The position numbers and the translations under genes are program-made. A stretch of DNA of 43,881 bases from positions 1 to 43,881 of the forward strand of contig JAJYDL010000003.1 of the NCBI GenBank assembly GCA_021777495.1, in the 5' to 3' direction. The stretch is from a bacterium (GTDB lineage: Bacteria; Patescibacteriota; Minisyncoccia; UBA6257; 2-01-FULL-56-20). The notes beneath the pieces are model-generated. The model saw only the letters and a program-made list of their open reading frames with translations, was not told where the DNA came from and searched no databases. Positions 1-43,881 of the stretch are shown here, one piece after another; within the stretch, counting starts at the first letter, position 1; each line of letters begins with the position of its first letter.

Positions 1-1
1 G

Positions 2-1963
2 GGCAAGATCCAGTCGACCTCGGGAGGCATCGTCTTCCCCGACGGCACCGTGCAGACGACCGCCGCAAGCGCGAGCGGGCAGACGACTTCCGCCGCGAAC
101 GTCTCTTCCGGTTCCTTCGGCGCGAACACCGGGGGAGGGAACTATGCGTTCCCGGGAAGCGTCACTGTGGGACCTTCGGCAAACTATCTGACCACCGGCG
201 GTTCATTGCTTTGTTTTTCGACCGGAGGCACCTGCGCGTCGGGAGTGGGGACCCCTTCCATCGTGGAGGACTGGGGGGTGAATCTGATCGGAAACGGAGG
301 GACGCAGCCGGTGCGCGTCACGAATGCCGCGCTGCTTGTCGGTTACGGCAACTATGGCACAAGCTATCCTTCGGGAAACCTGCTCGTCTCGGGCAACGTC
401 GGCATCGGCACGGTGTCACCGGGAGATGCCCTTGATGTCAATGGTCAGGTGGTGTTCGGCGGCTCGGTGGCGCGTTTGTCGATGGGTTCGGATTCAATCG
501 GATTCAATAGACGGGTTGCCACAGGAGTGATTTATTCTTCGGGCGAATATGCATATCAATTCCAGCATAACGGCAGCGCCACGCAAGGTTCGGACAACCT
601 TGCCATCCAGGTATACAATCCGAGCGGCGGGAATATCACCTCGAATGCATTGGCGGTGAACGGCTACGGAGATGTCGGTGTCGACACCGCAACGCCGGTC
701 ACGGCATTGAGCGTCGCGGGAGCCATCACGATAAATGAAGGGACGACATTCGGTGGAGTAAATGGCTACACTTTCATTGGGGACGGAAATTATGATACCG
801 GCATGTTTTCACCATCCGACGGCGTCGTTGATTTCTATAACAACACGGCGCATTCCATCGATATTACGCCGAGCGCCATGACGGTTTATCAGCCGACGAC
901 GTTCACGGGAAACGCAAATGTATCGGGCATTCTTTACGTGTCGACGCCCGCAGGGATGTGGATATCGGGCATGAACGGTACGAACGGGATCGATGCCGCA
1001 ACCCCTCAAATCGCAAATTCATACACCCCGATCCTTCGCCAGACGACCGCAAGCGGGAACGTTGTGGCATTAGGAGGACTTGGCGACGGGTTCGGATTTC
1101 TTACTTATAATTCCGGGAGGACGGCGAACGGATATGATTACGCCCCGCTTTATTTCACCACCAATAATGGCGATGTCGGTATTGATACGATCTCGCCGGG
1201 CTATACGCTCGACGTAAGCGGTGCGGGAAGATTCACCAGCATGTTGTATGCGAACGGCGGAGTCGCCCTTCAGCCCGGTACCGAGCTTGATTATTGGGGA
1301 GGGGGTACGCCGTATCGCACGTGGATGGATAACAACAGCACCTATTTCTATGGCGCCGTCCAGGATTATTCCCAGCATTTCACCATGGATGCCGAGGACA
1401 GCGGCCGCGGCTGGACATGGGGGGCATATGGATCTGCTCCCGGCGCCTCTTTGGATGTGAATGGCAATTTGACGCTGAGAGGCGGCCTTACTGCGGGCGG
1501 CAATCTCTCCGTAGGAGCAAACAAGATCACGGCAGGGACGATCGATCCGCTCTATACGATCAACGGTACGAATTATGCCACGTATGTTCCGGGCATGACG
1601 GGACAGAAGGAAGAGACCGCGGGGACGCTTACGCTTGGCGCGCAGACCGGCGGCGCCTATGCGGCGACGATCGATCTCGGATCTGCGGCGCAGGGGAGCG
1701 ATGTGTGGCTCTTCGCGCAGGCGACGGATATGAAGGCTCCCGGCGCGATGAACGGCCTTGTTGTCACCCTCACGCCCGGATTCGACGGGCGGGTATGGTA
1801 CACCGAGGATACGGCCGCAGAAACGCTTACGGTGCATGGGACCGCGGCGGGCCAGGTTTCTTACACGCTCATTGCGCCCCGCTTCGATGCCGCGCAGTGG
1901 ACGAACCTCGCACCGTCTCAGGATGCGGGCATGAAGGGCTTCGTGATCGGTACCGGTAATTAA
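2..1963 (+). CDS. Large surface / tail-fibre-like protein, 5'-truncated by the window edge
   Basis: The frame is open to the left edge (GKIQSTSGGIVFPDGTVQTTA precedes the called GTG at 50). Degenerate repeats GNVGIGTVSPGDALDVNG / GDVGVDTATPVTALSVAG / GDVGIDTISPGYTLDVSG. Confidence 0.75.
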   Translation, partial: GKIQSTSGGIVFPDGTVQTTAASASGQTTSAANVSSGSFGANTGGGNYAFPGSVTVGPSANYLTTGGSLLCFSTGGTCASGVGTPSIVEDWGVNLIGNGGTQPVRVTNAALLVGYGNYGTSYPSGNLLVSGNVGIGTVSPGDALDVNGQVVFGGSVARLSMGSDSIGFNRRVATGVIYSSGEYAYQFQHNGSATQGSDNLAIQVYNPSGGNITSNALAVNGYGDVGVDTATPVTALSVAGAITINEGTTFGGVNGYTFIGDGNYDTGMFSPSDGVVDFYNNTAHSIDITPSAMTVYQPTTFTGNANVSGILYVSTPAGMWISGMNGTNGIDAATPQIANSYTPILRQTTASGNVVALGGLGDGFGFLTYNSGRTANGYDYAPLYFTTNNGDVGIDTISPGYTLDVSGAGRFTSMLYANGGVALQPGTELDYWGGGTPYRTWMDNNSTYFYGAVQDYSQHFTMDAEDSGRGWTWGAYGSAPGASLDVNGNLTLRGGLTAGGNLSVGANKITAGTIDPLYTINGTNYATYVPGMTGQKEETAGTLTLGAQTGGAYAATIDLGSAAQGSDVWLFAQATDMKAPGAMNGLVVTLTPGFDGRVWYTEDTAAETLTVHGTAAGQVSYTLIAPRFDAAQWTNLAPSQDAGMKGFVIGTGN

Positions 1964-1980
1964 TCAATAGATTTCAATCC

Positions 1981-3399
1981 ATGAATTTTCGCCGGTTTAA
2001 CAAGGCATCTCTCGCTATCATTGCCGTTGCCGCGGTCGTTGCGGCGACCATCGTCGTATTCGGCATCCACCGCGGCGTTTCCGCACCGGCGGCCGTACCG
2101 GCGAAGGGGAGCGTGGCGAACAGCGCGACCTCGTCGCAAACCCCCGCGGCACAGGGGGTTGCCGTCATTCCGAGGATCCCTCCGGTATTGAAGCTTCCTG
2201 CAGGGCCCGTCACCTATCAGATCGCTCAGGCGGCGACCAAGCTTCCCGGATTCGTGCAGGCGACGATCGACCCCCTCAAAGTGAGCGTGGGACAGGTCCA
2301 GCACTTCACGGTCGTCACGGACGACCCCAATCCCGTGGTATCCGTAACCGCAACGATCGTCACCGACCATACGACCACGACCGTGAATCTTGTTTTGCAG
2401 GGCCCCGCGCCTCTTTCGATGATCGTGCCGAGGAATTTCGTCGTGGGATCCGACGGTACGCTTGCGCAGGCGACCACGGGTACTTCCCCTTACGCCGTTG
2501 CCGGGGGGAGCGGTGCGAACGGGAGCAATGTGGCGGAGGCGGCCAATTCCGCCGCGCTGGAGTTCAAAGGGCAATGGACGGTGGAAGATACGCATAATGC
2601 CGAATACAAGACGACCTTCACCGCGAAGGATTCCGCGGGCAATGTGAATTCGGTCACGCTCCAATGGTCGGATCCCACGCCATGCAGCTTCGATACGGGA
2701 TCGGGGTCGGGATATACGACCGGAAACGTGGCATTGAGTGCCAGTTGTGATGTGGGCCTTTCGGGGTATTCGCCGGTCGATGGAGTGGAAAGCGGGAACC
2801 TTTCATTCTCCGCGGCGTTAACCTTACAGGTAGATGCGAACGCGACGCTCGTGATCAACAGCGGCTATAGTATAAGCATGGCGAACGGGACCATTGCCAT
2901 GGCGAGCGGCGCAAAGATCCTCCTTGCCACCGATATGTGCGGCACCGATGCCGACGGCGACGGTTATCTCAAGCAATCGGCATGGACGGCCGCCTCGTCG
3001 TGCGCGTCGGTTTCCCTCACCTCGCGTGCGAGCATCACAAAGCAGTACGGTTTCAATGATTGCGACGATAATAATGCGAACGTGCATCCGGGGCAGACGG
3101 CATGGTTCACATCCGCAACCACCGATACCGGTTCCTGGGATTACAATTGCGACGGTTCGGTAGAGGACTATTATTCATCCACCTATCAGGTTCCCGCCAT
3201 CACCTGTAATTCGAATACGTGCGCGACCGGATCGTGCGTATCGGGATCCGGCAGCCAGAACCTCGGATATGTCCCGAGCTGCGGTTCGACGTTCCAGATG
3301 CTCAGCAGTTGTTCTTCGGTGAGCACGGTGAGCTGCGGGGGATCGTACGGAGCGAGCTGTCAGGCGAGCTATAGTACGCTCACGCAATCCTGTCATTGA
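1981..3399 (+). CDS. Secreted or membrane-anchored protein with MopE-like putative metal-binding motif
   Basis: N-terminal hydrophobic segment. DADGDGY...DCDDNNANVHPG...WDYNCDG matches the MopE-type metal-binding pattern. Cys-rich C-terminus. Confidence 0.7.
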   Translation: MNFRRFNKASLAIIAVAAVVAATIVVFGIHRGVSAPAAVPAKGSVANSATSSQTPAAQGVAVIPRIPPVLKLPAGPVTYQIAQAATKLPGFVQATIDPLKVSVGQVQHFTVVTDDPNPVVSVTATIVTDHTTTTVNLVLQGPAPLSMIVPRNFVVGSDGTLAQATTGTSPYAVAGGSGANGSNVAEAANSAALEFKGQWTVEDTHNAEYKTTFTAKDSAGNVNSVTLQWSDPTPCSFDTGSGSGYTTGNVALSASCDVGLSGYSPVDGVESGNLSFSAALTLQVDANATLVINSGYSISMANGTIAMASGAKILLATDMCGTDADGDGYLKQSAWTAASSCASVSLTSRASITKQYGFNDCDDNNANVHPGQTAWFTSATTDTGSWDYNCDGSVEDYYSSTYQVPAITCNSNTCATGSCVSGSGSQNLGYVPSCGSTFQMLSSCSSVSTVSCGGSYGASCQASYSTLTQSCH

Positions 3400-3425
3400 T
3401 CCCTCCATCCCTATTGAAAAAAATG

Positions 3426-3452
3426 CGCCCCTGCATATGAAATGCGGGGGCG
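3426..3452 (-). terminator. Rho-independent terminator for the minus-strand lipoprotein gene
   Basis: cgcccctgcat-atgaa-atgcgggggcg stem, followed on the minus strand by a T tract (the complement reads aaaaaaa just left of it). Lies between convergent CDSs. Confidence 0.7.
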
Positions 3453-3467
3453 TTCCGTGCGTTTCCC

Positions 3468-4679
3468 TTACCGGCAGTAAGGGAAATAACTCGTTACCGT
3501 GGTGAGCTGTTGGGGGGATTGTCCGCTTCCCGCACTCACGAGATAGAAGTGGTAATCCGCGGGATTTTCAAATACGATGGTGTTCCCGTTTCCGCCGTCG
3601 CACCATGCGGGATATATCCCCGATGCGATCGTTTGCGGATTGGTGCCGTCGATATTCGCGACCGCCAACTGCTCCTTGTAATCCGTGACGATCTTCGTGC
3701 CATCGGGCGAAGGGGATACTTCCCAGCCGTTTCCGATGGAGGTTCGGGTCTGTCCATCCGCGCTCAGGATCACCGTTTCCTGGCTCACGGTATAGATGAT
3801 CCGTCCGTCACTCAGATAGCGGGGACTTACAGGAGGCGAGTTGATGGTGCTGTTCGCGGGGCACGAGATGTCCGTGATCGCGATCGGCGTGAAGGAGCTT
3901 CCGTCGAGCGGCATGGTTGCAAGTCCGCAGACGCCGAGTGTCGTATCCATGTATGCGATCACGAAACCGGTACCCGCAGGGTTCCAATCCAGGCCGTTGG
4001 GCATGAAGTGGGTATCCGTCCAGTTTTTGACGACCGTGGGCGTACCGCCTTCGACGGGCACGGTCATGAGCCATTCGGTCGTTCCCTGTTTGATGTATGC
4101 GACCGTCCGCTTGTCGGGCGAGATCGTCGAATACAGGTCCTGGGACGGCGTGTCGTTCGGGCTCAGCTGGTATTGCACGTCCGGGTGCGCCACATCGAAG
4201 ACGAATATCCGTTCGATATACGTCGTGCACGCAGAGCAGCCGTCGTTCGTGAATGCCAGGAATGTCGGCGTGGGACCCTGCGTTACCGTGATGGTGACCG
4301 ATCCCGACGTGGTTCCGTCGGAACCGACCGCTTTCACGGTCTCGCTTCCGCCCGTGGGCGGATAGAACGGCGCGGTATAAAGTCCGGACGTGCTGATGGT
4401 GCCATCCGTACCGTCGCCTCCCTGGGTGCCGTTCACATACCACGTGAATGCGGTGCCGAGATTTCCCGTTGCCGTGGCGCTGAACTGAAGAGTGCCTTCT
4501 GTGGCCACGGAGCACCCCGCCGCCGGGCATGTGACGGTAATGGTCGGGTTGGAAGGCGGAGGAGTGGAAGTTGTGCCGGATGCGCCGCAGCCGGTAAGGA
4601 TGTGGATCGTTGCCACGAGCGCTGCCGCGCTCATGAGGGGAGCCAAAAATCTGATGCCACCACCCATGCGGAGGTTCAT
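3468..4679 (-). CDS. Lipoprotein with Ig-like domain and TolB/WD40-like beta-propeller
   Basis: Signal peptide with lipobox LTGC; Ig-like domain; SPDKRTVAYI / SPSPDGTKIVTDY propeller repeats. AGGAGA Shine-Dalgarno before ATG at 4679; the ORF extends to 4700. Confidence 0.7.
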   Translation of the reverse strand: MNLRMGGGIRFLAPLMSAAALVATIHILTGCGASGTTSTPPPSNPTITVTCPAAGCSVATEGTLQFSATATGNLGTAFTWYVNGTQGGDGTDGTISTSGLYTAPFYPPTGGSETVKAVGSDGTTSGSVTITVTQGPTPTFLAFTNDGCSACTTYIERIFVFDVAHPDVQYQLSPNDTPSQDLYSTISPDKRTVAYIKQGTTEWLMTVPVEGGTPTVVKNWTDTHFMPNGLDWNPAGTGFVIAYMDTTLGVCGLATMPLDGSSFTPIAITDISCPANSTINSPPVSPRYLSDGRIIYTVSQETVILSADGQTRTSIGNGWEVSPSPDGTKIVTDYKEQLAVANIDGTNPQTIASGIYPAWCDGGNGNTIVFENPADYHFYLVSAGSGQSPQQLTTVTSYFPYCR

Positions 4680-4745
4680 CGTGTTCTCCTTTAAGCCCAA
4701 AACCGGGCGTTCATCCGAACCTTACAGTGCCAAGGTTCTGGATAT

Positions 4746-4774
4746 TTTATACTAAAAAAATATAATTTTGGCAA
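4746..4774 (-). promoter_or_regulatory. Sigma70-like promoter for the lipoprotein gene
   Basis: Minus strand reads TTGCCA-17 nt-TATAAA in an AT-rich segment, about 65 nt upstream of the ATG. Confidence 0.6.
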
Positions 4775-4808
4775 TATATTCGGGTGATGCGGCGCGCTCC
4801 CTTCCGCG

Positions 4809-7034
4809 TCATTCCCGATGGAGGATCGCGCGGAATTCCGCCACCTTTTTCCTGAGCGCGGCATCCTTTTTGAGAGGGGGATCGTCGCGGAGCACCTTTG
4901 CCGCCGCGTCGCGCGAACGCTTGACGAGCTCGGGATCGCGGAGCGCCTCCATGGCCACATCGGGGAGGCCGGTCTGCACCTGTCCGAAGAACTGTCCCGG
5001 GCCGCGCAGCTGGAGATCCTTCTCCGCGAGCTCGAAGCCGTTCTTCGCCTCGAGGATCGCCTTGAGGCGCGCGTTCGCGGCCTGGGCCGCGGTCGTCGTC
5101 ATGAGGAAGCAGTGTGACGCATGCTCGCCGCGGCCGACGCGCCCGCGGAACTGGTAGAGCTGGGCGAGGCCGAACCGTTCCGCGCCCTCGATCATCATGA
5201 TCGTCGCGTTAGGCACGTCGACGCCCACCTCGACGACCGATGTGGAGACGAGGATGTCGGATTCCCGTTCCTTGAAGCGCTTCATAATTTCCTCCTTTTC
5301 TTTCGCCTTCATCTGTCCGTGGAGCATCGCAATGCGGAGATCGGGGAACACCTCTTTCGAAAGCTTTTCAAACTCCTCCTTCACCGATTTCAGCTCGAGC
5401 GCGGTCTTGAGGGCCCGAAGGCGTGCGGGGGATGCCGCTCCTTGCGCGGCGTTTCCGGAACCCCCCTTTTCCTCATCGTCCTCCGCGGGATCGATGCGGG
5501 GGCAGATGACGAATACCTGCCTGCCCGCCTTCACTTCCTTGTGGATGAACGAATACGAGGAAGCGCGCTCCGCGGGCGGCACGATGCTCGTCGCGATCGG
5601 CTTCCGTCCCGAAGGAAGTTCCGTGATGAGGGAGAGATCGAGATCGCCGAATATGGAGAGCATGAGCGTACGGGGGATGGGAGTGGCGGACATGCTGAGA
5701 AAATGGGGGACGACGCCGCCCTCGCCCGCCTTTGCCGCAAGCTCCGCCCGCTGGCTCACGCCGAAACGATGCTGTTCGTCGATGATGACGAGCCCGAGCG
5801 CTTTGAAGTTCACCGTGCGCTGGATGAGCGCATGCGTGCCGAATATGATGGGCACTTCCCCGCGCGCCGCCTTCGCGCCGAGGTCCTGCTTCGGCACGCG
5901 CGTTTCGAGCCCCTCGCCTCCGTAGTGCACGATCGCCGCCGAAGCGGTGAGGAGTCCGAGCGGGGGGAGCGCATCCGCGCCCGCGCCGTCCGCAATGTGC
6001 GCGAAAAGCTTTTTCATCGTTTCGAAATGCTGGCGCGCAAGGATCTCCGTGGGAGCCATGAATGCGGCTTGGTATCCGTTGCGCGCCGCGATGAGTGCGG
6101 CGAGCGCCGCCACGATCGTCTTGCCGGAGCCGACGTCGCCCTGAAGGAGGCGGTTCATGGGATGGGAGCGTTCCATATCCTGCACGATCTCCCAGAGGGA
6201 TTTTTTCTGCGAGGGCGTGAGCTCGAACGGAAGTTTTCCGAGGAGGCCTTTCATCCATTCGATGTCCGTCTTCAGAGGAGGCGCATGCCGTACCGCAAGC
6301 TTCATTTTCTCCTGGAGCGTGATGAGCTGGAGGAGGAAGAGGTCCTCGAACGAGAAGCGGGCGCGTGCGGCATGCGCCTCGTCGACCGTTCTCGGGAAGT
6401 GGATGGCGTGAAGAGCCTCTTCGAGGGGAGGAAGGGCGAACTCCGCGAGCACTCCTTCGGGGATCCATTCCTTGAACGCCGGGCGGCGGCGGAAGACCTG
6501 CTGTACGGCGAAGCGGATGCCGCGCGAAGTGAGCCCCTGCGTTTCCGGATAGACCGGCACGAGGCGGCCCGTATGGCTGAACTCCTGTCCCTCGTCGTCG
6601 CGTATTCCCGGCCGGAGCCGGACGAGTTCGTAGGTGGGATTATTGAGATAAAGGTCGCCCTCGTCCGAGACGGACGCTTTGCCGGAGAAGTTCGCTTCGC
6701 GTCCGGGGCGCAGGGTGTTCGCGAGGTAGGGCTGGTTGAACCATACCGCGCGGATGGACCCGGAGTCGTCGGCGAGCGTGGCCTCGACGATGCTCATGTG
6801 CCGGCGGAAGCTGTGCCGCGCCTTGATGTCCTCCACGACGGCGCGGAGGGTCGCCTGTTGTCCCGGCTCAAGCTCCGCGACGGTGTAGGTCTTCGTGAAA
6901 TCCTCGTAGCGGGCGGGAAAATGCCACAGAAGGTCTCTCACCGTGCGGATACCCATCTTTTCAAGCCGTCTGAGGGACGGCGAGCGGGCTCCGACGACTT
7001 CGAAGAGAGGCGTATCGAGCGCGATCTGCGGCAT
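4809..7034 (-). CDS. recG: ATP-dependent DNA helicase RecG
   Basis: GDVGSGKTIVA Walker A, DEQHRFGV, ATPIPRTL, GRVGRGEHAS motifs and full-length RecG architecture. Confidence 0.96.
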   Translation of the reverse strand: MPQIALDTPLFEVVGARSPSLRRLEKMGIRTVRDLLWHFPARYEDFTKTYTVAELEPGQQATLRAVVEDIKARHSFRRHMSIVEATLADDSGSIRAVWFNQPYLANTLRPGREANFSGKASVSDEGDLYLNNPTYELVRLRPGIRDDEGQEFSHTGRLVPVYPETQGLTSRGIRFAVQQVFRRRPAFKEWIPEGVLAEFALPPLEEALHAIHFPRTVDEAHAARARFSFEDLFLLQLITLQEKMKLAVRHAPPLKTDIEWMKGLLGKLPFELTPSQKKSLWEIVQDMERSHPMNRLLQGDVGSGKTIVAALAALIAARNGYQAAFMAPTEILARQHFETMKKLFAHIADGAGADALPPLGLLTASAAIVHYGGEGLETRVPKQDLGAKAARGEVPIIFGTHALIQRTVNFKALGLVIIDEQHRFGVSQRAELAAKAGEGGVVPHFLSMSATPIPRTLMLSIFGDLDLSLITELPSGRKPIATSIVPPAERASSYSFIHKEVKAGRQVFVICPRIDPAEDDEEKGGSGNAAQGAASPARLRALKTALELKSVKEEFEKLSKEVFPDLRIAMLHGQMKAKEKEEIMKRFKERESDILVSTSVVEVGVDVPNATIMMIEGAERFGLAQLYQFRGRVGRGEHASHCFLMTTTAAQAANARLKAILEAKNGFELAEKDLQLRGPGQFFGQVQTGLPDVAMEALRDPELVKRSRDAAAKVLRDDPPLKKDAALRKKVAEFRAILHRE

Positions 7035-7048
7035 TGCGATTTGCCGTC

Positions 7049-7057
7049 ATTATACCA
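7049..7057 (-). promoter_or_regulatory. Extended -10 promoter element upstream of recG
   Basis: Minus strand reads TGGTATAAT, 14 nt before the recG ATG. Confidence 0.5.
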
Positions 7058-7173
7058 TAAACGGCCATTCGGTTCCCGCCGGCTGTCTGGGGATATGTCC
7101 GCATCGCACATAGGGTATAATTGACGTATATGTGCGCAAAGGTCGAGCAAGGAAAAATCATAACGATACGGAT

Positions 7174-7869
7174 ATGAAAATGAAAAAATCGGTCGCGTGG
7201 ATGACGGGCGGCGCATTGACGCTCGCGCTCGTCGTCGCGTCGGGTGCGCTCGCTGCCGCGCATGCGGACAACGGCAGCGAAGGCGGCGATCATGGCGGCA
7301 ATCTCGGGAATCTCAACCTTCCCTCGCTCTTGCAGGCCAACGTCACGTCGGTGGCTGCCACCGCATCGGGGACCCTTCCCACGTTCTCGGTCCAGAATCC
7401 CGGAGGCGAAGGCGTCCAGTCGGAGAATCAGGTCCAGTCGGAGAGCCAGATCCAGTCCGAGGGTCAGGGCCAGGGAGGAGGTTCGCAGAGCATGAACTCC
7501 GTCCAGGAGTCCGCGTCGCTCAACGCCAACGGTAACTTCAAGATCACCGGAGCGAAGGTTGTCTCCGTCGATACGGCGGCAAACACGATCACCGCGACCC
7601 TTTACGGGTTCACGAAGACCGTGAGTGTGAGCGGTGCCGCCATCACCGGCGGAAACGCCACCATGGCGCTTGGCGCCATCCAGCCCGGCGATACGCTTTC
7701 CGCGACGGGCAACTTCGACGAGATGACCCATGCCGTTACAGTGAACACCGTGAACGACGTTTCGTCGATCCCGAGCGGTTCTTCGGCGATTCAGTCCCGG
7801 CTTTCGATGCTCATGCAGCTTGTGGCCCAGCTTGAGGCGCAGCTTCAGTCGTCGTCCCAGTCGAACTAG
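7174..7869 (+). CDS. Secreted DUF5666-like protein with Q/S-rich repeats
   Basis: Signal peptide MKMKKSVAWMTGGALTLALVVASGALAAAHA; C-terminal part FKITGAKVVSVDTAANTITATLYGFTKTVSV resembles DUF5666. In-frame ATG at 7174 is preferred over 7132. Confidence 0.6.
   Translation: MKMKKSVAWMTGGALTLALVVASGALAAAHADNGSEGGDHGGNLGNLNLPSLLQANVTSVAATASGTLPTFSVQNPGGEGVQSENQVQSESQIQSEGQGQGGGSQSMNSVQESASLNANGNFKITGAKVVSVDTAANTITATLYGFTKTVSVSGAAITGGNATMALGAIQPGDTLSATGNFDEMTHAVTVNTVNDVSSIPSGSSAIQSRLSMLMQLVAQLEAQLQSSSQSN
7414..7467 (+). repeat. Three tandem 18-bp units inside the CDS
   Basis: GTCCAGTCGGAGAATCAG / GTCCAGTCGGAGAGCCAG / ATCCAGTCCGAGGGTCAG, encoding VQSENQ-VQSESQ-IQSEGQ. Confidence 0.85.
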
Positions 7870-7887
7870 CACGGAATCGTGTGCAAC

Positions 7888-7919
7888 AAAAAGCGCGGCG
7901 TTACATCGCCGCGCTTTTT
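7888..7919. terminator. Bidirectional intrinsic terminator
   Basis: Perfect 13-bp inverted repeat AAAAAGCGCGGCG-TTACAT-CGCCGCGCTTTTT. Confidence 0.9.
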
Positions 7920-7942
7920 GTATCCGTAGCGGAACGGTTCTA

Positions 7943-8018
7943 TGGTGCCCCCACCAGGACTCGAACCTGGGACCTTCTCCTTAAGAGGGAGCAGCTCTAC
8001 CAACTGAGCTATAGGGGC
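7943..8018 (-). tRNA. tRNA-Lys(CTT), CCA encoded
   Basis: Minus strand GCCCCTATAGCTCAGTTGGTAGAGCTGCTCCCTCTTAAGGAGAAGGTCCCAGGTTCGAGTCCTGGTGGGGGCACCA folds as a cloverleaf; anticodon loop CTCTTAA. Confidence 0.93.
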
Positions 8019-8166
8019 ATGCGTGCGGTCATCGCCGGCGATTCGTTCCGCACCGCCGCCGTACGGAATTCCAAGAACTATTCTAATAAGGAAGCGCATA
8101 AAATGCAACGCCCTTGTGCGGCCGGGAAGGTGGCAATTCCGAATTGCACGGCCTATAATGCATGGT

Positions 8167-9354
8167 ATGGAACGATCGGACAAGGAGCGGATCGAAGAGC
8201 TTCTCGCACGCGGCGTGGAGGAGGTCATCGATCGCGCAAGCCTCGAGCGCAAACTGAAGATCGGAAAGCCTTTGCGGGTCAAGCTTGGCATCGATCCCAC
8301 GAGCCCCAATCTCCACCTCGGGCGTTCCGTGCCGCTTCTCAAGCTGCGCGATTTCCAGGAACTCGGGCACACCGTGGTCCTCATCATCGGCGATTTCACC
8401 GGTACGATCGGCGACACGTCCGACAAGGACAGTGAGCGTCCGATGCTTTCCGGGGAGGAGGTGAAGCGGAATATGGAGACGTACATCGCGCAGGCGGGGA
8501 AGATCATCGATATCAAGAAGACGGAGGTGGTGCGCAACAGTACATGGCTCGGGAAGCTCGGATACGGCGATATCGGCCGCCATGCGGACGTTTTCGCGCT
8601 TTCCGATTTCGTGGCGCGCGAGAACATCAGGAAGCGGCTTGATGCGGGCAAGCGCGTGTCGCTCCGCGAGCTCCTGTATCCCCTCATGCAGGGGTACGAT
8701 TCCGTGGAAGTGAAGGCCGATGTCGAGATCGGGGGGACCGACCAGCGGTTCAACCTCCTCGCCGGCCGCGACCTTCAGCGCGCATACGGACAGGAACCGC
8801 AGGACATCATGATGGGCCCGATCATCGAGGGGCTCGACGGCCGCAAGATGAGCTCGAGCTACGGCAATACGGTGAACCTTCTCGATGCGCCGAACGACAT
8901 GTTCGGGAAGATCATGTCGCTCCGCGACGAATCGATCATCCGCTATTTCATCATCCTTACGCGCATGCCGATGGAGGTCGTGCGCGCGTACGAGATGGAC
9001 CTTGCGCGCGGCGGGAATCCGCGGGACATCAAGGCGCGCCTCGCGCACGAGATCGTGCGCATGTACCACGGAGAGAAGGAGGCGGATGCCGCACAGGATT
9101 ATTTCGCACGTACGTTCACCGCGAAGGAGATCCCGGATGCGATGCCGGAGTTCGTCCCCAAGAAGGGCGCGCGCGACGTGGTCTCCGTGCTCGTGGATTC
9201 CGGACTCGTGCCTTCGAAGTCCGAAGCGCGGCGCGCGATCGGGCAAAAAGGAGTGAAGATCGACGGCGCGACGGTGGAGGACGTCCATCAGGAGGTCGCA
9301 CGAGGGTCCGTATTGCAGAAAGGAAAGATAAAATTCGTGAGGATCGCGGGGTAA
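8167..9354 (+). CDS. tyrS: Tyrosyl-tRNA synthetase
   Basis: GIDPTSPNLHLGRSVPLLKLRDFQ (HIGH-like), DGRKMSSSYGN (KMSKS-like), C-terminal S4-like domain. TATAAT ends 7 nt before ATG 8167; an alternative in-frame ATG lies at 8158. Confidence 0.95.
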   Translation: MERSDKERIEELLARGVEEVIDRASLERKLKIGKPLRVKLGIDPTSPNLHLGRSVPLLKLRDFQELGHTVVLIIGDFTGTIGDTSDKDSERPMLSGEEVKRNMETYIAQAGKIIDIKKTEVVRNSTWLGKLGYGDIGRHADVFALSDFVARENIRKRLDAGKRVSLRELLYPLMQGYDSVEVKADVEIGGTDQRFNLLAGRDLQRAYGQEPQDIMMGPIIEGLDGRKMSSSYGNTVNLLDAPNDMFGKIMSLRDESIIRYFIILTRMPMEVVRAYEMDLARGGNPRDIKARLAHEIVRMYHGEKEADAAQDYFARTFTAKEIPDAMPEFVPKKGARDVVSVLVDSGLVPSKSEARRAIGQKGVKIDGATVEDVHQEVARGSVLQKGKIKFVRIAG

Positions 9355-9359
9355 GACGC

Positions 9360-10421
9360 GTGGATACCATCGAAAGGAAAATCGGCGCGGTCGTGCAAAG
9401 GGCCATCGGGGAAAGGGTATTCCCGGGTTGTTCTCTCGCATATATAAAGGACGGCGTCCGTGCCGAGCTTCCGTTCGGCGCGCTCACGTACGATAAAGGA
9501 GCCCCTGCCGTCGCGCGGGAAACGATCTACGATGTCGCATCGGTGACGAAGGCAATTCCCACCGCGTCGCTTCTCCTTTCCTCTATAGACGAGGGAAAGG
9601 CGTCCGTCGACGACCGCGTTGCGGACCATCTCCCGGAATTCGCCCGCGGTCCCGGCAAGCACGAGGTGCGCCTGCGCCATCTCCTCACCTATACGCTCGA
9701 CCTCCGGATCGGCGCCCTCAGCGGATTCAAGGATCTTCCGCCGGAGGCGATCTTCGCTGCCATCCTTACGGCCCCCCTCGGCGCCGCGCCGGGAACGAAG
9801 TTCTCCTATGCGAACGCGACTGCGGTGATCATGGGGCTTGTTGCGGAGCGTATCGGCGGCAGGCCGCTTCCGGAGCTTGCGGAGGAGCGGTTCTTCGGGC
9901 CTCTCGGCATGGCGCGAACGGGATTCGCGCCGAAGCGGTTCGGCGCCGATGCGATCGCTCCTTCCGAGGTGGATCCGTGGCGCGGAGGGGAGGTGAGGGG
10001 CGTCGTGCACGATGAGAGCGCGCATGCCATGGCGCTTCTCCGTTCCGTCGGTTCGGCGGGATTGTTTTCGACGGCGCCCGACCTTCTTGATTTCATGGAA
10101 ATGCTCCTCGCGCGCGGCATGCGCGGAGGACGCCGCTATTTTTCGGAGGAGGCCGTCGCGGCAATGGTCACGGACCAGATCCCCGGAACGGGGGAGCATA
10201 CGGGGCTCGGATGGGAGCTCGATCAGCCCCGGTTCATGGGGAACGCGGATCCCGCCCGTACGTTCGGGAAGACGGGATTCACGGGGTGTTCGGTCGCCGC
10301 GAACCTTTCGCGCGGTTCCGCGCTCGTACTTCTTTCGAACTGCATCTATCCGCATCGGCAGGAACGTGCCGCGATCAACGGCGTGCGCGCGGCGCTTGCC
10401 GATATCGTGTTCGGGTCGTGA
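9360..10421 (+). CDS. Serine hydrolase of the beta-lactamase / class C family
   Basis: SVTK (SxxK) and YAN motifs, serine beta-lactamase-like fold pattern. GTG start 5 nt after the tyrS stop. Confidence 0.85.
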   Translation: MDTIERKIGAVVQRAIGERVFPGCSLAYIKDGVRAELPFGALTYDKGAPAVARETIYDVASVTKAIPTASLLLSSIDEGKASVDDRVADHLPEFARGPGKHEVRLRHLLTYTLDLRIGALSGFKDLPPEAIFAAILTAPLGAAPGTKFSYANATAVIMGLVAERIGGRPLPELAEERFFGPLGMARTGFAPKRFGADAIAPSEVDPWRGGEVRGVVHDESAHAMALLRSVGSAGLFSTAPDLLDFMEMLLARGMRGGRRYFSEEAVAAMVTDQIPGTGEHTGLGWELDQPRFMGNADPARTFGKTGFTGCSVAANLSRGSALVLLSNCIYPHRQERAAINGVRAALADIVFGS

Positions 10422-10445
10422 TCGCTTGCCGCCGCGCGCGGCGGT

Positions 10446-12290
10446 TCACACGCGCACGGCCTTTGCCGCCCGCGACGAGCGGAGGGCGTTCAGGATGACC
10501 GAGACGTCGATCCCTTCCTGGAGGATGGCGCCCGTGACGGGCGGAATATAGCCGAGCATGGCGATTACCATGCCGAGAATGGAAAGGCCGATGCCCCATA
10601 GGATGCTTTCCTCGGCGATGTGCGTGGAGCGCTTTGCGACCGCGATCGCTTCTTCCACGAGCCCCACGTCCCTTCCGAGGATCGCGACCGCGGCCGCGTC
10701 GATCGATGCGCTGTTTTCCGTGCCGCTGAATACGACGCCGACATCGGCGAGCGCGAGCGCAGGCGCGTCGTTCAGGCCGTCGCCGACCATCATCACCGTT
10801 TCGCCGCGCTCCCGGGCCTCTTTGATGGCTGCGAATTTGTCCTCCGGGGTGCAGCGCGCGCGGATCTCGATGCCGTCGTGGCCTCCCGCTTCGTTCCGGA
10901 ACATGCGTTCCGCGTTCTCCCGCGTGTCTCCGGTGAGGATCGCGACGCGGTAGCGCGTGCGGAGCTTTTCGAGAAGGGCCATCGTGCCGGGTTTCACCAC
11001 GTCGTCGAACACGAAGCGCGCCGCGGGAATGGTGCCTTTCGTCATCTCAATCACGATGCCACCTTCGCCATCCCCGTCCGTTCCGCCGCCTTCCGTGCCG
11101 ACGGCTTTTTTGAGATGCCATACGGCCCCGTCCACCGAGCCCGCGATGCCGTCGCCCACGGTTTCCACGATGTGCGATGCTTCCGCGATGGGGGAGCCGT
11201 CCCGCGCGGTCTTCGCGCGCACGATCGCCTTTGCGAGGGGATGGAGCGAATGAAACTCGATCGCGGCGGCGACCGAGAGGATCTCGTCCTCGGAGAGCGC
11301 GGGATCGAGGACGCTGACCGTGTGGAGCACGGGTTCGCCGAGCGTGAGCGTGCCGGTCTTATCGAAGAATATCGCGTTGACCTGCGCGAGCGTTTCGAGC
11401 GCCGCGGGCCGTTTTACGATGATCGTGCGCTTCGAGGCGAGGTTGAGCCCGCCGAGGAAGCTGATCGGCGCGGCGATGAGGAGGGGACAGGGGGTGGCGA
11501 TCACGAGCACCGCGAGGAAGCGCGAGGGATCCCCGTGCGAAACGATCCATGCGGCGGCGGCGAGCACGAGCGTGATCGCGGTGAATCCGTAGTTGTATTT
11601 TTCCGCAAGCCGCACGATGCGCGCGGGATGGCGCTTTGCCTCGCGGACAAGGTCCACGATCTTCTGGTATGCGGACGTGGAGAAGGTCCCGGATACTTTG
11701 AGCTCGAATGCCCGGTCCGCGTTCACGAGGCCGCTCTTCATGAACCTTCCTTTGCGGTACGGCTGCGGTTCGAACTCGCCCGTCAGGTTCGCTTCGTTCA
11801 TGAGCGCGTCGTCCGAAAGGAGATAGCCGTCGAGCGGCACGATTTCCCCTTCGCGGACGAGGATCGTCTCGCCCTCTTTGACATCCTGGATCGCCACGGT
11901 GGTCCATCCGTTCCCGCCGCGCTTCACCTCGCACGTCTTCGGTATCCGTTCGACGAGGTGCTTGAGGGCCGCTTCCGCCTCGCGCGATCCGTAGGACTCG
12001 AGCGATTCCGAGACGAGGATCATGAGCGAGATGACTGCGCCCGCAAGGAGTTCGTTCGTGGCGAGCGCGACGACCATGGCAAGGATCGCGATATAGTCGA
12101 GCGAGAACTTCTTTGCGAACAGCTTGCGGACCGAGTCGAGGAGGAGCGTGACGAGCCCGATCGCGATCGCGGCAAGGTAGAGGACGTGGGATGCGGCGCC
12201 CGCGCTCCCCGCGGCATTGCCTTCCGCGCCCGCCACAAGGCCCGCAGCGGTGAGGATGAACGTGAGCGCGGGAAGGATGAACTCGGTCAT
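10446..12290 (-). CDS. Heavy-metal translocating P1B-type ATPase
   Basis: DKTGTLTLGEP, SLHPLAKAIV (HP motif), GDGLNDAPALA, TM metal-site motif ATPCPLLIA. No N-terminal HMA domain. Confidence 0.9.
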   Translation of the reverse strand: MTEFILPALTFILTAAGLVAGAEGNAAGSAGAASHVLYLAAIAIGLVTLLLDSVRKLFAKKFSLDYIAILAMVVALATNELLAGAVISLMILVSESLESYGSREAEAALKHLVERIPKTCEVKRGGNGWTTVAIQDVKEGETILVREGEIVPLDGYLLSDDALMNEANLTGEFEPQPYRKGRFMKSGLVNADRAFELKVSGTFSTSAYQKIVDLVREAKRHPARIVRLAEKYNYGFTAITLVLAAAAWIVSHGDPSRFLAVLVIATPCPLLIAAPISFLGGLNLASKRTIIVKRPAALETLAQVNAIFFDKTGTLTLGEPVLHTVSVLDPALSEDEILSVAAAIEFHSLHPLAKAIVRAKTARDGSPIAEASHIVETVGDGIAGSVDGAVWHLKKAVGTEGGGTDGDGEGGIVIEMTKGTIPAARFVFDDVVKPGTMALLEKLRTRYRVAILTGDTRENAERMFRNEAGGHDGIEIRARCTPEDKFAAIKEARERGETVMMVGDGLNDAPALALADVGVVFSGTENSASIDAAAVAILGRDVGLVEEAIAVAKRSTHIAEESILWGIGLSILGMVIAMLGYIPPVTGAILQEGIDVSVILNALRSSRAAKAVRV

Positions 12291-12300
12291 GGCGGCGGGA

Positions 12301-13047
12301 TTACTCGGTTATCCGCGCAAGGAGGTCCTCGTATTCTTTCGTCGTGATGTGCCAATCGCCCGGTTCAAGGGGCCGGTTGAGGTCGTAGAGCACAAGGAAT
12401 ACGGAGTATACGAGGCAGGCGATGCTGATTGTAAAAAGATAGGCGAGCCATTCGATGCGCACGCCGACGAACATGGCGAGGCCGATGAGCAGGAACGCCG
12501 CGAAACGGAGCGTGTGGTTCAGAAGGTCGGGGACGTGCTCGGCGCTGTAGAGGAGGCGCTTCGAACGGGCATCCATGATCCTCGAGAAGAGCGCGAAGGT
12601 GGCGGTGGCGAACTGCGGCGCGGTGGCCGCCACGTGGTAGATCGTGTCGGAAAGTTCGTCGAAGATCCGTTCGATCTCCGGGCTCCGTTCGCCGCGCTCG
12701 CTGAACCGCCAGCCTTCTTTGATGATGAGGCGGAGGTAGTCGGCGATGTTCCCGTGCACCTTTTCCTTCACCTCGGCAGGAAAATTGTTCGACCAAAGAT
12801 AGAGCTTTTCGAGGCCGTCCACTTCGCCCTTCACGGCATCGACGAGGGAGCTCCACCGGTCCCATTCCTTCTGGATGACGAATGCCGCGATGATGCTGAA
12901 AATTATGCCGATCGCGCCGAAGAGCGTCTGGACGCCGGTGAGGCTTTCCACGAGGACGCGCGTGTCGTAGAACGTGCTGTGCCGGATAAAGACGAAGATC
13001 ACCGAAAAGACGACGACGAACGGGATGAGCCTTTTGATAAGTTTCAT
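12301..13047 (-). CDS. DUF4239-like membrane protein
   Basis: Two N-terminal and two C-terminal TM segments around a soluble helical region. ATG at 13047 sits 7 nt after TATAAT on the minus strand. Confidence 0.6.
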   Translation of the reverse strand: MKLIKRLIPFVVVFSVIFVFIRHSTFYDTRVLVESLTGVQTLFGAIGIIFSIIAAFVIQKEWDRWSSLVDAVKGEVDGLEKLYLWSNNFPAEVKEKVHGNIADYLRLIIKEGWRFSERGERSPEIERIFDELSDTIYHVAATAPQFATATFALFSRIMDARSKRLLYSAEHVPDLLNHTLRFAAFLLIGLAMFVGVRIEWLAYLFTISIACLVYSVFLVLYDLNRPLEPGDWHITTKEYEDLLARITE

Positions 13048-13089
13048 TGGTACTATTATACTACAGTGGCCTTGCGTAACGAATGTATC

Positions 13090-14904
13090 ATGGCGAGACA
13101 ATCAGATCCACTTCCGAAGAAGAATCCCCCTGAAGCGTCCGAGGCGCCCCGTGTCCGCACGAGGGATATTTTCCGCATCTATGCGCAGGAGGTCAGGAAG
13201 CACTGGGTGCTCTTCGCGCTCGTCTTCCTCGGAGCGCTTGGCGCCCAGATCGCGGGCATCGTTTCTCCTCTCTATATGAAGACGTTGTTCAACGACGTCG
13301 CCGCCGGTTCGCGGACGCCCGAATCGTTCCACGGCCTCATTGCGCTCGTCGCCGTCATTGCGGCGCTTTCGGTGTTCGGATGGATCGCGCAGCGCGTGCA
13401 GACGTACAGCATCATCCATCTCGAATCCAGGGGAATGGCGGACCTTTCGGCATCCGCATTCGATTACCTCATCGGCCATTCATACCAGTTCTTCGTGTCG
13501 CATTTCGGCGGAACGCTCACGCGGCGGGTGAGCAAGTTCGCGGGGGCGTTCGAGACGCTCATGGACAATGTGATGCTCGCGTTCTTCCCGACGGCCGTGT
13601 TCGCCATCGGCGCGGTCTGGGTGCTCTTCCTCCGCAATCAGGTCCTCGGAATCGCGCTTGCCGCATGGATCGTCTGCTTCATCGCGTTCCAGATCTACGT
13701 GGCACGCCTCCGCCGTCCGCTCCGCGTGGCGCGTTCCGAGGCGGACAGCAAGATGGTGGGGACGCTCGCCGATGCGATCTCGAACCAGAACACGATCGCG
13801 CTCTTTTCGGGAAATGAGCACGAGGGAGGCATTTTCCGCGGCGTCATCGAGCTTTGGCGCAAAGCGACGATGCGTTCGTGGGGCGCGGACGAGATGATCT
13901 GGTCCATCCAGGGCATCCTCATCGTCGGCATCAATATCGGCCTCCTCTATGGCGCGGTCGTGTACTGGGAGCGCGGACTCATCACGATCGGCGATTTCGT
14001 GCTCATCCAGAGCTACCTCATCGGGCTTTTCGGGCAGCTCACGGGCATCAGCATGCAGTTGCGCCGGTTCCATGACGCATTCGCCGACGCGGTCGAGATG
14101 ATGGAGATCATCCAGCTGCCGCACGAGGTGCGGGACGTTCCCGGCGCTCCCGCGCTCCGCATCGGCGCCGGCGCGATCGCGTTCCGCAACGTCGATTTCT
14201 GGTTCAGCAAGGAGCGGCCCGTGCTTGCGCATTTCGATCTTTCCATCAAAGGAGGGGAGAAGCTCGCGCTTGTAGGTCCGTCGGGCGCCGGCAAGACGAC
14301 GATCACCAAGCTGCTCCTCCGCCTGTACGACATCAAAGGCGGCGCGATCGAGATCGACGGACAGGATATCGCAAAAGTCGCGCAGAACAGTCTGCGCGAT
14401 GCGATCGCGTTCGTGCCGCAGGAGCCGATCCTCTTCCATCGCTCGCTTATGGAGAACATCCGCTACGGCCGCCGCGGCGCGACGGATGAGGAAGTGATCG
14501 AGGCGGCGAAGAAGGCGCACTGCCACGAATTCATTGAACAGCTTCCTGAACGGTACGGCACGTTCGTGGGGGAGCGCGGGGTGAAGCTTTCGGGCGGCGA
14601 ACGTCAGCGCGTCGCGATCGCGCGCGCCATCCTGAAGGACGCGCCGATCCTCGTGCTCGACGAAGCGACCTCGTCACTCGATTCCGAGTCGGAGGCGCTC
14701 ATCCAGGATGCCCTTCGCACGCTCATGGAAGGGAAGACGGTGATCGTGATCGCGCACCGGCTTTCCACGATCATGAAGATGGACCGCATCATCGTCGTCG
14801 AGCATGGCACGATCGCCGCACAGGGCACGCACGAGGAGCTTCTTGCGGCGAACGGACTGTATCACAAACTTTGGAGCATCCAGGCGGGCGGATTCCGCGA
14901 CTAA
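13090..14904 (+). CDS. ABC exporter, fused permease and ATPase (MsbA/MdlB-like)
   Basis: GPSGAGKTTITKLLLRLYD Walker A, LSGGERQRVAIARAIL signature, ILVLDEATSSLDSESE, N-terminal TM domain. Confidence 0.93.
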   Translation: MARQSDPLPKKNPPEASEAPRVRTRDIFRIYAQEVRKHWVLFALVFLGALGAQIAGIVSPLYMKTLFNDVAAGSRTPESFHGLIALVAVIAALSVFGWIAQRVQTYSIIHLESRGMADLSASAFDYLIGHSYQFFVSHFGGTLTRRVSKFAGAFETLMDNVMLAFFPTAVFAIGAVWVLFLRNQVLGIALAAWIVCFIAFQIYVARLRRPLRVARSEADSKMVGTLADAISNQNTIALFSGNEHEGGIFRGVIELWRKATMRSWGADEMIWSIQGILIVGINIGLLYGAVVYWERGLITIGDFVLIQSYLIGLFGQLTGISMQLRRFHDAFADAVEMMEIIQLPHEVRDVPGAPALRIGAGAIAFRNVDFWFSKERPVLAHFDLSIKGGEKLALVGPSGAGKTTITKLLLRLYDIKGGAIEIDGQDIAKVAQNSLRDAIAFVPQEPILFHRSLMENIRYGRRGATDEEVIEAAKKAHCHEFIEQLPERYGTFVGERGVKLSGGERQRVAIARAILKDAPILVLDEATSSLDSESEALIQDALRTLMEGKTVIVIAHRLSTIMKMDRIIVVEHGTIAAQGTHEELLAANGLYHKLWSIQAGGFRD

Positions 14905-14961
14905 GGTCCGATATTCCATCCGAGATGGCGGGTTGAGTGGATTCTGTGGTAAGGTGGATAT

Positions 14962-16227
14962 ATGGAAATAGGAGATTTTTACGGTCTCGGCATTGCACCC
15001 GGTATCCTTACCGTTCTCGATAAGGCCGGGTTCAAGGTGCCGACCCCGATCCAGGCCAAGGCGATCCCCGCGGGACTCGAGGGCAAGGACGTGATGGGTC
15101 TTGCGCAGACGGGTACCGGAAAGACGCTTGCATTCGGCATTCCTATGGTGCAGGCCTGCCTTTCGGGCGCCCAGGGCCTCGTCATCCTTCCCACGCGCGA
15201 GCTGGCGCTTCAGGTGGAGGAGACCTTCATCAAAGTGGGCGGTCCCCTCGGCATCCGTACCGCGCTCCTCATCGGCGGCGCGCCGATGGGCAGGCAGCTC
15301 GAACAGCTGAGGAGAGGCCCCGCGGTTGTCATAGGGACCCCGGGCCGCATCATCGATCACCTCGAACAGAAGACGATCTCCCTCAAGAACGTGGGCATCC
15401 TCGTTCTCGATGAAGCGGACCGCATGCTCGATATGGGTTTCGCGCCCCAGCTGAAGCGCATCCTGAACGAGGTGCCTTCCGCCGACAAGCGGCAGACGAT
15501 GCTTTTTTCCGCCACGATGCCCGAGGATATCGTCGGGCTTGCGCGCTCCTATATGAAGCTTCCGCTGCGGATCGAGATCGCGCCTCCGGGCACGACGAGC
15601 GATCGGGTGACGCAGGAGCTCTTTTTCATCGCGAAAGCGGACAAGCCCCGCCTCCTCGAGCGCGTGCTCGGCGAGTACCGCGGTTCCGTGCTCGTCTTTA
15701 CGCGCACGAAGTTCGGCGCGAAAAAGGTGGCATCGCTTGCGCGGCACATCGGTCACACCGCCGCGGAGCTCCACTCCAACCGTTCGCTCAATCAGCGGCG
15801 CGAAGCGCTCGAAGGATTCAGGAACGGCAGGTACCGCGTGCTCGTGGCGACCGACATCGCGGCGCGGGGGATCGATGTGAAGGGCATCGAGCTCGTCGTC
15901 AATTACGATCTTCCCTCGAACCCCGAGGATTACGTGCACCGCATCGGCAGGACCGCGCGCGCCGGCGCCGCGGGGCACGCCATTTCTTTCGCCATGCCGG
16001 AGGAACGCCGCGACGTGCACGACATCGAACGGGTGATGCGGGTGACCCTTCCCCAATCCAAACTTCCCCAGCTTCCCCCCGTACGGCCCGAAGAGCGCGC
16101 GATGCATTCCCACATTCCTTCTCGCTCCTCGCGGGGAGGGGGATGGAATGAGCGGAGCGGAGGCGGTCGTCGTCCTCCGCAAGGCGGCGCGCGCCGTCCC
16201 CGGTCCCGCTCGTCCCGGCCGTATTGA
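14962..16227 (+). CDS. DEAD-box ATP-dependent RNA helicase (RhlE-like)
   Basis: AQTGTGKTLAFGIP, PTRELALQ, LDEADRMLDMGF, FSATMP, ATDIAARGID, HRIGRTARAG; basic RG-rich tail. Confidence 0.95.
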   Translation: MEIGDFYGLGIAPGILTVLDKAGFKVPTPIQAKAIPAGLEGKDVMGLAQTGTGKTLAFGIPMVQACLSGAQGLVILPTRELALQVEETFIKVGGPLGIRTALLIGGAPMGRQLEQLRRGPAVVIGTPGRIIDHLEQKTISLKNVGILVLDEADRMLDMGFAPQLKRILNEVPSADKRQTMLFSATMPEDIVGLARSYMKLPLRIEIAPPGTTSDRVTQELFFIAKADKPRLLERVLGEYRGSVLVFTRTKFGAKKVASLARHIGHTAAELHSNRSLNQRREALEGFRNGRYRVLVATDIAARGIDVKGIELVVNYDLPSNPEDYVHRIGRTARAGAAGHAISFAMPEERRDVHDIERVMRVTLPQSKLPQLPPVRPEERAMHSHIPSRSSRGGGWNERSGGGRRPPQGGARRPRSRSSRPY

Positions 16228-16268
16228 CGGCCGTTGCAAACGACGACGCCAACCCTGTCACGCATATC

Positions 16269-16748
16269 ATGACCGCCGTACATGAAGGTTCGTCCGCGCC
16301 GGAATTCTCCCTTCCCGATCAGGACGGCGCGATGCATTCCCTCGCGGAATCCCGCGGCGCCTGGGTGCTCCTCTATTTCTATCCCAAGGACGATACGCCG
16401 GGGTGCACCAAGGAGGCGTGCATGATCCGCGATTCGTTCCCCGACTTCGGGGCGATCAAGGCAACGGTGTTCGGCGTGAGCGTGGATTCCGTGGAGAGCC
16501 ATAAGAAGTTCGCGGAAAAATACGGATTGCCGTTCACGCTTCTTGCGGATACCCGAAAGGAGGCGGTGCGAGCCTACGGCGTATGGGGAAAGAAGAAGAT
16601 GATGGGGCGCGAATACGAAGGCACGCTCCGCACATCGTTCCTCATCGATCCCAAGGGCAACGTGGCGAAGGTCTATCGGAATGTGAAGCCGGAAGGCCAT
16701 GCGGCGGAGGTGCTCAAAGACCTGCGCGCGTTCCTTGCGAAAGCGTGA
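16269..16748 (+). CDS. bcp: Thioredoxin-dependent peroxiredoxin (Bcp/AhpC-TSA)
   Basis: YFYPKDDTPGCTKEACMIRDSFPDF, TSFLIDPKGNVAKVYRNVKPEGHAAEVL. Confidence 0.92.
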   Translation: MTAVHEGSSAPEFSLPDQDGAMHSLAESRGAWVLLYFYPKDDTPGCTKEACMIRDSFPDFGAIKATVFGVSVDSVESHKKFAEKYGLPFTLLADTRKEAVRAYGVWGKKKMMGREYEGTLRTSFLIDPKGNVAKVYRNVKPEGHAAEVLKDLRAFLAKA

Positions 16749-16767
16749 TGGTATATACTTATCATAT

Positions 16768-17982
16768 ATGGAATCCAAGAAGCGGGTTCTTGTGGTGGGA
16801 GCGAATTTCGCGGGATCGACCGCGGCGCTCGAGATCAAGCGGATGCTCAAGGACCGCGTCGACGTAACGGTCATCGATCGGAGCGAGAATTCCCTTTATT
16901 TCCCGTCGCTCATCTGGGTGCCCATCGGCCGCCGCGAGGCGTCGCAGGTCCTCGTGCCGCGCCGGCCCGTGTTCGAAAAGTACGGCATCACGTTCGTCGT
17001 CGACGAGGCGACGTCCGTCGATCCCGATGCGCGGGAGGTTGCAACGGAGCACCATGGCACATTCCCGTACGACGAGCTCGTCATCGCGACGGGGCCGCGG
17101 GTGGACCGCGACGTTGCGCCCGGCGTGCGCGAGCATGCGTGCTATGTGGGGTCCGTCGAGGGCGCGCTCGATATCCGCGCGAAGCTCGAGGAGTTCAAGA
17201 AGAACCCCGGGCCCATCGTGATCGGCGCCACTCAGCGCGCGGGTTGCATGGGCGCGGCCTACGAGTTCCTTTTCAACGTCGAAAAATGGCTGCGCGAGGA
17301 GAAGATCCGCAAGAAGGTCGACCTTTATTGGATCACCCCCGAGAACTATCTCGGACATTTCGGCATCGACGGCATGCCTCTCGCCGAACCCTATCTTAAG
17401 GCGTTCATGAACGCCTTCCATATCCATTACCGTACGCAGGTGGGGGTGAAGGAGGTGACCGCGGACGCCGTCGTTCTCGATACCGGCGAGACGATCCCGA
17501 GCAGGTTCACGATGCTCATGGTGCCGTTCACGGGCGTCCCGTTCATCAAGAATTCGCCGAAGCTCGGCGCGAAGGAGAATCTTTTCCTCGATGTGCGTCC
17601 CGATTACCGCCTGAAGGCCTATCCGGACGTATGGGGCGCGGGCCTCGCGGTGGACGTGCCGCCGCCGTTCACGCCCGGAAGGGTGCCGTTCGGCGTGCCG
17701 AAGACGGGATATCCGAGCGATGCGACGGGGAAGGTCGTCGCGAAGAACGTCGTGCGCACGCTTACGGGACGGACCGACCTCATCGAGCGTCCCTGGGGGA
17801 AGATCCCCGCGGTCTGCATCCTCGATGCCGGAAGGAAGGAGGTCATCATATTCGGCAACAGGCTTTTCAAGCCCCGCTGGTTCGCGGTGATGATACCGAA
17901 CGTGTGCAACGACTTCGGGAAACTGCTTCTCGAGAAATATTTCCTTTGGAAGATGCGGCACGGATATTCCTTCCTGCCGTAA
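16768..17982 (+). CDS. FAD-dependent oxidoreductase, sulfide:quinone oxidoreductase-like
   Basis: VLVVGANFAGSTAA dinucleotide fold, ATGPRVD, and SQR-like blocks HACYVGSVEGA, QRAGCMGAAYEF, NYLGHFGIDG, VPFGVPKTGYPSD, IPAVCILDAG. Confidence 0.8.
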   Translation: MESKKRVLVVGANFAGSTAALEIKRMLKDRVDVTVIDRSENSLYFPSLIWVPIGRREASQVLVPRRPVFEKYGITFVVDEATSVDPDAREVATEHHGTFPYDELVIATGPRVDRDVAPGVREHACYVGSVEGALDIRAKLEEFKKNPGPIVIGATQRAGCMGAAYEFLFNVEKWLREEKIRKKVDLYWITPENYLGHFGIDGMPLAEPYLKAFMNAFHIHYRTQVGVKEVTADAVVLDTGETIPSRFTMLMVPFTGVPFIKNSPKLGAKENLFLDVRPDYRLKAYPDVWGAGLAVDVPPPFTPGRVPFGVPKTGYPSDATGKVVAKNVVRTLTGRTDLIERPWGKIPAVCILDAGRKEVIIFGNRLFKPRWFAVMIPNVCNDFGKLLLEKYFLWKMRHGYSFLP

Positions 17983-18012
17983 GCGATCGTGCATTACCGA
18001 TTATCCGCGCAT

Positions 18013-18056
18013 TATACTACATACCCCCGGCATTCGCGCCGGGGGTATGTAGTATA
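18013..18056. terminator. Perfect 19-bp hairpin between convergent genes (possible bidirectional terminator)
   Basis: TATACTACATACCCCCGGC-ATTCGC-GCCGGGGGTATGTAGTATA. No canonical T tract on either side. Confidence 0.6.
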
Positions 18057-18075
18057 CGACCGAACCTCGATTTTC

Positions 18076-18702
18076 TCAGATACCCTCCACCTGCACGAGC
18101 ACGCCGTTCTTCATTTGGAAATATTTCGTGACGCCGAAGGAGGGGACCGCGGTCATCGGTTGCGTGGGGCTGCGGTCGGCGTAATTCACGACGATCGTCC
18201 CGCTTGCGATCTGGATGGTCTGGGGCGCGATGCGGTCGCCGAGGAGGATTCCGTTCGTTCCCCGGTATCCGTTCGCCGTCTTGAGCGCCGCGACGATGTA
18301 GAAGAACGTGCCGCTCCCGCCGCCGTTCTGGGTGACGAGGAACGCAACGTCCGGTATGCCGTCGCCGTTCAGGTCGCCCGTCGTTTCATTCCCGAAATAT
18401 TGCGTCATAATCTTGGAGGCGGATCCCGGTGCGGCGGGAGTCTCCGCAAATCCGTTCACAAGCGTGACGTCCTGGTTGTCGATGTTGTATGTCGCATTCC
18501 TATAGTCCGCGCTCAATGCCGATGGGGCCGTCGATGTGGCGGCGGCCCCGGTGCTCGAGGAAATGGCGCCAGGTCCGCTGAACGACGCGCCCGACGGCGT
18601 TGCCGTATCCGCAGGTGCCTCTGTCTTTTTGTGCAATGCCCATGCTCCGACCGCCATGATCGTAATTCCAAAAAGTGCGGACGCCCATGTCCTTATTTTC
18701 AT
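18076..18702 (-). CDS. Membrane-anchored protein with FG-GAP-like DxNxDG calcium motif
   Basis: N-terminal TM MKIRTWASALFGITIMAVGAWAL; S/T/A-rich linker; TTGDLNGDGIPDVAFLVTQ. ATG 18702 lies 7 nt after TATCAT. Confidence 0.6.
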   Translation of the reverse strand: MKIRTWASALFGITIMAVGAWALHKKTEAPADTATPSGASFSGPGAISSSTGAAATSTAPSALSADYRNATYNIDNQDVTLVNGFAETPAAPGSASKIMTQYFGNETTGDLNGDGIPDVAFLVTQNGGGSGTFFYIVAALKTANGYRGTNGILLGDRIAPQTIQIASGTIVVNYADRSPTQPMTAVPSFGVTKYFQMKNGVLVQVEGI

Positions 18703-18837
18703 ATCTTTGATGATATCAATTGTCTTGTGTTCCGCCAACCGTCCTCCGATAGATATCCTTTTTGTGGATCGTTTCCGTGCGATTTACTTTTTCCCCGGGT
18801 TCTGATATGATGGGAACCATAAGAAACCATCATAATC

Positions 18838-18960
18838 ATGGCAAAACGCAAATCAGGGTGGCTCAAGAGGAGCGTTCCCCGCAGCAAGAAAACGAAGAAG
18901 CGCCTTGAGGCAAAGAAGGCGATGCTCGCAGCGAAATCGAGCACGCGCAAGAAGAAATAA
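18838..18960 (+). CDS. Small, highly basic 40-aa protein
   Basis: MAKRKSGWLKRSVPRSKKTKKRLEAKKAMLAAKSSTRKKK, 18/40 K or R; below the 60-aa cutoff of the ORF track. -10-like TATGAT (18806-18811) upstream and a terminator downstream. Confidence 0.65.
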   Translation: MAKRKSGWLKRSVPRSKKTKKRLEAKKAMLAAKSSTRKKK

Positions 18961-18975
18961 TCAGCGTCAAAAATT

Positions 18976-18996
18976 CCGGCACTCGCCGGGTTTTTT
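18976..18996 (+). terminator. Rho-independent terminator
   Basis: CCGGC-ACTC-GCCGG followed by GTTTTTTG. Confidence 0.85.
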
Positions 18997-19073
18997 GACA
19001 TTGGAGCGAAAAATGATATCATATCTCCGGCGTTTCGGCAGGGTGCAGTGCCGAAACGGAGAAGGGAGGTGCC

Positions 19074-19595
19074 ATGAAGCCCAAACCGGCGCCGAAAATG
19101 ATCTATCTTTCCAGGGATGATATCGAGTTCATCCGCAATGCGATGAGCTTGAGGCAGCTCGCGGGCAAGGCCATCGAAGTGATGACGCGCATGCCGGGGC
19201 CGATACGATGGGTCGCGGGTCCGCTTACGTCCGGAACGATGTCTCCTGCGAAGAACCGGGAACGTCTCCATCGGACGATACTCCATTACAAGGTGAGAGG
19301 AGTTCCTACGTTCAATTATCTTCCGTTCGAACGGAGGGCAAGAGCAATCCTCCAATGGGAGATCGGCAGGGGATCGAATCTTTCGCGGAAACAGCACCTT
19401 AGGCTGCAGGAACGCCTTCGCGACGGGTTTTATGCCCCCATCTTTGCGTCGGGGTTCGTCGGCGAGTTGCGCATCATGCCCGGCTCGGACGAATCTCTCA
19501 ATGTGCAGTGGATGCGGGGATACGCAAATGCAAAACGCATCCCCACGAAGGATATCTCGGAGGACCTCGTGTCCGCCGCGCAGCAATCGCAGTGA
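19074..19595 (+). CDS. Hypothetical protein, 173 aa
   Basis: Strong Shine-Dalgarno (gaagggaggtgccATG) and downstream terminator; no family recognised. Confidence 0.6.
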   Translation: MKPKPAPKMIYLSRDDIEFIRNAMSLRQLAGKAIEVMTRMPGPIRWVAGPLTSGTMSPAKNRERLHRTILHYKVRGVPTFNYLPFERRARAILQWEIGRGSNLSRKQHLRLQERLRDGFYAPIFASGFVGELRIMPGSDESLNVQWMRGYANAKRIPTKDISEDLVSAAQQSQ

Positions 19596-19597
19596 CG

Positions 19598-19657
19598 GCA
19601 GCGATCGCCATGATCGCTGCGATCGATGAGCCGTACCGTTTTCGGGCGGCTCTTTTT
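19598..19657 (+). terminator. Tandem hairpins ending in a T tract
   Basis: GCAGCGATC-GCCAT-GATCGCTGC, then GAGCCG...CGGCTCTTTTTC. Confidence 0.65.
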
Positions 19658-19913
19658 CATTTCCGGGCCGTCCCGGCTGCCGGGTTCCGAGGAGGGGAGC
19701 GCCATTCTTCGGATGGCCGTGCTTCACCGTTCCCGCGATGGACCAGTAGAGGAACCTTTCGATCGGCGGCAGAAAAGCGCAGGATTTACAATACAAATCC
19801 TCAGTTGGATAATCGGACGAAATCAGGGAAGTAGAACTGACAAAAGAGGTTGCGAAATGTAGAAAAATTACCAATTCTAATGAGATGCTGGGGAGGTGAA
19901 ACGAAGTGAAAAC

Positions 19914-20624
19914 TTATTTGACGCGATCCGCGATTGACCAGAGAAATTGAACATCATATGGAGATAACTTCACGATTTTAGGATTTTTTGGCATCTTTGC
20001 GGATCTCGATTGATATGAGATTGCTGAAATTTTTGATTTTTCCCGCGAAATAAGTTTTCTATAGAATAATGCAGCGATAAGATATGTCCCGAGAGGATTT
20101 GGATGATGTCCGTCGCGTTCAATAAGTTTTGTGTGCGGCCATTTCTTTATAGCAGCCATAAACGCAACCCCGGAATGGATAACCGGGGCATGCATAGCTC
20201 GGCCTGCTTTGGTATATGCGGCATCCAACCTTTTTGCGTCATTAAAAAGTCCTGGACCAACAAATGATGGGGGACAATAAAGCACGATCTTTGATTTATT
20301 TTCTTTTGCAATAGCATGGAATTTAGCGATATATTCAAAAAACTCCTTAGGATTGCCGACGTGGACGATGCCATCTTTTATGATCCCTCCCAATCTTCCG
20401 CGTTCCTGAAGGACGATATAGTCCCATTGACGACCTTCGATCTTTTTAAGTGTGTTTTTATCTTCCCATAGCATTTTGAGGGTTGCGCCGCCACGGAAGA
20501 TACCACCCACGGTCACCTTCGCCGAATGTGCATCTTTTGCAAACCGAGCGATAAGTTTTGGCAGACAGTGATAATAACTAAAACTGTTTCCGATGAAAAG
20601 GACAGATATATTTTTCTTTGGCAT
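19914..20624 (-). CDS. SGNH/GDSL-like hydrolase (DUF4886-like)
   Basis: N-terminal VLFIGNSFSYY (block I) and C-terminal ERDGHHPNPLGTYLIA (block V). ATG 20624 lies 7 nt after TAGAAT. Confidence 0.7.
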   Translation of the reverse strand: MPKKNISVLFIGNSFSYYHCLPKLIARFAKDAHSAKVTVGGIFRGGATLKMLWEDKNTLKKIEGRQWDYIVLQERGRLGGIIKDGIVHVGNPKEFFEYIAKFHAIAKENKSKIVLYCPPSFVGPGLFNDAKRLDAAYTKAGRAMHAPVIHSGVAFMAAIKKWPHTKLIERDGHHPNPLGTYLIAALFYRKLISREKSKISAISYQSRSAKMPKNPKIVKLSPYDVQFLWSIADRVK

Positions 20625-20676
20625 ATTATTGATTCTAACAGCGAATCGGTCCCGGTTACCCGATAAAACGAGCTTG

Positions 20677-20750
20677 TGGCTGGGGGACTAGGAATCGAAC
20701 CTAGATTCACGGCTCCAAAGGCCGCTGTCCTACCGTTAGACGATCCCCCA
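20677..20750 (-). tRNA. tRNA-Gln(TTG), CCA encoded
   Basis: Minus strand TGGGGGATCGTCTAACGGTAGGACAGCGGCCTTTGGAGCCGTGAATCTAGGTTCGATTCCTAGTCCCCCAGCCA; anticodon loop CTTTGGA. Confidence 0.94.
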
Positions 20751-20834
20751 ACGAGATGCGGAAAACACCTTGTATAATGTATTATATAAGAGGATGGGCG
20801 GCAAGGAACGTTTTTAAAGATCGGGTCGAACGCA

Positions 20835-21386
20835 ATGAACAACAAGGATCACGAAGAATCTGTTTTTGCGCCGGAAAGATCGGCGGCGGCGGAGGGGGAT
20901 GGGGTATTCAAACCGGAAGTTCCCGGGAGCGTCGCCTCATCCGAAAATGCACATTCGGAGCGTCCGGATCCGGTGCGGGAGGTCGATGACGGCGTATTCC
21001 TCCCCGAGCTAGAAGAGGAGGATGACTGGATGCATCGGATCGATACCCTTCGTCAGGATATTTTGCAGGGAGGTACTCGTCCCGATACCGGTCCTTCGGA
21101 GGTAAATCCCGTTTCTTCGGCCGAGCGCGTGGATACCGCTCCCGGCAGCGGGGGAGGGGCCGGAGGTGGAGGAAGATTTTTTCTTAGCGGTATCGGATTC
21201 CTCGGGTCATTGTTGTTCGGTGGGGTGGCGGCGGGATTCACCGCATTCAAGCACTTTGTCGGGCGTATGTCGTGGGCCAAAGGGAAATTTGGCGGAGGTG
21301 GCGGTGGAGGCGGCGGATCGCATGGCAAGGCATCGCACAAGCCATCGGGCGGAGGTAGAAAAGGCGGGGGAGGAGGCCATCACTGA
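20835..21386 (+). CDS. Acidic / Gly-rich membrane-associated protein
   Basis: Acidic N-terminus, one hydrophobic stretch FFLSGIGFLGSLLFGGVAAGFTAF, and a poly-Gly/His/Lys C-terminus. No family recognised. Confidence 0.5.
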   Translation: MNNKDHEESVFAPERSAAAEGDGVFKPEVPGSVASSENAHSERPDPVREVDDGVFLPELEEEDDWMHRIDTLRQDILQGGTRPDTGPSEVNPVSSAERVDTAPGSGGGAGGGGRFFLSGIGFLGSLLFGGVAAGFTAFKHFVGRMSWAKGKFGGGGGGGGGSHGKASHKPSGGGRKGGGGGHH

Positions 21387-21415
21387 TCGCAATCAAATAA
21401 TAATATATAACCTTC

Positions 21416-22027
21416 ATGAAATATGAATTGCCGCAGTTGCCGTATGGGTACGACGCGCTCGAGCCGTACCTCGATGCGAGGACGATGGAGATCCATCATA
21501 CGAAACATCATCAGGCGTACGTGGATAACCTGAACGCCGCGCTCGAGAAGCACCCCGAGATCGCGGACAAACCGCTCGAGGAACTTCTGCGCGCCATCGA
21601 CACGGTACCGGAGGATATCCGCACCGCGGTTCGGAATCATGGCGGCGGACATATGAATCATTCGTTTTTCTGGACAATCATGGGGCCTGCGGCGGGGGAC
21701 GATGCGCATCCCGCCGGCAAGGTGGGGGAGATGATCGACGCGTCGTTCGGCGGATTTGCCCTGTTCAAGGAATCGTTCGCCAAAGCCGCGGCCTCGGTGT
21801 TCGGTTCCGGGTGGGCATGGCTTGTGATCGGCGCGGACGGGAAGCCGGCGATCATAACAACGCCCAATCAGGACAGTCCCCTCATGACGGGCGCGCATCC
21901 GGTGCTCGGACTCGACGTCTGGGAGCACGCCTACTATCTGAAGTATCAGAACAAGCGCCCCGATTACATCGATGCGTGGTGGCATGTGGTGGATTGGAAG
22001 CGCATCGAGGAGAAATTCACTTCCTGA
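21416..22027 (+). CDS. sodA: Superoxide dismutase (Fe/Mn family)
   Basis: [70 protein letters not shown]. Confidence 0.93.
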
Positions 22028-22039
22028 CGCGGCTGCCTC

Positions 22040-22048
22040 TGGTATACT
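22040..22048 (+). promoter_or_regulatory. Extended -10 element (TGGTATACT) 6 nt upstream of the giant surface protein ATG
   Basis: TGG-TATACT-GATTTC-ATG; the predicted TSS coincides with the start codon. Confidence 0.5.
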
Positions 22049-22054
22049 GATTTC

Positions 22055-25000
22055 ATGGGTTCCCCTGCGAACAACAACAGGAGGAAATTGTTCGATGTAG
22101 GGGCCTCCCGCGCGAGAGGCCGCCGTTGGAGTTTTCTCTATGGCCGCAACGCGCTTAACCTGAGGCCCCATTTCCGCGTGCGCCATCCGTGGATCACGGC
22201 GCTTGGCGCGGTTGCGATCGTCGGGATCGTGTTCGTCGGCGTGCGTCAGTTCTCAACCCGTGCGGAGGTGAGCGATTTCTATCCGACGACGTGTCTCGGC
22301 GACTGGCAGAATCCTTCGAATGCGGCGAACCAGCCCGAAACGATGGGAGTTTCCGGCACCCCTTTCACTTCCCAGAATTCCGCCGTATTCAACGCTTCCG
22401 GCACGCAGATTTTCTGCGGAGGTTTTGTGCCGCCCGGCTTTTCGAGCTCCGGCACCATCACGAACGTCGGCCTTACTCTTGTATGGCAGGTGGGCAACGG
22501 AACCGTCGCTCCTCCTCCGGGAAGCGATACGGCCGTCACGCCATCAAGTACGGTGGCAGGGAGTACTGCTGCCGCGACCACAACCACTGCTTCGTCCTCG
22601 ATCCCGGATGCCGCCTCCGGCAGTAGTTCCTCTGCGGCAACGTCTACGACCACAACTTCCGCATCCGCTTCGACTTCAACTCCTGCTTCCGCGCCCACCA
22701 CCACTACTTCATCTCCGTCCGATACCTCGATACCACCTCCTTCTGCGACGGCTACAACTTCCGCTCCTGCTCCTGCGCCCTCATCTACGCCCACACCTCC
22801 GCCTCCGGCCCCCGCGCCTTCATCTTCGATCCCCGCTCCTGCTCCTACGCCTACCGCAACGGCGGCTTCGGGCACTTCCGCGTTTGCGGCGTTCAAGAAT
22901 CTGCTTTCCTATTTCGTGCCGCCCGCGTTCGCCGATGGAACAACCTCGCCTTCGGTTTCCGGTCCGAACGACAGTTCGACCGCCGTCATCGAGCCGCCGA
23001 TCGCCGCTTTGCCTGCATCGACAACTTCCATTTCCAGTTCCGCCGAGAGCCCCCTTCCTTCCGGAAGCATATCCCCGTCCGCGACATCATCCCCGTCCGC
23101 GGCAACCCCCGCCGCGTCCGCGCCCGACGAGAACTTCCTTCAGGTGAGCTATAGCACCGACGGTACGACCTGGATCCCCATCCAGAAAGTGAACGAAGCA
23201 AACTGGAAAGATCTCACGATCACCATTCCGGTCACCGACTGGACGGATCTTTCCAAGCTTCAGATCCGTATTGCTTCGATCCCGACTTCTCTGCAAGTGA
23301 TCCCCCCCGTCTATCTCGACGGCATGATGGTAGAGGTGCATTACGTCGTGGGCCCCATGGAGAACGGGGGAGGCGGATCATCGAATGCCACTCCTGCCGC
23401 AGCGCCTTCGGCGGCGGTTCCCGTCGTCGTGACCCATGCAACGCTCGCTCCCGTGAACGGGAAGACGAACTTCGGTGCCGATGAAGCTCCCACGTTCGAA
23501 TACAACCTGAACAGTCTTCCTACCTCCACCACATCCACGCCCGCTGCCGGACCGCCGCAGTCGTTCAATGATCTGCGCGGAAGCGGAACGCCGTCATGGC
23601 GGGATTTTTTTTATTCATTGCTTGATGGCCTTGGCTCCCGTGCCGATGCCCAGACCGTTTCGGTCCCGACGCCCACGCCGGGCAATCCCGTCGTGGCGGA
23701 GATCGACGATCCTTCCGGCAAGCCGACCGGGTTCCAGCCGGTCATTGCGACCGTCAATAATCAGCTGAACGTGGGCCTTCCCGAACCCACGACCGCATTC
23801 CGTCCCGGCCGCTATACCCTCAAGCTCTGGATCCTCCATAACGGCGTCGTCTATGCCACCGAGAACACGTTCACCTGGGGAGTGCTTGCGGTGAACTTCG
23901 ATAAGTCCCTCTATTCCCTCAACGATACGGCGCATATCGGATTCGGGGTGCTTGATGATGCGGGGAACACCGTCTGCGGCGCGCCCATCTCGATGACCGT
24001 GACCGACCCCGGAGGTACGGTGCATCAGTTCTCGACCGCCAATGGAAGCATTGCGCAAAGCCCCACATGCGGACCGGCGACCGTGACGAACGTGCCGGAC
24101 TACGCAGCCTCTATGGCGCTCCATGCCGTCGGCACCTATCGGGTCTCGGTCACCGCGCTTACGCCGGACGGCATGCGTACGTTGAGCGATCAGTTCGGCG
24201 TGCAGGATCCGCCGCTCTTCGACGTGACGCGCGACGCGCCGACGCGCATCTACCCTCCCGTTCCCTACGGCGTTTCGATTGCCGTGAAAGCAAACGCGGA
24301 TTACAACGGCACGATCACCGAAACGGTGCCGGCATCCTTCGGGATCGAGGGCGGGAATTTTTCCTCGCAATCGTCCAACGGGACGGATGTCACGCTTTCA
24401 TGGAACGCGAAACTCAAAAAAGGGGATACGATAACCCTTCACTATGTATTTAAGGCTCCCGATGTGAGTCCGGAACTTTACAAGATCGGACCGTTGCAGA
24501 TCGGTACGTGGGCGGAAACCCGCCAATGGCAGATCGCCGCGGACGCCATTGCGACGAAGCAGATCTTCATCACGAGCACCGCCTCCACCACCTGGACCGT
24601 ACCCGCGGACTGGAACAGCGCTTCGAACACGATCGAGCTGATCGGGGGCGGCGGAGGGGGCGGCGCGGGGGGTGCTGCGCAAGGCGCGGGCGGTGGCGGC
24701 GGAGGAGGCGGTGCGTATGCAAAAATAAGCAACTTCAGCGCGGCGCCGGGAACTTCGGTCAAGATACAGGTGGGCGCTGCGGGGGGATCTGCCGTTGGCG
24801 GCGCCCTTACCTATTTCGGATGGAACGGTTCCGGTGCGACGACGACGTGCAGTGCGACGACGATGTCCGCGTGCGCCGCTGCCGGCGGCGCCGGAAACTC
24901 TGCTTCGGGAAATCTTCCCGGGAACTCGGTATCGGGGGGGCTTGCGACAGGAAGCGTGGGATCCACCACATATAACGGTGGAGGCGGATCATCGGGCGGT

Positions 25001-26947
25001 GCCACGGGAGGTTCGAACTCCGGCGCGGGCGGCGGAGGAGGCGGTGCGGCAGGTTTGAATGCAGGAGGCACCACCGGTGCCGTGGGGAGTCTTACGACCG
25101 GCGGTGCGGGCGGTCAGGGTGACGGAACTTTCGGCGGTGCGGGCGGCGCGGCGGACACGGCGGGAAGCAACGGAACCGAGTGGAGTGCCTCTCCGGCATA
25201 CGGTTCCGGCGGCGGAGGAGGCGGTGCGTCGGGCGGCGGACACGGCGCGGCCGGCGTTGCGGGACAGGCCGGCGGTACGTATGGCGCGGGCGGCGGAGGA
25301 GGTTCGGGAGTCGGAAAGGGAGGGAGCGGAAGCGGCGGCGCGGGCGGCGCGGGCACGCAAGGCATCATCGTCATCACGTACACCCAGGCAGGAGTCCTCA
25401 TCGGCGACGGGACGCAGCCGGCGCCGGTCACCATCGGCCCCGGAGCAAATGCCACGACGAGCGACGCGTTCACGTTCGTGACGAATGTGGGCACGACGAC
25501 GATCACGAGCGTCACGACGACGCTTTCCACGGTGGCGGGCGTGGGACTCGTCGAGATCGCGAACAGCAACGGCACCACGATCTACGGATCGAGCACCAAC
25601 CTCGTTGCGACAACCACCGTGTTTGCGAGTACCACGTTCACCATTCCTGTGAGCGGTTTGAGCCTGAGCACCGCTACGACGACTTTTACGGTCCTCGTGC
25701 AACCGAAGAACGCGACATCCATGCCCGCGGTGCCGGGGGGCACCTATACGGTGACGTCCACCGTCACCGGATGGATCGACAGCAAAGGGCTTGCCACGGG
25801 CGGCGCGAATACCACCTCATCGGTGATCACAATCGATAATCAATCGCCCGGCAATGTAACGAATGCCACCGGTACACCCGCAAACGGGTCGGTTGTTCTT
25901 TCATGGACCAATCCCACCGACCCCGATTTCGCGCAAACCGTCGTGCTTCGGGCAACATCATCCGTTACGGTTGCGCCCACCGAGGGGACATCCTATTCGG
26001 CGGGGAACAGCATCAATGCCACGACTACGGTCGCATGCGTCGCCGCGTCGAGCACTTCGGGCTGCACCGATACGGGGCTTACCAACGGGACGTCATATTA
26101 TTACAAGATCTTCGCCCGTGATAATTTCTATAACTATGCAACGGGAACGTCCGCGGGTCCTTTTGTCCCGTCGGGAGGGGGAACGCCGGTTGTTTCCAAT
26201 CTTCTTCTGAACGGAGTCAGCGCCATCACGCTCGTGCCGAATTCCACGCAAAGCGTTTCCGTCACTGCATCCACGACCGACTCCGCCGGTCCTGCGGACA
26301 TCAAATACGCCACATCCACCATCTACCGCTCGGGCGTCGGTGCGAACTGTGCGGCAAGCAACTTGAACTGCTATCAGCTTGCGAGCTCGAGTTGCACGTT
26401 TTCGGGTTCCAGCTCCACGGTTACCTGCACTGCGAATATCGCCTATATCGCCCAGCCGACCGATACCTCCACATATGCGGGCCAGTCGTGGATGGCCGCG
26501 GTCACCGTCGCGGGAGGTGCGGGATCGGGAAGCGCCACGACGACCGGAGGGGTTACGTTGAATACGCTCCTTGCCCTCAACGTGACGACATCGTCCGTGA
26601 ACTACGGGCTTGTTGCGGCGAACGGTTCATCCGGCAATCAGACGACCACGGTCCAGAACGTGGGTAACGCCCCGATCGCCCTTTCGCTTTCCGGCACGAG
26701 CCTCGCCCTTTCCGGGAATCCTTCCGTCACCATTCCCGTGACCGCCGAGCAGTATTCCACGACGACGTTCGCATGGGGTGCCGCCGCGCAGCTCGGCATC
26801 GCAACCTCCACGGTGCCGGGATTTTCCCTCGCGGCGCCCACTACGACGACCACCACCGTCCAAGGGAACATCTTCTGGGCGATCGGCGGGTTCATTGCGC
26901 CCACGGGGACCTATAACGGCACGATCTCCTTCACGGCGTCACCTTAG
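22055..26947 (+). CDS. Giant (1630 aa) modular surface protein
   Basis: N-terminal TM ITALGAVAIVGIVFVGV; PAST-rich linker; Gly-rich domain (TWTVPADWNSASNTIELIGGGGGGG...); Fn3-like region; C-terminal anchor-like module. Confidence 0.8.
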   Translation: MGSPANNNRRKLFDVGASRARGRRWSFLYGRNALNLRPHFRVRHPWITALGAVAIVGIVFVGVRQFSTRAEVSDFYPTTCLGDWQNPSNAANQPETMGVSGTPFTSQNSAVFNASGTQIFCGGFVPPGFSSSGTITNVGLTLVWQVGNGTVAPPPGSDTAVTPSSTVAGSTAAATTTTASSSIPDAASGSSSSAATSTTTTSASASTSTPASAPTTTTSSPSDTSIPPPSATATTSAPAPAPSSTPTPPPPAPAPSSSIPAPAPTPTATAASGTSAFAAFKNLLSYFVPPAFADGTTSPSVSGPNDSSTAVIEPPIAALPASTTSISSSAESPLPSGSISPSATSSPSAATPAASAPDENFLQVSYSTDGTTWIPIQKVNEANWKDLTITIPVTDWTDLSKLQIRIASIPTSLQVIPPVYLDGMMVEVHYVVGPMENGGGGSSNATPAAAPSAAVPVVVTHATLAPVNGKTNFGADEAPTFEYNLNSLPTSTTSTPAAGPPQSFNDLRGSGTPSWRDFFYSLLDGLGSRADAQTVSVPTPTPGNPVVAEIDDPSGKPTGFQPVIATVNNQLNVGLPEPTTAFRPGRYTLKLWILHNGVVYATENTFTWGVLAVNFDKSLYSLNDTAHIGFGVLDDAGNTVCGAPISMTVTDPGGTVHQFSTANGSIAQSPTCGPATVTNVPDYAASMALHAVGTYRVSVTALTPDGMRTLSDQFGVQDPPLFDVTRDAPTRIYPPVPYGVSIAVKANADYNGTITETVPASFGIEGGNFSSQSSNGTDVTLSWNAKLKKGDTITLHYVFKAPDVSPELYKIGPLQIGTWAETRQWQIAADAIATKQIFITSTASTTWTVPADWNSASNTIELIGGGGGGGAGGAAQGAGGGGGGGGAYAKISNFSAAPGTSVKIQVGAAGGSAVGGALTYFGWNGSGATTTCSATTMSACAAAGGAGNSASGNLPGNSVSGGLATGSVGSTTYNGGGGSSGGATGGSNSGAGGGGGGAAGLNAGGTTGAVGSLTTGGAGGQGDGTFGGAGGAADTAGSNGTEWSASPAYGSGGGGGGASGGGHGAAGVAGQAGGTYGAGGGGGSGVGKGGSGSGGAGGAGTQGIIVITYTQAGVLIGDGTQPAPVTIGPGANATTSDAFTFVTNVGTTTITSVTTTLSTVAGVGLVEIANSNGTTIYGSSTNLVATTTVFASTTFTIPVSGLSLSTATTTFTVLVQPKNATSMPAVPGGTYTVTSTVTGWIDSKGLATGGANTTSSVITIDNQSPGNVTNATGTPANGSVVLSWTNPTDPDFAQTVVLRATSSVTVAPTEGTSYSAGNSINATTTVACVAASSTSGCTDTGLTNGTSYYYKIFARDNFYNYATGTSAGPFVPSGGGTPVVSNLLLNGVSAITLVPNSTQSVSVTASTTDSAGPADIKYATSTIYRSGVGANCAASNLNCYQLASSSCTFSGSSSTVTCTANIAYIAQPTDTSTYAGQSWMAAVTVAGGAGSGSATTTGGVTLNTLLALNVTTSSVNYGLVAANGSSGNQTTTVQNVGNAPIALSLSGTSLALSGNPSVTIPVTAEQYSTTTFAWGAAAQLGIATSTVPGFSLAAPTTTTTTVQGNIFWAIGGFIAPTGTYNGTISFTASP

Positions 26948-26988
26948 CGTGGTTCCGAGTTATCCACAACGGCGACCATACCGTCGTC

Positions 26989-26997
26989 TGGTATAAT
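26989..26997 (+). promoter_or_regulatory. Extended -10 promoter (TGGTATAAT) upstream of the 27025 gene
   Basis: TGGTATAATG, then an approximately 20-nt leader with AAAGGA Shine-Dalgarno. Confidence 0.55.
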
Positions 26998-27024
26998 GAA
27001 TGCATTGAAACTAAAAGGATTTTT

Positions 27025-27987
27025 ATGGATATACAGCGCATAGAGCGGAGGAGGATGATAGGAACGGCGATTGCCGTGGTGTTTATCTCTGCCGGAATCG
27101 GTTTTTTCGGGCATGTGGTATTCGGGGCGAACGTATCAAGCTCCGTTGTCGTCACGGCGACGGCGCCTACGATGGGGACGGTGACGGTGAACGGGGGGAA
27201 TAATATCACGCTCAGTCCCGGAGGGACCGTGGCGGTTCCCGTGACCGCACAGGTGAACGATTATAACGGCTGCACCGACTTCAGTTCGGGCACCACGACC
27301 GTCGCGCTTTGGTATTCCGTGGCGGGATCCTCCACCTGCCTTTCGGGCGGAGCGCCGGGGAACCTCAATACGTGCTATGTCGCTACGGCATTCACCACGT
27401 CGACCTGCTCCGGTTCCATTGCAAATACGACGACGACCTTCAATATGGAATATTTCGCGAAGGCGACCGATGCCTCCTCGAGCGTGCCGAGCGCAAACTG
27501 GCGCGCCACGGTGATCTTCAAAGCACCCTCGGGTTCCACGACGAGCGCCGATTCCGCCTCCGGCACCACGCCCGACGTGCTCACGCTCCTTGCGTTCAAC
27601 CTTTCGACGAGCACGATCAACTACGGAAACGTAGGTGCGGGGGCCAACACCGGGGCCACCAATCAAAACGTGAATATCCAGAATTACGGCAATTCGACCG
27701 ACGGATCGTATCTCTATGGCACCGCAATGCTGAATGCGGCATCGAGCACCCTCTCTATGCCGACTTCATCCCAGCTGTATGCAACGACGACTTTCAATGC
27801 AGGTTCGGCGGGGACGCCCCTTTCGGATGTGGCGACCACGCAGATCACCGGTTTTTCGCTCACTGCGCCCACGACAACCTCTGTAGTAAGCAGTTCCGTA
27901 TACTGGGGACTCAGTGTTCCGGGCGGGACTCCGACGGGAACCTATAACGCCACAAACACCTTCAGCGCCCTCTTCGTTTCATCATAA
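27025..27987 (+). CDS. Secreted surface protein sharing the C-terminal module of the giant protein
   Basis: Signal/TM IGTAIAVVFISAGIGFFGHVVFG; C-terminus resembles residues near the end of the 22055-26947 product. Confidence 0.7.
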   Translation: MDIQRIERRRMIGTAIAVVFISAGIGFFGHVVFGANVSSSVVVTATAPTMGTVTVNGGNNITLSPGGTVAVPVTAQVNDYNGCTDFSSGTTTVALWYSVAGSSTCLSGGAPGNLNTCYVATAFTTSTCSGSIANTTTTFNMEYFAKATDASSSVPSANWRATVIFKAPSGSTTSADSASGTTPDVLTLLAFNLSTSTINYGNVGAGANTGATNQNVNIQNYGNSTDGSYLYGTAMLNAASSTLSMPTSSQLYATTTFNAGSAGTPLSDVATTQITGFSLTAPTTTSVVSSSVYWGLSVPGGTPTGTYNATNTFSALFVSS

Positions 27988-28056
27988 CGGCGGTTCCCGG
28001 GCCTTGTCCCGGGAGTCCGGAGGGGATACTATATCGAAGACCCTCACACTCGCACG

Positions 28057-28977
28057 ATGAAACGCTCCCCCTATCTCATTCTCGTCCCCGCCTTCATCCT
28101 TGCAGCCGCAGGCGGGTTTTTCCTTTCTGCGCCGCATGCGGAAGCCGCTTTCGGCATCTCGCCGCCGTTCATCAATGCATCCCATCTCGTTCCCGGCATC
28201 ACGTATTCGCAGACCCTCTATCTTGTCCGCGATGACGCTTCCTCGGGCCTTCCCGTTACGGAATCGCTTACAATTCCGCAAGCGGTCCAGGGATGGGTTT
28301 CTCTCGATCAGCCGGCTAATTTCACGATCCCGACCGATACGCGCCAATTCCCCGTTACGGTGACCATCAAGGTTCCTTCCGGAGCGGCGGACGGGACCTA
28401 TAACGGCAATCTTTCCTTTACGACGATGCCGAATCAGAATGGCGAGGTTTCGGTGGCTCTCGGCGTGAATGTTGCGCTGAATTTGACCGTAGGAAGCGAT
28501 ACCTTCGAACAGTATTCGGTTCCTCTCATCAATATCCTCGATATCGAGGAGGGATGGAATCCGAAGGTGTATGTGAAGTTCGACAACCAGGGGAACGTTC
28601 CCGAGGCGTTCGACGGCGCTACTTTCGAGCTCTATGACCAGTACGATTCGGTCCGGCTCGCGTATCTGCAGCTGCAGAGCGGTTTTCCTTCGACGCCCGC
28701 GTTCACGACCAAGGATTACACCGTGGAATTCCCGTCGGATTTCCATCTCGGCGTGGGAAGCTATTGGGGGAATGTCACGTTCTATAAGAACGGCAATCCC
28801 GTTGCAAGCCAGAAGATGGCGTTCCGCGTCCTTCCTGCGGGAACCCTTTCGGGATGGTGGGGGCTCGTATCCTATAAGATAGAGAGCAACATCTGGAGCA
28901 TTGTCGCGGCGATTGCGATCATCGTTGCCGCAATCCTTTTCATCGTCCGTCGCCGACATCGCGCCTATGGCGGCTAG
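28057..28977 (+). CDS. Membrane-anchored Ig-like surface protein ('GISPP' type)
   Basis: Signal peptide; FGISPPFINASHLVPGITYSQTLYLVRDD; beta-sandwich-like repeats; C-terminal TM plus RRRHR stop-transfer. Confidence 0.75.
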   Translation: MKRSPYLILVPAFILAAAGGFFLSAPHAEAAFGISPPFINASHLVPGITYSQTLYLVRDDASSGLPVTESLTIPQAVQGWVSLDQPANFTIPTDTRQFPVTVTIKVPSGAADGTYNGNLSFTTMPNQNGEVSVALGVNVALNLTVGSDTFEQYSVPLINILDIEEGWNPKVYVKFDNQGNVPEAFDGATFELYDQYDSVRLAYLQLQSGFPSTPAFTTKDYTVEFPSDFHLGVGSYWGNVTFYKNGNPVASQKMAFRVLPAGTLSGWWGLVSYKIESNIWSIVAAIAIIVAAILFIVRRRHRAYGG

Positions 28978-30172
28978 GATAGGAAAGGCCGCGGCGTCCA
29001 TCATTGCCGTATCCGCGATCGTATGGAGCGGCCTCTTCATGGCGGCCGTGGATTCCCATGCGGCATCCGTCGGCGCATCGGTCCGCATCGTGGTCTTTCC
29101 GAGCGCCCCGAGCAATCTGAGCGCCATTCCCGCGTCCCAGCAAAGCATCCTTCTTTCGTGGACGAACAATGCCGCAAACAATACGGGATTTGCGATAGAG
29201 CGTGAAGCGGGTTCCTCGGGCTTTTCGGAGATCGCCACGGTGGGCTCGAACATCGCCCAGTATGCCGACACCGGACTGATCCCGAATGTGCTTTACTCGT
29301 ATCGCGTCGCCGCATTCAATAATGATGGGTTTTCCCCTTACAGCAATATCGCCACCGCTACCATCGTGGCGGTCATTCCTCCTTCGGGTGGCGGAGGAGG
29401 GAATGCGACGGTAGGCGGCGGCGGGGGCGGGTATTTCCCCTCAGCGTCCCAGGCTCAGGCATCTTTTAGCGGGCTCGCATATCCCATGAGCGCGGTTTCG
29501 CTTCTTGAAAATGGCCAGATCATCGCGACGACGACCGCCGGCGCCGATGCGAAGTTTTCGTTCTCCATCGCGAACATCACTCCGGGCGCGAATGATTTTA
29601 CGGTGTCCGCCGTGGATCCGAACGGCATTCCTTCGCTTCCGCAGACCTACCGCATCTCCATGACCGCCGGCGCGGATACGATGGTGAGCGATATCGTATT
29701 CCCTCCCACCATCAATACCAACAGGACCGAAGTAAAGAAAGGCGATTTTGTGACGCTTTTCGGATACACCGCGCCCGCAAGCACGGTCACGATAACGGTG
29801 CATTCCGCATCCGCGCTTACGGTCGAAACCTCTTCGAATGCGGAAGGGGCATGGACCTATGCTCTCGATACGTCGGCGCTCGCATACGGGGACCATACGG
29901 CAGTCGCATCTTTCGCCATGGGCGCGGGTACGGCGATATCATCCGAACTCCTTGCGTTTTCGGTGGGGGACGCGAACGTCGCCGCACCGGCCGTCCATTC
30001 CGGGGCGCTCAGGGGGGATCTCAACCATGATGGAAGGGTGAACCTCATCGATTTTTCTATCATGGCGTACTGGTACGGAAGGCCGAACCCTCCCGCATAT
30101 GTCGATCTGAGCGGGGACGGAAAGGTCGATCTCACCGATTTCAGCATCCTCGCCTATTATTGGACCGGCTGA
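28967..30172 (+). CDS. Secreted Fn3 protein with C-terminal type I dockerin
   Basis: Signal peptide; Fn3 (PSAPSNLSAIPASQQSILLSWTNN...); two Ca-loop repeats GDLNHDGRVNLIDFSIMAYW and VDLSGDGKVDLTDFSILAYYW. Overlaps the previous CDS by 11 bp. Confidence 0.85.
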   Translation: MAARIGKAAASIIAVSAIVWSGLFMAAVDSHAASVGASVRIVVFPSAPSNLSAIPASQQSILLSWTNNAANNTGFAIEREAGSSGFSEIATVGSNIAQYADTGLIPNVLYSYRVAAFNNDGFSPYSNIATATIVAVIPPSGGGGGNATVGGGGGGYFPSASQAQASFSGLAYPMSAVSLLENGQIIATTTAGADAKFSFSIANITPGANDFTVSAVDPNGIPSLPQTYRISMTAGADTMVSDIVFPPTINTNRTEVKKGDFVTLFGYTAPASTVTITVHSASALTVETSSNAEGAWTYALDTSALAYGDHTAVASFAMGAGTAISSELLAFSVGDANVAAPAVHSGALRGDLNHDGRVNLIDFSIMAYWYGRPNPPAYVDLSGDGKVDLTDFSILAYYWTG

Positions 30173-30200
30173 CCTGCCCCGCACAACACACGCCATTCCC

Positions 30201-31061
30201 ATGAATCTCCATTGTTTCCGCCGATATTTCCTTGCCATGCTCGCGTGCGTCGCCGGATGTTTTTTTGCGGCGATGCCCGTGCGTGCCGCGGTGATCACCG
30301 TATCCTCCGGGACGATCAGCATAGATACCCAGGGACAATCGGTGAACGCGATCGAGCTCCATCTTTCCTTCGATCCCGGGAAGGTTGCCGTCACGGGCGT
30401 ATACGACGGAGGGTCCATCATCGATTTCTGGGTGGAACCGCCGTCCGTTTCGAATGCATCCCATACCATCGATCTCGCCGGCATCATTCCCGGAGGGCTT
30501 ACGACATCCGACGGAAGGATCGCATCGTTCACCGCGGTCCCCGCGGGACCAGGCGGTATTCCGGCGAGCTTCGGTACGGTTTCCGCAAAGGTGCTCCTCA
30601 ATGACGGAAAAGGGACTCCCGCGACGGTCGCCGTCGTGAGCACCCCTTTCGTTCCCGGCACGCAGACCTCTTCGCCCCCCGTTCCGGATATCACCCCACC
30701 CGATCCTTTCGTGCCCCAGATCGGGCGCGATCCGGCTGTTTTCGGTGGAGCATGGTTCGTCGCGTTTTCGACGACCGATCCCCAATCGGGCATCAATCAT
30801 TATGAGATCATGGAGGGATCGGATACGGTCTGGCATGCCGCCGTATCGCCGTACCGGCTTTCGGATCAAAGCCTTTCGAGCAATATCTATATCCGCGCGG
30901 TGGACAATGCCGGAAACTTCCGCATCGTCGAACTGCCCGCCGCCCATCCGCGCACGGGCGCTCCGGCGGCGGATCGGATCGCCGTATTTATCGCCGCATG
31001 CGCTATACTATGGATAGGTATATTCGCGATCGTATGGATGTGGACACGAAGACGGCACTAA
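30201..31061 (+). CDS. Membrane-anchored cohesin-like domain protein
   Basis: Signal peptide; AIELHLSFDPGKVAVTGVYDGGSIIDFW...LNDGKGTPA cohesin-like pattern; C-terminal TM and RRRH tail. Confidence 0.75.
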   Translation: MNLHCFRRYFLAMLACVAGCFFAAMPVRAAVITVSSGTISIDTQGQSVNAIELHLSFDPGKVAVTGVYDGGSIIDFWVEPPSVSNASHTIDLAGIIPGGLTTSDGRIASFTAVPAGPGGIPASFGTVSAKVLLNDGKGTPATVAVVSTPFVPGTQTSSPPVPDITPPDPFVPQIGRDPAVFGGAWFVAFSTTDPQSGINHYEIMEGSDTVWHAAVSPYRLSDQSLSSNIYIRAVDNAGNFRIVELPAAHPRTGAPAADRIAVFIAACAILWIGIFAIVWMWTRRRH

Positions 31062-32503
31062 CGGTACGGGGTATCGCGGTCCTTGCGGGAGCGTTCGCTG
31101 TGGCGGCGCTCTTTTCCATGCCCCGGCACGCCGCTGCGGCAACCCTCGATCTCACTCCCGCTTCGGGGACCTATTCGGCGGGGCAGTTGTTCGATGTGAG
31201 CGTCGATGTGTCATCTTCCGATGCCGCGGTGAACGCGGCCCAGGCGACGATCTCTTTTCCTCCCGGTACCCTGAACGTCGAAGGGGTTTCGGAGGATGGT
31301 TCGATCGCGAATCTGTGGGTGCAGCAGCCCTCCTATTCGAATACCGCGGGGACCGTTTCCTTCGCCGCGGTGACGGTGAATCCCGGGTTCACCGGCCCGG
31401 CGGGACATCTCATCACGATCACGTTCCGTGCGGAGGCTCCCGGCAATGCGGAAATAGCGTTCGTGTCCGGCGCCGCGCTCGCGAACGACGGCAAGGGAAC
31501 GAATATCCTCACGGGCATGAACGACGCGCAGGCGACGATCGCGCCGGCGGGCGGATCTTCCGCGTCATCCGGCCCCGCGCCCGCGGGCGCGGGGCGTCCT
31601 CCCCTCATCGTATCGGTTCCCGCGGTGAACGACCGGGACTGGTACAATCTCGATTCGATAACCTTTTCATGGACGCTTCCTCCGGGAACGACCGGCGTGA
31701 ACTATGCCATATCGAACGATCCCGGATATCAGCTTTTGGAGCGGCCCCAAGCCCCCGTTTCAAGCGCGACCTATAATCTTAGTACGTTCGCGGACGGCGT
31801 CTGGTATTTCTATGCGAGCGTGGATCGCGGCGGATCGTGGTCGCCCGTCGCGGAACGCATCCTCCGTCTCGACCGTACGCCGCCCGAGCCGTTCGTTATC
31901 GTGCAGCAGAACGCGGGTCCCTCCGCTGCGGCGTCCCGGCCCGTGTTCCAGTGGGTGGCCACCGACAATATGTCCGGAATCGCGTACTATCGGGCGAAGA
32001 TAGGCAGCGGCGACTGGTTCGATCCCGCGTCGATCGAACAGGACGGACTGTACGTACTGCCTCCGCAATCGACGGCGCTTTCCCGGACGCTTACGGTGCG
32101 GGCGTACGACAATGCCGGCAATTACCGCGAGGAACAGGCCGTATTCTCCGTGCTTCCCTCCGGATGTGCGGGGAATGCGGCGTGGTGTTCGGTCGTCATC
32201 TTTTCGGAATGGAACTGGTGGTGGATGGCGCTCATCCTCCTCGCGCTCTATCTCGCCGTGCGTCGCATCACGGTCCTCAAAAGGAATATGAAAAAGGAGC
32301 TCGTGCGTTTCGGCAGCGCGCTCGAACGCGATCTTCGGAGCATGGAGGCGGATAGCGGCAAGGACGTCCGCGTTCCGGGAGCGGGGACGGAGAGGTCCGG
32401 AACCCCTGCATCCGTCGGGCGCGAGGAAGGAAATATGCAAAAGGCCGCGGACACGGTCCGCGACAGGGTGCGCGAAGAGCTGGATGCGATCGACCGGCTA
32501 TAG
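31034..32503 (+). CDS. Membrane-anchored cohesin-like domain protein with cytoplasmic tail
   Basis: Signal peptide; LDLTPASGTYSAGQLFDVSVDVSSSDAAVNAAQATISFPPGTLNVEGV...LANDGKGTNIL cohesin-like; TM WWWMALILLALYLAV; approximately 90-aa charged tail. Overlaps the preceding gene. Confidence 0.78.
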   Translation: MDVDTKTALTVRGIAVLAGAFAVAALFSMPRHAAAATLDLTPASGTYSAGQLFDVSVDVSSSDAAVNAAQATISFPPGTLNVEGVSEDGSIANLWVQQPSYSNTAGTVSFAAVTVNPGFTGPAGHLITITFRAEAPGNAEIAFVSGAALANDGKGTNILTGMNDAQATIAPAGGSSASSGPAPAGAGRPPLIVSVPAVNDRDWYNLDSITFSWTLPPGTTGVNYAISNDPGYQLLERPQAPVSSATYNLSTFADGVWYFYASVDRGGSWSPVAERILRLDRTPPEPFVIVQQNAGPSAAASRPVFQWVATDNMSGIAYYRAKIGSGDWFDPASIEQDGLYVLPPQSTALSRTLTVRAYDNAGNYREEQAVFSVLPSGCAGNAAWCSVVIFSEWNWWWMALILLALYLAVRRITVLKRNMKKELVRFGSALERDLRSMEADSGKDVRVPGAGTERSGTPASVGREEGNMQKAADTVRDRVREELDAIDRL

Positions 32504-33340
32504 GTCCCGCGGCCGCTCTCCCTCTCTTTGGACCTTCGTAAGGCGAAGCGCACCGCGTCCGTCGCGTTCCGCGGCAAGGAGCTTCGTCCGTGCGCCATCC
32601 TTCATCGTCCAGCATCCCGGTTCGGGCGAGAATGCGTTGATCATATGGAGGATGCGGGAGGCCCCTTCGCCCCCGTGCGCAACGGCGGCATCGAGGTCCG
32701 CCGCATCGACGAATGCATCGGCGGAGGCGAACTTTTTCGTGAATGTGGCGGCTGCGTGGTCCTGGGGATGCGCGTCCGCGGTCCCGCCCATGAACGCGGG
32801 GAGCGTTTCCGCAAGGAGACCGCCGCAGAGCGTTGCGAGCCTCTCTTCGAGGCCGGTATACGTCTCCGTATCGGGATCAAAGGGCAGGGATCGCTCCGCA
32901 AGGACGGGGCCGTGGTCCATCTTGGCATCCATGAGGTAGATCGTGCCGCCGGTTTTGTGTTCGCCCGCGAGGATTGCCGATTGTATGGGCGATGCGCCGC
33001 GATATTTCGGAAGGAGCGACGGATGGACCCCGAGCGTGCCGAGACGGGGGATATCGATCACCGCTTGCGGGATTATTTTCGCGTATGCGGCAACGGCGAA
33101 CGCGTCCGGCGCGAGCGCGCGGAGCGATGCGGCGAACGCGTCATCGAGCGATTCCGGCTGCAGTACCGCGATGCCGTGCTCGCGGGCGAGCGCTTTTACG
33201 GGGGGCTCGGTGAGGATCTTTTTGCGTCCCGCGGGACGGTCGGGATTGCAGACCACCGCGGCGGGCGGCATTCCCGCGTCGATCATCTTTTCAAGGACGA
33301 TCGACGCGAACCGGGGCGTGCCGAAAAATACGTAGGTCAT
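32498..33340 (-). CDS. fmt: Methionyl-tRNA formyltransferase
   Basis: VFFGTPRFA, GVHPSLLPKYRGASPIQSAIL, GGTIYLMDAKMDHGPVL. Confidence 0.95.
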   Translation of the reverse strand: MTYVFFGTPRFASIVLEKMIDAGMPPAAVVCNPDRPAGRKKILTEPPVKALAREHGIAVLQPESLDDAFAASLRALAPDAFAVAAYAKIIPQAVIDIPRLGTLGVHPSLLPKYRGASPIQSAILAGEHKTGGTIYLMDAKMDHGPVLAERSLPFDPDTETYTGLEERLATLCGGLLAETLPAFMGGTADAHPQDHAAATFTKKFASADAFVDAADLDAAVAHGGEGASRILHMINAFSPEPGCWTMKDGARTKLLAAERDGRGALRLTKVQREGERPRDL

Positions 33341-33362
33341 CGTGCCGTCGTCGCGCTGTTTT

Positions 33363-33875
33363 TCATGACGTTTCCTCGTTGTGCACCTTCTTCGCGCGGT
33401 CGATGAACACCTTTCCGTCCAGATGGTCGCATTCGTGCTGGAACACGCGCGCGAGGAGTCCCCATGCCTTGATCTTCAGCGGCTTGCCGTTCTTGTCCTC
33501 GCCCCTCAGCGTGAGCTGCTGCGCCCTTGCGACGTCGCCGAACTTTCCCGGAATGCTCAGGCATCCTTCTTCGGAGGTCTCGGTCTCGGCGCTCACTTTT
33601 TCAAGCTCGGGGTTGAATACCGCATAGAATTTGAGGCCGCCGTGCGCATCGGGAACCTCCGCCACGAACATCCTGAAGTCGAGCCCGATCTGGTTCGCGG
33701 AAAGGCCTATGCCGTTCGCTTCGCGCATGATGCGCCGCATGCGGGCGACGAGCTCCCGTATTTCCTTCGGGGTGAACGCGGAAAAATCGAACGCCTTCGT
33801 CCGCGTGCGGAGGATCTTTTCTCCTTTCGGATCGGAAAGGAGGACCATTTCGGGGGGGGTGTGCGCGGCGCTCAT
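33363..33875 (-). CDS. def: Peptide deformylase
   Basis: NGIGLSANQIG, EEGCLSIPG, FQHECDHLDGKVFIDR. Confidence 0.95.
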   Translation of the reverse strand: MSAAHTPPEMVLLSDPKGEKILRTRTKAFDFSAFTPKEIRELVARMRRIMREANGIGLSANQIGLDFRMFVAEVPDAHGGLKFYAVFNPELEKVSAETETSEEGCLSIPGKFGDVARAQQLTLRGEDKNGKPLKIKAWGLLARVFQHECDHLDGKVFIDRAKKVHNEETS

Positions 33876-33889
33876 TGGGATATTAAAGC

Positions 33890-34237
33890 TTATTTGCCCG
33901 TTCTTTGTCCATTGCGCCTCCTTGTTTCCTTCTTTTCGTTCTTTTCCGCTTCGCCGATGCGGGCGGCCGATTCCTGTTTGAGGATCGCCATGAAATACGC
34001 GCCTTTATTCTTCACTTCATCGCGCGTGGCGACGTCCTTTGCGAGCGCGAGCATCCGGTCCGCGCCGCCTTCTTTGGCAAGCTTGATATAGAGCGCTTTG
34101 TGCCGTTCGTCGCGGAGGATTTCGGATATCTCAAGGCCGATGAGCTGGTATTTCCGGTATACGTGGGATTCCTTTCCCCGCCGCGCGAGCTCGTCCATAT
34201 ACGCCTCCCTGAGGCTTTTCCCCGTTTTTTTCGGCAT
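33890..34237 (-). CDS. Hypothetical 116-aa basic protein
   Basis: MPKKTGKSLREAYMDELARRGKESHVYRKYQLIGLEISEILRDERHKALYIKLAKE...; ATG 34237 lies 8 nt after TACAAT and follows GGAAG. Confidence 0.65.
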   Translation of the reverse strand: MPKKTGKSLREAYMDELARRGKESHVYRKYQLIGLEISEILRDERHKALYIKLAKEGGADRMLALAKDVATRDEVKNKGAYFMAILKQESAARIGEAEKNEKKETRRRNGQRTGK

Positions 34238-34315
34238 TAGCTTCCATTGTAGCGCAAAACGATGAATATCCCATAAAAGGTGGAAAACGGATGTTTCTTG
34301 CGCTATGATACGCAT

Positions 34316-35596
34316 ATGCTCGACATAAAGTTCATCCGCGAACACGCGGCGGAGGTGAAGGATGCGGCGGTGAAGAAGAATATGGACCCCGGCGTCATCG
34401 ACGAGCTTCTTGCGGTGGACGAGGAGCGCAGGGCGCTCATGGTTGCCGCCGAGGCCACTCGCGCGGAGCAGAAGAAGGCGAAGGATCGTGAGACGGGCGC
34501 GGCGCTCAAGGAGAAGTTCAGGGAACAGGAGGAAAAACTGAAGCCCGTCGAACAGAAATTCGGGGAGCTCATGGCGCGCGTGCCGAACGTCATTTCTCCC
34601 GATACGCCGGTAGGGAAGAGCGATGCGGACAATAAAGACATCTTCCATTGGGGCGAACCGCGGACGTTCGATTTCACCCCGAAGACCCACGTGGAGCTCG
34701 CGACGTCCCTCGATATCCTCGACTTCGACCGCGGCACGAAGGTGGGCGGCTTCCGCGGCTATTACGTCAAGAACGACGGCGTGCTTCTTCAGATGGGAAT
34801 CATGATGTATGCGCTCAACAAGCTCATGGGGAAAGGGTTCGCGCCCATGATCCCGCCGACCCTCGTCAAGGGATTCCCGCTCTTCGGATCGGGATATTTC
34901 AAAGGGACTTCCTATGATCCGGAGGTCGATGAGATCTATCAGGTGGCCACGTCCGACAAGGAGGCGACCGGAGAGAAGAGCAAGGATCAGAAGTTCCTCG
35001 TGGGAACGGCGGAGCCTTCGCTCCTCGCGTATTATGCCGACGAGACGGTGCCGGCCGGGGATTTGCCGCTCAAACTATGCGGTTACAGCCAATGCTATCG
35101 GAGCGAGATCGGGAGTTACAGCAAGGATGTGAAAGGTCTCTACCGCGTGCACGAATTCATGAAAGTGGAACAGGTGGTGCTCGCGCCGGCGGACATCGAG
35201 GCCGCGAACAAGCTTCAGGACGAGATGACCGGCATTTCCGGCGAAATGCACGAGGAGCTCGGTCTTCCGTACCGCCGCCTCGCGATCTGTTCCGGTGACA
35301 TGAGCGCCGGAAAATATCGCGCGTTCGACATCGAAGCGTGGCTTCCCGGCATGAAGCGCTGGGCCGAGACCGGATCGGCGAGCAACTTCACCGATTGGCA
35401 GTCGCGGCGGCTGAACGTCAAATATGCCGATCCGAAAACGGGCGAGCGGAAGTTCGTGTACATGCTCAACAACACCGCGCTGCCTTCGCCCCGCATCTTC
35501 ATTGCGATCCTCGAAAACTATCAGACGAAGGACGGGAAGGTGGAAGTGCCGGAAGTGCTTCAAAAATACGTCGGCAAAAAGGTCATCGGAGAATAA
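34316..35596 (+). CDS. serS: Seryl-tRNA synthetase
   Basis: MLDIKFIREHAAEVKDAAVKKN, class II motifs (YRSEIGSYSKDVKGLYRVHEFMKVEQ), SNFTDWQSRRLNVKYAD. Confidence 0.96.
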   Translation: MLDIKFIREHAAEVKDAAVKKNMDPGVIDELLAVDEERRALMVAAEATRAEQKKAKDRETGAALKEKFREQEEKLKPVEQKFGELMARVPNVISPDTPVGKSDADNKDIFHWGEPRTFDFTPKTHVELATSLDILDFDRGTKVGGFRGYYVKNDGVLLQMGIMMYALNKLMGKGFAPMIPPTLVKGFPLFGSGYFKGTSYDPEVDEIYQVATSDKEATGEKSKDQKFLVGTAEPSLLAYYADETVPAGDLPLKLCGYSQCYRSEIGSYSKDVKGLYRVHEFMKVEQVVLAPADIEAANKLQDEMTGISGEMHEELGLPYRRLAICSGDMSAGKYRAFDIEAWLPGMKRWAETGSASNFTDWQSRRLNVKYADPKTGERKFVYMLNNTALPSPRIFIAILENYQTKDGKVEVPEVLQKYVGKKVIGE

Positions 35597-35610
35597 TAAT
35601 TTCATACGCC

Positions 35611-36447
35611 ATGCATTTTCTGAACGGGAAGCTCGTGGAAGAAAAGGACCTCGTGGTGCCGGTCCGCGATCTCGGCTTCATGCGGGGTTTTGCGGTATTC
35701 GACTTTCTCATTACCTACGGCGGACAGCGGCCGTTCCATCTCGACCGCCATCTGGAACGGTTGTTCCGCTCGGCGGAGCTCATCGGGCTTGCGGTGCCGT
35801 GGGATAAGGCGCAGGTGCGCGCGTGGGTCATGCAGGCGCTCGCGGCGAATGCGGACGGGGAGGAGAAGGCGATCAAGATCGTCGTGTCGGGAGGACCGTC
35901 GCACACGCTCGTACCCGCGGCGGCGCCGACGATCGCGGTCATCATCGATCCGCGGACGGAGCACCAGTTCCCGGATTCTTCCTATACGGACGGCGTTGCC
36001 GTCATTACGGACAAGTTCCGCCGTTACGTTCCCGAAGCGAAGTCCAACAACTACATCGAAGGAGTGAAGGAGGCGCAGATTGCGGCGCGCGAGGGCGCCG
36101 TCGAGACGATCTATTACGACGACGCGCAGGTCTATGAAGGCTCCACGTCCAACGTGTTCGCGGTCGTGGGCGGCGCGCTTGTCACGCCGAAATCCGATAT
36201 TCTCGGCGGCGTGACGCGGGGCGTGCTTCTCGAGATCCTTCCGTCCGCCGGCGTCCCGGTGGAAGCGCGTGACATCACGATCGCGGATCTCCGGGCCGCG
36301 CAGGAGATATTTCTTGCCGCAAGCAACAAAGAGGTGATGCCTGTCACGCGCATGGACGGCGTCCCGGTGGGGGGCGGCGCGCCGGGCCCGGTGACGAAGG
36401 AGGTGATGAGGATCTTCCGCGAATTCACCCGTTCGGGAAACTGGTAG
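35611..36447 (+). CDS. Class IV PLP aminotransferase (branched-chain / D-amino-acid type)
   Basis: VPVRDLGFMRGFAVFDFLITYGG, KSNNYIEGVKEAQIAAREGAVETIYYD, EGSTSNVFAVVGGALVTP, GVTRGVLLEI. Confidence 0.88.
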   Translation: MHFLNGKLVEEKDLVVPVRDLGFMRGFAVFDFLITYGGQRPFHLDRHLERLFRSAELIGLAVPWDKAQVRAWVMQALAANADGEEKAIKIVVSGGPSHTLVPAAAPTIAVIIDPRTEHQFPDSSYTDGVAVITDKFRRYVPEAKSNNYIEGVKEAQIAAREGAVETIYYDDAQVYEGSTSNVFAVVGGALVTPKSDILGGVTRGVLLEILPSAGVPVEARDITIADLRAAQEIFLAASNKEVMPVTRMDGVPVGGGAPGPVTKEVMRIFREFTRSGNW

Positions 36448-36497
36448 GGGACTCGGCGGATTGGTAGAAGGGCGTGGGGGCGTAGTAGAATAGAATG

Positions 36498-37388
36498 ATG
36501 CAGATCGCCCCGTACGTTTCCGAGCGCCGCATGAGGCGCCAAAAGATACGGCGTTATATGTTCGGCGTGCTTGCGGTCTTCGCGCTCTATTTCGCGTTTC
36601 TCGGCGCGGTCCTTTTCCTGGTGCGCGGCCCGCTCTTTCGCGTGAATAACGTGGTCGTGACGGGAGCCCCGGGTATTGCGAATGCGGATGTCATCGCGCT
36701 CGTCGAAGCGGATCCGTCGGGGCATTTCGCCACCGGGTGGACGGGTGCCGTCCTCGGGTGGAGGAACATGCTCGCATGGCCCGGCGCAGTGCCTTCCTCG
36801 ACCCTCCTCCTCGCCCCGGAGCTTTCCGGCATCGGTATTTCGAAGGATTATTTTTCCCATACCGTGACGATCGCCGTTTCCGAGCGCCAGCCGTTCGGAA
36901 TATGGTGCTTCATGCCGAAAGGCGCCGCGCCCCTTGCCGCGCCGGCATCCGCATCCTCCTCGTCCTCATCACCGTCCGCGATGCCCGCTGCGGCCGCACA
37001 GGGGCAATGCTATTGGTTCGACGATGCGGGCGTGCTCTTCGAGAAAGCGATGAGCACGCAGGGAAACATCATTTTCGTGGTGAACGATTATTCCCAATCC
37101 GACCGGGGACTCGGTAATACCGTCCTCCCCGTCGATTTCAATACGAACCTCATTTCCGTCATGAACGTGCTCCGTGCCGCCGGGCTCGGCGTGAGGGAGA
37201 TGGATCTGAGAGACCTTTCCCTCGAAGAGGTGGATGCCCAGACGACCGCGGGGCCCGTGATCGAGTTCAGGGTTCGTGTCCCCGCGGACGATTATCTTCC
37301 CGTACTGAAGCAGCTCGCCGCGCAGAGCGGGTTCGATAAACTGCAGTACATCGATTGCCGCACCCAGGACCGGGTATTCTATAAATAA
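36498..37388 (+). CDS. FtsQ/DivIB-like membrane protein (POTRA-type)
   Basis: Single N-terminal TM; FRVNNVVVTGAPGIANADVIALV POTRA-like; VTIAVSERQPFGIWC...CYWFDDAGVLFEKA; LQYIDCRTQDRVFYK C-terminus. Alternative ATG at 36495. Confidence 0.7.
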   Translation: MQIAPYVSERRMRRQKIRRYMFGVLAVFALYFAFLGAVLFLVRGPLFRVNNVVVTGAPGIANADVIALVEADPSGHFATGWTGAVLGWRNMLAWPGAVPSSTLLLAPELSGIGISKDYFSHTVTIAVSERQPFGIWCFMPKGAAPLAAPASASSSSSSPSAMPAAAAQGQCYWFDDAGVLFEKAMSTQGNIIFVVNDYSQSDRGLGNTVLPVDFNTNLISVMNVLRAAGLGVREMDLRDLSLEEVDAQTTAGPVIEFRVRVPADDYLPVLKQLAAQSGFDKLQYIDCRTQDRVFYK

Positions 37389-37479
37389 CGCGAAATAACG
37401 CGCCGCGAAGAAGGGCGGGTTGATCTTGCGCCGCGGAAGATATCCGGGTTCGGTCGCCGCGGGTTCCCGGAGGAATGCG

Positions 37480-39471
37480 CTAGAGATGATAGACGAAGAT
37501 CGAGGTTCCGATCCGGTAATCCGGGGGCGGGAGGTTTCCCATAGCGCCGCCGAGCCAGGTGCCCGTGGCGTCGGCGGGAGGACGGATCGCGGTGAGCCAC
37601 GAGTACGTATCCGATGCATTGCGGGTCATATTCGGAGAGAGGGGCTGCGTGGCGAGCTCGAGCGTGTTTACGGAAACCGCGAGCCAGTGGATGCCGTCGT
37701 GTACGGGATTCCCTTTGCGCGACGACCAATTCACCTCTTTGTTTCCGAGATAGTACGCGGGGTTGCCGCCGCCGAAGTAATCGACGCCGATCTTGTCGAT
37801 CTCCGGATGGGAATCCACGAAGGATCGGAGCCGCAGGAGGTCCTGTCCCCAGTCGTAATTGGAATCCGTTACGAAGTGATATCCTCCCCACGTCCCTCCG
37901 CCGAGTTCGTTGAAATAGGAAAGGAAGTACGGCGCCGTGAAGAGCACTTCGAGTACGAACCAGGCGAGAAGCAGGACAAGGAAGGCGTATTTCGCGAGCG
38001 CGACTCCCGCCGAGCGCGCTACGGCGCCTATGCTTGAAAGGTCGAAGCGCATGATCCACGCGCGCCATGCTCCCGCGGCGAGGATGAAGATGAGGGGGAT
38101 CGTCGGCATGAGGTGCCTGATGCCGATATTGAGAGGGCTGTGCATGCTGTAGCCCCAGTACAGCGCGATGAACGATGCGAGCGAGAACTGCGTGAAATGA
38201 TCGTCGATATATTCGCCGAATTGCCGGCACCATGCGCGGATCCTTCCGGTCCCTTCCATCGCCGCATCGCGCGCACGCCGTCGCATCGCGCGGAGCGTCC
38301 ACCATGCGGCAAGGACTATCCCGATGAGCACGATGATGAGCGAAGGGAGCGGTTCCTTGAGGAGGAAGAGCGCGGGGAAATATATCCAGCCGCCCGTTTC
38401 CCTTACCTTGCCGAGGAAGTAGATCGTGTTTCCGCCGTCCACGCGCTGCAGCACCATGAGGATGCCGAGCATATACTGCGCGATCGGACGCGTGACGTAG
38501 CGGTGCGACATCCATATGTCGGCATCGGCAAGGCAGCGCATGCCGTGGCACAGCTGACCCGCGGGCGTGGGTCCCCCGGCGAACGATCCAAGGATGGCCT
38601 GCGTGTCATAGGCCTGCTTCGCGACGGGTTCGCCCGAGGTGAAGAGGAAGTATGCCGGATAGACGATCACCGCATATCCTATGATGAATACGAGCGCCAC
38701 CCTTCCCGCCCACCATCCGCACCGCCGCCAGAAGTGGCGCATGCGGCGCACGCGCTCCGTCGTGTTCCAGGAAGGGAGTACGTCCCGCAGCAACAGCGCG
38801 ATGCCGAGGAAGATATAGAGCGGTCCGAGAAGAGGCGCGGAGAATTTGGTGAGCTGTGCGATGCCGAACGCGATCCCCGCATACCAGAGGTTCTTTGCGG
38901 ACGGATCGTCCGCGAAGCGCAGGAAGAATATGAGCGAGAGCACGATGCCGAACGCCGCACCCACGTCCGTCGTCACGTAGTGGCCGTTCGCGAGCACCGC
39001 GGGATCGAGCCCGAAAAGGATTGTCGGCAGGAGCGCCCAGAGCGGTCCGAGCGTACGCCGTGCAAGGAACCAGACGAGGATGATCGCAAGGATGGTGAGG
39101 AGGATCGGCATGATGCGGCCCACCCGCACGATGGCGTTCGGGTCGTTCCCGGAATGATAGAGGAACTCGTATCCCATCGCCCATTCGCCGTTCACCTTGC
39201 TTGTCCAGGCGGGATTCGCGACGGGGAACGCGGGCTGCACGAAGAGCATCACGGGGAGCATCGCAAGCGCTTTTACGAGCGGAGGATGTTCCGGGTTCAG
39301 GCGGTAGTCGAGCATGCGCACGTATCCGTAACCCGCGGGGATGTGCGCCTGTTCGTCCATGATGGCGGAATCGGTCCGCGATGCCCACAGCATGAGGCCG
39401 AACGACGCGGCGCAGATGACCGCAAGCGCGGCCGCCGCCCACGCCGTCGTGAATTTCCGCAGGGTTTCCAT
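37480..39471 (-). CDS. Polytopic GT39/PMT-like glycosyltransferase
   Basis: DSAIMDEQAHIPAGYGYVRMLDYRLNPEHPPLVKAL and many TM helices. Confidence 0.8.
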   Translation of the reverse strand: METLRKFTTAWAAAALAVICAASFGLMLWASRTDSAIMDEQAHIPAGYGYVRMLDYRLNPEHPPLVKALAMLPVMLFVQPAFPVANPAWTSKVNGEWAMGYEFLYHSGNDPNAIVRVGRIMPILLTILAIILVWFLARRTLGPLWALLPTILFGLDPAVLANGHYVTTDVGAAFGIVLSLIFFLRFADDPSAKNLWYAGIAFGIAQLTKFSAPLLGPLYIFLGIALLLRDVLPSWNTTERVRRMRHFWRRCGWWAGRVALVFIIGYAVIVYPAYFLFTSGEPVAKQAYDTQAILGSFAGGPTPAGQLCHGMRCLADADIWMSHRYVTRPIAQYMLGILMVLQRVDGGNTIYFLGKVRETGGWIYFPALFLLKEPLPSLIIVLIGIVLAAWWTLRAMRRRARDAAMEGTGRIRAWCRQFGEYIDDHFTQFSLASFIALYWGYSMHSPLNIGIRHLMPTIPLIFILAAGAWRAWIMRFDLSSIGAVARSAGVALAKYAFLVLLLAWFVLEVLFTAPYFLSYFNELGGGTWGGYHFVTDSNYDWGQDLLRLRSFVDSHPEIDKIGVDYFGGGNPAYYLGNKEVNWSSRKGNPVHDGIHWLAVSVNTLELATQPLSPNMTRNASDTYSWLTAIRPPADATGTWLGGAMGNLPPPDYRIGTSIFVYHL

Positions 39472-39571
39472 ATGGACACAGTATAGGACCCGCGCGCCGA
39501 ATAATCCAACGTTTCCGGGGCGCCGACGGAGCCCGGATTTGATGGTACACTATACGTGTACGACGACCCAC

Positions 39572-41773
39572 ATGGAAGCACCCAAGAGACCGATACAGTC
39601 ATCCCACCTCAGCGAAGAAGTCCGCACGGAGGAGCTCGCAAGGACCGTGATGGGGCCGAGAGGGGGTTCCCGCGGTCCGCACGGATCGCTTATGGCGCCG
39701 CGAAGGAAGCGCTCCCGTCCGCGGGGACTCTTCTGGGCCCTTGCGGGACTCGGGGTTTTTTTCGTTGCGGCGTTCGCCGGTTCATATTTCGTTGCGCGGC
39801 AGGAGCTTTCCGCCACCGTTTCCGCGAGGGAAGGTTCGTTGAGGGCGGGGGTGGAAGATCTCCGGAATCTCGACCTTGCATCGGCGTCGAAGGAGTTCTC
39901 GTCGAATAATGTGTCCGCGTCGGGGTGGATGGATTCTTTTGCATCGATCCTCTCCGGCGGCCGCGGCGCGTTCGGTGCGTGGGACGACCTTTCCCGGCAG
40001 ATGTTCGCCTTCACCCAGGACCTCGGGAACGCCGAACAGGATCTGTGGGGGACATTCGCATACGTTTCGGTCACGAACGGAGCTCCTTCTTCGACGGCCT
40101 CTTCCTCGTCCGCGCCTGTGCCTTCGTCCGTTCCGGGAAGCTCTCCGTCGCCGCTCGTGGGCGATCTTACGAACATCCGCACCGCGCTCGGCGCGATCGA
40201 TGCCGATATGAGTACGCTTTCCGGGGAGAGCGCCGCGCTCGGCGCCTTCGGTATCGGCGCGAATTCGGGCGCGCTCGGCGCGAATTCCGGGAATTACCTC
40301 GCGCTCAAGGCGCAGCTCGGCTCCGCGGAACAGTTTCTCGATGCGTTCATTCCGTGGTTCGGCGATACCGCGGCCCCGCACCACGTCCTCGTGCTTCTTG
40401 AGAATCCCTCGGAGATGCGGCCGGGAGGAGGGTTCCTCGGAAGCTATGCCGACGTATCCGTGCGCGGAGGGGCTATCACCGGGATTTCGGTGTATGACAT
40501 CGCCGACGTCGATGCGGCGTTCGCGCAAAAGATAATCCCTCCGGTCCCGCTCCAGCTCGAGGAGAAAGGATGGCGCCCTGCGGACGGGAACTGGTTCTTC
40601 GATTTTCCGACCTCCGCATCGGCCACGATATCCCTTTTCGAATCGTCGGCGCTTTACGCGGACGCATCGACCACGTTCGATGCGGCGATCGCGCTCACGC
40701 CGCGGACGATCGAGGACATTCTTTCCCTCACGGGCCCCGTGTCCGTCCCGGATGCCGAGCTTGGGATCGTGCCCGCAAAGGGAGCCCCCACGTCCACGAT
40801 GTTTTCCGCGGACAATCTTACCGAGGAGATCCAATCCGTCGTCCAGGCGGGACAGGCGAACCGTTCGCGCATCGCCGCGCCGAAGAGCGTGATCGGTTTC
40901 GTTTGGAAAGACGTCCTTTCACGGCTTGCGTCCTCCACTGCGGGTACGCAGCAGCAGCTTCTCGGCCTCGTGCCTGCATGGATCGCGAACAAGGATGTGA
41001 TGATTTATTCGAACGATGGCAATATCGAGAACTTCTTGCGCACCCTCGGCGCGGCGGGCGACGAGTTCCGGTTCCCGCAGGACTTCAACGGAGATTATCT
41101 CGCGATCGCGAACACCGACGTGAACAGCGACAAGTCGGAGCGTTACGTCTCCTCGACGATTTCGTGGACCGTGAGCATCGGCGCCCACGGCACCGCAACC
41201 GATCATGTGGCGATCGTGCGGACCCATCATGGCGATCTCGCGCCCCGCGCGGAGTGGTGGTATCGAACGACGAATCAGGATTATATTCAGGTCATGGTCC
41301 CCGCGGGCAGCACGCTCGACAACGAAAAAGGAGGATTCATAAAGAAGGTGCCCGCGCCGATCGATTATGCGAAGGGAGGGTATTCCTCCTATCCGCTCCT
41401 TGCGGCGATCCAGTCGAGCACCGTGCCGCTCTTTTCCGTTCCCGGCGTGACGGTCCTCTACGGAGCCGCGGGCGGGGCGTCCCCGATGGCCGATCCCGGC
41501 AAAACGGTGTTCTCGGTGTGGGATCGCACGTATCTCGCAAGCACCACGGAGGTCGCTTTCGATTATTCCCATCCGCTCTATGCCGCTCCCGCGGACGGCA
41601 TGCAATACGAGTTCGTCCTCGAGCGCCCCTCGGGCGCGGCAGGGGAATATAAAGTGGAGATCGATGCCCCCCTCGGCTATGTCTTCGCCGAGAACGGGCT
41701 TGCAAGCTTTCTCTATGATTCCACGAGCACGCCGGGGCGCCTGGTCTTTGACCTCACCCTTCAGAAGATATAA
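39572..41773 (+). CDS. DUF4012 domain membrane protein
   Basis: N-terminal TM, then HHVLVLLENPSEMRPGGGFLGSYADVSVRGGAITGISVYDIADVD. Confidence 0.85.
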   Translation: MEAPKRPIQSSHLSEEVRTEELARTVMGPRGGSRGPHGSLMAPRRKRSRPRGLFWALAGLGVFFVAAFAGSYFVARQELSATVSAREGSLRAGVEDLRNLDLASASKEFSSNNVSASGWMDSFASILSGGRGAFGAWDDLSRQMFAFTQDLGNAEQDLWGTFAYVSVTNGAPSSTASSSSAPVPSSVPGSSPSPLVGDLTNIRTALGAIDADMSTLSGESAALGAFGIGANSGALGANSGNYLALKAQLGSAEQFLDAFIPWFGDTAAPHHVLVLLENPSEMRPGGGFLGSYADVSVRGGAITGISVYDIADVDAAFAQKIIPPVPLQLEEKGWRPADGNWFFDFPTSASATISLFESSALYADASTTFDAAIALTPRTIEDILSLTGPVSVPDAELGIVPAKGAPTSTMFSADNLTEEIQSVVQAGQANRSRIAAPKSVIGFVWKDVLSRLASSTAGTQQQLLGLVPAWIANKDVMIYSNDGNIENFLRTLGAAGDEFRFPQDFNGDYLAIANTDVNSDKSERYVSSTISWTVSIGAHGTATDHVAIVRTHHGDLAPRAEWWYRTTNQDYIQVMVPAGSTLDNEKGGFIKKVPAPIDYAKGGYSSYPLLAAIQSSTVPLFSVPGVTVLYGAAGGASPMADPGKTVFSVWDRTYLASTTEVAFDYSHPLYAAPADGMQYEFVLERPSGAAGEYKVEIDAPLGYVFAENGLASFLYDSTSTPGRLVFDLTLQKI

Positions 41774-41831
41774 GAACCTTCGAGGGGCCTCTTTGCGGGC
41801 GTAACGAACGGCATATTCCCTCGTATCTACC

Positions 41832-42386
41832 ATGGAACGGAACAATGTGACATCCGATCGTCTGACCAAGCTCGCGCTGCGCATGAAAAAGGGCGACCGC
41901 CGCGCGGCCGAGGCTCTTTATGACGATCTTTTGCCGAAAGTGTACGGGTTCCTGTTTGTGCGCACCGGCACGCGGGAGATCGCCGAAGACCTTGCCCAGG
42001 ATGTCTTCGTAAAGCTCGTGGAGAAGATAGGCATGTTCAGCGAAGATCGCGGAAGGTTCACGGTATGGTTCTGGCAGATCACGCGGAACGTCCTGATCGA
42101 TCATTACCGGGAAAAGAAGGAAACCCCGTTCTCCGTGTTCGAAGACGAAGCGGTGGAGGGTATGGCCGTCACGGAGATGCCCGACATCGAGAAGCGGATG
42201 CGCTACGGCACCCTCAGGGAATTCGTCGCAGGGCTCCGTGAGGACGAGCGGGAGCTCTTCGAGCTGCGGTATGTTGCGGAAATGTCGTACAAGGACATCG
42301 CCGCGATGCTCGGCAGATCGGAAGGGTCGCTCCGCGTCGCGGCCATGAGGCTCAAGGAAAAAATACACAAAGAACTCGGATCATGA
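41832..42386 (+). CDS. ECF-type sigma-70 family RNA polymerase sigma factor
   Basis: AEDLAQDVFVKLVEKI, FTVWFWQITRNVLIDHYREKK (region 2), ELFELRYVAEMSYKDIAAMLGRSEGSLRVAAMRLKEKI (region 4). Confidence 0.92.
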   Translation: MERNNVTSDRLTKLALRMKKGDRRAAEALYDDLLPKVYGFLFVRTGTREIAEDLAQDVFVKLVEKIGMFSEDRGRFTVWFWQITRNVLIDHYREKKETPFSVFEDEAVEGMAVTEMPDIEKRMRYGTLREFVAGLREDERELFELRYVAEMSYKDIAAMLGRSEGSLRVAAMRLKEKIHKELGS

Positions 42387-43309
42387 ACTGGTTCACCCGC
42401 AACAATACGCTTCCCCGAAGGATCAAGGCAACGCTCGCGCCCGAGCGCCGTTTTGCCGCGGATGCGAAGAAGCGGTACCTTTCCCTCTACGATGCCGCGC
42501 ATGGCGGCGCGGCGGGGCACGGTGTCGGATGGCGCGTCGCATGGAGGTCCGCGGGAGCCGCGGCCGCGATCCTTGCCACCGTGGCGGCCACGTCCGCGTT
42601 CGCCGATGTCCGGAACGTCCCTCCCACGAACATGCTCTATCCTTTGAAGCGGCTTGCGGAGAGCGTCCAGCTCGCCGTGGCGCCCGCCGCGGCAAAGCCC
42701 ACCCTCGAACTTTCGTTCGCCGCGCGGCGCGCCGAGGAGATCAATGCGATCGCGGCGAATCCCGATGCGGCGGCCTACGCTCCGCTCGTGAAGAAGCTTA
42801 CGAAGAATCTCGATGCCGAAGTGAGCAGTTCGCTTGCCGACGAGGCGCGCACTCCTTTGAAAGGGGAGGCCCTTCTCAAGTTCTGCAGTTTCATGGGGCC
42901 GGCATTCTCGGAAGAGCAGGCGACCGCCACCGCGACCTCGTCCGCGACCGTAACGAGCACCCCGCCGTTTCTGCTTTCGGGAGAGGGAAATGGCCGCGAC
43001 GAACAAGTGAGCGTCGGCGAACGCGTAGCCGCGAACCAGGGTCTTTTTGCAAGGGTTGCGGGCGATTGCCCCTCTCTGATGCCGGGCGGTGCGACGACTT
43101 CGGTCGGGGAAGGTCACGGATCATTCCCGCACGGCCGCGGATCCGTATATCTTCCGCAAGATACGCCTTCGGGGAGCGCATCCTTTTCCGCTCCTTCGAT
43201 CGTTCCCGCGGGTGACGTTTCTTCGGGCGCATCGGGGAATGATGGCGCATCGGGTAAGGATGGGGGTGACGGAGGAAGACATTCGTTTTCCGGGTTTTCC
43301 GGGCGCTGA
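42383..43309 (+). CDS. DUF5667-like membrane protein, putative sigma-factor partner
   Basis: ATGA overlap with the sigma gene; single TM AAAAILATVAATSAFA followed by PTNMLYPLKRLAESVQLAVA. Confidence 0.65.
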   Translation: MNWFTRNNTLPRRIKATLAPERRFAADAKKRYLSLYDAAHGGAAGHGVGWRVAWRSAGAAAAILATVAATSAFADVRNVPPTNMLYPLKRLAESVQLAVAPAAAKPTLELSFAARRAEEINAIAANPDAAAYAPLVKKLTKNLDAEVSSSLADEARTPLKGEALLKFCSFMGPAFSEEQATATATSSATVTSTPPFLLSGEGNGRDEQVSVGERVAANQGLFARVAGDCPSLMPGGATTSVGEGHGSFPHGRGSVYLPQDTPSGSASFSAPSIVPAGDVSSGASGNDGASGKDGGDGGRHSFSGFSGR

Positions 43310-43366
43310 TGCGGTCTCTCCGCACGGCATTTCCCCGTGGCCGCCATGCGTGGTATCATGTCCCGT

Positions 43367-43690
43367 ATGACGATAGATGAATTCAAGAATGCCGATCTCC
43401 GGGTAGGGGAGATCACCGCCGCGGAGCCGGTGGAAGGGTCCGAAAAGCTCCTCAAGCTCAAGGTCGACCTTGGAGAGGAGGAACCTCGCCAGATTTTGTC
43501 GGGAATCGCAAAGCATTACGCTCCCGGCGATCTCGTCGGGAAAAAGGTCGTGATCATCGCCAATCTGGAGCCGCGTATGCTCATGGGGCACGAGAGCAGG
43601 GGGATGCTTCTTGCCGCGCACGGCGCGGATGAGGCTCCGATACTCCTTCTTCCCGCGGGCGACGTTCCTCCGGGCGCGAAGATCTCCTGA
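43367..43690 (+). CDS. Standalone tRNA-binding (EMAP/MetG-C-like) domain protein
   Basis: TIDEFKNADLRVGEITAAEPVEGSEKLLKLKVDLGEE...GKKVVIIANLEPRMLMGHESRGMLLAA. ATG 43367 lies 7 nt after TATCAT; an in-frame ATG also lies at 43358. Confidence 0.88.
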   Translation: MTIDEFKNADLRVGEITAAEPVEGSEKLLKLKVDLGEEEPRQILSGIAKHYAPGDLVGKKVVIIANLEPRMLMGHESRGMLLAAHGADEAPILLLPAGDVPPGAKIS

Positions 43691-43742
43691 TCGGCGCACG
43701 CCCCGAAGTTTCCGCAGAATAAATCCACACCATCGCATATTC

Positions 43743-43881
43743 ATGAAACAGGGATTCCTCATTGCAGCATTCGTCGTGCTCGGCGCGCGCGTCGTCGAGA
43801 AGCGCGAATGCACCATTCCTCCTGAGATCGGGTACGGCGCGCAGGGGGCGGGCGGCGTCATCCCTCCGAGATCGGCAGAGC
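43743..43881 (+). CDS. FKBP-type peptidyl-prolyl isomerase fragment, truncated at the right edge and lacking the N-terminal half of the domain
   Basis: MKQGFLIAAFVVLGARVVEKRECTIPPEIGYGAQGAGGVIPPRSAE: signal-like start running straight into the FKBP C-terminal motif. Confidence 0.6.
   Translation, partial: MKQGFLIAAFVVLGARVVEKRECTIPPEIGYGAQGAGGVIPPRSAE

Follow-up and report, generated by a model that had tools for sequence, protein, structure and literature searches.

Introduction

Pairs of cohesin and dockerin domains outside cellulosomes are already known according to PMC9012536, which cites Peer et al. 2009, and the same paper cites reports of specific binding by archaeal non-cellulosomal pairs. 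The non-cellulosomal modules of Archaeoglobus fulgidus, ANME archaea and Clostridium perfringens, which Peer et al. 2009 reviewed, share with the operon described here that they stand outside cellulose degradation. In the Parcubacteria, however, the modules recur in a fixed operon which combines a secreted dockerin adhesin with one or two single-cohesin transmembrane anchors and which often has a WxLIP-like gene upstream. The anchoring scaffoldins of the clostridial cellulosomes likewise are cohesin-bearing surface anchors that take up a dockerin-bearing partner. In contrast to these, the operon of the window has neither listed glycoside hydrolases nor a multi-cohesin scaffoldin, the anchor is a C-terminal transmembrane helix and the P0003-type anchor carries a cytoplasmic tail. 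To our knowledge, a cohesin anchor that crosses the membrane once and bears a charged tail in the cytoplasm is unlike the known cellulosomal anchors.

Two further systems have to be compared. The WxLIP proteins are membrane proteins with two Ig domains that belong to the WxL clusters of Gram-positive bacteria and have been proposed to link the bacterial and the host surface (PMC10599100). In these clusters (PMC10599100; csc clusters PMC1534035), as in our operon, a protein with two Ig domains and a transmembrane segment is encoded beside larger secreted proteins; on the contrary, no WxL domain was detected in the S5 and S6 proteins of our operon, dockerin and cohesin genes are added and the lineage is Patescibacteria. 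SEML1_0315, a dockerin protein of the epibiont Southlakia epibionticum, is reported to be essential and has been proposed to target host glycans (PMC10633639). It is likewise a patescibacterial envelope protein with a dockerin, but comes from the Saccharibacteria and not from the Parcubacteria, and the paper mentions no cohesin.

The parcubacterial operon is best read as a new variant of a non-cellulosomal cohesin–dockerin system, and no description of it in Parcubacteria was found in the open-access literature searched. Parcubacteria have small genomes, and their means of holding on to other cells are mostly unknown. A conserved operon of modular adhesin and anchor is a concrete candidate for parcubacterial attachment. 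It also calls for caution, as cohesin and dockerin matches in CPR genomes need not mean cellulose degradation.

Organization of the operon

The window, that is the whole analysed stretch of 43,881 nucleotides, belongs to a genome of ∼700 kb in 40 contigs (∼76% complete), in which the operon lies on contig C4. The nearest named relative is a 'Candidatus Parcubacteria' MAG (81% identity in P0003). The operon spans positions 22055–32503 with all genes on the plus strand in the order P0006, P0005, P0004, P0001, P0002, P0003; it is preceded by a superoxide dismutase gene (21416–22027) and followed by a convergent methionyl-tRNA formyltransferase gene. The original prediction had placed the operon at 28967–32503. 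The genes of this region do belong to it, but the operon also takes in 22055–26947, 27025–27987 and 28057–28977. The coordinates and both gene overlaps had been given correctly: the dockerin gene P0001 starts at 28967 and shares 11 bp with P0004, which stops at 28977, and 28 bp are common to P0002 (stop 31061) and P0003 if the latter is started at 31034. With an alternative in-frame ATG at 30998 the latter overlap amounts to 64 bp; the start of P0003 is probably 31034, 31010 or 30998.

P0006 (S6, 22055–26947) is an open reading frame for a surface protein of 1630 aa with an N-terminal hydrophobic segment (residues 44–67) and a glycine-rich middle, besides which it also has a long Ser/Thr/Pro-rich stretch. 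P0005 (S5, 27025–27987), an open reading frame for a secreted protein of 320 aa, is a paralogue of the last ∼260 aa of P0006, where the S5-family profile matches at 1370–1629 (E 7e-79). P0005 ends in the motif WG(L/I)xVPxGxxxGTY, which is like WxL motifs by resemblance only. The C-terminal WGL.VP motif had suggested S5 and S6 to be WxL proteins, an assignment which the Pfam and PDB searches did not support: no WxL domain was found in the family, nor any Pfam match or relevant PDB match. A WxL cluster comprises at least two WxL-domain proteins, and S5 and S6 are without a WxL match in Pfam or PDB.

P0004 (IGTM, 28057–28977) has a signal peptide, two Ig-like domains and a C-terminal transmembrane segment (residues 275–300) and is WxLIP-like by its family profile, whose best PDB match is EfmWxLIP1 (9i25_C, E 2.3e-4) over columns 44–233 (190 columns). 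A WxLIP is defined by a DUF916 (PF06030) and a DUF3324 (PF11797) domain together with a C-terminal transmembrane segment; PF06030, the WxLIP peptidoglycan-binding domain, is matched weakly by 8 of 23 relatives of P0004, and P0004 itself matches no WxLIP family in Pfam. Among 151 genomes of the order, 43 of 55 WxLIP-like matches (29 of 35 genomes) have a co-oriented cohesin gene within 8 kb downstream. Seen from the other side, a WxLIP-like gene stands directly upstream in 28 of the 63 loci that have a dockerin and a cohesin.

The dockerin protein

P0001 (28967–30172) consists of a signal peptide, Fn3, Big_6, Big_13 and a C-terminal type I dockerin, all four domains exceeding the Pfam cut-off. 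Its hydrophobic stretch is N-terminal only, with no transmembrane segment past the signal peptide, and the protein appears to be secreted and adhesin-like. The dockerin (30014–30169; residues 350–396 of 401) matches PF00404 with 34.1 bits against a cut-off of 22.9 and has two 12-residue calcium loops, DLNHDGRVNLID and DLSGDGKVDLTD, which bears out the two-repeat dockerin that had been predicted at the end of a secreted Fn3 protein. Among 51 dockerin relatives the loop pattern D-x-N-x-D...D is intact in all first loops and in 49 of the second loops, and in nearly all loci the dockerin forms the final ∼50 residues of the gene.

At positions 10, 11, 17 and 18 the two dockerin repeats of one protein agree with each other more than in a shuffled control. 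We take positions 17 and 18 to be recognition positions as well. Positions 10 and 11 are described as such, and symmetric dockerins of this sort have been described with dual binding (PMC8063739). At the recognition positions the two dockerins of contig C35 of the same genome have the residues LYYWG/LYYWT and LFHWG/LYNWT versus AYWYG/AYYWT in P0001.

In 51 dockerin proteins encoded beside cohesins, the dockerin is accompanied by Big, Fn3, TIG, MBG, laminin-like/lectin-like and similar modules. The only clear enzyme among the 25 of 29 families listed for these proteins is a single GDSL lipase, and no glycoside hydrolase is among these listed families.

The cohesin proteins

P0003 (COHb, 30998–32503) comprises a signal peptide, a cohesin, Ig-like domains, a transmembrane segment and a charged cytoplasmic tail of ∼73 aa. 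The cohesin (31145–31510) is matched by the family profile with an E value of 2.3e-47 and by PF00963 with 29.4 bits against a cut-off of 24.1. The COHb family profile finds 7urp (E 0.0011) and the scaffoldin cohesin 4uyp (E 0.0048) in the PDB, and a phmmer search of the PDB with the single P0003 sequence gave no match. An AlphaFold model of the domain is of low confidence (pLDDT 45), so that its matches, 48 of the 50 best in the PDB by Foldseek being cohesin entries, count as support only.

P0002 (COHa, 30201–31061) comprises a signal peptide, a putative divergent cohesin, an Ig-like domain and a C-terminal transmembrane segment (residues 256–282) with the cytoplasmic tail nearly absent. It matches neither a cohesin nor any other family in Pfam. 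The lineage cohesin profile recognizes it with an E value of 3e-29 (2e-21 in the genome search), its N-terminal domain and the P0003 cohesin are homologous, and hhalign aligns the two family profiles, COHa and COHb, with 100% probability (E 3e-39). In addition, a PDB search with the COHa profile yields cohesins (E 0.0012) and 11 of 31 P0002 orthologues do match Pfam Cohesin. Judged by these profile comparisons P0002 is probably a divergent cohesin. Compared to P0003, ∼10 residues are missing near the first strands, where most P0002 orthologues are longer too; P0002 may for this reason be a degenerate or altered cohesin, and divergent and truncated as it is, it may not bind.

The original prediction of two cohesin-like proteins thus holds by Pfam for P0003 and by family profile, with no Pfam match, for P0002, and the signal peptide and C-terminal transmembrane segment that it assigned to both were seen in both. 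The expected cohesin fold was recovered with low confidence by structure prediction for P0003; the model of the P0002 cohesin region, which was calculated with no alignment and has low confidence (pLDDT 57), has no cohesin among its PDB matches and was set aside as uninformative on the fold.

Throughout the lineage a transmembrane segment follows the cohesin in 93 of 108 cohesin genes, whereas a segment of this kind past residue 80 is found in only 2 of 67 dockerin genes. This distribution indicates that the cohesin is the membrane side and the dockerin the secreted side. Short and long cohesin proteins differ in their tails: in the short ones (n = 37) the tail is nearly absent and never reaches 40 residues, and 47 of the 57 long ones have a charged cytoplasmic tail of at least 40 residues. 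A profile made from the tails of the long proteins matches cohesin genes in 43 of 45 cases. The tails of these relatives are conserved, charged and helix-like, measure ∼75–80 aa and belong to no known family; the tail in the window has diverged. This tail (32282–32500) is charged and reaches a score of 3.7 with the profile of the relatives' tails, which is not significant, and therefore we claim tail homology for the relatives alone.

Conservation of the gene pair

In the 151 genomes of the order Pfam cohesins are present in 45 and Pfam dockerins in 62 genomes. Of 62 Pfam cohesins 39 have a Pfam dockerin no more than 5 kb away, in every one of these 39 cases in the same orientation and in 36 of them on the upstream side, so that the synteny in related genomes which the original prediction had proposed as a check was indeed found. 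By chance a dockerin would be expected nearby for ∼2% of the cohesins, a rough estimate in which neither gene duplication nor shared descent is considered. The adjacency of dockerin and cohesin exceeds chance. With lineage-trained profiles both domains are detected in 63 of 83 loci, a biased rate as the loci had been preselected for a cohesin or dockerin match. The gap between the dockerin gene and the next cohesin gene is mostly below 100 bp, the order dockerin then cohesin is kept in many families of the order, and in an even draw of 287 Patescibacteria genomes the pairing occurs in at least 20 genomes. The distances between dockerins correlate with those of both cohesins (r 0.52 and 0.55) and not with those of the WxLIP-like neighbour (0.15), a mirror-tree correlation which for dockerin and cohesin is confounded by phylogeny. 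No relative of the cohesin family was found in the viral contigs searched.

In the source genome there are three dockerins and four cohesins in all; they include two further dockerin–cohesin pairs on contig C35, at 24000–34000 (L006) and 38000–49000 (L007). Both of these loci (G000:C35) also include WxLIP-like genes. Within the genus 2 of 8 genomes carry the system, namely the source genome (G000) and G006. It is accordingly accessory, which is more in keeping with an adhesin than with a core envelope layer.

Proposed function

We suggest that the operon serves the calcium-dependent, non-covalent and non-cellulosomal anchoring of secreted adhesins in the membrane, a reading which is based on sequence comparison and to which we assign a probability of about 0.72. 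P0001, bearing Fn3/Ig modules of the adhesin type, would be secreted, and its dockerin, folded around two calcium ions, would plug into the extracellular cohesin of P0003, of P0002 or of both. The two cohesin proteins would be held in the cytoplasmic membrane by their C-terminal helix, and P0001 would thereby be retained on the cell without the need for a sortase. No sortase was found in the source genome; as this genome is ∼76% complete and a sortase is present in 17 of 61 relatives, this absence is weak evidence. The WxLIP-like P0004 and the S5 and S6 proteins would probably be part of the same complex. A self-contained non-cellulosomal set had been predicted: comparison with relatives upholds the membrane-anchored cohesins and the secreted dockerin, but the WxLIP-like gene, S5 and S6 upstream and the tail of P0003 had been missed. 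The sequences themselves show the gene content, the identity of the domains, the topology of anchor and ligand and the conserved gene order; we infer that the dockerin would bind one or both of the cohesins in a calcium-dependent manner and that the system would have a role in attachment to other cells or surfaces. As to a host, attachment is suggested only by the domains of adhesin type and by what is known of how other Patescibacteria live; the essential dockerin protein in a studied patescibacterial epibiont (PMC10633639) makes it plausible. A more far-reaching proposal, which we consider doubtful, is that secreted P0001 is captured by P0003 as a receptor whose charged helical tail links the contact to the cell interior alongside the WxLIP-like complex, which would make the operon a device by which episymbiotic Parcubacteria attach and sense independently of a sortase.

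Dockerins and cohesins are classical components of cellulosomes, and in a CPR member (Shapirobacterales) transcripts of both have been read as a cellulosome (PMC9123182). The operon could then encode a minimal cellulosome, in which the cohesin proteins display a complex that degrades carbohydrates and includes the dockerin protein. Yet a catalytic gene is absent from the operon, in which Pfam finds no carbohydrate-active enzyme, as had been noted before; the families listed for the 51 dockerin proteins likewise show no dockerin-bearing carbohydrate-active enzyme, the one GDSL lipase being the only clear enzyme among them, and the cohesin proteins of the window have one cohesin each, with Ig-like modules only and no carbohydrate-binding module. 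With Ig, Fn3 and lectin-like modules in the place of listed glycoside hydrolases and with no multi-cohesin scaffoldin, a cellulosome is highly improbable. Another explanation would be that the Ig-like and EF-hand-like domains are stalk modules which do not bind each other, and that a single envelope layer is built through other contacts, for example by the WxLIP-like, S5 and S6 proteins. The many beta-sandwich modules in every subunit, the divergence of the P0002 cohesin and the frequency with which a WxLIP-like gene precedes the cohesin genes would fit such a layer. However, the dockerin strictly retains its calcium loops and its position at the C-terminus, while the remainder of the protein varies, and many loci with a dockerin and a cohesin do without a WxLIP-like gene directly upstream, so that we consider this explanation unlikely. 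It is also conceivable that the dockerin pairs with cohesins of other loci or of other cells and not in cis, as the genome has two more dockerin–cohesin loci whose recognition residues differ. Against this, each locus has a dockerin and a cohesin of its own side by side in one orientation, and the distances of dockerin and adjacent cohesin co-vary; pairing of this kind is therefore very unlikely. Membrane anchoring of the adhesin by the neighbouring cohesins remains our preferred reading.

Other arrangements of the domains

Some genomes deviate from the simple gene pair. G327 has 19 dockerin matches and zero cohesin matches. In other Patescibacteria several dockerin matches follow in a row on one contig (G219:C27, G246:C33/C36, G220:C7), and G219 and G246 each have a reading frame of 945–969 aa with two cohesins, the frame of G219 additionally with a dockerin; judging by these frames, other members of the phylum may have scaffoldin-like systems. 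Small proteins of relatives (L088:6476–7168, L082:300–1367, L080:9504–10208) each contain a cohesin and a dockerin and could polymerise if the domains bind each other. Finally, a frame of 491 aa (L130:5531–7003, genome G128) downstream of a WxLIP-like gene contains a dockerin and immediately after it a cohesin and is apparently a fusion of the two partners.
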